This document shows, one piece after another, positions 1 to 46,869 of a stretch of 46,869 nucleotides of DNA (the first letter of the stretch is position 1; the number at the start of each line of letters is the position of its first letter). Where the stretch lies: positions 1 to 46,869 of the forward strand of contig CANGZU010000005.1 of the NCBI GenBank assembly GCA_947458785.1, in the 5' to 3' direction. The notes beneath the pieces were generated by a model, which was given only the letters and a program-made list of their open reading frames with translations, was not told the DNA's origin and did not search any database. The position numbers and the translations under genes are program-made. The stretch comes from Ignavibacteria bacterium. GTDB lineage: Bacteria > Bacteroidota > Ignavibacteria > Kapaibacteriales > Kapaibacteriaceae.

Positions 1-1565
1 AAACGTGCACTTTCAAGGGGCTCCTCGGCTCCGAGGATTCGACAATCATGATAGAAGTTATGATAGGCGCCAGCCAGATCGCGTAGATACTCTGCGATCG
101 TGTGTGGCTCGAGGTTCTCGCATGAGCGCTCAACGTTTGCCTTCATCCGTGAAAGCAGACTGATCAGCTCAATCTCACGTGGGTGAACCAGACAGGAAAC
201 ATCTGCACCAGCGTTAACTGAAACACCACGTTCTTGCGCTTTACGCAGGATCGAGCAGATACGAGCGTGGGCATACTGGAGATAGAACACTGGATTCTTA
301 TCACCCTCTTCCTTGGCTAGGCCTAGGTCAAACTCCAAATGAGTTCCAACAGCACGCATGATGAAGAAGAAACGGACCACATCTGCGCCTACTTCTTCAA
401 TCAGTTCATCGAGTGTGAATGACTTGCCGCTGCGCTTGGAAAACTTGACAACCTCGCCGTTCTCGACAAACGTGACCATTTGATGAATCACAACCCGCAC
501 GCGGTCAGTATCAAAACCAAGAGCACGCACGCCGGCCAAAACATCCGGCACAGTTGCGATATGGTCTGCCCCGAAGATGTCGACGACTACATCATAGCCA
601 CGTTGCAGCTTGTCGCGGTGGTAGGCAATGTCGGGCAACCGGTACGTTGGCTCACCCGTCGACTTTACGATCACCTTGTCTTGCTGGTTTCCGAGCTCCG
701 TCAGGGCAAACCATGTGGCTCCGTCTTTCTCGTAGACCAGACCTTTGGAACGAAGTTCCTCGACTGTTGACGTTACCTTACCATCGCCGTACAATGAGTC
801 TTCGTTAAAGTACACGTCGTGGTGGATGTTCAGCGTTGACAACGTTTTTTGGATTGCTGCAAAGCACCACATCTCGCCCTGCTTGCGGCAAAGGGCCTTT
901 GCCTCATCCTCCGGCATGACATTCAGTTGATCTCCCACCTGCTCGACAACGATGTCGGCAATCGTGTGGATATACTCACCATGATACCCATCTTCCGGGA
1001 ACGGGAATTCCTGAGTGCCCAGTCTGTGCTGAACGCGAGCATAGATGCTCTCGCCCAGCTTATTCATCTGATTGCCGGCGTTGTTGAAGTAATACTCGCG
1101 CGTTACCGCGTAACCATTCCAGGCAAAGAGGTTGGCAACCGTGTCGCCCACGGCGCAGTTACGGCCATGTCCAGCATGCAGGGGGCCTGTTGGATTTGCA
1201 CTGACGTACTCAATGTTAACGGTCTTACCGCTGCCCACGCTCGAGCGTCCGATGGCATCACCGAGTGCGTCGAGGTCTGCAAGCATGGCGTGATAGACGG
1301 CATCGGAAAACGTAATGTTGATAAACCCCGGACCAGCAATCTCCACCCCAGCCACGAGGTCCGAGGTCGGAAGTGCGGCAACGATTGCCTCGGCAAATGC
1401 ACGTGGTTGCTTACCGAGCCCCTTTGCGAGGACCATGGCAATGTTGGTCGCCAAATGGCCATGACCATCCTGGCGTGGGACACTAAACTGAATCGGACTG
1501 GCATGATCTACGCCAAGCGCTGCTAGCGCTGCGCGAAACTGCGGCTCGATATACTGCTGCATCAT
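1..1565 (-). CDS. argS: Arginyl-tRNA synthetase, 3' end cut by window edge
   Basis: Class I aminoacyl-tRNA synthetase that charges tRNA-Arg in the cytoplasm. The minus-strand frame is open from ATG 1565 to the window edge (about 521 codons). The N-terminal additional domain (GHGHLATNIAMVLAKGLGK, then AGPGFINIT) is followed by the class I signature HAGHGRN (HIGH equivalent) and later by KFSKRSG (KMSK equivalent), then GADVVRFFFIMR and the DALR anticodon-binding helices. The protein breaks off after ...LESARF, probably within about 30 residues of its end. Two adjacent ATGs are possible (1565 and 1562). The first overlaps the rsfS stop by 4 bp (ATGA), which favours coupling with rsfS. The plus-strand frames here are only its shadows. 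Confidence 0.96.
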   Translation of the reverse strand, partial: MMQQYIEPQFRAALAALGVDHASPIQFSVPRQDGHGHLATNIAMVLAKGLGKQPRAFAEAIVAALPTSDLVAGVEIAGPGFINITFSDAVYHAMLADLDALGDAIGRSSVGSGKTVNIEYVSANPTGPLHAGHGRNCAVGDTVANLFAWNGYAVTREYYFNNAGNQMNKLGESIYARVQHRLGTQEFPFPEDGYHGEYIHTIADIVVEQVGDQLNVMPEDEAKALCRKQGEMWCFAAIQKTLSTLNIHHDVYFNEDSLYGDGKVTSTVEELRSKGLVYEKDGATWFALTELGNQQDKVIVKSTGEPTYRLPDIAYHRDKLQRGYDVVVDIFGADHIATVPDVLAGVRALGFDTDRVRVVIHQMVTFVENGEVVKFSKRSGKSFTLDELIEEVGADVVRFFFIMRAVGTHLEFDLGLAKEEGDKNPVFYLQYAHARICSILRKAQERGVSVNAGADVSCLVHPREIELISLLSRMKANVERSCENLEPHTIAEYLRDLAGAYHNFYHDCRILGAEEPLESAR

Positions 1566-1978
1566 ACGTCGACAACCTTCTTCGATACCTTCGGAACTGC
1601 CTTCGTTGCTCCTGATTCCGTAAGCGTCATAGCAGGCGCATCACCCCAGAGCCGTTCCAGCTTATAGAACTCACGAGCTTCAGGGAGCATCAAGTGCACG
1701 ACCACATCGAAATAGTCGAGAATGACCCATGAGCTTTCGCCTTTACCCTCGAGCCGGGGGAAACCAAACCCCATGTGCTTCAGAGTTACCTCGATGCTGT
1801 CTGCAATTGCCCGAAGCTGGGCGTCGGAATCAACGGTGGCAATGATGAAATAATCTGCCGGTGACGTTTCGATTGCACCAAGGTCTAGAATGAGAATCTC
1901 GTGAGCAAGTTTTTCTTGTGCTAGTCGTGCGCAAAGAACTGCTCTACCCTTTGTGCTGCGTGGTTTTGTGAGCGCCAC
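1562..1978 (-). CDS. rsfS: Ribosomal silencing factor RsfS
   Basis: 138-residue RsfS/DUF143 protein. The family binds uL14 on the large subunit and blocks subunit joining in starved cells. Family features seen are ILDLGAIETSPADYFIIATVDSDAQLRAIADSI in pieces (LDL, S-x-ADYFIIAT, S-x-x-Q) and then the WVILDYFDVVVHLM strand and REFYKLERLWGDAP helix, the usual end of the domain. A lysine/valine-rich tail of about 25 residues follows and looks non-conserved. It lies between the LytR_C-domain gene (42 bp upstream) and argS (4 bp overlap), so it is probably part of the unit that begins at the tRNA-Ser gene. Confidence 0.95.
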   Translation of the reverse strand: MALTKPRSTKGRAVLCARLAQEKLAHEILILDLGAIETSPADYFIIATVDSDAQLRAIADSIEVTLKHMGFGFPRLEGKGESSWVILDYFDVVVHLMLPEAREFYKLERLWGDAPAMTLTESGATKAVPKVSKKVVDV

Positions 1979-2020
1979 CGATGTGCCTAATGTTTTGATG
2001 AAGAATATAGTTATGCGTCG

Positions 2021-2479
2021 TCAGTTTGTAAATGCGGTAAGCTTGTCGATATCAGCCCCCAGAACAACGCTGGCCCGCAGAAAGCGCATAGAATCAATGC
2101 CAGATACCACGAGCGAGTCTGCGATCTCAAGTGCTGCGGCAACCTTCAGCGCCGATTGTTTGTCTCCGAGACGGTCAATGACCGTACTTTTCGACGGCCG
2201 TTCGGCCGAAGATGAGATTTCGACAACGTCAAAACCTCGCTTGCGGTAAAAGTCGAGCGCTTGTTTTCCAGCCCCCTTCCGTCCGCTAGCATTTACGATT
2301 TCAATTTGGATCGTGCTCCGCGGATCCTCCTCGTTTGCCAGCGGGGACACCGGTGGGTGCGCGATCCGCCACGCTAACGATCCGAGCATTCCAACGACAA
2401 TAATCCCAACGACCACGACCGCCGTCCAGCCGGACAGACGCCGAACTCTGGACCAATTCTCGGCCGTAAGGATCTTCAT
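2021..2479 (-). CDS. Membrane-anchored LytR C-terminal-domain protein
   Basis: 152 residues. A short cytoplasmic N-terminus is followed by one membrane helix (about residues 18-38, [19 protein letters not shown]) and then an extracytoplasmic domain beginning [21 protein letters not shown] in two parts ([23 protein letters not shown]). That matches the LytR_C fold often found in envelope proteins of unknown role, where the pattern 'V-x-N-[AG]-[ST/SG]-G' followed by a Ser/Thr-rich segment is typical. The function is unknown; the domain is thought to bind envelope polymers or proteins. The ATG lies one base after the 3' end of tRNA-Ser, so there is no room for a Shine-Dalgarno site outside the tRNA itself. 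I see no better start downstream before the membrane helix. Confidence 0.75.
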
Positions 2480-2480
2480 G

Positions 2481-2567
2481 CGGAAAGGGCGGGATTCGAA
2501 CCCGCGGTACCGTTACCGGTACACACGCTTTCCAGGCGTGCCAATTCAACCACTCTTGCACCTTTCC
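2481..2567 (-). tRNA. tRNA-Ser (anticodon GGA)
   Basis: Read on the minus strand, the 87-nt sequence folds as a class II tRNA. The acceptor stem is GGAAAGG/CCTTTCC with discriminator G. The D-arm is followed by anticodon stem CACGC/GCGTG around loop CTGGAAA, giving anticodon GGA at 2533-2531. There is a long variable arm TACCG-GTAA-CGGTA and a T-arm with GGTTCGAATCC. The long variable arm and GGA anticodon identify tRNA-Ser reading UCC/UCU. CCA is not encoded: the base after the discriminator is C and then the ATG of the next gene. A TAnnTTTG promoter lies just upstream. Confidence 0.96.
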
Positions 2568-2574
2568 GAAGCGG

Positions 2575-2601
2575 CAAATATACGTCCATTTCAGTAACCA
2601 A
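2575..2601 (-). promoter_or_regulatory. Bacteroidota-type promoter for tRNA-Ser and downstream genes
   Basis: On the minus strand TTG (2601-2599), a 16-base spacer and TATATTTG (2582-2575) match the Bacteroidota -33/-7 pattern (TTG ... TAnnTTTG). The tRNA 5' end begins 7 bases after the -7 box, so the primary transcript would have almost no leader. Confidence 0.65.
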
Positions 2602-2640
2602 CGTTGATAATGATGGTTTACGACGATAGCGTAAAAATTG

Positions 2641-2648
2641 TAGATTTG
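2641..2648 (+). promoter_or_regulatory. Putative -7 box for the LD-carboxypeptidase gene
   Basis: TAGATTTG is a perfect TAnnTTTG match, 49 bases before the ATG at 2698. A weak T-rich -33 candidate (TTTA near 2617-2620) lies upstream. It faces away from the tRNA promoter in the same divergent gap. Confidence 0.5.
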
Positions 2649-2697
2649 CTCCTTGCCCTAACTGGCTTTACGACCAATCAACTACAACGAATTGTTC

Positions 2698-3732
2698 ATG
2701 CAACGACGATCGTTCATCACATCGCTGTCTGCGGCCTTGACACTCGGTGGTCTCGGCACAAGCTTGGCGCGCGCCGGATCAGAATCGGCCGCACCTGCTC
2801 CGCTCGCACGGGTACTCCCCCGCGGACTCCGACCTGGATCAACGGTTGGCATCGTTTGTCCTGCCAGCGCGGCAAACACGCAAGACATTAAAGACTTCAC
2901 AGACCTCTGCAAGTTCTGGGGCGTTAAGGTTAAGCTTGGCAAGAATATTTCGAAGCGCAACGGGTACCTCTCTGCCCCAGACAACGAACGTGCCTCGGAG
3001 TTCATGCAGTTCATTGAAGATCCAGAAGTGGATGCCGTAGTCTGTGCCCGAGGCGGCTATGGAGTGATGCGCATCCTGCCAATGCTGGATTTTGCAGCGA
3101 TCCGTCAGGCTGGCAAAATCATCATGGGCTTCAGTGATATCACGGCCCTGCTCATTGCAGCCAATCAGCTGAGCGGAGTTGTAACGTTTCACGGCCCCGT
3201 TGCCTCGTCATCCTTTGACGAGTTTACCGTACGTAGTCTGCGCGAGACCGTCATTGCCGAGACGTCACATACACTAGCGACGTTCTCTAATAGTCGACTA
3301 ACCACCATTGCCCCAGGTATTGCCCAAGGCAAGCTTACAGGGGGCAATCTGGCTCTTGTTGTTAGCACCCTTGGCACGAAGTACGAGATCGATACAACCG
3401 ACGCAATCCTCTTTCTCGAGGAGGTTAACGAGGAGCCATTCCGCGTAGATCGCATGCTGACGCAACTCTGGCTTGCAGGCAAGCTGCAATCATGCAAAGG
3501 TGTCGCCCTCGGAAACTTCCGTGATTGCGAAGCTCGTGGAACGTCGATATCCCCTGTATCGTTTACACTTGAGCAAGTATTTGAACAACGGCTGGCCTCG
3601 CTTGGCATCCCGGTTGTCTACGGACTACCGTTTGGACATGTCCGTAGCAAGCTCACCATGCCGCTGGGCGTCCAGGCCGAGATAGATGCCACATCAAAGA
3701 CGATTCGAATTCTTGAGCCGGCGATCAGCTAA
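2698..3732 (+). CDS. Exported LD-carboxypeptidase (MccF/LdcA, peptidase S66)
   Basis: About 344 residues. The S66 family cleaves the L-Lys(or DAP)-D-Ala bond of muropeptide tetrapeptides in murein recycling, or detoxifies microcin-type nucleotides. It has a GSTVGIVCPAS first strand, CARGGYG loop, nucleophile motif GFSDITAL (Ser about residue 146), the LFLEEVNEEPFRVDRM segment holding the catalytic Glu, and the LPFGH motif with the catalytic His. The N-terminus MQRRSFITSLSAAL...SLARA reads as a twin-arginine (Tat) signal (R-R-x-F-I), unlike the cytoplasmic enteric LdcA. I chose ATG 2698, although an in-frame TTG at 2692 exists, because it puts RR at positions 3-4. The gene is followed after 53 bp by the giant surface protein. 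Confidence 0.88.
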   Translation: MQRRSFITSLSAALTLGGLGTSLARAGSESAAPAPLARVLPRGLRPGSTVGIVCPASAANTQDIKDFTDLCKFWGVKVKLGKNISKRNGYLSAPDNERASEFMQFIEDPEVDAVVCARGGYGVMRILPMLDFAAIRQAGKIIMGFSDITALLIAANQLSGVVTFHGPVASSSFDEFTVRSLRETVIAETSHTLATFSNSRLTTIAPGIAQGKLTGGNLALVVSTLGTKYEIDTTDAILFLEEVNEEPFRVDRMLTQLWLAGKLQSCKGVALGNFRDCEARGTSISPVSFTLEQVFEQRLASLGIPVVYGLPFGHVRSKLTMPLGVQAEIDATSKTIRILEPAIS

Positions 3733-3785
3733 CATTAACCTTGATTATGAATTCTACCTCTACCATTACTGTCAAAGGAACGATC

Positions 3786-6700
3786 ATGCAGGCACTACGC
3801 ATGACCTTTACCCTGCTCATTGTCGCTGTGCTCTCAGCTACAGCCGCTTGGGCGCAGTCGATCAGCGTCTACGGAGTTAACACTTCCGCATTTCCCAAGA
3901 TCACCGCAGACTACATCGCGTTTGATCCATCCGGCAACCCGATCACCGATCTGCGCGCCTCAGATTTTCGCGTGCAGGAGACGATGCAGGGTGGCGCTCC
4001 GATGGACATGACGCCCACGGTAACCCACGACTGTAAAGAGCTGCCGACAGATCCGGAGGCAAGCATCCTGTTGATTCTCGATGTTTCAACATCTATGGAC
4101 CAGCTCGTAGATGGCAAGAAGCGCATCGAGTATGCCAAAGATGCACTGAAGGCCTTCGTAGGACGGGTGAAATTCTCGGGAAATACGCGCGTTGCGCTCG
4201 TGACGTTCGCCGGTGCCTACAGGCTTGTCGTCGATTGGGCGGACAATGCGCAGCCGATCATTGACTCGCTGAATAAGATCAAGAATCCTGTTGGCGCAAC
4301 AAACTACGTGCTCCCGTTTGAGAGCAATCAAGGATTCAACATCTACGACATGTTCCAGAAGCGACCAGCCAATATTCCGCGGTATGCCTTCTTCCTCACA
4401 GACGGACACCCATCTCCGGATATCAACGACGCTTCGTCGACGAAAAGTGAGACCAAGTTCGCCAGCGATAACGTTACGAAGATGAATGGATTGGGAATCC
4501 GTTTCTTTAGCGTAACGATTCTTGAGCCAACAACATACTGGGTACTCGAGAATATGTCTCGTGGAACCGGCGGCAAGTCGATTGTCACCACGGAAAAAGG
4601 CCTTGTTGACCTCTATGTCAATTTGGCCCTCGAAACTCAGATCAAGAAAGTATGCCAGATCAGCTGGATCGCTCCATATTCATGTAATCAGCAAGGACAA
4701 AGCAGAACGGCCACTATCTCCATGATTCGTGGTTCGAATCCATCGACCACCGTGGCATTCCTAGCGCCCCCTTCAAGCGTTGCCCGTGTTGAAGTCAGTG
4801 ACCCTGTCCTCTTCTGCGGAGACCCATCGCCAAACCAGTCATTCTTTGCCAACGTTACGCTTACTGCCCAAGGGGCCACATTTACTGCCAACAACTTCCA
4901 GATAACGCCATCGACCTACTTCAAGGTTATTGACTGGAATTACCCTCTGAATCAGACAACGTTCTCACCATTTAATCTCAACCCGAATGCAAAGCGCGTA
5001 CTGCGTGTGCAATTCACGCAGGGTGCCACGCAGGCCTTCCGTCAGGCACAGCTTACGTTTACCGGTGGTCCATGTGCGCCTAACATCACCCTCGTTGGTG
5101 GCACAGGCATCATTTTGCTGCAGTCACCGGTTGGGGGCGAGCTTACATCAACATGTGACACGGTGAACATCAAATGGGCCGGCGTGCTTCCGAGCCAGCC
5201 AGTAAAGATTGAATACTCCGCCAACGGAGGAACAAACTGGAACGTGATCAATGCTGCAGCTACAGGCCTTCAATTCAAATGGCTCCCGCCAGCAGCGGGT
5301 GTTAACTACAAGGTGCGCGTAAGTGTTGCCCCTATTGCACAGTATGTATGGGCAAAACAACTCGGTGGTGCAGGCCAGGACACGGCAACGTCTGTTGCTG
5401 TAACGCCATCCGGCCTTAAAGTATTCGCAACTGGTTATTATGACGGCGCTACAAAGTTTGGTCCTGTTACTCAGCCAAGTGCCGCCGGTAACATTGATGG
5501 CTACTTTGTGGAGTTCGACTCGGACGGCAACATTACTGCACCGACGAAAGTGATGCTGCTCACTGGTTCGGCATCAAATGAAGAGAAGATTATTGGATGC
5601 ATCACTGACCGCCGAGGCAACTTCTATGTTGCGGGGTACTTCTCAAGTCCTGCAGCCACGTTTGGGTCCTTCCCGTTGTCGCGCTCGGCGCGCGACACGC
5701 GTAACATGTTCATTTTCAAGTTCGACTCCACGGGAGCACTTGCTTGGAATACGGTGACAAAGGGAACAGCTATCCAGAGCAGCCATGCCAATGCGCTCGA
5801 CTTGGGCATCCGCTATGACGCGCTGGGCAACCCGGAGGTCGTTGTTTACGGAAAGTTCCAACGCTATATCGAACTTGGCGTTAACCGTTCAGGTGTTGTT
5901 GAGAAGTCAAACGTCTACAACAACGCAACAGACCGCGACTACTATGCGATCTTCGACATGGCCGGATACCCACGATTTAGCCTTGGTGTGCCCCCTGCTG
6001 GGTTTACAATGAAAGCAAAGCGCGTTACTGATGCTTTGGGCTTCACCTACGAGACAGATCATTACCGCGGTCCGAAGACCTTTACCCCGCCGCCTGTGAC
6101 CCTGCCAAATGCTGGCGGCACGGACGTTTACGTTTTCAAGAACGGTGCATCACCAGCATCGAGCGATGAAAGCAAGACAGTATTCTCCGTCAAGTCACCA
6201 ACGCTCGCCTTCACGATTGCCAAGGGTACATTCCCACAGACACCGCAGGGCGATACAAGTCAAAACGTCTTTGCTGGCTCGCTAAGAAACTCAGGCGATT
6301 TCGATGTTACCATTCGCTCGGCCAAGATCGTCGGTGCCAATGCCATCGACTTCAAACTCATCAGCTCACTTGTTGGGCAGCGCATTGCAGCTGGCAAAGC
6401 GCTAAACATTGAGATGCTGTTTGTTCCAACGGGAACAGGCATGCGGACAGCTCTGCTCGAAGTTGTCGGTGATTGCAACGCACAGGCACAGCTGCCGCTC
6501 GAGGGCGACGCGGCCGCACCATGCGTATGGGAACGTCAACCTACAGTTAACCTGGGCAAGGTGCCGTTGAGCCAGCCGCGTCCATTCAATGTAACGTGTG
6601 TGCTCAAGAACACCGGCCCGCTGACTCTCTCAGGCGATATGCGCGTTGTTTCCTCTGCACCGGAGATTGTCGTAAAGAACACCGGCAAGTTCACGCTTCA

Positions 6701-8504
6701 GCCTGGACAGTGTTTCGACGTCCAGATTGATGTAACAGCCGCAACAGCTGGCGTCAAAACGGCTCAGATCAACTTCGGTCTACCTGCCGAGTGCGGCGAT
6801 GCGGCTTCAACATTGACGGTTGAGATCGTCGAACCACGCGTTATCATCGATAGCGTGAACCTAGGACGCGTTCGACTCCTAACCCCGACGAACGGTACGC
6901 TCACGATCTCCAATTTGAACACCGAGGAAGCGGAAGTAACATCCATCACGATTGATGATGCAACAAATCCTCACTTTACCTTTACGCCCCCTGCCACCCC
7001 ACAGAAACTAGCGCCCGGCGCTTCAATTACGATCCCTGTTGTCTTTACACCTCAGGCAAGAGGGCCACTGTCAGCAACCGTTCGCGCAATCATCAAGGGC
7101 AAAGAAACGTCGCCGCTAATCGGCGAGGCACGTGGTGTAGGGTTCTTACCGGCTATCGCAGCTACTGGTTACACATTTGCACCATGGACGGTGAATACGC
7201 AATCGCCTGACGCCAATGGCAAGGTGGTGATTCGCAACACCGACTCTGACAATGCTCTTACCATCAATGATGTTGCATTCGTAACAAACGACCCATCGTT
7301 TGCATGGACGAATCCACTACCAACATTCCCAATCGTTCTGCAACCGGGCTCTGCCCCACTAGAGCTTCCAGTTACGTTCACGCCACAGTCAATCGGCAAC
7401 AACGTTGTCAACGTCAAGATCACACACGATGCAAAGACAGGCCCAGGTCCGGTGCCGCCGTACACAGACACGATCGTCGTCGTACAAGGTATCGGTAAAG
7501 ATCAGTCTTCGTTTAACCCGATCGTGTTCGCCAAGACGCTAACGTGTGCAACTCGCACAGACTCCTTCACGATCGAGAATCCAAGCTTGATCTATGATCT
7601 TACGTGTCAGACGCCAGTGCTCACAGGCGACGTGGCTTCTATTTCAATTGACCAGCTTACAGGTTTTGTTCTGAAGCCAGGTGAAAAGAAGATCATTACG
7701 GTTACCTTCCAACCGCAAACAGTTGGTCAATTCGCCGCAGCAGTATCTATCGCAAATGATCAAAATCTCAAACTGAACATCTCTATCTCTGGCGAAGGGA
7801 TCACTACTCCACTGCAGTTCCGCTATACGCAGACTCCTTCTGCAAGTGTTGGCCAGAAGCTTGTTCTTCCTGTTGGCGTCTCCTTTAACGCCGCTGAGTT
7901 TGCTGGTGCACAACTCAACACGGTAACGCTAACGTTTACGCATGATCCGGAAGCAATTCGCTTCAACGCATTCCAAGCTCCACAGATGAATGGTTGGCAG
8001 TTTAATCCAACTGTCTCAGCTGGAAAGCTTGAAGTTGTTGCAACTTCGGCGGGTGCACCTCTTACCCAAGGCGACTTTGTGACGCCGGTCTTCGACGTTT
8101 TCTTGAACGCGAATGCGAAGCTCCCTGTCGATCTTAAGGCTACAACGCCGCTCACCTGCTTGGTAACATCAGGCGACGTGGCTGGCGTTGAGATGAAGTT
8201 TGTTTGCTTCACGGCGGGACGTCTGGTGGACTTTGGATCTCGCACAACAGGTATTGTCCGTCCGAAGAACAACCCTGTTCAAGATCTGCTTTCTATCGAT
8301 TACACGACGGGCATCCCAGCACCAGTTGCAATTCAGATCATCAACGCGATGGGTAACATTGTGATGGAAGCTGCAACGGCCTATGCGCCATCTGGCGCGT
8401 ATGAATTCAATGCAGACGTTTCAGCTCTTGCCAACGGCGTCTACTTTGTGCGTCTCATCAACGGCAACCAGATCGCAACGACGTCATTTAACATCGTACG
8501 ATAA
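3786..8504 (+). CDS. Giant secreted VWA / choice-of-anchor protein with type IX sorting tail
   Basis: 1572 residues. The start at ATG 3786 has AAAGGA six bases upstream and begins the signal peptide MQALRMTFTLLIVAV...AWAQ; the longer TTG start at 3741 is unlikely. Residues about 90-290 form a von Willebrand A domain with an intact MIDAS start DVSTS (Asp99) and FLTDGHP. About 440-520 is an Ig/FN3-like segment (IKWAG..PVKIEYSANGG.NW). About 520-800 has beta-propeller-like repeats (YVWAKQLGGAGQDTATSVAV, GYFVEFDSDGN). About 810-1390 has at least four choice-of-anchor/HYDIN-type Ig modules (GSLRNSGDFDVTI, LTISNLNTEEAEV, VVIRNTDSDN, FTIENPS). About 1400-1490 looks cohesin-like. The last 80 residues (NPVQDLLSIDY ... 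LANGVYFVRLINGNQ ... FNIV) are a Por/T9SS type A sorting domain. It is probably cell-surface or released. The ligand is unknown. Confidence 0.9.
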   Translation: MQALRMTFTLLIVAVLSATAAWAQSISVYGVNTSAFPKITADYIAFDPSGNPITDLRASDFRVQETMQGGAPMDMTPTVTHDCKELPTDPEASILLILDVSTSMDQLVDGKKRIEYAKDALKAFVGRVKFSGNTRVALVTFAGAYRLVVDWADNAQPIIDSLNKIKNPVGATNYVLPFESNQGFNIYDMFQKRPANIPRYAFFLTDGHPSPDINDASSTKSETKFASDNVTKMNGLGIRFFSVTILEPTTYWVLENMSRGTGGKSIVTTEKGLVDLYVNLALETQIKKVCQISWIAPYSCNQQGQSRTATISMIRGSNPSTTVAFLAPPSSVARVEVSDPVLFCGDPSPNQSFFANVTLTAQGATFTANNFQITPSTYFKVIDWNYPLNQTTFSPFNLNPNAKRVLRVQFTQGATQAFRQAQLTFTGGPCAPNITLVGGTGIILLQSPVGGELTSTCDTVNIKWAGVLPSQPVKIEYSANGGTNWNVINAAATGLQFKWLPPAAGVNYKVRVSVAPIAQYVWAKQLGGAGQDTATSVAVTPSGLKVFATGYYDGATKFGPVTQPSAAGNIDGYFVEFDSDGNITAPTKVMLLTGSASNEEKIIGCITDRRGNFYVAGYFSSPAATFGSFPLSRSARDTRNMFIFKFDSTGALAWNTVTKGTAIQSSHANALDLGIRYDALGNPEVVVYGKFQRYIELGVNRSGVVEKSNVYNNATDRDYYAIFDMAGYPRFSLGVPPAGFTMKAKRVTDALGFTYETDHYRGPKTFTPPPVTLPNAGGTDVYVFKNGASPASSDESKTVFSVKSPTLAFTIAKGTFPQTPQGDTSQNVFAGSLRNSGDFDVTIRSAKIVGANAIDFKLISSLVGQRIAAGKALNIEMLFVPTGTGMRTALLEVVGDCNAQAQLPLEGDAAAPCVWERQPTVNLGKVPLSQPRPFNVTCVLKNTGPLTLSGDMRVVSSAPEIVVKNTGKFTLQPGQCFDVQIDVTAATAGVKTAQINFGLPAECGDAASTLTVEIVEPRVIIDSVNLGRVRLLTPTNGTLTISNLNTEEAEVTSITIDDATNPHFTFTPPATPQKLAPGASITIPVVFTPQARGPLSATVRAIIKGKETSPLIGEARGVGFLPAIAATGYTFAPWTVNTQSPDANGKVVIRNTDSDNALTINDVAFVTNDPSFAWTNPLPTFPIVLQPGSAPLELPVTFTPQSIGNNVVNVKITHDAKTGPGPVPPYTDTIVVVQGIGKDQSSFNPIVFAKTLTCATRTDSFTIENPSLIYDLTCQTPVLTGDVASISIDQLTGFVLKPGEKKIITVTFQPQTVGQFAAAVSIANDQNLKLNISISGEGITTPLQFRYTQTPSASVGQKLVLPVGVSFNAAEFAGAQLNTVTLTFTHDPEAIRFNAFQAPQMNGWQFNPTVSAGKLEVVATSAGAPLTQGDFVTPVFDVFLNANAKLPVDLKATTPLTCLVTSGDVAGVEMKFVCFTAGRLVDFGSRTTGIVRPKNNPVQDLLSIDYTTGIPAPVAIQIINAMGNIVMEAATAYAPSGAYEFNADVSALANGVYFVRLINGNQIATTSFNIVR

Positions 8505-8524
8505 GAACGCGATACTTTCATCCC

Positions 8525-8571
8525 CAACGGGCGACTGTTTCACACGAAGCAGTCGCCCGTTGCCTATTTTT
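8525..8571 (+). terminator. Strong intrinsic terminator after the giant surface protein
   Basis: CAACGGGCGACTG (8525-8537) pairs perfectly with CAGTCGCCCGTTG (8550-8562), a 13-bp GC-rich stem with a 12-nt loop, followed by CCTATTTTT. It lies 20 bases after the stop codon. Confidence 0.9.
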
Positions 8572-8572
8572 G
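8565..8572 (+). promoter_or_regulatory. Possible -7 box for the aldolase operon, overlapping the terminator
   Basis: TATTTTTG is a perfect TAnnTTTG match lying inside the U-tract of the preceding terminator, 35 bases before the aldolase ATG. I see no clear -33 TTG at the expected distance, so this could be a chance match made by the T-run. Confidence 0.35.
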
Positions 8573-8607
8573 CAGACACTTCTTGAACAGTTCGAATCCT
8601 AACCGCT

Positions 8608-9672
8608 ATGATCGATCACATCACCTCAGCTTTGGGCGCGCAGTCCGACTACTATCTTCAGCATACCTGCACGACGATTCCAAAGGACGCTATCCATGCC
8701 CCTGCACCTGGCGTTGTTGACAGGATGTTCACGGGTACCGATCGCAGCAATAAAGTTCTGCGCAATCTTCAGTGGATTCATGATACGGGGCGTCTTGCCG
8801 GCACGGGATATGTATCAATCCTTCCAGTGGATCAAGGGATCGAACATAGCGCTGGGGCATCCTTTGCGAAGAACCCCGCATACTTTGATCCAAAGAACAT
8901 CGTTGAGCTCGCAATCGAGGGCGGATGCAACGCAGTAGCTTCAACATTTGGTGTGCTCAGCAACGTTGCAAGAACATATGCACATCGCATACCCTTCGTC
9001 GTCAAGATCAATCACAACGAACTTCTGACCTACCCCAACAAGTTTGATCAGGTGATGTTTGGCCGCGTTAAGCAAGCAGCCGACATGGGCGCTGCGGCTG
9101 TTGGTGCTACGATCTACTTTGGATCACCTGAAAGCACACGTCAGCTCGTCGACGTAGCAGATGCATTTGCTCAAGCTCACGAGCTTGGTATGGCCACGAT
9201 CTTGTGGTGCTATCTGCGCAACCCTGCCTTCAAGTCCGACAAGGATTACCATGTAGCGGCAGACCTGACAGGTCAGGCAAATCACCTTGGTGTCACAATC
9301 AACGCCGACATGATCAAGCAAAAACTTCCTGAGAACAATGGCGGCTTTGAAGCGCTGAATATGGGCGGATCAAGCTACGGAAAGCTCGACAAGCGTATGT
9401 ACACTGAGCTTTCCTCAGATCATCCTATAGACCTCTGCCGATATCAGGTTGCCAATTGCTATATGGGACGAATTGGGCTGATCAATTCAGGGGGCCCATC
9501 GGGCAACAACGACATGGCAGAGGCAATCACTACTGCGGTCATTAACAAGCGCGGAGGTGGCATGGGCCTGATATCCGGACGTAAGGCGTTCCAACGCCCG
9601 ATGAACGAAGGTGTACAATTGCTTAATGCCATCCAGGATGTCTACCTCTGTTCAGAGGTGACTGTCGCCTGA
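8608..9672 (+). CDS. fbaB: Class I fructose-bisphosphate aldolase (FbaB/DhnA family)
   Basis: 354 residues. It cleaves fructose-1,6-bisphosphate to DHAP and glyceraldehyde-3-phosphate in glycolysis, and runs in reverse for gluconeogenesis, in the cytoplasm. The sequence matches the archaeal/bacterial DhnA-type enzyme: [41 protein letters not shown], and [15 protein letters not shown], where Lys237 corresponds to the Schiff-base lysine of E. coli FbaB. The C-terminal phosphate-binding glycine loops SGGPSGNND and [13 protein letters not shown] are present, and the length is normal for the family. Its TGA overlaps the next gene's ATG by one base (TGATG), so it is coupled to the ABC transporter gene. 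Confidence 0.95.
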
Positions 9673-11432
9673 TGCCTACCACACAAGCGCAGACATCTTC
9701 GATAGCCGAGCTACGCAGGCTGATTCCATACATCAACCGCTACAAGTGGCGATTGATGTTGGGGTTGGTATTCGTTACGATCTCGAACATCTGCTCAACT
9801 TCCGTACCTCGCGTTGTTGGTAGAACGATCGATACGCTGAGTACAAGTCGCACGACCGGCGAACCGATTGAATGGTTGATCACCCAGATCCTGCTGCTTA
9901 CCATCGGTAGCGGTCTGTTCATGTTTGCGACACGGCGAACGATCATCGTGATGTCGCGCTTTATCGAAGAGGACCTTCGCAACGACTTCGTGACTGCGAT
10001 CGCACGCCAACCGCAGCAGTTCTATCACGACAGATCAACGGGGTCGCTCATTGCGCACTTTTCGAATGACATCGGGTCTATACGTGAGTTCATCGGTCCA
10101 GCAATCATGTACTCGGCCAACACCGTTACGACCTTTCTGTTCGCGCTCTCATGGATGATCACGCTAAACCTGCCCCTTACACTTGCGATCCTGATACCTG
10201 TGCCGCTTGTGGCAACACTCACCTACAGACTGGGCCGCAAGATTCATCGGAAGTACCGCATTGTGCAGGAACAGTACGAGCACATTACGACGCAGGCACA
10301 GGAACTGGCGTCGGGCATTCGTGTTGTTCGCGCCTATGTACGGGGCGAGCATGAGTCGCAGCGCTTTAATGCGTTAAGCCGAGAGTATTACCAGAAGAAC
10401 ATTGGTCTTGCCAAAGTACAGTCGTTGATGATGCCCGGCATGACGGTACTCTTCAACATCAGCTACGTGATTGTGATAGGCGTAGGGGGCTATTTGGTGA
10501 CAAAGAACAGCCTCACTGTTGGGGAGTTAACACAGTTCTTCATCTATCTCAATCAGCTGTTGTGGCCTATTGCAGCCATCGGCTGGGTTACGAGCATGAT
10601 TCAGCGCGGGGCCGCATCCATGGGCCGCTTAGGTGCGATCATCGACATGCAGTCTTCGATCACCGATGGCCCCCTACAACAGCATGATATCCGCGGCGAT
10701 ATTGTTTTTCGTGGTGTTTCACTGGCTTATGCCAATGGTCCAGTTGTACTTCACGACATCGACCTGCGCATCCCTGCTGGAACAAGTCTCGGTATCGTTG
10801 GGTCGGTTGGCAGCGGTAAGTCATCACTTGCCGGACTGTTGCCGCGCCTGTACGATGTTTCCTCAGGTAGTGTCCAGATTGATGGGCACGACATCCGCGA
10901 GTATTCACTCACGAACCTGCGGTCGTCAATCGCAGTTGTGCCGCAGGAATCGTTCCTATTCTCCGACACAATTCGCGAGAACATCCGCATCGGCAATCCC
11001 GCTGCAACCGATCATGACGTTGTGCGTGCCGCCGAATCAGCATGCCTGGATCGGGACATCGAGCAGTTACCGCTGGGGTTTGAGACTGTTGTCGGCGAAC
11101 GCGGCGTTACACTCTCGGGTGGACAAAAACAACGAACATCACTCGCACGTGCAATCATTAGCGATCCTGCGATACTGATACTTGACGACTCTCTGTCTGC
11201 GGTTGACGCATCGACGGAAGAGCGCATTCTTCAGAGCTTGGATCGAGTCATGCAGGATCGCACCACCCTGATCATTTCACACCGCATATCAACTGTTCAG
11301 CGCTGCACCAACATTGTGGTTTTACAAGAAGGGCGTATTGTTGAACATGGCTCGCATGATGAGCTGGTAAAACTCGGCGGCTTGTATGCCGACATGTACG
11401 ATCGTCAACAACTAGAGCAAGAATTATCATGA
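9672..11432 (+). CDS. MdlA-like ABC exporter half-transporter
   Basis: 586 residues: six membrane helices in about 1-310, then an ATPase domain. Walker A is GSVGSGKSS, the Q-loop VPQESFLFSDT, the signature LSGGQKQR, and Walker B ILILDD (Asp505) followed by SLSAVD and H-loop ISHRIS. The catalytic Glu after Walker B is replaced by Asp506 (LDDSLSAVD), as in E. coli MdlA and the degenerate half of heterodimeric exporters. The C-terminus YDRQQLEQEL also resembles MdlA. Such subunits normally pair with a canonical partner, which is absent from this window. The substrate is unknown; lipids, peptides or drugs are typical. It is coupled on both sides: TGATG with the aldolase and ATGA with the beta-synthase. 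Confidence 0.9.
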   Translation: MPTTQAQTSSIAELRRLIPYINRYKWRLMLGLVFVTISNICSTSVPRVVGRTIDTLSTSRTTGEPIEWLITQILLLTIGSGLFMFATRRTIIVMSRFIEEDLRNDFVTAIARQPQQFYHDRSTGSLIAHFSNDIGSIREFIGPAIMYSANTVTTFLFALSWMITLNLPLTLAILIPVPLVATLTYRLGRKIHRKYRIVQEQYEHITTQAQELASGIRVVRAYVRGEHESQRFNALSREYYQKNIGLAKVQSLMMPGMTVLFNISYVIVIGVGGYLVTKNSLTVGELTQFFIYLNQLLWPIAAIGWVTSMIQRGAASMGRLGAIIDMQSSITDGPLQQHDIRGDIVFRGVSLAYANGPVVLHDIDLRIPAGTSLGIVGSVGSGKSSLAGLLPRLYDVSSGSVQIDGHDIREYSLTNLRSSIAVVPQESFLFSDTIRENIRIGNPAATDHDVVRAAESACLDRDIEQLPLGFETVVGERGVTLSGGQKQRTSLARAIISDPAILILDDSLSAVDASTEERILQSLDRVMQDRTTLIISHRISTVQRCTNIVVLQEGRIVEHGSHDELVKLGGLYADMYDRQQLEQELS

Positions 11433-12790
11433 ACGTTCACGCATCAATCCTCGACCTCGTTGGCAAGACGCCACTTGTCAAGCTTCAGAACATTGCAGAG
11501 GGCATCGAAGCCTCTGTATACGTCAAGCTTGAGTCGGCCAACCCAGGGGGCTCGGTAAAGGACCGTATCGGAATCGCGATGATCGAGGCTGCTGAACGGG
11601 ACGGTATCCTGAAGCCCGGCGCATTGATCGTTGAACCGACATCGGGAAACACCGGCATCGGCCTTGCCTTGGCGGCCAAGTTGAAGGGGTACAATTGCCT
11701 GTTCGTGATGACCGATAAAGCCTCAGCTGAACGTGTGCGCTATCTCAAAGCCCTGGGTGCTGATGTATTGATCGTCTCAAGCGCGGCTCAGCAGAGTTCG
11801 CCAGAGTACTACTGGAACACAGCAAAGCGATTGAGTGAAGAGATTCCAAACGCCGTCATGCTGAATCAGTACGACAATCCTGCCAACCCTGCCATACATG
11901 AGAAGACCACTGGTCCTGAGATCTGGAATGACACCAATGGAACTGTAACACACTTTATTGCTGGCATTGGCACTGGCGGAACGATCACAGGCACAGCGCG
12001 ATACCTCAAGCAGCAGAATCCAAACATCACCGTCATTGCGGCAGATCCTGTCGGATCATGCATCAAGACATTCAAAGAAACTGGCAGACTTGTGGAAGCC
12101 CTCCCCTACCTCGTTGAAGGCGTAGGCCAAGAGCGCATCCCACTCAATCTGGACATCAACGTCATCGACGAGATCATGAACATCACCGATAAGGAATCGT
12201 TCATGACGGCGCGTGCTCTTGCTCGCAAGGAAGGGATTTTCTGCGGCGGTTCTTCGGGTATGAATGTTGCGGCAGCACTCAAGCTTGCCAAGGGGCTTCC
12301 TAAGGAAGCCGTTGTTGTTGCTATCGTCTGTGATACTGGCGAGCGTTATCTCACCAAGCACCACTCCGATGAATGGCTTCAGGAAAAGGATCTTCTCTCC
12401 TCAGACCGCTTAGCCGTGCGCGACGTCCTATCTCACAAGAAATCGCGCGGCACGCTTCCTGCCATCGTTAGCCTGCCCCCTCATGCCACAGTTCAAGAGG
12501 CTCTTTCTCTCATGAGCTCCTACGAGGTCAGCGAAGTACCTGTCGTTAGCGATGCAGGTGTTATCGGAGTCGTTCGAGAGAACAAGCTGATGGCATCAGT
12601 TCTTGAAAACCGTGAGATCATTGCCAACCATGTCACCATACACATGGAAGCCCCTTGCCCAACCATCGAGAGCCACGCTGATGTGCAAGCAGCGATCTCG
12701 CTGTTGAAGACATCACCGATTGTTGTAGTCAAGGAGTTTGGACGCATCTCAGGCGTGCTCACACGCCACGACGTACTAGACTACTTGTAA
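11429..12790 (+). CDS. Cystathionine beta-synthase with C-terminal CBS domain pair
   Basis: 453 residues. This PLP fold type II enzyme condenses serine (or O-acetylserine) with homocysteine or sulfide. The catalytic PLP lysine is Lys44 in NPGGSVKDR. The PLP-binding loop is EPTSGNTGIG, the phosphate-binding glycines are GIGTGGTITGTARYL, and the EGVGQERIP segment favours cystathionine beta-synthase over plain cysteine synthase. Residues about 335-453 form two CBS motifs (RDVLSHKK...LPPHATVQEAL, EVSEVPVVSD, ISGVLTRHDVLDYL) that may bind an adenosyl ligand. It is the last gene of the aldolase-ABC unit, starting inside the ABC stop (ATGA). A CysK-like role cannot be excluded from sequence alone. 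Confidence 0.88.
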   Translation: MNVHASILDLVGKTPLVKLQNIAEGIEASVYVKLESANPGGSVKDRIGIAMIEAAERDGILKPGALIVEPTSGNTGIGLALAAKLKGYNCLFVMTDKASAERVRYLKALGADVLIVSSAAQQSSPEYYWNTAKRLSEEIPNAVMLNQYDNPANPAIHEKTTGPEIWNDTNGTVTHFIAGIGTGGTITGTARYLKQQNPNITVIAADPVGSCIKTFKETGRLVEALPYLVEGVGQERIPLNLDINVIDEIMNITDKESFMTARALARKEGIFCGGSSGMNVAAALKLAKGLPKEAVVVAIVCDTGERYLTKHHSDEWLQEKDLLSSDRLAVRDVLSHKKSRGTLPAIVSLPPHATVQEALSLMSSYEVSEVPVVSDAGVIGVVRENKLMASVLENREIIANHVTIHMEAPCPTIESHADVQAAISLLKTSPIVVVKEFGRISGVLTRHDVLDYL

Positions 12791-12868
12791 GTGCCGAGTG
12801 CCGAGTACCTATTCAATTGGTACTTCGTAATTGGTAACTCGTAATTGGTAATTGGTAACTCGTAATTG
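12791..12868. repeat. Heptanucleotide tandem repeat array
   Basis: The gap between the convergent beta-synthase and reductase genes is nearly all period-7 repeats: GTGCCGA, GTGCCGA, GTACCTA (12791-12811), TTC, then AATTGGT, ACTTCGT, AATTGGT, AACTCGT, AATTGGT, AATTGGT, AACTCGT, AATTG (12815-12868). The pattern resembles the short tandemly repeated repetitive (STRR) heptamers known from cyanobacteria. There is no open frame and no perfect hairpin. Confidence 0.9.
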
Positions 12869-12869
12869 T

Positions 12870-13685
12870 CTACACCGTCCACAGCGTCATATCGACGGAG
12901 TTTTCTCCGCCGTCCACGCCGAGTACCTCACCGTTGATCCATGCTGCTTCATCCTTGATAAGCAGTCGAAGGACGTTTGCAACGTCTTCGGGGGTTGTTA
13001 ACCGGTGTGATGGATTGCGCATCATGGCATTGTTCATGATGGCCTGTGCGCTCGGAATCTTCGCAAGGGCGGGCGTGTAGGTAACGCCGGCACGAATTGT
13101 ATTAGCTGTGATGCCATGGGGAGCAAGCTCCATGGCGAGTTGGCGGCAATATGACTCAAGAGCAGCCTTGGCCGCTGACACTGCACCATAGACCGGAAGA
13201 GCACGGCTAGATCCAGCGCTCGTAAGGCCAATCACACGGCCCCCAGGCCCCATAAGGCCATGGCGAACGAGGTCTTGTGTGTAGTACACAATCGAGTTGG
13301 CCATGACGTCCATCGTCATTTCGAGGTTCTTCTGATTGATCGCATCTTCGATCTTGTCGGCAATGAATGGCTTGAGCGTACCAAAGGCCAGCGAGTGGAG
13401 CATCATGCGCACGGTTGATCCGGGATGTGCTTCAAGCTCTGCCTTGATACCCTGCATAACTTCTTCGCGGCGGTCTGGGTCGGCAGCATTGACATTGAAG
13501 AACAAGTGGCGAACGCCCTTGGAGTCGAGTTGCGTCTTGAGCTCTTCAACCTGTTGCAAACCAGCGGCACGGTCGAGGTGCACGCCGATGATGTTGATAC
13601 CGTCCTCTGCCAAAGCAAGTGCAGCCGCTTTGCCGAATCCGCTCGAGGCTCCGAGAATCAATGCATAGTAGTTCGATGATGCCAT
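12870..13685 (-). CDS. Short-chain dehydrogenase, enoyl-ACP-reductase-like (FabI/FabL type)
   Basis: 271 residues, starting at ATG 13685 (a longer frame to 13718 runs over the promoter). The Rossmann motif is GASSGFG (FabL-like rather than the split FabI motif). The active site has YGAVSAAK, that is Y-x6-K, the spacing of enoyl-ACP reductases instead of the Y-x3-K of ordinary SDRs. The following LESYCRQLAMELAPHGITANTIRAG and the ending INGEVLGVDGGEN also fit. I infer that it reduces trans-2-enoyl-ACP in type II fatty acid synthesis, with NAD(P)H preference unknown. A different SDR substrate is possible. It is a single gene with its own -7 box. Confidence 0.78.
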   Translation of the reverse strand: MASSNYYALILGASSGFGKAAALALAEDGINIIGVHLDRAAGLQQVEELKTQLDSKGVRHLFFNVNAADPDRREEVMQGIKAELEAHPGSTVRMMLHSLAFGTLKPFIADKIEDAINQKNLEMTMDVMANSIVYYTQDLVRHGLMGPGGRVIGLTSAGSSRALPVYGAVSAAKAALESYCRQLAMELAPHGITANTIRAGVTYTPALAKIPSAQAIMNNAMMRNPSHRLTTPEDVANVLRLLIKDEAAWINGEVLGVDGGENSVDMTLWTV

Positions 13686-13715
13686 GGTGTTGCCAATTGA
13701 AAAAAAATGCGCCCG

Positions 13716-13723
13716 CAAAATTA
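13716..13723 (-). promoter_or_regulatory. Putative -7 box for the enoyl-reductase-like gene
   Basis: TAATTTTG on the minus strand matches TAnnTTTG. It lies 30 bases before ATG 13685 and overlaps the stop codon of the upstream CpcT-like gene, which suggests the reductase is transcribed separately. Confidence 0.55.
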
Positions 13724-14356
13724 GGGCTTTTGTTTGAGGTAGTAATACGGTCCTTTGAGAGAACCGAAAACTTGTTTGTTTTCAGCCGTATATCCACGCA
13801 CCCAGAGGGCTATGGACATAGCAGAAATACTCATGGAATGAGACTCATAGGATGTACCCGCAACTTCGCTTCTGCAGGCCGTGCCGTGCGTGCCACCAAA
13901 GAACGTGGTCGCATTGCGTTGAAAGTACATCTCGCAGCCACGCATCAGGCGTAAGTCAGATGGCCCATACTCGCCAGCACGTTCTGGATTCTTCCACATA
14001 CCTTGACCATTCTCCGGCGACTTCCACACATAAACACGTATCTCGGTGATGTTGTCCTCGACGGCACGGACATTCATAACACTCTGTTGCAAAGGCGTAT
14101 CGGGCCTGGCCGCGATAAATCGTTCCACCACAAACCACGTCCCATCAGTCCGATCAAGCCAGATTCGGCGGATTTCGAGGCGTTCGTTAGCATACGTTGT
14201 GTCAACATTAGCTTGCTTTTCAGAAGAATAGCTGCCTTCAAACCAGGTTGAGAGTTCCTGCACATCGACATCGTCAGGTCTCGTCGAGATGGACCCCAAT
14301 GCAACGTTGGTTGCTGCAATTATGACAACCAATAATCGAAGTATACCAAGCATCAT
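13721..14356 (-). CDS. CpcT/CpeT-family protein with signal peptide
   Basis: 211 residues. An N-terminal hydrophobic stretch (MMLGILRLLVVIIAATNVALG) looks like a signal peptide. The rest carries the CpcT/CpeT layout: LSTWFEGSYSSEKQAN near the start, WFVVERFIA, then LRLMRGCEMYFQR, FFGGTHGTACRSEVAG (the conserved G-x-C pair region), ALWVRGYT and QVFGSLKGPYYY at the end. In cyanobacteria this calycin-fold family includes lyases that attach phycocyanobilin to phycobiliprotein cysteines. Members outside phototrophs exist and have no known role. No phycobiliprotein or bilin-synthesis gene is visible here, so I do not infer lyase activity. It overlaps mutL by 4 bp (ATGA) and is last in its operon. 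Confidence 0.8.
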   Translation of the reverse strand: MMLGILRLLVVIIAATNVALGSISTRPDDVDVQELSTWFEGSYSSEKQANVDTTYANERLEIRRIWLDRTDGTWFVVERFIAARPDTPLQQSVMNVRAVEDNITEIRVYVWKSPENGQGMWKNPERAGEYGPSDLRLMRGCEMYFQRNATTFFGGTHGTACRSEVAGTSYESHSMSISAMSIALWVRGYTAENKQVFGSLKGPYYYLKQKP

Positions 14357-16146
14357 TGCAACCGCTTTTCCAGTTCATCAAACGTAACAACCGTGTAGGT
14401 CGGCAAGCCTGACGGAGATAAATGTGAGATAGTGCACGCTCGCAGATCCTTGACGATCTGCTGCACGTGCGAAGAAGAAACATCGTGAATAGCAGAAAAC
14501 GCACGAGACCGGGCAAGGCGAATCATCATCTGCTCTTCGCGTTCCGACACATTCATTGTGACAACTTCACGCAAACTCTGGATCACATCACATATACCAG
14601 ACTCTTCATCGCCAGCGGCTACGAACCATGGAATCCCGCGCACATGAAGCACTCCATCGGCGATTTCAACATCAAACCCAAAGGATGCGATTAGCGAATC
14701 ATGCTCAGCGATCAGTGCCTGGTCTGCAGCATCAAGGTTCAAGGTAACCGGGAATAGTAGCTGCTCGGCCGAGACCTCTCCCAATCCTCGTTTCTGCTGA
14801 ATCTGCTCGAAGAATACACGCTCGAGGGCCGCAAAGAGCCTCACGACCATGATTCCATCATCATGGCGGCACATGGCAAGGCCACGTTCAACAAAGAGCA
14901 CAGAAGGAACGTGTTCTTGTGGCAACTCTGTCATCAACTGCGCATAGGCTCCGTGTGCCGCAGGTGCAATGCGGGGCTGCGTGCCCGTCGGTGCCTGACT
15001 ATACCCGAGGGATGATGGGAAAGGGGCGGGCAGGCTTCTCTCGAGGATTTCTCCCGTGAGACGGTTGACTGCTACATGACCCTGTCCAGCCCCCTGAAGA
15101 GACTGCAATGGTCGCTGTGCCAACGGCAGAAACGCCGATGGATCGGGTATCAGTTGGGCCGACGCAAGCGCCGAGGTAACGGCATGCTGAACAAGGAGAA
15201 AGATCGCACGTTCATCATCGAACTTTACTTCATGCTTCTGCGGATGGATGTTAACATCGATACGCTCGGGATCAATGTCGATCCAAATGGCGAACAACGG
15301 ATGTTGCCCCGAGGGGATGATATGCTCAAAGCACTGCGAGATGGCGTAGGCCAGGGACTTGCTGTAGATGCTGCGGCCATTGAGATATAGATACTGCCCT
15401 GTTCTGTTCTTACGCACCACACTTTGGTTGCCAACATATCCCTTGATCCAAACGCCGCCCTCGGCATGGTCAAGTGGTAGCAGGTCTTTCTCTTGTACAC
15501 TCCGCAACACGTGCTGCAGACGTTCAACCGCTGAAGCCGGCTGAACGTCCATGACAAGTGATTGGCCGTCGTAGAGTACAAACCTAATGTCAGGACGTGC
15601 TATAGCTAGTTTCTGGAGCGTCTCACTGATGTAACGAAACTCAGTAAGCGATGATTTCAGGAACTTGCGCCGAGCTGGGACATTGGCAAACAAGTTTAGC
15701 ACACTGATAGAGGTGCCAACACGCGTTGGCGTTGGCTTGTATGTTGGGATCTGTCCGGGCTGCGAAAACAGCGTCCAGCCATGTTGCTGTCCCTGTAAAG
15801 CAGTGGCGATCTCGACATCTGCGACGGCAGCAATCGAGGCCAATGCCTCTCCGCGAAAGCCCAGCGTGTGAATAGCGTGCAGGTCAGATTCTGTTGAGAT
15901 CTTGCTCGTGGCATGGCGCACAACCGAAAGCTCAAGGTCTTCCTTCGGCATACCGCTACCATTATCGACAATCTGGATGGAGCGCAAGCCCCCTTCCTGC
16001 ACGACAACCGTAATGCTCGTCGCGCCGGCGTCTATAGCGTTCTCTACCAGCTCCTTCACAACGGACTCAGGACGCTGAACAACCTCGCCAGCCGCGATCT
16101 GGTTGGCAAGATGTTCTGGCAGAATTCGAATGCGATTCTCGCTCAT
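14353..16146 (-). CDS. mutL: DNA mismatch repair protein MutL with degenerate endonuclease motifs
   Basis: 597 residues from ATG 16146, which overlaps the CrtC-like stop as ATGA. The N-terminal GHKL ATPase is complete: ELVENAIDAGA, DNGSGM, ATSKI, GFRGEALASIAAV, and the transducer NLFANVPARRKFLKS. Known MutL couples MutS mismatch recognition to strand cleavage. The C-terminal dimerisation domain is recognisable, but all three nuclease motifs are altered. DQHAxxExxxxE reads RLFAALERVFFE (first residue Arg436), the ACH/ACR motif reads ARS, and CPHGRPT reads LSPSGLPT before FDELEKRL. It is flanked by CrtC-like and CpcT-like genes in an apparent operon. Confidence 0.95.
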   Translation of the reverse strand: MSENRIRILPEHLANQIAAGEVVQRPESVVKELVENAIDAGATSITVVVQEGGLRSIQIVDNGSGMPKEDLELSVVRHATSKISTESDLHAIHTLGFRGEALASIAAVADVEIATALQGQQHGWTLFSQPGQIPTYKPTPTRVGTSISVLNLFANVPARRKFLKSSLTEFRYISETLQKLAIARPDIRFVLYDGQSLVMDVQPASAVERLQHVLRSVQEKDLLPLDHAEGGVWIKGYVGNQSVVRKNRTGQYLYLNGRSIYSKSLAYAISQCFEHIIPSGQHPLFAIWIDIDPERIDVNIHPQKHEVKFDDERAIFLLVQHAVTSALASAQLIPDPSAFLPLAQRPLQSLQGAGQGHVAVNRLTGEILERSLPAPFPSSLGYSQAPTGTQPRIAPAAHGAYAQLMTELPQEHVPSVLFVERGLAMCRHDDGIMVVRLFAALERVFFEQIQQKRGLGEVSAEQLLFPVTLNLDAADQALIAEHDSLIASFGFDVEIADGVLHVRGIPWFVAAGDEESGICDVIQSLREVVTMNVSEREEQMMIRLARSRAFSAIHDVSSSHVQQIVKDLRACTISHLSPSGLPTYTVVTFDELEKRLQ

Positions 16147-17156
16147 CGCTCCACCTGTGAAAGAATGTTGATAAGGGGCAGCCGCAGAAATGGACGTATC
16201 CATGCCGACTTCATGCGGGCAACATTCATATACTCCGACATGCCTTTGCCCACAGCCGTTCCATCAATGAACCAGTCGCTGATATAGCGCTGATAGAATG
16301 GCGAGTCTTCGCATGCAATTGAATTCGTGCATGAGACTTCATGAGGTCCTGTAGTGGGAGAAATGCCCCGTAGTCTTATGTGCCGGCTACAAAGCAGTCC
16401 CATTGCCGTGATGAACGTCTTACCGTACGTGATCTCGACATCGTGCCATGCCTTTGCCACACCATCTACATCGATCTCGTACACTTCATGTGTCGTATCC
16501 CCCGAGCGTGGTGTCGACAGAAACACGATCGTACGGTCCTGGCAATGCACCCTGCCCCAGTACCAGCCGGCAAAGTCATGATGCATCGCACGAACACCAA
16601 GGTTGTGGTCATGGTAACCGGTTGTTTCAAACGTATGGTCAACAACCACCGTCGAGCCTTCCATGAGTTGTATCGATGCAGTGGTCTGCATGCGAGGTCG
16701 AGCAAGCACCCATGCGTGCTTGTCTGACAGATCAGCGGGCAACGGATCAATGCAGCGTGTTGGTTGCCCCCTGAGTGTAACTGCAACTCGGCGTTCGTCT
16801 GTGTCACAGGGCATGTCAACGCAGGCCGTCAAGAGGCCCGTCTCGTCGACCACTATGCTGGCCCCGTCCATTTGAACACGGACTTCATCACGCGCGTAGC
16901 TTGCTGATTCCAAAGGTTGCTCAGTGAATGAGAATGCAAGTCGCACGCCGTTGTGATATACGCTTACAGCACAACCCGCAAGCATATGTTCGGGGTCGTC
17001 GAGGTACGTCGGCGACATTGGCATACCACGAAACAGAATGATAACCACTCCCCATTCACCATCATCGGAGAGTGCATCAGCATACCACCACTCGTAGGCA
17101 CCTGGGCCATCGAGATAGTGGCATCCATCATTTCGAATACCTGTTATGACTTGCAT
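16143..17156 (-). CDS. CrtC-family carotenoid 1,2-hydratase-like protein
   Basis: 337 residues, no signal peptide. The N-terminal signature GPGAYEWWYADALSDDG followed by VVIILFRGMPMSPTYL is characteristic of the CrtC/hydroxyneurosporene synthase family. A second block DHNLGVRAMHHDFAGWYWGRVH also fits. In purple and green sulfur bacteria CrtC adds water across the terminal 1,2 double bond of acyclic carotenoids, making the hydroxyl later methylated or glycosylated. A glycosyltransferase of the type used for carotenoids is divergently encoded 62 bp away, which supports a shared pathway, but no phytoene synthase, desaturase or cyclase is in the window. Related family members may act on other lipids. 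It is the first gene of the operon with mutL and the CpcT-like gene. Confidence 0.78.
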   Translation of the reverse strand: MQVITGIRNDGCHYLDGPGAYEWWYADALSDDGEWGVVIILFRGMPMSPTYLDDPEHMLAGCAVSVYHNGVRLAFSFTEQPLESASYARDEVRVQMDGASIVVDETGLLTACVDMPCDTDERRVAVTLRGQPTRCIDPLPADLSDKHAWVLARPRMQTTASIQLMEGSTVVVDHTFETTGYHDHNLGVRAMHHDFAGWYWGRVHCQDRTIVFLSTPRSGDTTHEVYEIDVDGVAKAWHDVEITYGKTFITAMGLLCSRHIRLRGISPTTGPHEVSCTNSIACEDSPFYQRYISDWFIDGTAVGKGMSEYMNVARMKSAWIRPFLRLPLINILSQVER

Positions 17157-17179
17157 GTGAACAACATTTCTGAGAACGT

Positions 17180-17187
17180 CAAAAGTA
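17180..17187 (-). promoter_or_regulatory. Putative -7 box for the CrtC-like/mutL/CpcT-like operon
   Basis: TACTTTTG on the minus strand is a TAnnTTTG match, 23 bases before ATG 17156, in the 62-bp divergent gap. No matching -7 box is seen for the glycosyltransferase strand. Confidence 0.5.
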
Positions 17188-17218
17188 CCGAAACTGCTTG
17201 GTTCGTAGCTTCGACGTC

Positions 17219-18379
17219 ATGCCTCTTGAACAACTTTTACAGCCGCACACCATCATTGCAGCATGCATCGCAGGGATGGCCTCGGTCTTCCTCGGGTTCG
17301 CACTCATCAACACGCGCCTTCTGGGGCGGCTCCCAACCAGCGCACCATCGCCGGCATGCCGCGTTTCGGTGCTGGTACCTGCGCGCAACGAAGAACGCTG
17401 CATTGAGAACTGCGTTCGATCGATCTGTGAGCAGAACGTCGACGATCTTGAGGTCATTGTGCTCAATGATCAGTCTGAGGACTCAACAGGCGAGATCCTT
17501 GAACGGCTCACCCTGGAATACAGCAATCTGAAGGTCATCAATGGGACGCCCCTTCCCGCTGGATGGGTTGGTAAATCGTGGGCATGCCATAACCTCTCAA
17601 TGCATGCCACCGGAGACATCCTGATCTTTACCGATGCCGACACTGTGCACCATCAGGGATTGATTGCACGAAGCGTTGCCTACATGACGATGCATAAGAT
17701 CGACATGCTCTCGCTTGTGCCGCGGCAGATCATGACATCGTTTGCCGAGCATGCAGTGATTCCGATCGTACACATGATCTTTTTTGCAACATGGCTTAAT
17801 ATCCGCCGTGTTGCCCGCAACACAACAACGCCCTCTGCTGCGATCGGACAGTTTATTGCCTTTACGAGACAAGCTTACACGACAATCGGTGGACACGAGC
17901 GCGTTCGTTATTCACTTGTCGAGGATGTCTTTCTTGCCAAAGCAGCGGCACAAGACAATCTGCGAAGTGCGCTCATTGATGGAACGGATGGCATCGATTG
18001 CCATATGTATACGTCTGCCTCGGAAGTCACACGCGGGTTCTCGAAGAACCTCTTTCCGGCAATGCGTTATAACCTTGCCCAAATGGGAGCATTCATTGTT
18101 CAGCAGATAATGCTCTATGTTCTGCCTCTTGTGCTGCTCATCGAGGCCTTGCTTGATGGCTCTGAGATTGTCATGGGGCTTGCCGGATATACACTCTTGG
18201 CAACGTTGCTCATTCGATTGATCATTAGTCGGTCGTTTTCCTTGCCATCGTGGCACGCATTTCTTCAGCCGATTTCTGCACTATGGTGCGTGGTTATCTG
18301 TCTTAACTCTGTCCGCTGGGCCTATTCACAATCGGGTTCCCAATGGAAGGGGCGTTCATATGCACGAAAGGAGCAGTAG
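17219..18379 (+). CDS. GT2 glycosyltransferase, CruC/CrtQ-like membrane enzyme
   Basis: 386 residues from ATG 17219 (an in-frame TTG lies at 17198). There is one N-terminal membrane helix (about 13-35), a GT-A domain with VSVLVPARNEERCIENCVRS, DQSEDSTGEIL, LPAGWVGKSWACHNL and the metal-binding FTDADT, then EDVFLAKAAA, and two or three C-terminal helices (about 285-350). The GWVGKSWAC segment is typical of glycosyltransferases acting on carotenoids or other polyprenoids (CrtQ, CruC, HpnB-like). I infer transfer of a sugar to a lipid hydroxyl at the membrane. The divergent CrtC-like hydratase could supply such a hydroxyl. It overlaps or abuts the next small gene by 2 bases. Confidence 0.82.
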   Translation: MPLEQLLQPHTIIAACIAGMASVFLGFALINTRLLGRLPTSAPSPACRVSVLVPARNEERCIENCVRSICEQNVDDLEVIVLNDQSEDSTGEILERLTLEYSNLKVINGTPLPAGWVGKSWACHNLSMHATGDILIFTDADTVHHQGLIARSVAYMTMHKIDMLSLVPRQIMTSFAEHAVIPIVHMIFFATWLNIRRVARNTTTPSAAIGQFIAFTRQAYTTIGGHERVRYSLVEDVFLAKAAAQDNLRSALIDGTDGIDCHMYTSASEVTRGFSKNLFPAMRYNLAQMGAFIVQQIMLYVLPLVLLIEALLDGSEIVMGLAGYTLLATLLIRLIISRSFSLPSWHAFLQPISALWCVVICLNSVRWAYSQSGSQWKGRSYARKEQ

Positions 18380-18381
18380 AC

Positions 18382-18786
18382 ATGCAACAGCGTAATCGAG
18401 ATGATAGATTTGTTGATCTTCTGCTGTTACGTATGAATCCTCCGCAGGATAGTATCGATCGTCCGTACTACACGACTGGTTCTATCGTTTCGGCAGCAAT
18501 GATCCGCGTTGTCATCCTGGGTTTTGCTGCGATGATGCTCAGTTCGTACGCGTCTGCTAACGTTACCTGGTGGTTTGCGATGATCAGCATATGGGGCATA
18601 GGAATCTACCCGGCTTGGATGCAGTATCAACGCTTCAATGATGCCGTTGAAAAGATCGAGACCGGCTCGCTCTGCGGTGCATGCCGACATTTCAATCCAA
18701 CCAATCAGCTTTGCTCGGTGCTTGATGAACATGTCGTGCATCCCGATGCGCCCCCCTGCGAGGGTGAGGGTTGGGAGCCCCGTTAA
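18382..18786 (+). CDS. Small membrane protein with C-terminal cysteine cluster
   Basis: 134 residues. The start at ATG 18382 has GGAG in GAAAGGAGCAGTAGAC upstream; a longer frame inside the glycosyltransferase gene is unlikely. Two hydrophobic helices (about 33-50 and 53-72) are followed by a soluble tail with CGACRHF, LCSVLD and a final C in APPCEGEGWEPR. The four cysteines (C-x2-C-x9-C-x15-C approximately) could bind metal. I do not recognise the family. The position two bases after the glycosyltransferase stop suggests the two are co-translated. It ends exactly where the convergent GWxTD gene ends, with no gap. Confidence 0.7.
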   Translation: MQQRNRDDRFVDLLLLRMNPPQDSIDRPYYTTGSIVSAAMIRVVILGFAAMMLSSYASANVTWWFAMISIWGIGIYPAWMQYQRFNDAVEKIETGSLCGACRHFNPTNQLCSVLDEHVVHPDAPPCEGEGWEPR

Positions 18787-20145
18787 CTACTTGCGTAGCG
18801 GCTGCACAGTCGTAAGACGGTATTGTCCGTCCTCCTCGATGGTAAAGACAAAAACCGTCCGGACCCCATTGTTATAGATCCAGGTTTCAACGGCATCGCC
18901 AGCCTTGTTGGTCTTTCGATCTACTTTCGTCGGTTCGCCATAGAGGATGTACACCTTTCCTCTGTCTGTAAATGCTCCATCGGGTTCAAGCAGGGTAGCA
19001 TACGAATACGATGCGCGGTCAACACGACGGTAATATTCGGCCATACGCTCGTTGTGTGCCGTACCGAGCGTCTTGTCTTGCCTTCGCCACCACTCCATAA
19101 GTTGCTCACGTTGCGCGGCGTCGTCCCCCTCCCGCAAGCTATCAAGCGTTTCCTCAGGGCATACATAGGCTAGCACATCAAGGGCATAGGAAAGCGAGCG
19201 GAGGGAAAGGGGCATGGATTCCCACTCAACGTTAAAGGCGTATCGTAGCGTATCGGATGTTCCCTCTGCCACCAGTGTTAGCAGATACCTTCCAGGTACG
19301 ACGTCACTGGCATTGACGGGTATGACGATACTTCGACCAGTTGACTTGAGATCCGCGGTGGCCCGCACAGCTATGTTACCGTCATCTGTTGTATCAAGGT
19401 TGATCGAGCGATCGGAGACCGTTGTATGTATGTCGACTCCTGTCCACCAACGTATGTCACCTTCCTGGTATGGCTGCTGCCTGATCCACACATCAAACGA
19501 CCGAGCGCGCAGACTCTGCGGAATCGTTGCGATCACGGCCACCCTGCTTGACGGAAATGGCAAGTTGCCATTGAAGACATACGGAACGAGTAGGTCGTAC
19601 TCCTGCGTTGCTGCGTGCGCAAAAATGCAAGAAACACTGGCAATCTGCTTCTGCCCTGTTTTCGGAATGACCACCCTCGGCAAGCTGAGCTTACGAAATC
19701 CATTGTCTCGGTTCGTTACAGGTTCAATCGAGATGTTGTAGGAACCGGCGGCCAGACTCAGCGTGACTACACCACTGCGGTATGATGATGTTTCAGCGAG
19801 TGTTTCATAGTTGTCGACAAACACTGTGTCGACAAAGCGAACTCGCTGCCGAACAACGCCAACGGCGTCACGAGCCTCCACACTAAGACCAATGGTAGCA
19901 TAGTATTCTCCACGCTGTTCTTGGAATGAGTTAACCTTCGAGAACACGAGGGTGGAAGTGTTAACACGGATACGAACCTGCACAGCGGCACTATCATTCT
20001 CCATGTTGGGAAGTATCACCGCATCAGCATAGTATTGGTCTCCATAAGCCTGCTGCAACTGCTTTACACGTTGCGATCCGCGCTGCGCGGTTACAGCTGC
20101 TGCAGCGATCAGGGTTATCATGACGACCAGAGCAATGCGCTTCAT
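18787..20145 (-). CDS. Secreted GWxTD-domain protein
   Basis: 452 residues with signal peptide MKRIALVVMITLIAAAAVTAQ. The middle is beta-rich. The C-terminal 120 residues carry the GWxTD-domain layout: LMEWWRRQDKTLGTAHNERMAEYYRRV, split by the family-typical YATLLEPDGAFTDRGKVYILYGEP, and then WIYNNGVRTVFVF. The eponymous GWxTD itself is not strict here. The family is confined largely to the FCB group and its function is unknown; proteins are predicted to be periplasmic or on the outer membrane. It is the last gene of the ispF-kinase-ruvX unit, with its ATG overlapping the ruvX stop by 4 bp. Confidence 0.82.
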   Translation of the reverse strand: MKRIALVVMITLIAAAAVTAQRGSQRVKQLQQAYGDQYYADAVILPNMENDSAAVQVRIRVNTSTLVFSKVNSFQEQRGEYYATIGLSVEARDAVGVVRQRVRFVDTVFVDNYETLAETSSYRSGVVTLSLAAGSYNISIEPVTNRDNGFRKLSLPRVVIPKTGQKQIASVSCIFAHAATQEYDLLVPYVFNGNLPFPSSRVAVIATIPQSLRARSFDVWIRQQPYQEGDIRWWTGVDIHTTVSDRSINLDTTDDGNIAVRATADLKSTGRSIVIPVNASDVVPGRYLLTLVAEGTSDTLRYAFNVEWESMPLSLRSLSYALDVLAYVCPEETLDSLREGDDAAQREQLMEWWRRQDKTLGTAHNERMAEYYRRVDRASYSYATLLEPDGAFTDRGKVYILYGEPTKVDRKTNKAGDAVETWIYNNGVRTVFVFTIEEDGQYRLTTVQPLRK

Positions 20146-20597
20146 AGAATCCTCGATGAATGCTCATCCAAGACCCGTTGCAAAATCACGGCTGCAGCTA
20201 CCTGATCCTTGATGCCTTTAGTCTGACGTTTCTTCTTCTTCATGCCAGATGCAACCATGATCGAACGTGCATCACGAGTCGAGAATGCTTCGTCTGCTGT
20301 TGCCACCGGTATTGACGATGCTTCACGGAGTCGCTCAACAAATGTCTGAATAGCTTCAATAATCGGTGTAACCCTTCCGTCGTGATACATCGGCACGCCA
20401 ACAATGATCACCGCTGCACGTTCCCGCTCAGCTACTTGCAGAACCTGCTCAATGATCAGTTCGTTGGTTTCGAGCACAGGACGGCTGGATACAACAATGT
20501 GCATCTCATCACAGACGGCAACACCAGTGCGCCGCTCGCCATAGTCAAGTGCCATAAGTCGTTTGCCACGGATAAGGTCGGCATTCAGAACGTTCAT
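20142..20597 (-). CDS. ruvX: YqgF/RuvX family RNase-H-fold nuclease
   Basis: 151 residues. The RNase-H-like fold begins LMALDYGERRTGVAVCDE with the first catalytic Asp, then VIIVGVPMYHDGRV (usually G-x-P), and ATADEAFSTRDAR (the DE...S/T motif), ending IKDQVAAAVILQRVL with the last Asp (usually D-x-xAA-x-x-L-Q). YqgF trims the 5' end of 16S rRNA precursors in E. coli, and the family is also described as a Holliday-junction resolvase. Overlaps of 4 bp with the sensor kinase upstream and the GWxTD gene downstream imply coupled translation. Confidence 0.93.
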   Translation of the reverse strand: MNVLNADLIRGKRLMALDYGERRTGVAVCDEMHIVVSSRPVLETNELIIEQVLQVAERERAAVIIVGVPMYHDGRVTPIIEAIQTFVERLREASSIPVATADEAFSTRDARSIMVASGMKKKKRQTKGIKDQVAAAVILQRVLDEHSSRIL

Positions 20598-22882
20598 AAT
20601 GAACGCTCCGCTGTGGACAGTCGCAGCACATCCTTGGGATCCATCTCATGGGGAATGCGAAAGATGACTTGTGTTCCCTTCCCCGGCTCGCTGGTTACAC
20701 GAATTGCACCGCCATGGAGCTTCATAACATGATGCATGATCATGGTACCAATACCATGGCCAGTTCCATCCTGTGCGGTCGAAAAATAGGGCTTCATCAT
20801 ATTCGCCATTGTTTCCGGGTCCATACCAACACCGGTATCACTTACGGATATAAAGACGTGCAGACGATCGTGCCAGGTGGCTATTTCGATCGCCCCCTCC
20901 TGACCGCGAAGCGCTTTGATGGCATTTTCAACAGCGTTGCGCACGGCACGTGAAACCTTCAGACGGTCTACGTTCATCATCGTGCCACGGAGCTTCATAG
21001 AAAACTTGACATGCGGAAACATGTCGGCATCGAACTCGTGTCGTATCTCCGTGCAGAGTTCTGCGCTATGAACAGGTCCTCTCTGCAGTTCATCTGTGCG
21101 CCCAATTGAAAGCAGATCTCGTACGCGATCGATCAACACACCCACCTGAAACAGTATACGACGTCGGCGCTCACCTGTGCTATCGGAGGTCTCCATTGGA
21201 AGCTGCTCGGCATTCAGTCGGATAGTCGAGAGGTTGGTCTGCATATCATGGGCAAGCTGTGCCCAGTTAACAAGTCTGCGCTGTTCAAGGGTTTCTGTGA
21301 TGTCAATCCCTGTAACAATCGCGCCCCGCGCTCCACCTAGCATACCGATGAGTGGAGTAGTCGAGAAAATGTACTCACGGATCTCTTCGCCGATACTGAT
21401 GCTGATCTTCTTGTTCGGCTCAAATCGAGCTTGGTTGATCGAGTCAAGGTGGTTACAAAGATGCTCTAGCCCAGGCTGTTGCATGTAGGCACGCACGTGT
21501 CGTCGCATAGGCACATTCGGCGTGATGCGCAGCAGTGCAGCGGCACGCTCATTTACGCGCAGCAGACGTCCGCCCCCATCAATGGTAAACACAAGCCCCG
21601 TAGCAGGAGCGTCGATGATCGCATCGAGTAATCGTCGTTGTCGGCGATTAAGGATCCAGACAAAGACCAAGCTGCTAATGAACAGGGCTGGAATTACATA
21701 GCGCAGGGTTGCATCGAGTCCACGCACGATAAACCAGAAGGACTGCTGGCGGCGCTCAAACAGGGTCGTGGAGCGTCCAGCAACAACCGTGATGATTTGA
21801 CCGTTATGACGCGCGGAAAGGTCATAAACAGAGCCACTCACGGCAAATGCATCTCGCGAGAGAACAGAACCATCGAGCAAAGCAACAACCATCCCACCTG
21901 AAAACAGCATATATGCCGTATCGCGTTGAACGACGACACGATGGGGTGTTCCAAAATCGCCGCTGATGATCTCACCATGTGGCAGCTCATCGAACTGCTG
22001 AATCACTGGTACAACAATCATCTCTGGACGACCCGTTCGAGTTGTGAGAGCCACCAGGACAACGCTGCCCTTGTGTGCAGCCAGATCGATCCACTCTAAT
22101 GGTACCGAGATGGAACGGGTGCGCATTGATAGTGTGGCACGATCAATCACCGACACAACACTGCTTCCCGAGTTGTCAAGATCGGAGATAACGGCGATTG
22201 TCCCATCAACGCGGCGAAGCCTACTATAAGCGGCGTAAGGCACGAGCGTTGTGTTCAGAACTCTTCCCGTGACATCAATGATTGAGACGAACATGGAAAA
22301 GCCAGACGTATGCAGATAGGTCAACTCCCATCCGCGGCTATCAATTCCAGTATGCACAGATGCGACATTACCGTCGACATAGGTCGCGCGTAGATCACCG
22401 CCTTCGATGGCAAGCCGATAGAGCCAGCGTCCTACATGCAGGAACGCCCCCTTGTTATCTGGCGGTGATGAAATCGTGGCCATCAGCACACTACCGTCGA
22501 CTTCGATGCTTACCTCTGACAGCTCCACATCTGAAGTTAGTTTTCTACTAAGCCCCGTGTCATAGACCGATGCGAAGACGCGGCCGTCCCGGCGCTGCAG
22601 GACAACGAGAGAGGTATCCCAGAAGGCAACACCATTGATCTCGCCGCCCACAGGTTCAACGGGGCTAAGGACTCCGTTGCGGAAAATCGACACCTGTGCG
22701 CGTCCTGCATTCCAGATGGCTGGTGGAGAGATGAGCACTCCCACGGCGGTATCCTTGGGGTGCTGCAGAAGCTGGCCATACAATGTTCGTGTCACCGCAT
22801 ACGTATACGGGTCACTGCCGTCAGCACGGCCAACCAACGTGCCAAGCACGATGATCATAGCCGCGATGACATATCGCATCAT
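20594..22882 (-). CDS. Membrane sensor histidine kinase with large periplasmic domain
   Basis: 762 residues from ATG 22882, which overlaps the ispF stop as ATGA. A signal-like N-terminus (MMRYVIAAMIIVLGTLVG) is followed by about 370 extracytoplasmic residues with repeated beta-strand blocks suggesting a propeller. One membrane helix follows (about 393-412, YVIPALFISSLVFVWIL), then a PAS-like domain (ATGLVFTIDGGGRLLRVNERA). The dimerisation helix has His545 in LAHDMQTNLSTIRLN. The HATPase has the N-box NAVENAIKAL, DTGVGMDP, PYFSTAQDGTGHGIGTMI (F/G2 boxes) and GKGTQVIFRIP. It is an NtrB/PilS-like kinase by layout. No response regulator is in the window, so its output is unknown. Confidence 0.9.
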   Translation of the reverse strand: MMRYVIAAMIIVLGTLVGRADGSDPYTYAVTRTLYGQLLQHPKDTAVGVLISPPAIWNAGRAQVSIFRNGVLSPVEPVGGEINGVAFWDTSLVVLQRRDGRVFASVYDTGLSRKLTSDVELSEVSIEVDGSVLMATISSPPDNKGAFLHVGRWLYRLAIEGGDLRATYVDGNVASVHTGIDSRGWELTYLHTSGFSMFVSIIDVTGRVLNTTLVPYAAYSRLRRVDGTIAVISDLDNSGSSVVSVIDRATLSMRTRSISVPLEWIDLAAHKGSVVLVALTTRTGRPEMIVVPVIQQFDELPHGEIISGDFGTPHRVVVQRDTAYMLFSGGMVVALLDGSVLSRDAFAVSGSVYDLSARHNGQIITVVAGRSTTLFERRQQSFWFIVRGLDATLRYVIPALFISSLVFVWILNRRQRRLLDAIIDAPATGLVFTIDGGGRLLRVNERAAALLRITPNVPMRRHVRAYMQQPGLEHLCNHLDSINQARFEPNKKISISIGEEIREYIFSTTPLIGMLGGARGAIVTGIDITETLEQRRLVNWAQLAHDMQTNLSTIRLNAEQLPMETSDSTGERRRRILFQVGVLIDRVRDLLSIGRTDELQRGPVHSAELCTEIRHEFDADMFPHVKFSMKLRGTMMNVDRLKVSRAVRNAVENAIKALRGQEGAIEIATWHDRLHVFISVSDTGVGMDPETMANMMKPYFSTAQDGTGHGIGTMIMHHVMKLHGGAIRVTSEPGKGTQVIFRIPHEMDPKDVLRLSTAERSL

Positions 22883-23349
22883 GTGGGCTGGACCTCGCAA
22901 ACAACAAATGCGTGAACGCCTTCCTTGCGACCGACATATCCCATGCGCTCACTCGTAGTGGCCTTCACAGCAACCCGCTCCAGTGGCAACCCACAAAGCT
23001 GAGCGATGTTCTCTCGCATCTGCGGCTTGAATGACAGGATCTTCGGGGATTCCAGCACAAGCGTGCAGTCAACGTTAATGATCGTATAGCTGCGTTCTCG
23101 GAGTAACCCTACGGCATGCTCGACAAACTGGGAACTAGCAGCCCCCTTCCAGCGCGGATCCGTATCGGGGAAGTGCTCACCGATATCGCCTAGAGCAATA
23201 GCTCCAAGGAGCGCGTCGACCAGCGCATGAAAGATCACGTCACCGTCGCTATGCGCAACAGTGCCGATCGGCGATGGGATCTCCACGCCGGCAAGAACCA
23301 GCGTCTGACCTTCGGCCAGACGGTGGACGTCAAAACCAAATCCTACCAT
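22879..23349 (-). CDS. ispF: 2-C-methyl-D-erythritol 2,4-cyclodiphosphate synthase
   Basis: 156 residues, normal length. IspF makes MEcPP in the MEP isoprenoid pathway. Metal ligands are in GFDVHRL (Asp, His) and the later His of AHSDGDVIFHALVDALLG; GDIGEHFPDTDPRWKGA and KATTSERMGYVGRKEG are further signatures. It is first in the unit with the sensor kinase. A TAnnTTTG box lies only four bases before the ATG, so the message may be leaderless. Isoprenoid supply links it functionally to uppS and to the possible carotenoid genes in this window, but not by operon. Confidence 0.97.
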   Translation of the reverse strand: MVGFGFDVHRLAEGQTLVLAGVEIPSPIGTVAHSDGDVIFHALVDALLGAIALGDIGEHFPDTDPRWKGAASSQFVEHAVGLLRERSYTIINVDCTLVLESPKILSFKPQMRENIAQLCGLPLERVAVKATTSERMGYVGRKEGVHAFVVCEVQPT

Positions 23350-23353
23350 GGCA

Positions 23354-23361
23354 CAAATCTA
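23354..23361 (-). promoter_or_regulatory. Putative -7 box of the ispF operon, almost at the start codon
   Basis: TAGATTTG on the minus strand is followed by TGCC and then the ispF ATG at 23349. With the usual distance to the start of transcription, the RNA would begin at or near the A of the ATG. Confidence 0.55.
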
Positions 23362-23391
23362 CGGTTATGCTGGAATGTCGATCTTTGTTTC

Positions 23392-24600
23392 ATGCAAGAA
23401 GAAGCAGTAAGTGTATCCGAACTCACCTATGCCATCAAGGGGCTCCTTGAGGAGGGCATTGGCGACGTTGTTGTGGTTGGCGAGCTTTCGAACTACAAAC
23501 ATCACAGTTCTGGACATCGCTACTTTACCCTCAAGGATTCATCGAGCCAGATTCCATGTGTGATGTGGCGCAGCCGAACGCTGCCCTTTCAGCCTGAAGA
23601 CGGCATGCGTGTTGTGGTTTCGGGCAAACTAACGGTCTATGGCGCACAGGGCAAGTATCAGATCGACTGTGTGTCGATGCAACGTGAGGGTGTGGGCGAC
23701 CTGTATGTGGCCTTCGAGAAGCTCAAGCGAGAGCTTGCCGAACGGGGCTTCTTTGACCCCGTGCACAAGCAACGTCTGCCTGTGATGCCAAAGCGTGTCG
23801 GTATTGCAACATCATCAACAGGCGCGGCCCTGCGCGACATGCTCACCACAATCGAGCGCCGATTTCCGGCCATGCACGTGATACTTCGTCCAACCCTTGT
23901 ACAGGGTGAAGGCTCGGGGATTGATATTGCCAGGGCCATTCGCGACCTAGATGCCTGTGGCGTTGATGTCATCATCGTAGGCCGAGGTGGTGGATCTATC
24001 GAAGATCTCTGGGCGTTCAACACCAGAGAGGTTGCCGAGGCGATCTACGAATGCAGCACGCCAATCATTTCCGCCGTCGGACATGAAACCGATGTAACAA
24101 TCGCTGATTTTGTTGCTGATGTTCGTGCTGCAACCCCAACAGCTGCCGCAGAGCTCGTTACTTCTACAACACTCGCTGATCTGATGTATAGTCTCGATTT
24201 GACAACAGATCGCATGACATCCTCGCTCGCAGACCACGTTGAGCGTCTCTCTGAGATGGCTGCAGCGTTTACTGACGGGCGGGCACTGCGCCGACTCCGC
24301 GAACGTGTTGAGATTCGACAAGCGCGCATCAATGATCTCAGCAGCCGATCGCTTCGGTCGATCACGACAACAATTCAACTACGACGGCAGCAGCTCGAGA
24401 GCGTTGCCGCACTCTGCAAGACGCTTCATCCTCTGGCCCCGCTGGGCCGTGGGTATGCCGTCGTTGAGCTCAATGGTAAGCCCCTTGCCCTTCAACAGAG
24501 TCTGCAACCCGGGGACATCGTACAGGTGCGACGTCAGACCGAGACCAGCACCGTCATCGTACAATCGACAACCCCAACCAACGAATTGGACACACCATGA
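23392..24600 (+). CDS. xseA: Exodeoxyribonuclease VII large subunit
   Basis: 402 residues from ATG 23392. ExoVII degrades single-stranded DNA from both ends with the small subunit XseB. The N-terminal OB-fold (VSVSELTYAIKGLLEE, VVVGELSNYKHHSSGHRYFTLKD, GKLTVYGAQGKYQI) is followed by the catalytic core RVGIATSSTGAALRDML, IIVGRGGGSIEDLWAFNTREVAEAI in pieces (GRGGGS, DLWAFN), ISAVGHETDVTIADFVAD and RAATPTAAAEL. A long coiled-coil region and the C-terminal beta-strand segment LGRGYAVV close it. The longer frame from 23227 would lie inside ispF and is rejected. It overlaps xseB by 4 bp (ATGA). Confidence 0.96.
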   Translation: MQEEAVSVSELTYAIKGLLEEGIGDVVVVGELSNYKHHSSGHRYFTLKDSSSQIPCVMWRSRTLPFQPEDGMRVVVSGKLTVYGAQGKYQIDCVSMQREGVGDLYVAFEKLKRELAERGFFDPVHKQRLPVMPKRVGIATSSTGAALRDMLTTIERRFPAMHVILRPTLVQGEGSGIDIARAIRDLDACGVDVIIVGRGGGSIEDLWAFNTREVAEAIYECSTPIISAVGHETDVTIADFVADVRAATPTAAAELVTSTTLADLMYSLDLTTDRMTSSLADHVERLSEMAAAFTDGRALRRLRERVEIRQARINDLSSRSLRSITTTIQLRRQQLESVAALCKTLHPLAPLGRGYAVVELNGKPLALQQSLQPGDIVQVRRQTETSTVIVQSTTPTNELDTP

Positions 24601-24806
24601 GTAAGCAAAAACCAACCGCTGCACCATCATTGGAAGAGCAACTCAAACGATTAGAGGAAATCTCTGTTCTGCTCGACAGAGGAGATCTTCCATTGGACGA
24701 ACAGCTCAAGATCTACGAAGAAGGTATGAAGCTGGCACAGGAGTGTCGCACATACCTTGAACAGGCTCAGCTTGTGATACAAAAACTCGGCGGTAGCCCG
24801 AGTTAG
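24597..24806 (+). CDS. xseB: Exodeoxyribonuclease VII small subunit
   Basis: 69 residues, typical for XseB: SLEEQLKRLEEISVLLDRGDLPLDEQLKIYEEGMKLAQECRTYLEQAQ in pieces (LEEQLKRLEEI, LPLDEQLKIYEEGMKL, CRTYLEQAQ). These two antiparallel helices bind the XseA coiled coil. The start overlaps the xseA stop. The stop codon overlaps that of the convergent gpsA gene (24803-24806), leaving no space for a terminator. Confidence 0.95.
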   Translation: MSKQKPTAAPSLEEQLKRLEEISVLLDRGDLPLDEQLKIYEEGMKLAQECRTYLEQAQLVIQKLGGSPS

Positions 24807-25783
24807 TGTTCCATGCGAGGCTGACGTGTCATCAGCGCATGAATGGCGTGTTGAGGGTCAACCCCGCCAAAGAGGATCTGCGCCACTTGTTCAGTGATCG
24901 GTAACTCAACGCCAACCGATGCAGCGAGCTCGAGAGCAGCACGAGTGGTCGTGACGCCCTCTGCTACGGCACTCATGGTAGCAGTAATCTGTGCAAGCGT
25001 TTCACCTTTACCGATGCGCTCCCCTACCGCTCTGTTTCGGCTATGGCGCGAGGCACAGGTCACAAACAAATCGCCAAGTCCGGCCAGTCCGTACAACGTC
25101 TGCGCATCTGCACCAAGTGCAGCCGCCAGCCTGGCAATCTCTGCCAAGCCCCTTGTGATCAGTGCTGCCTTTGTGTTATCACCAAGTCCAAGACCGTCTA
25201 CAATTCCAGCCGCTATAGCGATTACATTCTTGAGCGCACCGCCGATCTCAACGCCGATAACATCGGTGCTCGCGTACACGCGGAACGTCGGTGTTGAGAG
25301 TACACGTTGAACAACTGCCGAACATTCAGGGTCTTCGCTGGCACAGACAACCGTTGTCGGCATTCGCTGTATCACCTCTTCGGCATGACTCGGCCCGGAG
25401 AGAACAGCATATGATTTGAAAGAAGGGGCTACTTCATGAACGATCTCGGAGACGCGGTAGTGACTACCGATCTCAATCCCCTTTGCCAAATTCACGATAA
25501 GAGCATCACACCCATCCAGCGCGGGCAGTACATGCCGCACGTACTGTGTAGGCGTGGCATTGACGAGCATCTGGCACGAGCACAGCGCGGCGATGTCGGT
25601 GGTTGCCCGAACGTTTGGAGCGATGCTCGCCCCTTGCAGAAAACGCTGATTGGTGCGGTGCGTGTTGATCTCGTCGACCACATCCTGTTCACGAGCCCAC
25701 ATAAGAACATCGTGCCCATTATCGGATGCAATCGTGGAAATGGCAGTCCCCCATGCGCCAGAGCCGATAATACCGATGTTCAT
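24803..25783 (-). CDS. gpsA: Glycerol-3-phosphate dehydrogenase [NAD(P)+]
   Basis: 326 residues. GpsA reduces DHAP to sn-glycerol-3-phosphate, the backbone for phospholipids. The N-terminal NAD-binding loop is GSGAWGTAIS, then the substrate region VNLAKGIE, LSGPSHAEEV, the catalytic Lys in IGGALKNVIAIAAGI (GALKN), NTKAALITRGLAE, and GLAGLGDLFVTCASRHSRN. It is immediately downstream of plsY, the next enzyme in the same pathway, with a 4-bp overlap (ATGA), so the two are coupled. Confidence 0.97.
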   Translation of the reverse strand: MNIGIIGSGAWGTAISTIASDNGHDVLMWAREQDVVDEINTHRTNQRFLQGASIAPNVRATTDIAALCSCQMLVNATPTQYVRHVLPALDGCDALIVNLAKGIEIGSHYRVSEIVHEVAPSFKSYAVLSGPSHAEEVIQRMPTTVVCASEDPECSAVVQRVLSTPTFRVYASTDVIGVEIGGALKNVIAIAAGIVDGLGLGDNTKAALITRGLAEIARLAAALGADAQTLYGLAGLGDLFVTCASRHSRNRAVGERIGKGETLAQITATMSAVAEGVTTTRAALELAASVGVELPITEQVAQILFGGVDPQHAIHALMTRQPRMEH

Positions 25784-26472
25784 TGTACGCCGTGCTTACG
25801 ACGGAAAATCTGGAGCTTGGCGAATCGACTCTCAGTGCCATCGATCAATCGCTTCAGGTTACTGCGGTGAGCATAGATAACTAGGAGCGCAAGTGCGATC
25901 ATAAAGAACACGATGGTCTTATAGCCCATAATATCTACGTTGAACACGTTGAATCGAATGGCCATGGCGATCGGTATAACGACCGCTGCAATCATTGACG
26001 CAAGTGAGATGTAGCCAAAGAAGCCCACCGTTACAGCAAACACGCCAGCAGCAATTGCAAGCTCAACAGGTGCAATAGCGATCAGCATGCCAAGAGACGT
26101 ATTGATTCCCTTGCCACCGCGCATGCCAGCAAAGACGCTAAACATATGACCAAGAACAGCAGAAACACCAGCAATTAGGCGAACGATGGTCTGGTCTTCA
26201 AATGGCGTCTTGTTATCGAAGGGCATTTGCGTGTCAAAGAAGGAAGCGACCAGCAATACAGGTACAAGCCCTTTGGCGATGTCGAGCAGCTGTACGGCCA
26301 CCCCAGCCTTCCAGCCGAGATTACGGAAGACGTTCGTGCTGCCCAGATTCCCGCTTCCCATTGTACGCACGTCAACACCATAAAACCGTTTACCGATGAT
26401 AAGGGCAAACGGGATGGCGCCAATCAGATATGATTGCGCAATGATGATGAGAAGTCGTACTAGAGGATCCAT
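25780..26472 (-). CDS. plsY: Acyl-phosphate:glycerol-3-phosphate acyltransferase
   Basis: 230 residues, several membrane helices. PlsY transfers an acyl group from acyl-phosphate to glycerol-3-phosphate in the inner membrane, making lysophosphatidate. Signatures are SYLIGAIPFALIIGK, the conserved loop RTMGSGNLGSTNVFRNLG (GSGNxGxTN), AVLGHMFSVFAGMRGGKGINTSLGML in pieces (GHxFxxF, GGKG), and the C-terminal HRSNLKRLIDGTE. It precedes gpsA, whose product is its substrate source. A possible imperfect -7 box TAGATTAG (26506-26499) lies upstream. Confidence 0.97.
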   Translation of the reverse strand: MDPLVRLLIIIAQSYLIGAIPFALIIGKRFYGVDVRTMGSGNLGSTNVFRNLGWKAGVAVQLLDIAKGLVPVLLVASFFDTQMPFDNKTPFEDQTIVRLIAGVSAVLGHMFSVFAGMRGGKGINTSLGMLIAIAPVELAIAAGVFAVTVGFFGYISLASMIAAVVIPIAMAIRFNVFNVDIMGYKTIVFFMIALALLVIYAHRSNLKRLIDGTESRFAKLQIFRRKHGVQ

Positions 26473-26585
26473 GATGTCATTGAAGGTGGTCGATCATACT
26501 AATCTACGCATCTCTGCCGATTACCTTAAAGCCGAACATTATTCGTCTTGCTGTTGGCATTAACGCTATCAATGCGAGTACCTTT

Positions 26586-27944
26586 ATGGCAGATGAAATA
26601 CGTTCGGCAACCCGCAAACGGTTGGAAGAGATCGACAGAGAGCTCTCAGAGCTGCGCACGCAGCATTCCGGCATCAAAGCCCGGTGGGAGATTGAGAAGA
26701 CAAAAATCCAACAGCTACGCACGCTGAAGTCTGACGTGGAAGACTGTAAGCTCCGGGCCCAAGAGGCCGAGCGGGCCGGTGATTATGCCCAAGTAGCAGA
26801 ACTGCGATATGGTAGGCTGCTCGATCTGGAAAAACACATCGAGATAGTCAAATCCGAATTGTTGTCCATACAGGCTGGTAGCCCCCTACTGAAAGAAGAA
26901 ATCGACGACGAAGATATTGCTGAGATCGTTGCAAAGTGGACGGGGATCCCTATTGCCAGAATGTTGGAAACCGAGCGCAGCAAGCTGCTTGCCATGGAAG
27001 AACGCCTGCATGAGCGTATCGTGGGTCAGCACGAGGCCGTCACGGCGGTATCCAATGCGATCAGACGATCTCGGGCAGGACTTCAGGATGAAAAACGCCC
27101 CATAGGTTCGTTTATCTTTCTTGGGTCGACAGGTGTTGGTAAGACTGAGATGGCTCGAGCTCTGGCTGAGTTCCTCTTCGATGACGATCAGGCCCTGATT
27201 CGTATCGATATGAGCGAGTACATGGAAAAACATGCCGTTGCGCGGCTCCTGGGAGCCCCCCCAGGGTACGTAGGGTATGAGGAAGGCGGACAGCTAACCG
27301 AAGCAATTCGGCGGCGTCCATACGCCGTAGTGCTGCTAGACGAGATCGAGAAAGCGCATCCTGATGTCTTCAACATCCTTCTGCAGGTGCTTGATGATGG
27401 GCACCTAACCGATGGACAGGGACGGACAGTTGACTTTCGCAATACGATCGTGATCATGACATCGAACCTTGGTTCGGAGATCATCCAAGATCAGATACTT
27501 GAATTGACCGATGATAACCGTGAGAGACTCATGGCAGAGTTGCGCTTGCAGATCATGGACCTGCTTAAGCGAAAACTTCGGCCGGAGTTTTTGAATCGCG
27601 TTGATGAAATCATCCTGTTCAAGCCGCTACTTCCATCAGAGGTTCACAAGATTGCGGCGATCCACATCGGGCAGGTGGGTGAGCGCCTTGCAAAGCTCGG
27701 CGTTGAACTCGACGTAACGCCCGACTGCGCGGAATGGCTTGGTAAGCGTGGTTATGATGTTCAATTGGGGGCTCGACCGCTCAAGCGCGTCATCCAACGA
27801 TACATCGCTGATCCTCTTGCAATAAAGGTGCTAGGTTCGGAAGTTCGTGCAGGAGAACGGGTTACTGTTGATTGCGATGACACCGGTCGCATCATGTTTT
27901 CCGTCTCAGTACGAGCTCCCGACACACATACCAACAACGTATGA
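26586..27944 (+). CDS. Half-length ClpB: partial M-domain plus second AAA+ module only
   Basis: 452 residues aligning with about the C-terminal half of ClpB (E. coli about residue 430 to the end). It begins inside the coiled-coil M-domain (RKRLEEIDREL, AGDYAQVAELRYGRL). NBD2 follows complete: linker VAKWTGIPIARML, IVGQHEAV, Walker A GSTGVGKTE, pore loop GYVGYEEGG, Walker B VVLLDEIEKAHPDVF, sensor 1 TSNLGSE, arginine finger RPEFLNRVDE and sensor 2 GARPLKR. The N-domain and first AAA+ module are absent. The frame is open for 34 codons upstream without an ATG or NBD1 similarity, so homology starts with the coding start. ClpB is a disaggregase; whether this half is active is unknown. Its stop overlaps the next gene's ATG (ATGA). 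Confidence 0.9.
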   Translation: MADEIRSATRKRLEEIDRELSELRTQHSGIKARWEIEKTKIQQLRTLKSDVEDCKLRAQEAERAGDYAQVAELRYGRLLDLEKHIEIVKSELLSIQAGSPLLKEEIDDEDIAEIVAKWTGIPIARMLETERSKLLAMEERLHERIVGQHEAVTAVSNAIRRSRAGLQDEKRPIGSFIFLGSTGVGKTEMARALAEFLFDDDQALIRIDMSEYMEKHAVARLLGAPPGYVGYEEGGQLTEAIRRRPYAVVLLDEIEKAHPDVFNILLQVLDDGHLTDGQGRTVDFRNTIVIMTSNLGSEIIQDQILELTDDNRERLMAELRLQIMDLLKRKLRPEFLNRVDEIILFKPLLPSEVHKIAAIHIGQVGERLAKLGVELDVTPDCAEWLGKRGYDVQLGARPLKRVIQRYIADPLAIKVLGSEVRAGERVTVDCDDTGRIMFSVSVRAPDTHTNNV

Positions 27945-29557
27945 CACATACTGGTCGATTCTTCTCTGTCTGGATAATGGCTCTCGTCATCGCGGGATCC
28001 GCCACACATAACAGTCTGCATGCACAGGGTATCTCCACTGGTCCTGTGCCTGACCAATCGACAACACGGAGCACATTCTTCAGGGGGCTCTCCTCTGATA
28101 GTGTGGCCATGATATCGAGACTGAAGATCACTGGCATCGACAAGCTTGCCGATGGATCACTCTCGGCGCGAGTGATCACACTTGACTCCGAGGGCAATTT
28201 CATTCCCCTGCATATGGCAGCATCTCGCCTCGTGACAAATGTTCTGTGTCGCGGACAGTCGCCCATTGTGTTTACAGCCGACGTAGAAACGTCGTCTGCC
28301 TCTCCCAAGAACACGAGTTCCTCGGCCTATGTCGCGATCGATAACTCAACGCTATCCGGGACGCTTGCAAGGGATGTCATTCTTAGCCTGCGCACCGCTC
28401 TGTCCGGATCTCCTTCTGCCGACAGCTTGGGCGTAGGCGTCTTCAACCAATCGCTTACATCTCTTCAGTTGCTTGGGCCGATTCAGCGCACTCTTGAGAA
28501 TCTTTCTGCCGACGAGCTCCAACCATCCTCGGGCGTCTCGGCTCTCTACGCTTCAATGATAAGTGCGGCGCGAGAACTTGAATCGACTCGCGGCGTTCGC
28601 TCCTTGATCATTGTATCCACGTCTGGAGATAATGCATCGGCAACATGGAACACTCGCGATGTTGCCAGATATCTCAAAGACGCTGGGATTCGCGCATACA
28701 TCATTCGTGTTGGATATGAGATGGCATCGTATCCGCTGCGGTATATCGCAGCACATACCGGTGGATCTGTTTACACGGTCGAAGACGACGACATCAATGC
28801 AATTGGCGACATTGTTCGCGAGATCCTCTTCGCACAGCGTTGGTATTCGACACTCACGATCCAGCAGGGAATCGACGACGTCGCCGATTGCGACTCGCCT
28901 TGGCTGCGTGTTGGGTTGTTGAGCGACAGCATTCAACCTGCCTTGGTTGACTCGATCATCATGACACCTCGTGAAGTGCAGATCGCTACATCACCGGCTG
29001 TGCTGGCTCTTTTCGACGATGAAACTGATGTTGGTCTGCAGCAGTTCTACCCTCTGCTGCTCTCAATCGCCGAGCGTCTCACAGAAGACATCAACCTCAA
29101 GATCGAACTCGTCGGTCACGTTGGCGCTGATGTGGTTGAAGATGCCGATCGCCGTGCGCTTGAGCGGGCCGAAAACGTGAAGAACTTCCTCCTCGTCAAT
29201 GGCGTGCTCGACAAACAGGTCATTACGCGAAGTGAAGGTAGCCGTAAACCTCGGTACTATTTCCAGGATGATGGATCACGTCGTCTAATGAACAACCGTG
29301 TTGAGGCAGTCCTCATCAACGCGGAACAGCGTCCTTACACGATCATTGTTGATCAAGTAAGCAATGAAGACGAGGCTACCAAGCAGCGTTCAGTCTGGAT
29401 CTCGCGCGACTATCAGGTTTACTACGAGCCAGTGATCGACCGCGGCGAAGTTGCTTATCGCATAGTTCTCTGGGGCTTTCAATCCAAGGGGCTCGCAGAC
29501 GCGGCAGCTTCTCGCATCAAGAAGCAGTTCAAACCGCGTTACACGATCGTCGAGTAA
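27941..29557 (+). CDS. Exported VWA-like / OmpA-like / SPOR-like protein
   Basis: 538 residues. A signal peptide (MTHTGRFFSVWIMALVIAGSA..LHAQ) is followed by a von Willebrand A-like region (about 125-300). AYVAIDNSTLSGT starts at Asp134 but the DxSxS MIDAS pattern is imperfect; RSLIIVSTSGDNAS follows. About 350-455 is OmpA-C-like (IELVGHVGADVVEDADRRALERAENVKNFL in pieces, then NNRVEAVLI), with GHTD changed to GHVG. The last 70 residues (YTIIVDQVSNEDEAT, YRIVLWGFQSKGLADAAASRI) resemble SPOR. The last two domain types bind peptidoglycan, so it probably sits in the periplasm or on the outer membrane. It is translationally coupled to the half-ClpB gene and ends 8 bp before the convergent trxB. 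Confidence 0.82.
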   Translation: MTHTGRFFSVWIMALVIAGSATHNSLHAQGISTGPVPDQSTTRSTFFRGLSSDSVAMISRLKITGIDKLADGSLSARVITLDSEGNFIPLHMAASRLVTNVLCRGQSPIVFTADVETSSASPKNTSSSAYVAIDNSTLSGTLARDVILSLRTALSGSPSADSLGVGVFNQSLTSLQLLGPIQRTLENLSADELQPSSGVSALYASMISAARELESTRGVRSLIIVSTSGDNASATWNTRDVARYLKDAGIRAYIIRVGYEMASYPLRYIAAHTGGSVYTVEDDDINAIGDIVREILFAQRWYSTLTIQQGIDDVADCDSPWLRVGLLSDSIQPALVDSIIMTPREVQIATSPAVLALFDDETDVGLQQFYPLLLSIAERLTEDINLKIELVGHVGADVVEDADRRALERAENVKNFLLVNGVLDKQVITRSEGSRKPRYYFQDDGSRRLMNNRVEAVLINAEQRPYTIIVDQVSNEDEATKQRSVWISRDYQVYYEPVIDRGEVAYRIVLWGFQSKGLADAAASRIKKQFKPRYTIVE

Positions 29558-29565
29558 TCCCTTGC

Positions 29566-30516
29566 TTAACCGGCGTGACGCGTTTCTTCGAGCCAACGCT
29601 CAGCGTCGATAGCAGCCATACATCCGGAGCCGGCAGCGGTGATGGCCTGACGGTAAACGCTATCCTGTGCGTCTCCACAAGCGAAGACGCCCGGTACATT
29701 CGTGTATGATGACTTCCCGACGGTCTTGATGTAACCAACGTCATCCATATCAAGCATGCCGACAAACAATGACGTGTTCGGCTGATGCCCGATGGCAACG
29801 AATGCGCCATCTGCTGGTATATCTGTTACGTCGTTTGTAACCGTATTGCGCACGCGCAGGTGCGTCAGCTTCTTCATGCCGTTCTCAGCCGTGCCAACAT
29901 ATTCATCAACAACTGCGTTGAGCATGAACTTGATCTTTGGGTTTGCTTTTGCGCGCTCTAGCATGATCTTCGAGGCACGAAACTCCTCGCGGCGATGAAC
30001 GACGGTTACGGACTCTGCAAATCGCGTCAGGTAATTCGCCTCTTCCATGGCCGTATCGCCCCCTCCCACAACAAAGACGTTGAGTCCACGGAAGAAGAAG
30101 CCATCGCATGTGGCACAGGCACTTACACCAAAGCCCATGTATTCCTGCTCACCAACCGCACCAAGCAGTTTCGCCGTGGCTCCTGTGGCTACTATCACGG
30201 CATCTGCTGTAGTAGTCTCCCCTTTTTCGTTCGTGAGAACGAATGGGCGCACAGAAGCATCAACCATGGTGATCAGTTCATACTTGGAGATTGCACCAAA
30301 GCGATGCGCCTGCTTACGGAACACATCCATAAGCTCTGGCCCCATGATGCCATGTTCAAAGCCGGGGTAGTTCTCAACTTCGGTCGTGATCGTTAGCTGT
30401 CCACCAGGCTGCGTACCTTCAAAGATGGTTACCCCAAGATTTGCACGACTCGCGTAGAGTGCTGCCGTGAAACCTGCCGGACCTGATCCGATGATTGCGA
30501 TGTCTGTATGTGCCAT
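29566..30516 (-). CDS. trxB: Thioredoxin reductase
   Basis: 316 residues, the usual low-molecular-weight type. The FAD-binding motif is IIGSGPAGFTAALYASRANL in part, the redox pair CATCDG (C-x2-C-D), the NADPH-binding GGGDTAMEEANYL, and the C-terminal FAD motif GVFACGDAQD. It transfers electrons from NADPH to thioredoxin in the cytoplasm. It is the last gene of a minus-strand group, 2 bp after queG. Confidence 0.97.
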   Translation of the reverse strand: MAHTDIAIIGSGPAGFTAALYASRANLGVTIFEGTQPGGQLTITTEVENYPGFEHGIMGPELMDVFRKQAHRFGAISKYELITMVDASVRPFVLTNEKGETTTADAVIVATGATAKLLGAVGEQEYMGFGVSACATCDGFFFRGLNVFVVGGGDTAMEEANYLTRFAESVTVVHRREEFRASKIMLERAKANPKIKFMLNAVVDEYVGTAENGMKKLTHLRVRNTVTNDVTDIPADGAFVAIGHQPNTSLFVGMLDMDDVGYIKTVGKSSYTNVPGVFACGDAQDSVYRQAITAAGSGCMAAIDAERWLEETRHAG

Positions 30517-30518
30517 GA

Positions 30519-31469
30519 TTACGTTGTTTCCTTGTCTGTTTCGTTGGTGTCCAGTAACACCCGTGCATTTCGCTGAAGTCCGCCGAGTTTTGGTCGCTTG
30601 AGCGGACTACGACGAAAGCGCTCGACGAATGTTTCGGGTTGCAAAGTTACAATCTCGGCCGGATCCAGTGTGGTTTGCCCAAGTCGCGGTTGAAAACGGG
30701 GCTCATCAGTTGGCCGCTGAAAACGATTCCACGGACAAACATCCTGACAGACATCGCAACCGAAGAACCATCCATCAAGATGTTCAACGATTGGCAGCGG
30801 AATCTCTACATCTGCCTTCGTTTCAATGGTCCAATACGATATGCAGCGGCCTGCATCAACAACAGAAGGCTGCACAATCGCCTGTGTCGGGCATGCATCA
30901 AGACATGCCGTGCAAGAGCCACAATAATCTGGCATTGGTTCATCGGGGTCGAGGTCAGCAGTCGTGATAATGACGCCAAGAAAGAACCAACTGCCGATGT
31001 CACGGCGTATGATGTTACCGTTTTTTCCCTGCCAGCCAACCCCAGCGCGCACCGCCCAGGCCTTTTCAAGCACGGGTCCTGTATCAGTGTATCTGCGAGA
31101 CGTCGATCCCGGAATGATCTGACCTAGTTCTGCAATCAAGGCGTCCAGCATCGGAGGCAGCACGTCGTGGTAGTCGTCTCCCCAGGCGTATCGAGCGATC
31201 TTACCCTGGGATCCATGACTGTGCGGCGTGTAATAATTTTTGGCAACAACGATCACGCTGCGGGCCTCGGGAACAATGCATGTAACATCGCGGCGCGCAT
31301 CAGCGTTGCGGGCCATGTAACCCATACCGGCATGATAGCCAGCATCAACCCACTGTTGGTAGCGATCGAACTCCTCATCAAGTGGCACGGCGGCGGCAAC
31401 ACCTACTGCATCGAAGCCTATTCGACGAGCAGCTTCTTTGAGTTGCCTGCTATGTTCTGCTCGGTGCAC
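30519..31469 (-). CDS. queG: Epoxyqueuosine reductase
   Basis: 316 residues. QueG reduces epoxyqueuosine to queuosine in tRNA with a cobalamin cofactor and two [4Fe-4S] clusters. The ferredoxin-like cysteine motifs are CGSCTACLDACP and GCDVCQDVCPWN. The N-terminal region YHAGMGYMARNADARRDV and the central RRYTDTGPVLEKAWAVRAGVGWQGKN in part (VGWQGKN) match the family. No other queuosine gene is in the window. The spacing is tight on both sides. Confidence 0.96.
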   Translation of the reverse strand: MHRAEHSRQLKEAARRIGFDAVGVAAAVPLDEEFDRYQQWVDAGYHAGMGYMARNADARRDVTCIVPEARSVIVVAKNYYTPHSHGSQGKIARYAWGDDYHDVLPPMLDALIAELGQIIPGSTSRRYTDTGPVLEKAWAVRAGVGWQGKNGNIIRRDIGSWFFLGVIITTADLDPDEPMPDYCGSCTACLDACPTQAIVQPSVVDAGRCISYWTIETKADVEIPLPIVEHLDGWFFGCDVCQDVCPWNRFQRPTDEPRFQPRLGQTTLDPAEIVTLQPETFVERFRRSPLKRPKLGGLQRNARVLLDTNETDKETT

Positions 31470-31476
31470 GACCCTA

Positions 31477-32139
31477 CTACCGTGATGGTGCCTCGAGATC
31501 GTTGATCACAGCTACGATCTGCGATGCGTGGTCGACGGTCGCGTCGGCATGAGCGATCTCCTCCGCCGAACCGTAGCCATAGAGTACACCAACATTGGCT
31601 ACTCCATTTGCACGAGCACCATCGATGTCATGATAACGATCCCCGATCATGATAACATCCTCAGCAGAGGCCTGCTCAATTGTAAGCACATGTCGTAAGA
31701 GATCCCGTTTCTCAACATTGGTTCCGTCGAGTTCTGATCCATACACATGATGAATGTACTTGTGCAGCGCAGAAGCCTCGATAACCTCGCGGGCATATTC
31801 GTGGGCCTTCGCTGTTGCTATAGCGATGCGGCAATGCATATCAGAGAGTGCCGAAAGTGTCTCGATGACGCCGTCGTAGATGTCGTACTCAAACATCGGG
31901 CCATCTCTGTAGATGTGCCTGTATGTTGCAACCGCATGTTCTAGTTTGACTCTATCCGCCGTTTGAAGGTAGTGTTCGAAGATCTTCCAGAGCGACGATC
32001 CAAGGCACCATGTAAAATCATGATCGTCCGCCACGTGCACATTTGAGTCTACAAGTGCCAGCCGAAGAGAATGCACAATACCCCGACGAGAGTCGATAAG
32101 TGTGCCGTCAAGATCAAAGAGGACAAGTGATGGCTTCAT
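31477..32139 (-). CDS. HAD-superfamily phosphatase, phosphoglycolate-phosphatase-like
   Basis: 220 residues. HAD motif I is VLFDLDGTLIDS (nucleophile Asp and general acid Asp), with a C1 helical cap typical of Gph/PpaX. Motif II is RIAIATAKAHEYA, the Lys is in the VEKRDLLRHVL region, and motif IV is VIMIGDRYHDIDGARANG. It may dephosphorylate phosphoglycolate or pyrophosphate; the substrate is not decided by sequence. It lies between the VOC-like gene and queG with gaps under 10 bp. Confidence 0.85.
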   Translation of the reverse strand: MKPSLVLFDLDGTLIDSRRGIVHSLRLALVDSNVHVADDHDFTWCLGSSLWKIFEHYLQTADRVKLEHAVATYRHIYRDGPMFEYDIYDGVIETLSALSDMHCRIAIATAKAHEYAREVIEASALHKYIHHVYGSELDGTNVEKRDLLRHVLTIEQASAEDVIMIGDRYHDIDGARANGVANVGVLYGYGSAEEIAHADATVDHASQIVAVINDLEAPSR

Positions 32140-32143
32140 AACA

Positions 32144-32839
32144 CTACTCTATATCGTCTGGTGTGATCATCACAGAAACGTTGCCGGGCAGCTGACACAC
32201 AACAAGAATAACAGAGCCGTTCCCGTCCTTGCGAATCTGCGCGCTGGGGCATGAAGACAAAAGATCTTCAACCCACTGATCATCGATATCAGCAGTGTAA
32301 GCAAGGAATGGGGCTCGCAGAGCCTGCTCGCGGAATGAGAGCATCCAGATGCCATCTGTCACGTCAACGCATGAAATGTCATCCCCACTGGCCTCTGCGA
32401 TAAAGTACCCGCAGGATTGCGCCCACACGGCGCTCTGATGTGCGTCTGTGACAGGCACAACAAGTGCGTCAAGGTAGCCAAGCACAGGATTACTATCCCC
32501 TGTTCGATGAACAATATTCTCTGGGGTAGCGGGCGTAATAACATATCGCAACTGCCCAGGCCCTGTAAAACGAAGCTCTGTAGGAGTCATCACCTCTAGG
32601 GCATTGCCACCAGCTAGGATCTTATCCTTCACGCTCTGGATCGATGCAGCGGCATATTCAAGCGCCATCTCCTCATGCTGATCGCTCCGCAGGGTTACAA
32701 AGATCTGGCCGTCGGTCAATCGAACTTCCTGCTCAGATGCAAACTCGACCTCGAAACCCATACCCTCCCATTGCTCAGTAGCAAGATTGGGTTCAGTGCA
32801 GGTAATCAGCAGTCGCGCCGAATGGCCGAGAAATGCCAT
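32144..32839 (-). CDS. VOC/glyoxalase-fold-like protein of unknown function
   Basis: 231 residues, cytoplasmic, no signal. The start HSARLLITCTEPNLATEQWEGMGFEV and the second half (DALVVPVTDAHQSAVWAQSCGYFIAE) have the beta-alpha-beta pattern of paired vicinal-oxygen-chelate modules, as in the glyoxalase/bleomycin-resistance fold. I do not see the usual metal ligands clearly, so catalytic activity is doubtful. It follows ychF by 9 bp and is probably in the same transcript. Confidence 0.6.
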   Translation of the reverse strand: MAFLGHSARLLITCTEPNLATEQWEGMGFEVEFASEQEVRLTDGQIFVTLRSDQHEEMALEYAAASIQSVKDKILAGGNALEVMTPTELRFTGPGQLRYVITPATPENIVHRTGDSNPVLGYLDALVVPVTDAHQSAVWAQSCGYFIAEASGDDISCVDVTDGIWMLSFREQALRAPFLAYTADIDDQWVEDLLSSCPSAQIRKDGNGSVILVVCQLPGNVSVMITPDDIE

Positions 32840-32848
32840 GGGGTTTCC

Positions 32849-33943
32849 TTATACGTTAAATCGGAAGTACATGATATCGCCATCCTTGACGATATACTCT
32901 TTGCCTTCTACGCGATACAGTCCGGCATCTTTCACCGACTGCTCGCTGCCGAGCCGATCCCAATCGTTGTATGACATTACTTCTGCACGAATGAAACCGC
33001 GTTCAAAATCTGTGTGGATTACACCTGCGGCCTGCGGGCCGGTGGCACCCTGTTTTACAGTCCAGGCGCGACATTCCTTCTTCCCAGCAGTAAAGTATGT
33101 TATCAGTCCAAGGAGTCTATATGCCTCGCGAATCACACGGTCGAGTCCAGGCTCTTCCATGCCAAGGTCGGCAAGAAACATCAGTCGATCCTCATCCTCG
33201 AGCAGCGCTATCTCGGCCTCGATCTTTGCGCAGATGGGCACCACAATAGCCCCCTCTGAAGCAGCGCGCTCACGCACCGCATCGAGGTACTGATTGCCAT
33301 TCTTGACACCTGCTTCGTCGGTGTTTGCCACATACATCACCGGCTTGTCTGTAAGGAGCTGCAGTTGCTTGATAATGGCCGCGGCCTTTTCATCTCGCTC
33401 AAAACTGCGTGCTGGCTTACCACTATCTAGGTGTGATCGCAAGACCCCGAGCATTTCATGCTCTTCCTTGGCTTCCTTGTCGTTTGCACGCACCTTCTTC
33501 TGGACGGTTTCCATGCGCTTATCAACCGACTCAACATCCTTCAGAATGAGCTCTGTTTCAATGATGTCGATATCATGCAGCGGGTTGACTCCACCGTGGA
33601 CGTGCACGACATTATCGTCGGTGAAACAACGAACAACATGGGCTACAGCATCGCACGCGCGAATGTTGCCAAGGAACTGGTTGCCAAGTCCTTCACCCTT
33701 TGAAGCCCCCTTCACAAGGCCCGCAATATCAACGAACTCAACAGTTGTTGGCACTTCCTTGTCCGTCTGATACACATCTACAAGACGTTTGAGTCGAGGA
33801 TCCGGCACGTTCACGATCCCAACATTAGGATCGATCGTGCAAAAAGGATAGTTAGCAGCTTCTGCTTCATTCGAAGTAAGCGCGTTGAACAATGTAGACT
33901 TGCCAACATTTGGCAGGCCCACGATTCCGCAAGCAATTCCCAT
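32849..33943 (-). CDS. ychF: Redox-regulated ATPase YchF (OBG family)
   Basis: 364 residues, full length. The G-domain has GIVGLPNVGKSTLFNALT (G1), the switch region PTTVEFVDIAGLVKGASKGEGLGNQFL in part, and NTDEAG in place of NKxD, which fits the ATP preference of this family. A coiled coil and the C-terminal TGS domain (GLITYFTAGKKECRAWTVKQG, HTDFERGFIRAEV) follow. It binds ribosomes and is linked to stress responses in the family. An imperfect -7 box TATTTTCG lies at 33990-33983. Confidence 0.97.
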   Translation of the reverse strand: MGIACGIVGLPNVGKSTLFNALTSNEAEAANYPFCTIDPNVGIVNVPDPRLKRLVDVYQTDKEVPTTVEFVDIAGLVKGASKGEGLGNQFLGNIRACDAVAHVVRCFTDDNVVHVHGGVNPLHDIDIIETELILKDVESVDKRMETVQKKVRANDKEAKEEHEMLGVLRSHLDSGKPARSFERDEKAAAIIKQLQLLTDKPVMYVANTDEAGVKNGNQYLDAVRERAASEGAIVVPICAKIEAEIALLEDEDRLMFLADLGMEEPGLDRVIREAYRLLGLITYFTAGKKECRAWTVKQGATGPQAAGVIHTDFERGFIRAEVMSYNDWDRLGSEQSVKDAGLYRVEGKEYIVKDGDIMYFRFNV

Positions 33944-33978
33944 AGATCGTCTTGTAAGGGGCGAGTAATTCGTGATAA

Positions 33979-34011
33979 ACCACGAAAATACGGCGCAATC
34001 GCGCTCGTGGT
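33979..34011 (-). other. Inverted repeat after the envelope operon
   Basis: Read on the minus strand, ACCACGA and TCGTGGT form a 7-bp stem enclosing a smaller hairpin GCGC-GATT-GCGC and GTATTT. It starts three bases after the stop of the last gene of the uppS-lpxA cluster and sits in the leader of ychF. It may be a weak terminator or a structured leader; there is no long U-tract. Confidence 0.4.
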
Positions 34012-34013
34012 CA

Positions 34014-34790
34014 TCAGTATGTGAATGAGAGTCCTACGCCAAGGTATGATTCTCCCTGACGGGCAAACATTCCATGGATACTCCGGCCATCGAAGCGATA
34101 CACATGCAATCCAGCCGATGTGCCCGAGGCGTAGCGCTGCTCAATGCCAAGCTGCGTTGCATGCTGCGGAACATACACTCCATCGATACCAATAAGCTTG
34201 GCATCGTGTCCGGCACGCAGTGCAAAACCGTTTCTGAACTCGTGCCGCAGGTCGAAGCCGACATGCGGAATGATGCGGTCGAACGACCTTGGTTGGATTG
34301 ACCAGACCCACGTGATGCCCGCGTACGGGCGAATCGACCCAATCTTGTAGGCCGCGATAGCTTCAATGAACTCCCTACTGTAGACAAACGGAAGTTGTCT
34401 GTCGAATACACCAGCCGAGTTTGCGTAGCCGTCAACCAAATGTGAAGATATATGCGCTAGGCGGACGCGTAACGAGACATCTGATCGTGCCGGTGCGTAG
34501 GAGCCCGTGAATCCAAACCAGTAGTCCGATGTTTCGACGGGGAACTTGAGATTTCCTTCTGATCGCAGCCGCGTCAACGTGAAAAACTCTGCTGCAACAG
34601 TATAGGCAGAGTCTACGCGAAACAGTGTTGGCGCTGCACCGATATCGAGGCGCAACGTCTTGGGCTCTAACTGCCCTACGAGTTGAATGCGGGCTTCGAA
34701 TGGGTTGGCATACAGCTGCTCGAATTCCTGCTGCGCAGATGCACTGGACGCAGCAAGAAGCAGCAGAACGACAACACGAATGACGATCAT
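34014..34790 (-). CDS. Predicted outer-membrane beta-barrel protein (DUF1207-like)
   Basis: 258 residues with signal peptide MIVIRVVVLLLLAASSASAQ. The mature part is rich in alternating aromatic/polar strands. It has RVRLAHISSHLVDGYANS, which resembles the 'H-x-S-S-H-x-x-D' block of DUF1207 barrels, and ends GLSFTY with a terminal aromatic as outer-membrane proteins do. The role is unknown. It is last in the lipid A/BamA operon, 2 bp after lpxA, consistent with an outer-membrane location. Confidence 0.65.
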   Translation of the reverse strand: MIVIRVVVLLLLAASSASAQQEFEQLYANPFEARIQLVGQLEPKTLRLDIGAAPTLFRVDSAYTVAAEFFTLTRLRSEGNLKFPVETSDYWFGFTGSYAPARSDVSLRVRLAHISSHLVDGYANSAGVFDRQLPFVYSREFIEAIAAYKIGSIRPYAGITWVWSIQPRSFDRIIPHVGFDLRHEFRNGFALRAGHDAKLIGIDGVYVPQHATQLGIEQRYASGTSAGLHVYRFDGRSIHGMFARQGESYLGVGLSFTY

Positions 34791-34792
34791 GA

Positions 34793-35566
34793 TCAGCGAT
34801 AGATTCCGCGTTTCGATGATCGTACGAATGCAATGCAGTCCGCTACAGCAGAGACAATGCTGCCGTTCATACGTTCTTCGTAGGCGCGCAGACCGTCAGA
34901 TGTATTGAGTCCACTGCGCAAGAGCGTATCGTAGAATTCATCGATGGCCTTGATCGTTTCTGCCGAGAAGCCCCTTCGATGAAGGCCTACAGCATTAATG
35001 CCCTCAATGGTAAGGGGCTCCTTACCACTCAGGGTAAATGGAGGGACATCTTTGACCACACGGGAGCAAGCACCGATCATGCTGTGCGCTCCGATGCGAC
35101 AGAACTGATGAACACCTGTTAGGCCACCGAGTATCGCCCAGTCACCTACTTCAACGTGGCCGCCGAGTTGGACACCATTGGCCATGATCACGTGATCTCC
35201 AACCACACAGTCGTGGGCAACGTGCACATATGCCATCAGGAGACAGTCACTACCAACACTGGCACGTCCACTTGCAGTGGTACCACGATTTATTGTAACA
35301 CATTCACGTATGACCGTGCGATCTCCAACGATCGCCTGTGTAGGCTCATTTGCATACTTAAGGTCTTGCGGAGCAGTGCTGATAATAGCGTTCGGATGAA
35401 TGACCACATCGTTGCCAATGCGAGCCCCGTTCCCTAGGACAACATGACTCATCAGCGTAGTGCGATCACCAATGATGACGTCGTCTTCGATCACACAGAA
35501 TGGACCAATGGAAACGCCCGACCCTATCTGAGCATGTGGCGAAACAACTGCTGTTGCATGAATCAT
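34793..35566 (-). CDS. lpxA: UDP-N-acetylglucosamine O-acyltransferase
   Basis: 257 residues from ATG 35566, which overlaps the lpxC-fabZ stop as ATGA; the longer frame upstream is not needed. LpxA performs the first acylation of lipid A. It shows left-handed beta-helix hexapeptide repeats throughout (IHATAVVSPHAQIGSGVSIG in part, VVLGNGARIGNDVVI). The catalytic His region is VHVAHDCVVGDHV, followed by QLGGHVEVGDWAILGGLTGVHQF in part and the C-terminal helical bundle (EGINAVGLHRRGFS). Confidence 0.96.
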   Translation of the reverse strand: MIHATAVVSPHAQIGSGVSIGPFCVIEDDVIIGDRTTLMSHVVLGNGARIGNDVVIHPNAIISTAPQDLKYANEPTQAIVGDRTVIRECVTINRGTTASGRASVGSDCLLMAYVHVAHDCVVGDHVIMANGVQLGGHVEVGDWAILGGLTGVHQFCRIGAHSMIGACSRVVKDVPPFTLSGKEPLTIEGINAVGLHRRGFSAETIKAIDEFYDTLLRSGLNTSDGLRAYEERMNGSIVSAVADCIAFVRSSKRGIYR

Positions 35567-36972
35567 GACTGTACTACCTCTCTGTCGACGACCGCCGCCT
35601 GAAGTTCTGCTTCGGCAGCTAGCTGACCATCTACGTATGCTCTGCCAACAAGTTGACAAATGTTAAACCGGAATCTCGTCATTTCAAGTTCCATCACAAG
35701 CTGATCTCCAGGGACAACCTCGCGTCGAAACTTGACGTTGTTCATACCAGTAAACACGACCAACTTCTTGTCAGGGTCGATGCCCTTGGATATCAGTAAC
35801 AAGCAGCCCGTTTGAGCCATGGCCTCCATGATCAGCACTCCGGGGAAGATCGGACGCTGAGGGAAATGCCCCATGAACTGCGGCTCATTCGCCGTAATAT
35901 TCTTGACACCGACGATTCTGTTTGTATCAGGCGCATATTCAACGATGCGATCCACCATCAAGAACGGATAGCGATGCGGGAGCATCTTCAATATTGCATT
36001 TGCATCGAAGATCGTTGACGAAGAACTCGTCGTGAACCTACGCGGACTTGGCTTGCCCTCGTACTTCTTACGGACCTTTCGAGCGAATTCAATATTCGCA
36101 GAATGACCCGGCAATGCGGCCAGCACCTGCCCGCGAATGCGGTAGCCAATCAGCGCAAGATCCCCAATCACATCAAGAAGTTTATGTCTTGCTGGCTCAT
36201 TCGGAAAACGCAACGCGTTATTGTTGAGAAGTCCTGTAGTTCCAAGAACGGCATTGCCGGAAACGCCCATCGACGCAAGCGTGGAGCGCAACTCCTCATC
36301 CGACATCTCCTGATCAACGATCACGATCGCATTGTCAAGGTTGCCACCTTGGATCAGCCCCTGATTATAGAGTGCAACCACTTCGTGCAGAAAGCAGAAT
36401 GTTCTAGCCGAGGCAAACTCCGAAACAAACTCCTTGTCCATATCGAACAAACCAGTGTGCTGACTACCAAGAGCAGGGTTCTTGTAGTCAACCATCACCG
36501 TAACGCGGAAGGTGTCATTTGGCAGAGCTACGATCTCGGTGCCTCGTTGCTCATCGACATAACGAATTGGTTCGTCGATGATGATCTCATTACGAACGGC
36601 CTGCTGCTCGACAACACCAACCTTCTGGATCATCTCGACATAGGGCATCGAAGACCCATCACCAACAGGGGGCTCGTTATTCGTTAGCTCGATAAGGCAG
36701 TTGTCGACTCCCATTCCAACGAGGGCGGCGAGGACGTGCTCAACAGTATGCACGCTTGCATCGCCCACAGCCAACGTTGTGCCGCGCGCGATCTCGATCA
36801 CATTGTCAACGATGGCCGGTATTACCGGATTGCCCGGTAGGTCTGTGCGCATGAAGCGATAGCCAGTGTTCTCTGCTGCAGGTCGGAACGTCATCGACGT
36901 CATACTACCCGTATGCAGTCCAACACCGCTCATGGTTATCTCACCACCGAGAGTACGTTGCTTTACAGACAT
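35563..36972 (-). CDS. lpxC/fabZ: Fused UDP-3-O-acyl-GlcNAc deacetylase / 3-hydroxyacyl-ACP dehydratase (LpxC-FabZ)
   Basis: 469 residues, two enzymes in one chain. Residues 1-about 290 are LpxC, the zinc deacetylase committing lipid A synthesis: TLGGEITMSGVGLHTG, SVHTVEHVLAALVGMGVDN in part (HTVEHVLAAL, zinc His), SARTFCFLHEV, and RHKLLDVIGDLALIG (zinc His and Asp). Residues about 325-469 are FabZ: ILKMLPHRYPFLMVDRI with the catalytic His, GHFPQRPIFPGVLIMEAMAQ with the catalytic Glu, and KFRREVVPGDQL. The same fusion is known in Bacteroidota/Chlorobiota. It lies between lpxD (3 bp) and lpxA (4-bp overlap). Confidence 0.97.
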   Translation of the reverse strand: MSVKQRTLGGEITMSGVGLHTGSMTSMTFRPAAENTGYRFMRTDLPGNPVIPAIVDNVIEIARGTTLAVGDASVHTVEHVLAALVGMGVDNCLIELTNNEPPVGDGSSMPYVEMIQKVGVVEQQAVRNEIIIDEPIRYVDEQRGTEIVALPNDTFRVTVMVDYKNPALGSQHTGLFDMDKEFVSEFASARTFCFLHEVVALYNQGLIQGGNLDNAIVIVDQEMSDEELRSTLASMGVSGNAVLGTTGLLNNNALRFPNEPARHKLLDVIGDLALIGYRIRGQVLAALPGHSANIEFARKVRKKYEGKPSPRRFTTSSSSTIFDANAILKMLPHRYPFLMVDRIVEYAPDTNRIVGVKNITANEPQFMGHFPQRPIFPGVLIMEAMAQTGCLLLISKGIDPDKKLVVFTGMNNVKFRREVVPGDQLVMELEMTRFRFNICQLVGRAYVDGQLAAEAELQAAVVDREVVQS

Positions 36973-36975
36973 GGT

Positions 36976-38025
36976 CTATTCCTCAGAATCAGGCTGCTTG
37001 ATGATCGTTTCCAATGCCTGCAGTCGCTCTTGCATGGAACGTATGTCGCGCATGGCGGCATCATTGCGTAGTTGTTTAATGTGTTCTTGTGCGGGGGTAC
37101 CCGAATACACTCCCCGCTTCGAAACTGACTTTGTAACTCCGGATTGTCCCATCACGATCACGTGATCGGTAATCTCTATGTGACCGGCAACACCAACCTG
37201 ACCAGCAATCCGAACTCGGCGTCCGATACGAGTTGAACCCGATACACCAGCTTGCGCAGCAATAGCACTGTGTTCGCCAATAGCTACACCATGCGCGATT
37301 TGCACCAGGTTGTCAATCTTGACGCCGTCGTCGATAACGGTAGAGCCTATCGCAGCACGATCGATTGTTGTGTTTGCCCCAATCTCAACGTCGTTGCCAA
37401 TGATCACATTACCAACCTGAGGGATCTTCGTATACGTGCCGTCTGGATGTTCCACATAGCCAAAGCCATCAGACCCAATCACCGCTCCAGCATGGATAAT
37501 GCATCCTGATCCAATATGCGTTCGAGAGTAAACACTTGCGTTTGCATGAATTGCTGTGTGGTGCCCAACATGTGTTCTATCACCGATGACCACATTAGCG
37601 ATCAATTGAACATGTTCGCCAATAATGCAGTCATCCCCGACAACACAGCCCGGACCGATCGATGCGGTTTCATGCACCTGTGCCGTGGAAGCAATCACAG
37701 CCGACGCAGATCGGTGTCCAATTGGCATCTGATTGCTGACCACCAATGTTTGAAGGATTTTGATGAACGACTGATACGGTTGTTCGACCATGATAAGCGA
37801 AGCGCTTGGAGGCGCAGCGCCGTGCGCTTCGTTAACTAGGATACACGTGGCCTTGGTAGAGCGGAAGTCCTCGCGAAATGTTTCTGAGCCGAAGAATGAG
37901 ACGGAACCAACAACAGCATCTGCAAGGGATGCTATCGATGAAACAACACCACCTCCATCACCAACGACACGTCCACCGACCAAATCAGCGACCTCATGTA
38001 CCGATCGTGGTTCGATACGTATCAT
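36976..38025 (-). CDS. lpxD: UDP-3-O-(3-hydroxyacyl)glucosamine N-acyltransferase
   Basis: 349 residues. LpxD adds the second acyl chain to the glucosamine. The N-terminal uridine-binding domain ([27 protein letters not shown]) is followed by a hexapeptide-repeat beta-helix ([41 protein letters not shown] in part). The catalytic His lies in [24 protein letters not shown] in part, and a C-terminal helix follows. The start overlaps the OmpH stop by 4 bp (ATGA). Confidence 0.97.
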
Positions 38026-38813
38026 TTTGGGCCTTTACCCGAAGTATCGGCCGGCGGTGGCGTCTGTACGCGCATCGGCCCCATACCGGGAGTTTGCCCA
38101 TCTGGCGGCAGTCCGTTTGGCATCAGGCCATTGTCGAGAACTGCTGGCGCTGAAAGTGGAACTGGCGTTCCGTCAGGAGTTGCAGGGGGCGTAGCAGACG
38201 GATCAGTTGTAGATGAACGACGTGACTTACGTCTGCGTGGCTCTTCTTGCCGCTTGTTGCGCGGATCCCCGTCGATGGCCTCTTTCTGTTTTGCTTCAAG
38301 ATCCCCGGCATCAATGCCGAGCTCTTTCATGACCTTGACCGTGATATCATACTTTGCATTGACATAGACCAGCGGCTGCGTACTCTTATCCCAGACCATG
38401 TCGTAGCCCTCTTGAGCGCTGACCTTCTGCACGGCTGTGTAAATCTTGTTCCAGATCGGCTTGAAAAGCTGTTCTGCCTGCTGGTCATGCTCGCCCCCTG
38501 GTTCAAACTTGAGTCGAGCGAACTGGTCGCGGTCACGACGCTTTTCTTCGATCTCTTTTTCCTTCGAGGTGCGCTCCTGATCACTCCAGATCAACCTGTT
38601 CTTTTTGATCTCTAGATCTAGCTCATCAATATCGCGCTGACGTTGTGCAAGCTCCTGCTTCCACTCATCAATGTAGGCGTCGAGACGTTCCTGTGCCTGA
38701 GTAGCAGACTCATACTGAGCACGAATTGCATCAGTCGAGACATAGCCGATCTTCTGTGCCGGCAGAACTGCGGCACAGATCGCAAGTAGTGCAGAGGCTA
38801 TCAAGTATCGCAT
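38022..38813 (-). CDS. OmpH/Skp-family periplasmic chaperone with Pro-rich basic tail
   Basis: 263 residues from ATG 38813 (GGAG upstream); the in-frame ATG at 38852 is less likely. The signal peptide is [20 protein letters not shown]. The Skp-like core has [17 protein letters not shown], a long charged coiled coil ([16 protein letters not shown]) and the C-terminal base [23 protein letters not shown] in part. The family holds unfolded outer-membrane proteins. Residues about 180-263 are unusual: a basic RRRKSRRS block and a proline-rich, low-complexity end. It is one of two adjacent Skp-like genes downstream of bamA. Confidence 0.88.
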
Positions 38814-38875
38814 CGAGGTACTCCGAGTATTCAGCATAGAGCAACGAATCACCGTCGTGATTGGTGTGCCGAAGA

Positions 38876-39391
38876 TCAGTTACCGCCACGCTTCATACGA
38901 TCGAGAACCTTGTACGTTACATCTGCCTTGTCTTCGCTGTAGAGAACTACGCCAAGGCTCTTTTCAAGAACCAGATTGAGCTTTTCTTCCTTGGCAACCG
39001 CTGCGATAGCATCAGAAACTTTTTGACGAATTGGCTGCATGAAGTCTTCGCTCATCTTTTTGATTTCAACGTTCTTTTCCTCGTTGTACATCATGTAGCG
39101 CTGACGCAATCCAGCGAGAGACTCTTCTTCCTTACGCTTGCCTTCGGCGGTCATCATCGCTTCTTGCTTGCGATAGTTCTCAACGCGTGTTTCGAACTCC
39201 TTCTGCATCATTTGCAGTGTATCGCGGTACTTCAAACCAAGCTCTTCCATGGTCTTGCTGGCCTTGATTGCCTCTGGAAGTTCCTTGATGATAACGTCGG
39301 TGCTCACGACACCAATCTTAAAAGTTTGTGCACCAGCGAATGTCGATGCAAGAAGTGTTGCCGCTGCAACAAAAACGATGCGTGCCATCAT
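38876..39391 (-). CDS. OmpH/Skp-family periplasmic chaperone
   Basis: 171 residues from ATG 39391 (or the adjacent 39388). The signal peptide is MMARIVFVAAATLLASTFAGAQ. The core has FKIGVVSTDVIIKELPEA, a long coiled coil (LQMMQKEFETRVENYRKQEAMM in part) and the end LNLVLEKSLGVVLYSEDKADVTYKVLDRM in part, as expected for Skp. It is a normal-length paralogue of the neighbouring longer protein. It lies directly after bamA, whose clients it probably delivers. Confidence 0.92.
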   Translation of the reverse strand: MMARIVFVAAATLLASTFAGAQTFKIGVVSTDVIIKELPEAIKASKTMEELGLKYRDTLQMMQKEFETRVENYRKQEAMMTAEGKRKEEESLAGLRQRYMMYNEEKNVEIKKMSEDFMQPIRQKVSDAIAAVAKEEKLNLVLEKSLGVVLYSEDKADVTYKVLDRMKRGGN

Positions 39392-39444
39392 AGTGGATTT
39401 CCGTCCTGTAACGTTAGACATATAGTTTTCTGTGTAGGGTGTTC

Positions 39445-41829
39445 TTATCGCCCGAACTGGAAGTGGAACTGCCATCCGGAGCGTTGCTGGCCTGGAATGA
39501 TGGGGTTGTCGTCAAATCCATAACCAACGTCAAAACCAAGCAATCCAATCGGTTGCAGCAGTAATCGCATACCGACACCCACCGACCGCTTTAGATTGAA
39601 TGGATCTGCTTCTCGAAGGCTTGCCCAGACGTTTCCCGCCTCGGCAAAACTAAGTAAATAGATTGGGAAGGGATTGAGCGTTAAGGCAAAGCGCAACTCT
39701 GTTACAAACCGGGCGAGTACACGTCCGCCCTGGGGGGTTGGTCTACCTCCCCCGGCGCCAAAGCGAAGGGGGCCTATGGAGTTGTCTTCATAACCCCGAA
39801 GCGGTGTCACGTTGAAACCACCAAGTCCGTTGCCACCCATGTAATAGAGCTCACTTGGAGGCATTGTGGTGTCGATGCGGATGCCGCTAACGTATCCGAG
39901 TTCAGACCCCATGAACAGAACGAGGCGGTTGTTACCACCGATCTGTAGGAGAGGATTGACCATATCAAAGTTCATCCCCACCTTGCCAAAGTCAGTTGTC
40001 CCGATGCCCAAGGCCGCAGCGGTTCCGCGCAAGGAGAGCGAGAAACGCGAGCCCGATGTTGGGAAGATGATGTTATCAAAGCTGGTTCGCGAAATGGTCT
40101 GCGAGAAGATCAAGCCCGTGTTCACACCTGCGCGAGACCAGATATTGTCGATGTCGGACTCTATACGCTCGAACGACATACTCCAGTCAGCTCGGAAGTA
40201 ATCGTCGGGCCAGCGCAGGCGGCGACCAAAGTTCACCTGTGCACCCGTGCGGCGCGTGTTGAAAACGAAGTTCTGCTTGGTATCGTAGATGTTAAATCCA
40301 ATCGATGTAGGCTTGCCGAATAGCCACGGTTCGGTAAACGACAATTGCAGCGTCTGAAGTCGCGCCTGTTGTCCTTGCTCAAACTGCAGAGCCAACACCT
40401 GTCCAGCCCCGCCACTAAATGGCTCACTGATATCAAAGTTGTTCAGCGTAATGCCAACCGAGGCTGTTAGCCCAAATGATCCTGCGAATCCAACGGAAGC
40501 GTTAAAGGTGTCTGTTGAACGTTCCTCCACTTTGAGAACGATGTCAACCTTCGTCTTGTCAACTGGCTGCACCTGCGGCTTAAGCGCTTCAGGGTTGAAA
40601 AAGTTAAGTACGCCCAAGCCGCGAATACTGCGAATCAGGGCTGCGCGGTTGAAGTAATCGCCTGGGCGAACAAACAATTCCCGTCGAATGACGCGGTCTC
40701 GTGTTTTGGTGTTCCCAACAATCTCGACACGTCGTATCGTGTATTGTTCCCCTTCGACCACCCGCAAAACAATATCGATGCTATCGTCGGCAACCCGATT
40801 GAACTCCGGCTCGATGCGCGCAGCCAGATATCCATTGTCGAGATAGAGCGACTTTACATCCGACTGATCTTCATTGATCTCAATCTGCTGTCGGAACTTT
40901 GTATCGTTGTATACTTCTCCTCGTTCTAACCCAAGCTGGCGCTGTAGCAAAGCCTCCGGGTAGATCGTCTGCCCCGTGAACTGCACATTGCGGACGTAGA
41001 ACTTTCGTCCCTCTTTAATACGCAGAACGATCTTCACCGATTCATTCTCGTCATCAAAGATCACGGTATCGCCAAGGATCTCCGCATCGAGCAGGCCGTT
41101 GTCAAGGAACCATGTGGCCAGCTTCTTCTTGTCTTCCTCATACTTAGCCGCGTCAAACTTGGAGGACTTCCAGATCTCCCACCATTTTTTGGTCTGAGTT
41201 TCCTCGAAGGCCTTCGCAATCTGAGCATCAGTGTAGGTATCATTTCCCTCGACTTCAATGTGGACCACGCTAAACTCAACGCCTTCGTCAATCTCAATGT
41301 CAAGGTCAAAGAAGTTTGCCGAATCAGCAGACGTAGACTTAGTCTTGACACGGGCAAAGAGCAGCCCCTCTTTGGCGTAGAGCTTGCGGATCGACTCTCG
41401 CACCAAGTATTCGTCGTAGGGCGAGAGAATATCTCCGTTGCGTTTATCCATCACCTTCATGATGTCTTCGATCGACACCTCGTCATTGCCGATGATGGTC
41501 ACATTGCGCAGACGTGGCATCGGCGTAACCTTGATCACAAGGAACACGCCGAGTGCTGTCTCACGCTCTTTTTCAATCTTCACATCATTGAACGTTCGTC
41601 GGTTCCACAAATTCTTCACCGCATTCATCAGGTCGTCTGGTTTGGCTTCTTGTCCAACCCGCAACCCCGAATACGCAATCACCGTTTGCATGTCGGCCCC
41701 TTGTGAAAGCCCTTCAACCGTGATACCGGCAATAATGGGGCTTCGCTGGGCAGGCGTTTGCGCCAACGCAGTCTGCACACAAACGAGTACAACGAACGCG
41801 AACAAGAGCACAAGACTATTTGAGCGCAT
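39445..41829 (-). CDS. bamA: Outer-membrane protein assembly factor BamA
   Basis: 794 residues with signal peptide [24 protein letters not shown]. Five POTRA domains span about 30-420 ([28 protein letters not shown] in part, [32 protein letters not shown] in part, [41 protein letters not shown] in part). A 16-strand barrel follows with [16 protein letters not shown] (the VRGF/Y lid loop motif), ending FHFQFGR. It folds and inserts outer-membrane proteins. The barrel end has Arg after the usual aromatic pattern. The start overlaps the uppS end by 14 bp. Confidence 0.96.
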
Positions 41830-42655
41830 TCAGAATCCGTTCCAGTGTTGATCGTGGCTGCGCCTGTTCCTGTTGAGGCGCAATCTGTGCTGATGTCTTA
41901 CCAAATCGACGCTCCCGCAGAACATAACTGGCAAGTCCCTTGTAGAGCTCCTGCTCGTTGAACTCCGGCCAGAGGGTCTCGGTAACGTAGAGCTCTGCGT
42001 ATGCTGCTTCCCAAAGGAGAAAATTACTTAGTCGCATCTCGCCACTTGTTCTGATGATCAGGTCAGGATCTGGCATCCCGGCTGTCTGCAGATAGTTTGT
42101 GATCGTATCCTCCGAGAGGTCCTCCGGCGAGAGTTTTCCGCGGCGAACATCCATAGCGATCACCTGAACGGCACGCTGAATATCCCATCGAGACCCATAG
42201 CTCAGGGCAAGCGTTAAGGTCAAGCCTTCATTGTTTTTCGTCCGCTCGATAGCCCCTTGAAGCACCTTCTGCACCGACTTTGGAAGCGCATTGATCTTGC
42301 CGATAGCGTTGATCCGAACGTTGTTCGCATGGAGCTCGTCGACCTCGCGTACGAGATACGACTCGAGCAGCGACATCAAAAAACGCACTTCTGGCATTGG
42401 GCGTTTCCAATTCTCGATGGAGAACGCATAGAGTGTGAGATAGGACATGCCAAGCTTCGAACATGTCTTGACCGTGGATCGAACGCGCTCCATCCCCTCA
42501 CGATGGCCCTCGAACCGTGGTTTACCACGCTCCTCGGCCCAACGCCCGTTGCCGTCCATGATCACAGCAACATGCCTCGGCATGCGCCCTGTGCTCATGA
42601 GCTCGCGTTGCAATTCTTGTTCTTGGACTGAGACCAGTTCCTCGGACCAGGTCAC
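41816..42655 (-). CDS. uppS: Undecaprenyl diphosphate synthase
   Basis: 279 residues from GTG 42655. GGGAGGA lies six bases upstream of that GTG, and the -7 box at 42688-42681 lies before it, so the ATG at 42703 cannot be the start. UppS makes the C55 lipid carrier for peptidoglycan and LPS from IPP and FPP. Signatures are [17 protein letters not shown] (catalytic Asp), [53 protein letters not shown] in part (RTSGExRLSNF) and WPEFNE. It heads the BamA-lipid A cluster, as in many bacteria. Confidence 0.95.
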
Positions 42656-42680
42656 TCTTCCTCCCGTACGTAACGAACCA

Positions 42681-42688
42681 CAAAGATA
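42681..42688 (-). promoter_or_regulatory. Putative -7 box for the uppS-bamA-lpx operon
   Basis: TATCTTTG on the minus strand fits TAnnTTTG. It is 25 bases before the GTG start at 42655, leaving space for a leader containing GGGAGGA. Confidence 0.55.
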
Positions 42689-42741
42689 GGAATTTGAAGC
42701 CATTGGCAGGGGCTAAGGTTGTGCAGAATAAGGGGCTTTCG

Positions 42742-42749
42742 TATGTTTG
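42742..42749 (+). promoter_or_regulatory. Putative -7 box for the HU gene
   Basis: TATGTTTG fits TAnnTTTG, with TTG at 42719-42721 as -33 candidate (20-base spacer). The implied leader to the HU start is about 80 bases. It faces away from the uppS promoter in the same 176-bp gap. Confidence 0.5.
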
Positions 42750-42831
42750 CCATCCGCGGAATCTATCTGGCGACGCCTTTTAGAGTACGCGGCAATGCTG
42801 TTACTATTGTATCCTGTTCAAAGAGGCCAGG

Positions 42832-43158
42832 TTGAACGTCACGAAAGCCGATATCGTCGATAAGATCGCCGGTGAGACTGGGCTTACCAAGCTCGAGACA
42901 AAGGCGGTTGTAGATGGATTCCTCCTCAGCATCATTGATGCGCTCGCAGAGGGACACCGAATCGAACTCCGTGGATTTGGTGTATTCAGCGTTAAGAGCA
43001 GGAAGCCTCGCATGGCACGGAACCCGCGCACGGGAGACCCTGTACCACTCGAGGAGCGTTTCATCCCAGCATTTAAGGTGAGCTCTGAGTTCCAAGAAAA
43101 GGTGCACGACAAGTTGCGCGCGGGCGGGAACTCACAGAACATACCTGATGCACAATGA
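42832..43158 (+). CDS. HU/IHF-family DNA-binding protein
   Basis: 108 residues with a TTG start (AGAGG seven bases upstream). The HU fold is complete: VTKADIVDKIAGETGLTKLETKAVVDGFL in part, GHRIELRGFGVFSVKSRKPRMARNPRTGD in part (the GFG-x-F and RNPRTG DNA-binding arm), and a C-terminal helix. It compacts and bends DNA. The stop overlaps the start of the TPR gene by 4 bp (ATGA), so the two are coupled. Confidence 0.95.
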   Translation: MNVTKADIVDKIAGETGLTKLETKAVVDGFLLSIIDALAEGHRIELRGFGVFSVKSRKPRMARNPRTGDPVPLEERFIPAFKVSSEFQEKVHDKLRAGGNSQNIPDAQ

Positions 43159-43781
43159 AGGGTAACACGCAGGGAGTTCGAGCACTCGTTCTAGCTGCGG
43201 TGATCATCGTTATCGCCGGTGGTGGTTCGTTTGCGATCTCTCGATACGTCGTCAGTTCGGCACAGGAAGAAGGCAAGGGGCTCGCACAAGAGCGAGCGGT
43301 TAAGCGGTCGGCACAACAAGAAGTGGAAAAGCAAGCGGCAGAATCTGCGGAGCGCCAAAAGCGACTCACTGAACTGTTGGCAACGCTGGAAGATTCTCTC
43401 AAGACGCACCCATTTGACAGCATGTTGGTGGTCTCGGCAGGAAACATCAGCTACGATCTTGGAAAATTTGACAACGCAGCTCGGTACTACGCGATCTTTC
43501 TTGAAAAGATTGATCCATCGAATACACCAGTACGCATCGATTATGCATACGCTCTGTATCAGATGGGACGCCAGCGTGAAGGGATGGATGTTCTCAAGGG
43601 TATCATCGCACGAGAACCGAAGAACCAGTCAGCTCTCTTCAATCTGGCGGTCATGTATGCTCAGCAGGACGATGTAACCAATGCTTTGCGATGGTTCAAG
43701 ACCTGCAGGGATGCTGATCCCAAATCAATGATCGGAGAACGGGCGGCATTGGCGATTCGACAACTGGAAACAACGACGTAA
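43155..43781 (+). CDS. Membrane-anchored TPR protein
   Basis: 208 residues. One N-terminal membrane helix (about 9-30, VRALVLAAVIIVIAGGGSFAI) is followed by a charged coiled coil (EERAVKRSAQQEVEKQAAESAE in part), then three TPR-like repeats (SAGNISYDLGKFDNAARYYAIFL in part, YALYQMGRQREGMDVLKGII, FNLAVMYAQQDDVTNALRWFK). It probably scaffolds protein contacts in the periplasm. The partner is unknown. It is coupled to the HU gene. Confidence 0.8.
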   Translation: MKGNTQGVRALVLAAVIIVIAGGGSFAISRYVVSSAQEEGKGLAQERAVKRSAQQEVEKQAAESAERQKRLTELLATLEDSLKTHPFDSMLVVSAGNISYDLGKFDNAARYYAIFLEKIDPSNTPVRIDYAYALYQMGRQREGMDVLKGIIAREPKNQSALFNLAVMYAQQDDVTNALRWFKTCRDADPKSMIGERAALAIRQLETTT

Positions 43782-43832
43782 ACAGAAGAATAATCGAATA
43801 AAGTTTTTTAACACGTAACCTCGAGGAACACT

Positions 43833-43928
43833 ATGCCATGCGGAAAAAAGCGCAAGCGTCATAAAATGGCAACGCACAAGCGCAAGAAGCGGCTTCGTAA
43901 GAACCGTCACAAAAAGAAGAATAAATAG
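43833..43928 (+). CDS. 31-residue bS22/mS38-like ribosomal peptide (AURKAIP1/COX24 family)
   Basis: A tiny, very basic frame: MPCGKKRKRHKMATHK then RKKRLRKNRHKKKNK and stop TAG. The K-K-R-x-R-x-K-M-x-x-H-K-x-x-K-x-x-R-K pattern is that of the AURKAIP1/COX24 domain. Members include mitochondrial small-subunit protein mS38 and mycobacterial bS22, found near the decoding centre of the small ribosomal subunit. AGGA lies seven bases upstream (CGAGGAACACTATG), and a strong terminator follows four bases after the stop. Both support a real gene despite its size. Function as a ribosomal protein is inferred from the family. Confidence 0.85.
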   Translation: MPCGKKRKRHKMATHKRKKRLRKNRHKKKNK

Positions 43929-43932
43929 GGTT

Positions 43933-43959
43933 ATGGGCGCTTCGGCGCCCATTTCTTTT
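43933..43959 (+). terminator. Intrinsic terminator with UUCG tetraloop
   Basis: ATGGGCGC (43933-43940), loop TTCG, GCGCCCAT (43945-43952), then TTCTTTT. The 8-bp stem has a stable tetraloop and directly follows the 31-residue ribosomal peptide gene. Confidence 0.9.
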
Positions 43960-43971
43960 GGGCTCGCCCCC

Positions 43972-44013
43972 ACTCTCCACTCTCCACTCTCGACTCTCCA
44001 CTCTCCACTCTTT
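43972..44013. repeat. Heptanucleotide tandem repeat, six ACTCTCC units
   Basis: Six contiguous heptamers: ACTCTCC, ACTCTCC, ACTCTCG, ACTCTCC, ACTCTCC, ACTCTTT. They fill the space between a terminator and the ATG of the transporter gene at 44018. The sequence is unrelated to the array at 12791-12868, but the period is the same. Confidence 0.92.
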
Positions 44014-44017
44014 AGTT

Positions 44018-44944
44018 ATGCTCCTCGGTTTTCTTGCCGCTACCGGCACGCTTCTCTCATGGAGCGTTGGTACATATGCGTTTCTTCGAGCATCTCGAAT
44101 CATCGATCCGGGACTGCTCAATCGTGCGCGACTACTGCTGGCAGTATGGGCTACTCTTGCATTGGCGAGCATCACAGGGGGCATATGGCCATGGGTGGTG
44201 GTAACATCAACATCGTTCCATGCATGGTTCTGGTTAGGACTTAGCGGAATTGTAGGACTTACCATTGGCGATCTGTTCGGCTTTACGTCGCTGCGCATTT
44301 TGGGAGCCCGTCGTCAGAGTGTGATTGGAACGCTCGCGCCGGCAGCTGCAGCTGCGAGTGGACTCCTCCTGCTCGATGAGCACATTTCGATCATCGATAT
44401 AGCTGGAATCACCGTTACTCTTGTTGGTGTGATCGTTGCCACATATTCACGTCAGGAACAACACGACGTTGCGAAAGAGGGTTATGGATCATTCACGTTA
44501 GGAGTGATGCTTGCCATCGGTGGTGCAGTTTGCCAAGGTGTTGGACTTGTACTGGCAAAGAATGGGATGATGTCTGCAGACCACCAGCCCCTTATCCAGC
44601 CATTTCATGCAACGTTCTTGCGCATGAGTGTAGGGTTTGCTGCTACGTATCTACTGGATATGCTTCGTCGTGCGCCACATCGCCCCTTGCGCGAAGCCTT
44701 TGCAGAGACATCATCACGCAACGCCATGCTCCTAGGGGCACTCTCAGGTCCGGTGATCGGCGTTACACTCTCTCTCCTAGCCGCGCAGCAATTGCCCGCA
44801 GCGATTGCTCAGACAATCTTCTCACTCGTACCATTCGTGGTGATGATCATCGCCCGAATGGTCTATAAAGAGCCACTTAGGCCGCGAGCTGTTATCGGTG
44901 CGCTTATCAGCGTGGTAGGCGTTCTGATTCTCGTTATGTATTGA
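44018..44944 (+). CDS. EamA/DMT-family transporter
   Basis: 308 residues with ten hydrophobic segments in two EamA repeats (MLLGFLAATGTLLSWSVGTYAF, then LGVMLAIGGAVCQGVGLVLAKNG). The motif near the end of each half (LAPAAAAASGLLLLDEHISI and LVPFVVMIIARMVYKEPLRP) is typical of drug/metabolite exporters. The substrate cannot be told from sequence. ATG 44018 is chosen because an upstream in-frame ATG (43958) would translate the heptamer repeats. There is no convincing Shine-Dalgarno site, as the repeat ends four bases before the ATG. Confidence 0.87.
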   Translation: MLLGFLAATGTLLSWSVGTYAFLRASRIIDPGLLNRARLLLAVWATLALASITGGIWPWVVVTSTSFHAWFWLGLSGIVGLTIGDLFGFTSLRILGARRQSVIGTLAPAAAAASGLLLLDEHISIIDIAGITVTLVGVIVATYSRQEQHDVAKEGYGSFTLGVMLAIGGAVCQGVGLVLAKNGMMSADHQPLIQPFHATFLRMSVGFAATYLLDMLRRAPHRPLREAFAETSSRNAMLLGALSGPVIGVTLSLLAAQQLPAAIAQTIFSLVPFVVMIIARMVYKEPLRPRAVIGALISVVGVLILVMY

Positions 44945-45017
44945 GCGTAAGACACGCTTCGTAGCTTGCGTCTTGCTACTTCACAGACTTTTACACTGAA
45001 CATTTGAAAGCACCATC

Positions 45018-45788
45018 ATGGATACGCGTCTCCTCGAATTAGGTCTACCAGAAATACTTGAAGACCCAGAGCGCCTTGCGCAACTTGACGACGAACAGAT
45101 AGACCTCCTCATCACCATCCGTGATGAAGCCGCTGAGGGACTCGAGCAGGATGAAGAGAATACCGATCTGATCGATTCGGTCTACCTGGCTCACATGACG
45201 CTTTCGTCGGCCCTGTTCCTGCGCGCCATTGCCACGGACATCCCTACCCCACCAGTGCCAGCTCCCCAAGTAGTAGCACGATCATGGTCCGGAGCAGCAC
45301 TCCAGCCATGCAGCGCCGATGCTGTAGCCGATATGCTTGCACCCAAGGCTACGATCGACATGCTCACAAAAGCTGGCCTTCCCGAGCATGCCGAACCCGA
45401 ACTTACGTTTGTAAACCCTCCAACGAAGTTCATCAACGATCTTGAGCTGTCGTCCGACGAAGAAGACGCATCTGCCTCTGAAGACTTCTTCGCAACATTC
45501 TGGAAGATCGCATCTACGGAAGACGGCGATGCAGTCTGCATTGACGAGCGCGCTGATTGCGCAATCGTGCTCCTCGATCGTGAATGGGGCTACTACGCCC
45601 AGCAGTTTGTGAACTCAAGCGTTGCACACTTCGTCCTGTGCCTTGAGGCATGGCGCGCATTCGAGGAGTCGGACAACGACAACCTCGATGAAGCTGTAAC
45701 GAAGCTTGAGCGTGCCCTAGAACGAATCGACCCAGTATCCCTCACTGAAGGGGCTTACTGGGCCGAAATCATTAATGCGATTGATTGA
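45018..45788 (+). CDS. Acidic protein of unknown function
   Basis: 256 residues, strongly acidic, no signal peptide or membrane helix. The N-terminal third is helical (LGLPEILEDPERLAQLDDEQIDLLITIRDE in part). A proline-rich linker (IPTPPVPAPQV) follows at about 78-88, then a segment with ELSSDEEDASASEDF, and a C-terminal globular part (DCAIVLLDREWGYYAQQFVNSS, LECALERIDPVSLTEGAYWAEI-like). I do not recognise the family. The SMI1/KNR4-like or SUKH-like appearance of the last part is only an impression. The gene is convergent with rny, separated by a nested palindrome. Confidence 0.65.
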   Translation: MDTRLLELGLPEILEDPERLAQLDDEQIDLLITIRDEAAEGLEQDEENTDLIDSVYLAHMTLSSALFLRAIATDIPTPPVPAPQVVARSWSGAALQPCSADAVADMLAPKATIDMLTKAGLPEHAEPELTFVNPPTKFINDLELSSDEEDASASEDFFATFWKIASTEDGDAVCIDERADCAIVLLDREWGYYAQQFVNSSVAHFVLCLEAWRAFEESDNDNLDEAVTKLERALERIDPVSLTEGAYWAEIINAID

Positions 45789-45814
45789 TTCTGCGTATCC
45801 TGGGGCGTTATCAC

Positions 45815-45863
45815 GGGCACGATATCACGGGCACGATATATCGTGCCCCTTGATATCGTGCCC
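45815..45863. repeat. Nested perfect palindrome between convergent genes
   Basis: GGGCACGATATC (45815-45826) pairs with GATATCGTGCCC (45852-45863). Inside, GGGCACGATA (45829-45838) pairs with TATCGTGCCC (45839-45848). The left half is two direct copies of CACGGGCACGATAT. The structure lies 26 bases after one stop and 5 bases before the rny stop, so it may act as a bidirectional terminator, although the flanking T-runs are short (ATAATTATTT on the right). Confidence 0.85.
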
Positions 45864-45867
45864 ATAA

Positions 45868-46869
45868 TTATTTCGCAATCGCCACCGACCTGCGCTCGCG
45901 GACTACCGTTACTCTGATCTGACCTGGATATTCCATTTCAGATTCAATACGTCCGGCGATGTCGTTAGCGAGCTGGTCTGCACGCAAGTCATCAATACGA
46001 TCTGGCTCGATGATCACGCGAACTTCCCGTCCTGCTTGGATTGCGAAGGTCTTTGTAACACCATCAAATGATGTTGCAATCTCTTCGAGCTGCTGCAAAC
46101 GCTTGATGTAGTTCTCGAGCGACTCGCGGCGTGCGCCCGGGCGCGCACCGCTGATGGAGTCGGCCGCCTGTACGAGAACAGCGATGGGTGATTCCATTTC
46201 GATATCGTCGTGGTGAGCACCAACGGCATTCACAACGAGCGGATGCTCTTTGTACTTCTTGACGAGATCCATACCCAGCAATGCGTGTGGGCCTTCCAGT
46301 TCGCGGTCAATCACCTTACCAATGTCGTGCAGCAAGCCTGCGCGCTTGGCAAGGCTCACATCAAGGCCAAGTTCGTTAGCCATGATACCGGTCAAGAATC
46401 CAACCTCGATCGAGTGCGCCAACAGGTTCTGTCCGTACGAAGAACGATACTTCATACGGCCGATATAGCGGACCATCTCTGGATGGATGTTGTGAATACC
46501 AAGCTCCATGAGGGCGTTCTCGCCAACACGAACGATCTCTTCTTCGAGTTCCTTGCGAACCTTTTCAACAACCTCTTCGATACGTGCCGGGTGGATACGT
46601 CCATCGCCCATGAGGCGCTCGAGTGAAACTCGTGCAACTTCACGGCGGAACGGATCAAAGCCAGAGATAACAACTGCCTCTGGAGTATCATCGATGATGA
46701 GGTCAATACCAGTAGCTGCCTCGAACGCACGAATGTTGCGTCCTTCGCGGCCAATGATACGCCCCTTCATTTCTTCTGATTGCAGGTTCACAACAGATAC
46801 TGTCGACTCAACGCAGTGGTCGGATGCCGTGCGCTGAATGGCCATCAGGACGATGCGCTGTGCTTCCTT
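45868..46869 (-). CDS. rny: Ribonuclease Y, 5' end cut by window edge
   Basis: The minus-strand frame is open past the window edge ([13 protein letters not shown] continues upstream of the ATG at 46845), so the N-terminal membrane anchor and coiled coil are missing. Seen are the KH domain ([28 protein letters not shown] in part, [14 protein letters not shown]) and the HD domain with metal ligands in [24 protein letters not shown] and VGAHHDDIE. It ends [16 protein letters not shown]. RNase Y starts mRNA decay at the inner membrane in many bacteria. Confidence 0.96.

Follow-up and report, generated by a model that had tools for sequence, protein, structure and literature searches.

Sequence comparison confirms that the MutL encoded in the window (the whole stretch of DNA that was analysed, 46,869 nucleotides in length) lacks the usual nuclease site, and that the loss was co-ordinated across all of its motifs. 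The organism belongs to Kapabacteria (Candidatus Kapabacteria; phylum Bacteroidota). The loss is no artefact of assembly and no isolated case, and it is wider than an earlier note on this DNA supposed. In the alignments it is common to most of the sampled Bacteroidia-type families and to several other Kapabacteria.

The protein is clearly a MutL. Its product matched TIGR00585 (MutL) with 487 bits against a cut-off of 180 in searches with Pfam/NCBIfam profiles, and the GHKL ATPase, transducer and MutL_C dimerisation domains that define the family all scored above their curated cut-offs. The features of the gene are as follows, with residue numbers referring to the protein.

14353 to 16146, minus strand: mutL, 597 aa plus stop, a full-length single intact ORF
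15148 to 16134, minus strand: N-terminal GHKL ATPase and transducer domains (residues 5-333)
15046 to 15069, minus strand: linker motif VNRLTGEI (residues 360-367), found only in Kapabacterial MutLs
14356 to 14934, minus strand: C-terminal dimerisation/regulatory domain (CTD), as modelled (residues 405-597)
14806 to 14841, minus strand: degraded motif I, RLFAALERVFFE, replacing DQHAxxExxxxE (residues 436-447)
14749 to 14766, minus strand: beta-clamp motif position, EQLLFP (residues 461-466)
14506 to 14514, minus strand: degraded motif II, ARS, replacing AC[KR] (residues 545-547)
14398 to 14421, minus strand: degraded motif III, LSPSGLPT, replacing xCPHGRPx (residues 576-583)

A CpeT/CpcT-family gene (13721-14356, minus strand) lies directly 3′ of mutL with a 4-base overlap, and this type of gene is kept near mutL in 17 Kapabacterial loci. 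Upstream lies an ORF of 337 aa (16143-17156, minus strand) without a Pfam match. The VNRLTGEI motif, located in the flexible linker, occurs in 21 of the 22 MutLs of the window's family, in 42/70 endonuclease-plus MutLs and in none of 80 named loci; it is possibly a docking site.

The endonuclease motifs were compared in an alignment of 110 sequences, the window's MutL and 109 others from its order, in which six catalytic or ligand positions were scored (D, H and E of motif I, C of motif II, C and H of motif III). Only one of the six, a Glu, is retained; motif I has lost its Asp and His, motif II its Cys, and motif III its Cys and His. Where DQHA(X)2E(X)4E is expected the protein reads RLFAALERVFFE, ACR/ACK is replaced by ARS, and CPHGRP by LSPSGLPT; the C-terminal FxR is also absent, the protein ending in DELEKRLQ, in which DELEKRL is present. 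In the same alignment E. coli MutL, a known non-nuclease, scored 0/6 and Pseudomonas MutL 6/6. The ATPase residues are retained (E32, N36, D61xGxG, GFRGEA and K304) and are invariant across all aligned MutLs. The earlier note's central observation, that all three endonuclease motifs are degraded beside an intact ATPase, is thus borne out, and with one position in six remaining the usual nicking site is gone; its reading of motif II as ARS was right, although the canonical form is ACR/ACK and not the ACH that it named.

The note had also held that such co-ordinated losses argue against a sequencing error, and the relatives agree. Members of the same genus, from other genomes, read RPxxAAERVFFE-like, ARQYA and HTPFGQPT at the same sites, and because these changes are alike and fall in the same places, the degraded motifs cannot be put down to chance or to sequencing. 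The single intact ORF, the same pattern in relatives and the low omega values given below rule out a sequencing or assembly error or a pseudogene.

It is conceivable that other residues now make up a metal site and that the CTD still cuts. E442 and E447 are still present, and H575, which immediately precedes the former CPHGRP site, is a His in nearly all MutLs of the window's family. Against this, the motif II and III positions offer no Cys ligand, the motif I Asp is an Arg in the window's subclade, the His at the H575 position is missing from Bacteroidia-type MutLs, and the residues on which zinc binding and catalysis are known to depend (PMC10366529, PMC2744016) have been lost. Such a relocated active site is accordingly very improbable.

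The predicted model of the window's CTD (AF2 pLDDT 92.8) has an intact MutL CTD fold and matches MutL C-domains along its full length, including those of NgoL (Z 19.5, rmsd 2.6, 182 aligned), B. subtilis MutL (Z 15.6) and E. coli MutL (1x9z, Z 14.8). In closely related endonuclease-less pairs among the relatives of the window's MutL, which itself lacks a sufficiently near relative to be paired with, omega is about 0.06-0.15 in the CTD and about 0.02-0.12 in the NTD where dS is finite (some dS values being saturated). Strong purifying selection acts on both MutL domains in these relatives.

MutS is likewise intact in the window's genome, with its mismatch-binding GDFYE, its Walker motifs (GPNMSGKSSYLRQ and LLDEVGRGTATF) and a terminal clamp motif, QVSLFE; mutS was found in 39/40 relatives, including 22/23 genomes of the window's family. 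The clamp motif of MutL itself differs from Qxh(L/I)xP by a Q-to-E change at the first position, the remaining positions being kept (EQLLFP). Endonuclease-less MutLs otherwise keep this Gln (63/63 Bacteroidota-type, 17/17 other Kapabacterial and 21/22 in the window's family), and the window's MutL is alone among the 22 of its family in starting the motif with Glu; its clamp contact may therefore be weaker.

These data bear on the suggestion that mismatch repair is impaired here, or that MutL is kept only for recombination control or for short-patch or excision repair. In its favour, endonuclease-less genera show more CTD divergence for a given NTD divergence than nuclease-keeping ones do (median ratio 2.54 versus 1.90), and recJ (TIGR00644), one of the usual mismatch repair exonucleases, was not found in the window's draft genome (2.13 Mb, 97.9% complete), a search in which 13/14 control genomes gave a match. 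Nevertheless, impairment, one of the outcomes that the earlier note had allowed for, is unlikely: purifying selection on the two MutL domains is strong in the relatives, MutS keeps its motifs, and mutS is present in all but one of the relatives.

The loss is not peculiar to the window's MutL. The window's family comprises 23 genomes in the search, 22 of them with a MutL, and many of the genomes surveyed are metagenome assemblies. All 22 of these MutLs have lost the site, to graded extents: DQHAAHER of motif I is partly retained in genera g4 and g5, DQR or DQQ is found in most others, and Arg occupies the Asp position in the window's subclade; the Cys of ACK and that of CPHGRP are altered in every MutL of the family readable there. 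Further Kapabacterial losses occurred in genera g16, g29, g36, g37 (family f6), g44-g46 (f8) and g49 (f9). The earlier note had proposed dating the loss by alignment with related MutLs, and on an N-domain tree, in which Kapabacteria form one clade (SH-aLRT 99) and the window's family another (96), the endonuclease state changes 7 times. Since outgroups from Pseudomonadota, Bacillota, Armatimonadota and Ignavibacteriota have an intact site, we infer that the direction of change is loss. Two members of the order have broken mutL frames, L077 (G122) being split into two ORFs and L014 (G014) containing an in-frame TAA, through either assembly error or real loss.

Beyond the order, a profile of the window's family fetched 80 named MutLs, a list skewed towards query-like sequences, of which 16 scored 6/6 and the remainder, all Bacteroidota-type, scored below 6/6. 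Because of that skew, an even draw across the phylum was also scored. Here 6/6 was found in members of the same class and in families f24, f27, f29, f31, f32 and f42, with one exception in f17, and three or fewer in families f25, f26, f28, f33-f37, f39-f41 and f43-f45; these codes are nameless, and the labels Bacteroidia, Rhodothermia and Chlorobia for them are our own inference. Among 297 aligned MutLs, 138 keep six ligands, none keeps five, one keeps four, six keep three, 77 keep two, 63 keep one and 12 keep none, so that 158 of them keep at most three. Hardly any MutLs fall between six and three ligands, which shows that the site either stays complete or disappears as a whole. The general rule on which the earlier note relied, that MutLs not belonging to the MutH group are mostly nucleases, therefore fails in Bacteroidota, since the site is missing throughout the window's family, in several other Kapabacteria and in almost every Bacteroidia-type MutL sampled. 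No report of missing MutL motifs in Bacteroidota was found in the open-access literature, and specialists may already know of them; a 2014 survey by Banasik and Sachadyn reportedly covered about 200 MutLs and may mention such cases.

Transfer of a Bacteroidia-type C-domain into the window's family was considered and rejected. In a C-domain tree built without the motif columns (135 columns, poorly resolved), endonuclease-less groups fall mostly on separate long branches and the window's family stays apart from the Bacteroidota group, and in the N-domain tree the Kapabacteria stay together.

Other known sources of the nick were sought. The earlier note had suggested looking for mutS, mutH-like and dam genes; beside the intact MutS, domain searches found no MutH in the window's genome or its genus, and no Dam-class adenine methylase (PF02086) in the window's genome or in 22/23 genomes of its family. 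MutH-like domains occur in 6/392 genomes of the phylum, five of them in Sau3AI-sized ORFs of 463-514 aa, and in 7/123 genomes of the order, where they do not track MutL site loss; within the window's family the only match is a Sau3AI-sized 463-aa ORF in one genome. G012 and G007 (loci L035 and L036) encode ORFs of 463-465 aa with two MutH-type domains each in a Sau3AI-like layout, and G012, which carries this Sau3AI-like gene, is also the only genome of the family with a D12/Dam-class methylase. NucS was found in 0/23 genomes of the family and is scattered elsewhere. The MutH, Dam and NucS searches cover those families, with unrelated partner nucleases outside their reach. No second MutL or stand-alone CTD was detected in the window's genome, which has a single MutL, and each genome surveyed has one strong CTD, G015 having a second, marginal match. 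With the MutL site lost and MutH missing, both textbook sources of the nick are thus absent.

The main rival explanation is that a separate, still unrecognised nuclease, recruited and activated by MutL, nicks as MutH does in E. coli. This is a tentative possibility with several points to recommend it: MutL is under strong selection even though its usual site cannot cut, E. coli MutL (0/6) provides a precedent for a nuclease-free MutL that drives a partner, the motifs drop out all together, as expected once another incision route arises, and a MutS2 with an Smr domain is encoded in the window's genome. Stretched to the whole phylum, with one undiscovered MutL-activated nuclease serving most Bacteroidota and adopted several times in Kapabacteria, each time freeing the MutL site from selection, the idea becomes slightly less likely. 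Against a partner nuclease, MutH-like domains are nearly absent phylum-wide and sit mostly in Sau3AI-sized ORFs, NucS was not found in the window's family, and MutS2 is equally present where relatives kept the MutL nuclease. Nor is any nuclease evident among the genes conserved beside mutL in the family. In named, mostly Bacteroidota loci, a gene that we take to be rhomboid-like accompanies mutL in 51/74 cases and one with a membrane-spanning N-terminus in 29/74, the latter presumably an EEP-type protein; neither the rhomboid-like nor the EEP-type genes lie near Kapabacterial mutL, and a partner encoded beside mutL was rejected.

The reading that we prefer, at a probability of about one half, is that this is a functional nuclease-free MutL, whose site had already disappeared in the common ancestor of the window's family and disappeared again elsewhere in Kapabacteria and in Bacteroidia-type lineages, and that repair would start from pre-existing breaks in the nascent strand. 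MutS would still recruit MutL, which in its ATP-bound form, held near the replication clamp, would serve purely as a matchmaker and ATP switch. It would then allow a UvrD-type helicase and exonucleases to load at breaks that newly made DNA already contains, such as Okazaki-fragment ends, the leading-strand 3′ end and ribonucleotide nicks; helicases of the UvrD family are present in the window's genome. Replication would thereby provide both the nick and the strand signal, and cutting by MutL would be dispensable and could be lost. Repair from natural discontinuities has been proposed for MutH-less bacteria beside direct cutting by MutL (PMC8744996). As the window's MutL is apparently unable to cut, a start at such discontinuities is the simplest reading, and more probable than either functional decay or a relocated active site. 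The Glu in the window's clamp motif and the failure to find recJ in the draft genome count against it.

Among known systems, the MutL endonucleases of MutH-less bacteria (B. subtilis, A. aeolicus, N. gonorrhoeae and P. aeruginosa) resemble this case in domain order, in their intact ATPase and in having no MutH, and the modelled CTD shares its fold with those of B. subtilis and N. gonorrhoeae (Z 15-20), but the window's MutL has lost all of the endonuclease motifs. E. coli-type MutL has a nuclease-free CTD of the same fold; unlike the MutSLH/Dam system, however, the window's genome showed neither MutH nor a Dam-class methylase, and its MutL arose by an evolutionarily separate loss that retained the AA-x-ER...E framework. 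Eukaryotic MutL-beta (human MLH1-PMS1, yeast Mlh1-Mlh2) is a retained MutL-family complex without nuclease motifs, beside which a second MutL complex supplies the nick, whereas the window's genome yielded only a single MutL CTD. Bacteroidia-type MutLs share the condition, with motifs I-III also degraded, MutH nearly absent and the clamp-motif Gln kept, yet theirs too is a separate loss, and the CTD of the window's MutL falls outside their group.

Bacteria without MutH are said, in reviews and primary papers, to depend on the nuclease of MutL itself (PMC9159922, PMC8744996, PMC8034640). The present survey indicates that much of a major phylum has neither, so that the choice and opening of the new strand there would need another explanation, and the product name "mismatch repair endonuclease MutL" would be misleading for site-less Bacteroidota proteins. 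The repeated, all-or-none losses within one order provide about seven natural contrasts in which to seek a compensating factor, and the old question of whether replication nicks alone can direct repair becomes testable in cultivable Flavobacterium or Bacteroides.
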